Source: Planctomycetota bacterium
GTDB lineage: Bacteria; Planctomycetota; Phycisphaerae; UBA1845
DNA: 8,195 nucleotides
Direction of reading: 5' to 3'
Assembly (NCBI GenBank): GCA_022563055.1
Contig: JADFOB010000044.1
Span: 1 to 8,195, forward strand
This document shows positions 1-8,195 of the stretch, piece by piece (positions within the stretch are counted from its first letter, which is position 1; the number at the start of each line of letters is the position of its first letter). The translations under genes were made by a program, and so were the position numbers. The notes beneath the pieces are model-generated. The model saw only the letters and a list, made by a program, of their open reading frames with translations. It was not told the DNA's origin and made no database searches.

Positions 1-495
1 GGCTTCGCCCGTTCGCTGAAGCCACAAAGAGCCGGTTTCCTCATCGTACATGACCAGGTTGCCGTCCTGCACCTTGCCCGAGACGCGCATCGTGAACGTC
101 TTGTCCTTCACTCGTCGATCGTGAACCACGATCGTCTGTTCGCTCGGTCACCAGGACGCACTGACCGGTGTACCACCGACCACGTCGTTGACAATCTGGT
201 GATTGCTCAGAACGAACAAAGGATAGGCCCGGGCTTCTCCATTGATAAAAACACCGATGACCTTTGTTCCGGCGGCTAGGAGCACCTCGGACGGCGTAAG
301 TAAGGTCGGCTCAATGATCGCCTCCTTGGCGTCCTTGGCCCGATACTGAATCAGACCGTGGTAGGGCTCGCCACCCGTAGCCGTGCGCTTGCCCGACGAG
401 GATGCCTGGCCACCATTGGTTGATGACGACGGCGCGGCACAGCCCGAAACAACCAAACCAAGGAACGCTCCCAACGCGCAAAATCTTCTTATCAT
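1..495 (-). CDS. DUF3179 lipoprotein, probable selenoprotein (3' end beyond window)
   Basis: Seen: 165 codons from ATG at 495 to the window edge, with one in-frame TGA at codon 116. Residues 1-19 form a lipoprotein signal with lipobox VSGC, so Cys19 would be lipidated and the protein would be held at the membrane outside the cytoplasm. Residues 79-110 match the DUF3179 core (VIGVFINGEARAYPL, then HQIVNDVVGG). After the TGA the frame continues PSEQTIVVHDRRV, VSGKVQDG, NLVMYDEETGSLW, which is the next part of the same family. In Cys homologues the core reads PVAVTYCPLCGTAVAFDRR; here it is PVSASW-[TGA]-PSEQTIVVHDRR, with no gap, so TGA aligns with the first Cys. The start overlaps the upstream stop (ATGA), with AGGA 9 bases before the ATG (505-508). 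DUF3179 has no established biochemical role. Inference: Sec116 replaces the conserved Cys. Alternatives are a nonsense mutation or a sequencing error. The DUF3179 call is firm; the Sec call is probable. Confidence 0.85.
116..134 (-). promoter_or_regulatory. Candidate bacterial SECIS hairpin
   Basis: On the minus-strand mRNA, CGAUCGUG (134-127) pairs perfectly with CACGAUCG (123-116) around a GUU loop (126-124). The stem starts 13 bases after the UGA and the loop 21 bases after it. Bacterial SECIS elements, as in E. coli fdhF, are hairpins just downstream of UGA whose small apical loop has a G at its start, often followed by U, and which SelB binds. Stem length, loop size, loop bases and distance all fit. 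An A·A mismatch and one further G-C pair extend the base. The stem lies within coding sequence, as expected for bacteria. Function is inferred. Confidence 0.7.
148..150 (-). other. In-frame UGA, probable selenocysteine codon (Sec116)
   Basis: TGA on the minus strand inside the DUF3179 frame. It aligns with the conserved Cys of the family CPLC motif, ten residues before the conserved Asp-Arg pair, the same spacing as I recall for Cys homologues. TGA acts as a normal stop at the neighbouring genes (492-494 and 4694-4696) and Trp is encoded by TGG throughout, so a global TGA-to-Trp code is unlikely. A conventional gene caller would end the protein here and lose the second half of the domain. Confidence 0.75.
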
Positions 496-2219
496 GGCTT
501 CGTATCCTGCTCTTCGCTAATAACGATCGTTCGGTCGACATCCACGTTACCGAGTCGTTGGATGCGACCACAAGGCCAGCGTACCTGAACATCGACGCTA
601 CGCTTGGCGGAACCCAAGCCGAAATGCAGCGTCTTGGTGTGTCCGCTCAAATAGCTGCTACCGATGAACAGCTCCCGCATCTGCGGCGGTTCACCTTGTC
701 GGATTAGCGTGACACGGGCGTTGGCGGCGTCACGAGCACAATGCCGCCCCACGAGTTTCACCGCCAGCCAATGGCCCCCGCGTTTGGAAACATTCCGAAG
801 CAAGGCGGGCGGACCCCCGTGATTGTTAATCGCAATGTCCGGGCGACCGTCACGATCGAAGTCCGCCAGAGCTGCCCCGCGCCCGACATGCGTCTCACCG
901 AAGTAGCTCCCCGCGGCAGCCCCCAGCGCGTGCCAGCGCTTCTTACGCCACTCGTAGACCTCAGACCGCTGCGGAAGCATCTTGGGATTCTTGAGCACGT
1001 CGAGTGTCAGCTCGTCCTCGATCGTGCTGCCGTACGACACGAATAAATCTCGATCACCGTCGCTGTCGAAGTCCTCGAACCCAACGCCCCAACCGACCAG
1101 CGCCAAATCCGTCTTTCGCAGACCGTATGGAATCGCTTGATCTTCAAAGAAGAAGTCCCCGTCCCTGAGCTCGTTGACATAGAACCCTGGATCTTCCGAT
1201 ACCCAATGAGTTACCAGGAAGTCCTGGTCGCCGTCCGCGTCGACGTCAATCACCGCAACGCCCATCCCGCCGCGCGGGTCAAACACGCCCGCAGCAAGCC
1301 CAACATCCTCGAACGTCCCGTCTCCTTTGTTGCGAAAGAGGTTGTCAAGAGACTGGTCATTGGCCACGTACAGGTCGATCCACCCATCGTTGTCAAAGTC
1401 GCACCAAGTCGCCTGCATGCTGCGACCCTTGGCGGCGGCAGTGCCGCTTGTGGCTGTGACGTCCCGAAACGTGCCGTCGGCTTCCTGGTGAAACAGCATA
1501 TTGGCCAGGGGTGGGTAGCTGCTGGGCGTTGTCATCGGTGCCGGTCGCCCCGCAACGATTTCCCGATTCCGCGCCTTGTCGATGGGAAAATCAACGTAGC
1601 GGCAGAGGTAGAGGTCGAGTCGCCCGTCGCGATCGTAGTCACCCCAGGCGGCGCCCAGACAATAACCACTGACGCCGCCCAATCCCGCTTGTTTAGTAAT
1701 CTCCGAAAACCGCCCTGCGTCGTTTCGGAACAACCGCACGCCCGCAAGATTCGTCACCAGCAGATCGGCGTCTCCATCGTTGTCGAAGTCGGCAAAGAGC
1801 GCCGCCATGTCCATCCGCGACTCGCCGAGGCCGCTTGCCTCGGTTACGTCGGTGAACCGTCCGCCGCCGTCGTTTCGCCACAATCGGCTACCCGGAAATC
1901 CGCGACGCTTGTCGGCGTCCATCAGAAGTGGACCGTTCACGTTGCACAGATACAGGTCGTCATCGCCGTCCCCGTCGTAATCACCCCACGCACATCCCGA
2001 TCCGTTGTCTTCGGGCAGCAGCGACGCTCGCGGGTGGCCGTTGAAATGCACAAAACGCGGGAGGGATGAAACGGGGATACGCTCGAACCGGATCCCCGTC
2101 TCCTGGACCGATTGCTTCGATCCGCTTGTGGGAGAATCACCCACGACGTCGGCTGCGCCGGCCGCAAGGAGGCCGACCGTGATTAACACCGTCACAATGT
2201 GTTGGTAGTGGAAGTACAT
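492..2219 (-). CDS. Secreted CRTAC1-type protein: FG-GAP/VCBS repeats plus ASPIC/UnbV domain
   Basis: 575 residues from ATG at 2219. The open frame extends back to 2579, but the added 120 residues run through a non-coding repeat, whereas the ATG at 2219 begins a hydrophobic signal peptide (residues about 7-23, VTVLITVGLLAAGAA), so I chose it. Only a weak GGGGAA lies upstream. Seven calcium-loop repeats of DxDxDGxxD type are seen near residues 80, 144, 194, 274, 325, 383 and 453, each followed by a hydrophobic strand such as LYLCN or LFVSYG, as in FG-GAP/VCBS beta-propeller blades. Residues about 484-575 are an ASPIC/UnbV domain (ELFIGSSYLSGHTKTLHFGLG, then VQVRWPCGRIQRL). The family is exported and usually of unknown function; calcium binding is expected from the motif. 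The stop overlaps the DUF3179 start by ATGA, implying coupled expression with that protein. Family call is firm, role unknown. Confidence 0.93.
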   Translation of the reverse strand: MYFHYQHIVTVLITVGLLAAGAADVVGDSPTSGSKQSVQETGIRFERIPVSSLPRFVHFNGHPRASLLPEDNGSGCAWGDYDGDGDDDLYLCNVNGPLLMDADKRRGFPGSRLWRNDGGGRFTDVTEASGLGESRMDMAALFADFDNDGDADLLVTNLAGVRLFRNDAGRFSEITKQAGLGGVSGYCLGAAWGDYDRDGRLDLYLCRYVDFPIDKARNREIVAGRPAPMTTPSSYPPLANMLFHQEADGTFRDVTATSGTAAAKGRSMQATWCDFDNDGWIDLYVANDQSLDNLFRNKGDGTFEDVGLAAGVFDPRGGMGVAVIDVDADGDQDFLVTHWVSEDPGFYVNELRDGDFFFEDQAIPYGLRKTDLALVGWGVGFEDFDSDGDRDLFVSYGSTIEDELTLDVLKNPKMLPQRSEVYEWRKKRWHALGAAAGSYFGETHVGRGAALADFDRDGRPDIAINNHGGPPALLRNVSKRGGHWLAVKLVGRHCARDAANARVTLIRQGEPPQMRELFIGSSYLSGHTKTLHFGLGSAKRSVDVQVRWPCGRIQRLGNVDVDRTIVISEEQDTKP

Positions 2220-2261
2220 TGTCAAACAGTTCCCCGCGTTAGCGCGTTCTCCGTCTTCATG

Positions 2262-2288
2262 TAGCGTCCGCCCCCCGTGGCGGCCGTA
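2262..2288. repeat. 27-bp G+C-rich palindromic repeat, copy 1
   Basis: This 27-base sequence matches the reverse complement of 4644-4670 at 25 of 27 positions. Its arms are self-complementary (TAGCG...CC and GGCGGCCGTA), so it can form a hairpin. It lies just upstream of the CRTAC1-type gene, followed about 45 bases later by the CCCCATCCTT hairpin repeat. The same two elements in the same order occur near 4565-4670 in reverse, so they form one composite mobile-like or REP-like unit. Confidence 0.75.
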
Positions 2289-2331
2289 GACCGCCGAAGA
2301 ACGCGGTTCCGTACCGTGACCATAACGGAGT

Positions 2332-2444
2332 GCGCGGGCGCCCATCCTTCGCGCGGGTGCCCCATCCTTCACCTTTGGCGAAGGGTGGGGGACGGACTCG
2401 TCATGCGAACGCATCCCGACGTCATGGGTCGTGACGGGACCATC
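2332..2444 (+). repeat. Hairpin repeat unit 1 with 51-bp conserved tail
   Basis: Contains an 11-bp stem, CCCCATCCTTC (2360-2370) with GAAGGGTGGGG (2380-2390, one G·T), and a partial second CCCATCCTT just before it (2341-2349). The flank 2394-2444 matches 4255-4305 at 48 of 51 bases. The loop sequence differs from unit 2 while both arms and flanks are kept, which suggests the paired structure is what is maintained. It is interpreted as a REP/REPIN-like interspersed element. No transposase or RAYT gene is in the window. Confidence 0.75.
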
Positions 2445-2459
2445 AATCCAAATGGTGAA

Positions 2460-2500
2460 GGCAGGCCATTGATTCGCCGTAGGCGGAGCGTTGACCTGCC
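2460..2500 (-). terminator. Possible hairpin downstream of the 2516-3976 gene
   Basis: GGCAGG (2460-2465) pairs with CCTGCC (2495-2500), and within it CGCC-GTA-GGCG (2475-2485) forms a tight inner hairpin. It begins 15 bases after the TAG stop of the upstream-transcribed gene. There is no run of U after it, so a classical intrinsic terminator is not shown; the position is the only argument. Confidence 0.3.
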
Positions 2501-2515
2501 ACTTGCTGGGGAAGG

Positions 2516-3976
2516 CTACTTGCCCCTGCGCGCACCTCGTAAGCTTGCCGGCGTGCGTCCGCCGGTCAGGACCACGCAATCGGAAGCCTCAAACGCAGTG
2601 CCATCCAGCAGCAATCCGTTGACGCTTAGCGTGACGGACACGCCGGCCCATAGAGAATCGAGTTCCAATACCTCGACCAGCTCGCGGGTGGAGAACTTGA
2701 GCGACAAATCGTCCATCCCGTCTCCACCGAGCGTATGACAATCGCAAAGCTCGCCGGCAAACAGGGTGGCGGTATCTTCGATGGTGACGCCCGGTCCGGG
2801 CGGACCCGAGAGTGGCGCCACAACACCTCCCACACCGTCGGCGCGCCGGAGCGTCAACGTACCGACGTCAATCTGCGTGACGTCGAACGAGTCGTCTCCG
2901 ACGATGGCCATGGGCACGACGCCTCGGCTGCGTGAGTTCACCGGATTCGGACAGGAACCCGGTTTAATGTCCAACGGCACTTCCTCAACTTCGTTCACCT
3001 CGCAGCGTATATGGTCGAGTTGGAAGAAGGCCGGTCCAGTAAAGTTCTCCGGCACCCACCATTCGAAACTGATACGAACATCCTCTCCCGCGAACGCACT
3101 CACATCCACCTCGCCCACAAGATCACCCGTATCAAACACGGTCGTCGGGGCTTGCGCTACCAGAAACAGTTGTGGCGCCTCCAACGGTGGACCCCCGCCG
3201 AACGGACGTATCACCACCTCAAACGTGCGATCCAACACGGCGCCAAAAGTCAGTCTCCAGGCCGCCCTGTAGTCAAAAAGGATGGCCTGCGCGCCCCTCG
3301 GAAGCATGACGTCTTGGGCGATCACAATCATTCCGGGGCCTGCGCCATCCCATCCGTGCAGCGCGGCCAGCGATCCGTCCGTCGGTTGGCTGGAAAAAAA
3401 ACCAAATCCCGGCGATTCTCCACTTCCACCCACGTGCAGCGTAAAGAAGGGCGTGGCCAGATCCTGCACAACCCAAGAAGAGAAGCTCCCCACCTCAAAG
3501 CTGTGGTTGGAAAGACACTCCCCGCCCACCGTTATCGGTTCGTCCAGCCACGGAATCGTTCGCTCGCTGATTTGTGCCGGATCTTGGTCACCGCTCTCCT
3601 CTAACCGGAGCTCTTCGGGCACCCCTGATTCCGTCGTCCTGGTGTAGGCGGTGGATGCCCTAATCGCCTCATACGCCCTACGGTCCCCGAGCGCCGGCGC
3701 CACCACAATGGACGCGCTTGGTGGCGGCTGGGAGATGGGGGAAGACCCATATGGTTCGAGTACTTGGGCGGATGCTTTTAGTTCTTCATAGCTTTTCGAA
3801 TCCCATTGAGGAGCGTTGAATGGTTGTACACTGGTGGACTCGTTGAGTTGCCCCGATGGGTCATCCGCTTGGGCGGCTGGCAAGATCAGACCGGTGCCCC
3901 CGAGCAACATCACCCCCGCCCCGATCCACGAGCATTTGATTCCGTGAGCGAAGTTAAGCGTCGCGTGATTCATCAT
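2516..3976 (-). CDS. Secreted protein of unknown function with C-terminal DIKPGSCPNP module
   Basis: 486 residues. ATG codons lie at 3976 and 3973; a strong AGGAGG (3982-3987) serves either, and I took the first. A signal peptide is visible (hydrophobic residues about 18-35, probable cleavage after AAQA at 34-37). Residues 38-148 are low-complexity, rich in Ser, Pro, Gln and Glu, probably a linker. Residues about 153-326 (NHSFEVGSFSSWVV ... FDYRAAWRLTFGA ... FFQLDHIRCEV) look like a beta-sandwich, carbohydrate-binding-like domain. Residues about 334-472 (LDIKPGSCPNPVN ... CDCHTLGGDGMDDLSLKFSTRELV ... SDCVVLTG) form a C-terminal module that I recall as recurring in secreted proteins of planctomycetes and similar bacteria. 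No catalytic residues or PEP-CTERM anchor are evident. It is separated by a repeat-bearing gap from both neighbours, so it is probably its own transcription unit. It is exported; function is unknown. Confidence 0.88.
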   Translation of the reverse strand: MMNHATLNFAHGIKCSWIGAGVMLLGGTGLILPAAQADDPSGQLNESTSVQPFNAPQWDSKSYEELKASAQVLEPYGSSPISQPPPSASIVVAPALGDRRAYEAIRASTAYTRTTESGVPEELRLEESGDQDPAQISERTIPWLDEPITVGGECLSNHSFEVGSFSSWVVQDLATPFFTLHVGGSGESPGFGFFSSQPTDGSLAALHGWDGAGPGMIVIAQDVMLPRGAQAILFDYRAAWRLTFGAVLDRTFEVVIRPFGGGPPLEAPQLFLVAQAPTTVFDTGDLVGEVDVSAFAGEDVRISFEWWVPENFTGPAFFQLDHIRCEVNEVEEVPLDIKPGSCPNPVNSRSRGVVPMAIVGDDSFDVTQIDVGTLTLRRADGVGGVVAPLSGPPGPGVTIEDTATLFAGELCDCHTLGGDGMDDLSLKFSTRELVEVLELDSLWAGVSVTLSVNGLLLDGTAFEASDCVVLTGGRTPASLRGARRGK

Positions 3977-3981
3977 TCCAT

Positions 3982-3987
3982 CCTCCT
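3982..3987 (-). promoter_or_regulatory. Strong Shine-Dalgarno AGGAGG
   Basis: AGGAGG lies 5 bases before the ATG at 3976 and 8 bases before the ATG at 3973. It is the clearest ribosome binding site in the window and fixes the start of the secreted protein to one of these two adjacent codons. Confidence 0.85.
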
Positions 3988-4022
3988 AGGTGAGTTGACT
4001 TACACACTGCAAGGTATTCGTG

Positions 4023-4034
4023 GTCCATATGGAC
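4023..4034. repeat. 12-bp perfect palindrome (GTCCATATGGAC)
   Basis: A perfect 12-base palindrome lies 47 bases upstream of the ATG at 3976. Its position would suit an operator for a dimeric regulator, but a single copy with no known matching regulator is weak evidence. Confidence 0.35.
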
Positions 4035-4186
4035 GCAGAAAGTACGGCACGCCAATGTACCGTGCAGCACACGCAACCGCAAGCACAAGAATACGAGAAT
4101 CTGATCGACTTGCTCTTGGCCCAGAGTGGTTCCTTCTACGGCCCATCTCGCAACTTGTCGCGTGACATTCCAACTTCCACAAGTCC

Positions 4187-4305
4187 GCGCGGGTGCCCAT
4201 TCTTCGCCCTCCGCGGGTGCCCCATCCTTGGGGTACTCCCCAAGGGTGGGGGATGGACTCGTCATGCGAACGCATCCCGACGTCGTGCGTCGTGACCGGA
4301 CCATC
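4187..4305 (+). repeat. Hairpin repeat unit 2
   Basis: A 14-bp stem, CCCCATCCTTGGGG (4220-4233) with CCCCAAGGGTGGGG (4238-4251, one G·T), closes a TACT loop. It is preceded by a partial copy (GGGTGCCCATTCTTCG, 4191-4206), as in unit 1. Positions 4255-4305 match unit 1 (2394-2444) at 48 of 51 bases. Same orientation as unit 1. Confidence 0.75.
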
Positions 4306-4310
4306 GGTCG

Positions 4311-4336
4311 CCCACCCTTACTTCGCAAGGATGCGG
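4311..4336 (-). repeat. Degenerate hairpin repeat remnant
   Basis: CCCACCCTT...CTTCGCAAGGATG resembles unit 4 (4565-4604) in sense and order, but the arms are shortened and the pairing is incomplete. It probably is a decayed copy in the opposite orientation to unit 2, which it follows directly. Confidence 0.4.
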
Positions 4337-4448
4337 CGCCTACGCCAAACCGGACGAACACGACGCCCCGGACCGCATGTACCAGATCGAGAACGATCCA
4401 TCAAGGAAGTTGCGTCGGCGTGCTTTGCCCGACGATCGAGTGTACGCA

Positions 4449-4490
4449 GGTGCCCCATCCTTGGGTGCTCCCCAAGGGTGGGGGATGGAC
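4449..4490 (+). repeat. Hairpin repeat unit 3
   Basis: A 13-bp stem, CCCCATCCTTGGG (4453-4465) with CCCAAGGGTGGGG (4471-4483, one G·T), and a TGCTC loop. The flanks (GGTG before, GGATGGAC after) match unit 2, but the 51-bp tail is missing, so this is a shorter member of the same family. Confidence 0.7.
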
Positions 4491-4564
4491 TTGGGTGCAA
4501 GGGCGCGGGACGGACCTTGAGGCGAAGGGCATTTGCAGGTGTCAGTGTCATCCCGTGGTTCATC

Positions 4565-4604
4565 CGTCCCCCACCCTTCGCAAAAGGCGAAGGATGGGGC
4601 ACCC
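4565..4604 (-). repeat. Hairpin repeat unit 4, inverted
   Basis: A 13-bp stem, CCCCACCCTTCGC (4569-4581) with GCGAAGGATGGGG (4587-4599, one G·T), around AAAAG. Read on the minus strand it begins GGGTGCCCCATCCTTCGCC, as in unit 1. Together with the 27-bp palindrome at 4644-4670 it mirrors the arrangement at 2262-2400. Confidence 0.7.
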
Positions 4605-4643
4605 GGGCAAGGATGCGGCACTCGCCGTGAGCCAACGACGTAC

Positions 4644-4670
4644 TACGGCCGCCACGGGTGGCGGCCGCTA
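4644..4670. repeat. 27-bp G+C-rich palindromic repeat, copy 2
   Basis: Reverse complement of copy 1 (2262-2288) at 25 of 27 positions. The GGCCGCCAC-GGGTG-GCGGCC core is strongly self-complementary. It begins 23 bases after the stop of the P-type ATPase gene, so its hairpin may shape the 3' end of that transcript, but no U tract follows. Confidence 0.7.
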
Positions 4671-4693
4671 CACAAGAACGAACTCTGCTCTAG

Positions 4694-6694
4694 TCAAGTT
4701 GCCGGTGCGGTTTGGGCGGGGATGGGGGTGGTGTAGCCGTCGGCGGCGTCGGCGTGCTCCTCGCCGAAGCGGACGAGGCGGGCGCTGTTGAAGATGACGA
4801 CGGCTGTGGCGACGGTGTGAGCCATGGCGGCGACGATGGGGCTCAGCGGACCCCAGATCGCCAGCGTCATCATCACCACGATGAACCCGACGCCGAACAG
4901 GATGTTCTGCCACACGACGCGCGTCGTCCCCCGCGAGAGACGAATCAGGAACGGAAGCCGCCTTAGATCGTTGCTCATCAGAGCGATCGAGGCGGAGTTG
5001 ATGGCCACGTCGCTACCGGCTACCCCCATGGCGATACCCAGATCGCTGGCGGCCAGCATCGGCGCGTCGTTGACGCCGTCGCCGACGACGGCTACGCGGT
5101 GGCCCCGGCGTTTGAGTTCGTCGACGAGCTTGAGCTTCTCGTGGGGCAACACCTCGGCGTGAACCTCGGTGCAACCCATCTCCGCTCCGACACGCCGCGC
5201 GACCGACCACTTGTCGCCCGTCACCATCGAAAGGTGGTGGATATTAAGCTCTCTGAGTTCATCGATGGCTTCGCGGGCTTCACTCCGCGTGCGATCTTCC
5301 AGGCCGATCCAGCCGAGGCATTGCTTGTTGCGTGAGACGTAGAGCAGGCTGACGCCCTCGGGTTCCGCGTAGTCGGGGTTCTTGGTCAGGCTGACGTCCG
5401 CTCCCTCATCGCTGAGCCACTTCAACCGCCCGACCAAGACATCATTCTCGCCAACCTGGCCGCTCACACCGCGCCCGGCGGTCTCCTTGAACGCCGCAGG
5501 TTGCGTGAGTTTGATCTTCGCCTGCTTGGCAACCTGAACGACGGCCAAAGCGGCTGGGTGCTTGCTCATCTGTTCGACGGAAGCGGCTGCATGAAGGAGG
5601 TCAGCCCCTTCGATGCCTGGTGCGGGCTTGAGCTGCGTGACCGAGAGTTCCCCGGTGGTGAGCGTGCCGGTCTTGTCGAACACGACGGCTGTCAGCGTCC
5701 GGGCAAACTCCAGTTGCACGACGTTCTTGATCAGGATTCCCAGTCGAGCGGCGCAGCTCAGTGCCGCCACCATGGCAGTCGGTGTGGCCAGCACCAACGC
5801 GCACGGGCAGGCGATGATGAGCATCGTGATGGCCTTTTGCACACCCTCGTCCTTGTTCTGAGAGAAGAACCAGACGACGGCTGCCAACATGCAGATCGTC
5901 GGCGTATACCACCCGGCGTAGCGGTCGATCAGGCGCATGAGCGGCGTGCGCGTACTCTCGGCATCGAGAATGAGTTGCTGCACGCGCCCGAGCGTTGTAT
6001 CGGCACCGGCTTTGGTGACTCGAACGTCGAGCGCACCGGTCAGGTTGCTCGTGCCGCTGAAGACCTCATCCCCCTCGCCCTTGTCGATTGGAAGGGATTC
6101 GCCGGTGATGTTGGCCTGGTTGACCGTCGAAGTGCCGGTCACGACTTCGCCATCGGCTGGAATGTTGTCCCCAGGACGAATGCGGATCAGCTCGCCGGGG
6201 TGCAGCGCCTTGGCGTCAACCACTTCCTCTGTGCCGTCGGGTAGAAGGCGGTGGGCTTGATCCGGTGTCAGGCGGAGGAGTGATTCGATCGACGCCCGCG
6301 CGCCCAGCGCCGTTCGCGTTTCGATCAGGTTCGAGAGGATCATGAAGAACGCGATGATCCCGGCTTCTTGGTACTCACCCAGTGCGATGGCGGCGACGAC
6401 TGCCAGCGCTACGAGCTCTTCCATGTGGGCTTGGCTGGAGAGCAGTCCCTTGATTCCATGCCAGACCAGCGGGGCACCCAGGAGGAGCGCACCGGCGAGC
6501 GCCAACACCTGGGAGTAGGGCGTCTGAGCGCCACCACCACCCGCGACCTCGTACTGAAAGAGCGTCCGCGCGACGATCGGGAAATCGACGACGAACGAGC
6601 TGACAACCAACATGCCTCCCATCAGCGTGCCGATGAGCAGACCGGTGGCCTTTGCGGTTTCCGCCTCAATATCGTGCAGGTGTGCGTGCGCCAT
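4694..6694 (-). CDS. P1B-type heavy-metal translocating P-type ATPase
   Basis: 666 residues, inner membrane. ATP-driven export of a transition-metal ion is expected from the family. Eight hydrophobic segments fit the P1B topology (about 18-36, 62-78, 92-106, 110-122, 263-277, 290-310, 592-612, 615-636). Motifs: actuator-domain TGES (197-200), metal-site CPC in TM6 (296-298), phosphorylation DKTGTLT with Asp340, the P1B HP pair (379-380), and hinge GDGVNDAP (538-545). There is no N-terminal HMA or CxxC metal-binding domain; only a short His-rich start (AHAHLH). The Lys of TM7 and Asp of TM8 typical of Zn/Cd/Pb pumps are absent: TM7 reads QNILFGVGFI and TM8 reads AMAHTVATAVV, with His626 at the Asp position. 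The substrate is therefore uncertain (Zn/Cd/Co-like or Cu-like). No metal regulator or chaperone gene is adjacent. The Shine-Dalgarno is weak; an in-frame upstream ATG is closed by TAA. Confidence 0.95.
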   Translation of the reverse strand: MAHAHLHDIEAETAKATGLLIGTLMGGMLVVSSFVVDFPIVARTLFQYEVAGGGGAQTPYSQVLALAGALLLGAPLVWHGIKGLLSSQAHMEELVALAVVAAIALGEYQEAGIIAFFMILSNLIETRTALGARASIESLLRLTPDQAHRLLPDGTEEVVDAKALHPGELIRIRPGDNIPADGEVVTGTSTVNQANITGESLPIDKGEGDEVFSGTSNLTGALDVRVTKAGADTTLGRVQQLILDAESTRTPLMRLIDRYAGWYTPTICMLAAVVWFFSQNKDEGVQKAITMLIIACPCALVLATPTAMVAALSCAARLGILIKNVVQLEFARTLTAVVFDKTGTLTTGELSVTQLKPAPGIEGADLLHAAASVEQMSKHPAALAVVQVAKQAKIKLTQPAAFKETAGRGVSGQVGENDVLVGRLKWLSDEGADVSLTKNPDYAEPEGVSLLYVSRNKQCLGWIGLEDRTRSEAREAIDELRELNIHHLSMVTGDKWSVARRVGAEMGCTEVHAEVLPHEKLKLVDELKRRGHRVAVVGDGVNDAPMLAASDLGIAMGVAGSDVAINSASIALMSNDLRRLPFLIRLSRGTTRVVWQNILFGVGFIVVMMTLAIWGPLSPIVAAMAHTVATAVVIFNSARLVRFGEEHADAADGYTTPIPAQTAPAT

Positions 6695-7005
6695 GGCTTA
6701 AGTTTCGCTCATTTAGCCCGGACGGGCAACCTCGAAGTAACCACGTGTGCCACTGCTCTTTGAGCAGTGCCCCCGTGCGGTTTGACTCCTGCCGCCGGAC
6801 ACCGCCGGCACGGCAGTGGCACCAGCGAGCGGGGCCGACGTCGCCTGGATGAGCATCTTACGCGGCACAGGCGGGGTTGGTTCGCTGGATGGTTGGTTGG
6901 ATGGGTTGCCGGGACCGGCAGCTCGCGTACTCGAAGTGCGTCGGACGCCATATCCAGCCCACGCTCACGCCGCCCAGGCTCGGGTCGCCGTGGTGTACGC
7001 GCCTG
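6695..7005. other. Non-coding gap between the FG-GAP gene and the ATPase gene
   Basis: This 311-base gap shows no convincing gene. It holds the nested inverted repeats at 6747-6822 and a short TGGATGGTTGGTTGGATGGG tract near 6886-6905. It should carry the ATPase promoter at its left end, but I recognise no clear -35/-10 pair. Confidence 0.6.
6747..6822. repeat. Nested inverted repeats
   Basis: CACTGCTC (6751-6758) and GAGCAGTG (6762-6769) form a perfect 8-bp stem around TTT. An outer pair, GTGCCACTGC (6747-6756) and GCAGTGGCAC (6813-6822), is a perfect 10-bp inverted repeat sharing the left arm, so two alternative hairpins compete for one arm. This could be a repeat element, or a structure at the 3' end of the FG-GAP transcript, which ends at 7006. 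Confidence 0.55.
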
Positions 7006-8195
7006 CTACGATCCGCCTCCGCCGCCGCGGTTACTACCGAAGTTGTTCCCGTAGACGACGTAGGCGTCCCCGGCGTCGCGCCGGCGCCCCAGTTCCGCAT
7101 CGGTCGCGGCGGGCCCCTGCGGGAAGCTGAAGTCGATGAAATCCGCTTTGGGGTTGCCGATCGCGATATCTCCAAACCCGTCGCGGTTGATGTCCCCAAG
7201 GAATGCGACCGTGAGCGGGGCGGCCTCGTTGGGGCGACCCTTGAGATAGGGGCTTAGGAACACGATTCCGGGAAGATCATCCGTTCCAACCCGTTCCAGA
7301 CTCCAAGTGGTGTTGTGGAGGTGGGTTCCGCCGAAGATCAGGTAGACGACACCCAGTCGCTCACGCCCCGCCCGATCGATCCGTGTTTCACCCGGAACGG
7401 CAATCAGGATGTCTCCAAACCCATCCTGGTTAAAGTCGCCCGCCGAGCTGACGTCATAGCCCGCACGATCCCCGGTGCTTGCGCCGTGGAAGATCACGCC
7501 GGGCAAATCGGGCGTGGCAATCTGAGAGAGGACGCGGTCGCCGTCGGTGAACACGCCGCCGAAAATGATCCCCACAAAGCCGTTGTCGATCAGATGGTCA
7601 CAGCAGTCGTCTCCGCCGTTGACGAGGCAGGTAAAGACCGCGTTGTCGTCGTCTTCGATGTCACCATCGTTGTCATAATCAAAGATCTTGCACCGGTCGT
7701 CCGAGAAAACCTCCTCGCCGAAATTCGCCTTGCACTCGGCGAAGCCCGATGTGTCAAGGTCGGAAGAATCGATCTGGCCGTCTCCATTGAAATCGCCGGC
7801 ACACGTCGAACGCGTGACATTCCCGAAGTCCGCGCGGGGAGAGGAGATGAAGACATCGTCGATTCGGTCACCGTTCACGTCGAGCCCTGTGGCCTGACGC
7901 CATCCGATTTGATCCTCTCTCGTCTCACCACGGATTCGAAGCATCGGGGCGCGCAAACGCGGATCATCGGCTTTCTTCAGGTCGAAATCGCCAAGAATAC
8001 TCCGGCCGTAGAGGATGTAAACGGCTCCCGAATTCTCGAGCGCCGAGCCAAAGTCATTGAGCGGCGCGCCGCAGAGGATGTCATCCAGACCATCCTGATT
8101 GAAGTCGCCGGCGGACCGGGCGCCACCAAGAAAGTCATCCTTGTCCTCGGCGAACACCTGGAACACATCGGGGGGGCCGAACAGCCCGCGGTCGC
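7006..8195 (-). CDS. FG-GAP repeat protein with dockerin-like insertion (5' end beyond window)
   Basis: The frame is open to the window edge, so this is a 3' fragment of about 396 codons ending in TAG at 7006-7008. A GTG at 8166 could be read as a start, but coding sequence continues in frame upstream (DRGLFGPPD), so it is not a credible one. Numbering from that GTG, FG-GAP blades are seen at about 12-53 (GDFNQDGLDDILCGAP), 86-113 (LDVNGDRIDDVFISSP), 235-279 (GDFNQDGFGDILIAVP) and 316-377 (GDINRDGFGDIAIGNP), with calcium-type loops as in the integrin alpha-chain propeller. Between the second and third, residues about 122-189 hold two dockerin-like loops (DFNGDGQIDSSD at 125, DYDNDGDIEDDD at 163) and six Cys. 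The end is RGGGGGS with no membrane anchor or PEP-CTERM motif. It is probably exported; ligand and role are unknown. Confidence 0.9.
   Translation of the reverse strand, partial: DRGLFGPPDVFQVFAEDKDDFLGGARSAGDFNQDGLDDILCGAPLNDFGSALENSGAVYILYGRSILGDFDLKKADDPRLRAPMLRIRGETREDQIGWRQATGLDVNGDRIDDVFISSPRADFGNVTRSTCAGDFNGDGQIDSSDLDTSGFAECKANFGEEVFSDDRCKIFDYDNDGDIEDDDNAVFTCLVNGGDDCCDHLIDNGFVGIIFGGVFTDGDRVLSQIATPDLPGVIFHGASTGDRAGYDVSSAGDFNQDGFGDILIAVPGETRIDRAGRERLGVVYLIFGGTHLHNTTWSLERVGTDDLPGIVFLSPYLKGRPNEAAPLTVAFLGDINRDGFGDIAIGNPKADFIDFSFPQGPAATDAELGRRRDAGDAYVVYGNNFGSNRGGGGGS

Follow-up and report, generated by a model that had tools for sequence, protein, structure and literature searches.

An in-frame TGA at positions 148 to 150 (minus strand) of the window, the 8,195-nucleotide stretch of planctomycete DNA analyzed here, is very likely decoded as selenocysteine (Sec) through the SelB/tRNA-Sec route, with a probability of about 0.92 judged from sequence comparison. 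The codon falls at residue 116 of a DUF3179 gene (positions 1 to 495, minus strand) that comprises 165 codons when read through the TGA. This reading, which had been put forward in a preliminary description of the same DNA, is upheld by the recurrence of the TGA at one alignment column in the window's own branch of the family, by the presence of cysteine at that column in other relatives, by a conserved bSECIS-type hairpin downstream of the codon, and by the Sec machinery found in the genomes of relatives. An in-frame UGA aligned with the cysteine of homologues and flanked by conserved sequence on both sides, the pattern by which bacterial selenoproteins are recognized, is thus what was found.

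The conventional open reading frame at positions 148 to 495 (minus strand) encodes 115 residues ending in GGTPVSASW (the full string ends in NHQIVNDVVGGTPVSASW) and is followed directly by the TGA, after which 49 further in-frame codons (PSEQTIVVHDRRVKDKTFTMRVSGKVQDGNLVMYDEETGSLWLQRTGEA) reach the edge of the window; because the gene runs past this edge, the C-terminus of the protein lies outside the window. The read-through protein matches the Pfam family PF11376 (DUF3179) with 102.4 bits over residues 59 to 165 at a cut-off of 27, whereas the upstream half alone scores 43.9 bits (profile positions 6–62) and the downstream half 40.4 bits (profile positions 69–114), so that the two halves cover adjoining stretches of the profile, each above the cut-off. 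The full-length relative L001 scores 129.9 bits and is a member of DUF3179 at the same cut-off. In the window motif W-U-P-S-E-Q, the TGA occupies the place of the first cysteine of the CPLC motif of the Cys homologues, and the position of the second cysteine is taken by glutamate. The preliminary description had placed the TGA on that first cysteine and had followed the DUF3179 frame for 49 codons beyond it, and it was correct in its coordinates and alignment as well as in the continuation of the frame.

A homologue search with the read-through protein had been proposed as a check, and it found TGA or cysteine aligned at this column in relatives. Among 5.8 billion proteins there were 126 matches, the best 120 of which were listed; 105 of these 120 are cut at the UGA, stopping at the identical tryptophan (...A[ST]W), whereas a further 5 consist of the downstream half and start with MVHDRR. 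A stop point shared in this way by homologues, together with matching downstream halves, is more than chance would produce. No full-length Cys form of the branch occurred among the 120 protein matches listed. Genome contigs yielded six loci that encode a relative, each with TGA at the column: three come from contigs titled Planctomycetota or Phycisphaerae and three from contigs titled Acidobacteria, Acidobacteriota, or Thermoanaerobaculia. Five more came from two wider genome searches (genomes G438, G459, and G460 in one search, G695 and G721 in the other), giving a branch, here termed S1, of 12 loci from Planctomycetota and Acidobacteriota (the window, L001–L006, L154–L156, L175, and L176) with the sequence pattern WU[PAS]SEQ..VHDRR. 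The TGA stands at the column in 12/12 of these loci, as does glutamate at position +3 (UxxE). S1 forms a single clade with an SH-aLRT value of 99 in a 140-row tree built with the Sec column masked, a tree made by a quick method from only 104 columns in which many forks are unresolved.

Two further groups of TGA-containing rows were distinguished: S2, a mixed set of mainly long acidobacterial proteins (WUPLANTAVVYDR, WUPLAHTG, WUPLCHTG, YUTLCHTG), and S3, a Phycisphaerae type with the pattern VTVGWUPLxxLSVVxGR. From 162 aligned rows, 16 were dropped for a gap at the Sec column, and the unique rows after removal of duplicates numbered 10 for S1, 38 for S2, 38 for S3, 16 with cysteine at the Sec column, 20 with serine, asparagine, or aspartate, and 23 others, the last being second domains or poor alignments that were kept separate from the Cys and Ser/Asn/Asp controls; as rows were selected by the presence or absence of TGA, these counts are not prevalences. 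A further 20 loci added second domains, 5 Cys rows, and 15 Sec rows, one of which duplicates L004. The five Cys rows, WCPLA[ND]LAV[VAI]Y, are the tree sisters of the Sec row WUPLANLAVVY (L177), and this is a direct exchange between predicted Sec and Cys. A UxxC motif is present in 8/38 S2 rows and also in Sec rows of the further 20-locus set. More broadly, DUF3179 genes with one in-frame TGA were seen in many Planctomycetota and Acidobacteriota genomes, at times several per genome, and some of them encode two domains with the TGA in the first only. One DUF3179 group carries serine, asparagine, or aspartate in the Cys column (TYSPLCDSAVVFDRR, TYNPLCDS, TYDPLCDS; L037, L038, L042, L044, L046, L048–L052, L055, L056, L060–L063, and others), and the second cysteine is kept in 16/20 of its unique rows.

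The bSECIS-type hairpin of the window, CGAUCGUG-GUU-CACGAUCG, lies at positions 116 to 134 (minus strand), with its loop at 124–126, 21 nt after the UGA. Its stem of 8 bp and its GUU loop have a predicted stability of −9.6 kcal/mol (z −3.47 relative to shuffled sequences); the full 56 nt from the UGA onward fold no more stably than shuffled sequences do (z −0.55). According to the accessible text of PMC13188914, a bSECIS element has a stem of 4–16 bp, a loop of 3–9 nt, a spacing of 16–37 nt after the UGA, a G within the first two loop positions, and a minimum free energy of −7.5 kcal/mol or lower, and the window hairpin falls within these published constraints.

A best stem with 6 bp or more whose loop begins 20 or 21 nt past the codon was found in 10/10 S1, 38/38 S3, and 21/38 S2 rows, the other 17 S2 rows having no stem at this place; L175 and L176, each with an 8-bp stem at 21 nt, bring S1 to 12/12 loci. 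The same stem was found in 0/20 Ser/Asn/Asp and 2/23 other rows, and its absence from all 16 Cys rows is one respect in which Cys-type genes differ from S1. A stem of at least 6 bp anywhere between 16 and 30 nt was present in 30/38 S2, 5/16 Cys, 9/20 Ser/Asn/Asp, and 8/23 other rows. Compared with synonymous-codon shuffles, p values of 0.05 or lower were obtained for 28/38 S3, 9/38 S2, and 3/10 S1 rows, and for 2/23 other, 0/16 Cys, and 0/20 Ser/Asn/Asp rows; the remaining S1 hairpins gave p values of 0.07–0.17, because the S1 peptide itself favours a palindrome. Across the Sec rows, 629/774 cells at stem positions are paired, compared with 162–333/774 when the positions are slid by one or two, and the corresponding controls are 67/144 for Cys and 78/180 for Ser/Asn/Asp rows. 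Compensating changes on both sides of the stem occur at +16/+30, +17/+29, and +18/+28, and L175/L176 carry an additional one, CGGUCAUG...CAUGACCG. An apparent both-side change at +19/+27 was discounted, as it came from four S2 rows that have their best stem at another place. Among the five Cys sisters of L177, four have no stem over 4 bp and one (L182) retains a 10-bp stem.

The genes for Sec synthesis and insertion were counted in the genomes of relatives, for which assembly completeness was not given; scanning the window itself for tRNA genes and Rfam families returned nothing, as expected for 8 kb. A tRNA-Sec scoring 69–74 bits, which ARAGORN also reads as tRNA-Sec with the anticodon tca, is present in 10 of the 11 other S1 genomes, only ARAGORN-confirmed genes being counted because the Rfam model also passes its cut-off on a tRNA-Ser (L014). 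selA was found above the cut-off in 9/11 S1 genomes; G002 showed only a sub-threshold piece of selA and no tRNA-Sec match above the gathering score, and G004 gave no selA match. In the six genomes of L001–L006, selB was above the cut-off in three, with none in G004 or G005, and selD was found in five, four of these selD genes (L028–L031) themselves containing one in-frame TGA. By inference, Sec is also made in the cell to which the window belongs.

A wider comparison covered the class of G001, the genome of L001 (titled Phycisphaerae), in which 130 of 397 genomes have a DUF3179 match and 152 a selA match. selA is present in 29/30 genomes with a TGA-DUF3179 row versus 23/94 with DUF3179 and no listed TGA row (Fisher p 5e-13, uncorrected for kinship), a contrast from which six genomes without listed rows were dropped and in which "no TGA row" means none among the matches listed, so that weak TGA rows were possibly missed. 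The one genome with a TGA-DUF3179 row and no selA is G340. The acidobacterial class of G003 offers no such contrast because selA is nearly universal there (139/148 genomes); G444 and G453 of this class have TGA-DUF3179 rows and no selA match.

If the TGA were instead a real stop, the gene would encode a truncated protein of 115 residues, or be a pseudogene or the result of a sequencing error, and the downstream frame would be a relic. The database proteins do end at the TGA in the proportion given above, but the frame beyond it is under selection, with dN/dS values of 0.16, 0.36, 0.25, and 0.25 in those four of six comparisons that are free of saturation, and the TGA recurs at a single column throughout S1 in different assemblies. 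Moreover, the only other stops among the matches listed are one TAA (G425), located in a second domain whose row comes after a TGA row from the same region of the frame, and one TAG (G695, L176) at which the gene itself terminates, with the limit that the cutting of open reading frames for the read loci could not reveal TAA or TAG. A genuine stop is accordingly very improbable. A genome in which TGA is a standard amino acid codon, such as one for Trp or Gly, or leaky near-cognate read-through, would need no more than a frame open through the TGA, as is seen here; against this, TGA terminates the window's P-type ATPase gene and its upstream FG-GAP/UnbV_ASPIC gene, the latter in an ATGA overlap with the DUF3179 start at positions 492 to 495 (minus strand), and likewise 4 of the 10 S1 genes that were read to their own end. 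Since TGA serves as a stop elsewhere in the window and in S1 genes, the read-through is local to the DUF3179 site, and general recoding or leakiness, which also leaves aside the cysteine at the column in relatives and the presence of the hairpin and tRNA-Sec, is most unlikely. Selenocysteine is thus the preferred reading of the codon.

The suggestion in the preliminary description that this may be an undescribed selenoprotein family does not hold, as DUF3179 (pfam11376), with the motif UxxC/T, already appears in the selenoprotein tables of PMC9312934 and PMC13188914 as far as their accessible text goes, and the former cites Zhang and Gladyshev 2007 (Olavius algarvensis symbiont) for the DUF3179 selenoprotein. 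The published DUF3179 selenoproteins in these two sources resemble S1 in having the same Pfam domain and Sec at the first CPLC position. S1 differs from them in that it has UxxE in place of the published UxxC/T in 12/12 loci, is shorter, ends in a CxHC motif, and has an FG-GAP/UnbV_ASPIC gene as its neighbour, and the accessible tables list no such branch. Neither PMC9312934 nor PMC13188914 contains the term "planctomycet" in its main text, and "acidobacteri" is likewise missing from that of the 2026 review. DUF3179 turned up in one further paper of the literature searched, there only in a gene table, and no description of the UxxE branch, the CxHC end, or the FG-GAP neighbour was found in the literature searched, a search outside which most subscription papers fall. 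DUF3179 as a selenoprotein family is therefore already known, and what looks new seems confined to the features of the S1 branch.

The NCBI name "DUF3179 domain-containing (seleno)protein," carried by Haloarcula marina plasmid proteins, suggests that the family is treated there as having Sec members; the H. marina protein shares the domain and is encoded in one 1,425-base frame, with 40% identity over residues 70–163. The Cys-type DUF3179 proteins (YCPLC, YCTLC) align with S1 across the Sec site and have cysteine in the Sec column, but they differ in carrying a second cysteine at +3 in 15/16 unique rows and in extending further on the C-terminal side (median 237 residues, against 109). NCBIfam has no family for the S1 protein, and the single bacteriocin match to its downstream half alone stayed below threshold. 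DUF3179 is a family of unknown function; within its S1 branch, no Cys form was found.

The N-terminus of the window protein (positions 439 to 495, minus strand) has the appearance, judged by eye, of a signal peptide with a lipobox-like ...VSGC, predicting Cys19 as the lipoprotein anchor. Of 22 aligned rows, at least 90% have Cys19, and the acidobacterial L005 and L006 have no lipobox-like VSGC. The protein is therefore probably exported and anchored in the envelope as a lipoprotein. Near the C-terminus, all 11 S1 loci long enough to include this part carry a CxHC motif, which is absent from every S2, S3, Cys, and Ser/Asn/Asp row, a distribution that fits a branch-specific partner of the Sec residue; the chance that this cysteine pair serves as the resolving partner of Sec may be put at about even.

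Directly upstream of the DUF3179 gene (positions 492 to 2219, minus strand) lies a gene for a 575-residue protein with FG-GAP repeats and an UnbV_ASPIC domain (PF13517, 150.8 bits; PF07593, 60.9 bits). Such a gene is located directly upstream of S1 in 12/12 loci, overlapping it or a few dozen bases away, and its identity was confirmed by Pfam for 7/7 tested upstream genes. None adjoins DUF3179 in 17 S2 and S3 loci searched by tblastn at E 1e-8, some of which are short; L173 has a distant FG-GAP/UnbV_ASPIC gene about 2.5 kb from its DUF3179 gene. A gene for a TlpA/ResA-like thioredoxin comes immediately downstream in 5/6 of the acidobacterial S1 loci, the sixth locus ending at the contig edge, and none was found in the available flanks of the planctomycete L001, L002, L004, L175, and L176. 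Secreted thioredoxins of the TlpA/ResA/DsbE type are proteins separate from S1 and could act as its electron donor.

In the proposed mechanism, SelB would insert Sec at residue 116, guided by the predicted signal, the hairpin 21 nt downstream, and the product would be an envelope-anchored DUF3179 lipoprotein in which Sec is the attacking redox residue. Sec116 would attack the substrate, a peroxide or a disulfide, and the resulting selenenyl intermediate would be resolved by the C-terminal CxHC pair, which is proposed for this step because the motif's usual second cysteine is glutamate in S1. The TlpA/ResA-like thioredoxin encoded directly downstream in the acidobacterial loci would then recharge the enzyme, and the role proposed for the FG-GAP/UnbV_ASPIC partner is to hold the enzyme or its substrate, or to present it. 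The protein may thus function as a secreted selenol–thiol oxidoreductase, with the roles of CxHC, TlpA, and FG-GAP suggested by conservation and gene order. That S1 forms a dedicated, Sec-only envelope selenoenzyme module, in which Sec works with CxHC after loss of the second cysteine, an FG-GAP/UnbV_ASPIC beta-propeller provides positioning, and a TlpA-type protein recharges the enzyme, is put forward only tentatively, and it is similarly doubtful that one such module would be common to Planctomycetota and Acidobacteriota with the FG-GAP/UnbV_ASPIC protein always co-made. The fixed partner gene and the fixed C-terminal cysteine pair may hint at the location of the active site, and S1 with its neighbour constitutes a two-gene unit for expression and assay.

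Alternatively, Sec could be a lone nucleophile or a metal ligand, with CxHC forming a separate site, for example for zinc. A cysteine anywhere after the UGA occurs in only 9/38 S2 and 2/38 S3 Sec forms, and the nearest solved folds of the predicted model (AF2, pLDDT 84.7, mainly beta) are Rieske proteins, which are metal binders; no thioredoxin fold was among the structural matches listed for the model. However, the restriction of CxHC to S1, where it is invariant in the loci that reach the end, fits a branch-specific link with its Sec; the Foldseek E-values are 0.03 or worse. The ligands of a Rieske [2Fe–2S] cluster lie in the motifs C-x-H ... C-x2-H, and this pair is absent from the sequence as read from the alignment; Sec lies off the Rieske ligand positions, judged by aligned ranges only. 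Kinship of the modelled DUF3179 domain with Rieske proteins is accordingly no more than a lead, and a lone or metal-binding Sec remains rather unlikely. As for the resolving role of CxHC, it keeps the even standing given above. A likeness of S1 to B-type lectins, which emerged from a PDB sequence search with the S1 profile, comprised short matches only (best E 0.009, DGNLVMYD) and was set aside as a shared short motif.

Elsewhere in the window, a 486-residue protein without a Pfam match is encoded at positions 2516–3976 (minus strand), with the gene pair on one side and a repeat block on the other. Dispersed intergenic repeats occur at 2260–2444, 4207–4305, 4445–4484, and 4563–4672, and resemble mobile or REP-type palindromes. 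Among them are a direct repeat of 64 nt (94%), repeats of 40 nt having inverted copies around a CCCCATCCTT...AAGGGTGGGG core, and an inverted pair of 37 nt around CGGCCGCCACGGGTGGCGGCCG. The P-type ATPase at positions 4694–6694 (minus strand; E1-E2 ATPase, of the heavy-metal type by eye) begins with the His-containing MAHAHLHD, and the Pfam scan returned no separate metal-binding domain for it. At positions 7006–8193 (minus strand), a second FG-GAP protein is encoded, for which Pfam reports FG-GAP only and in which an inserted dockerin-like D-G stretch is recognizable by eye.
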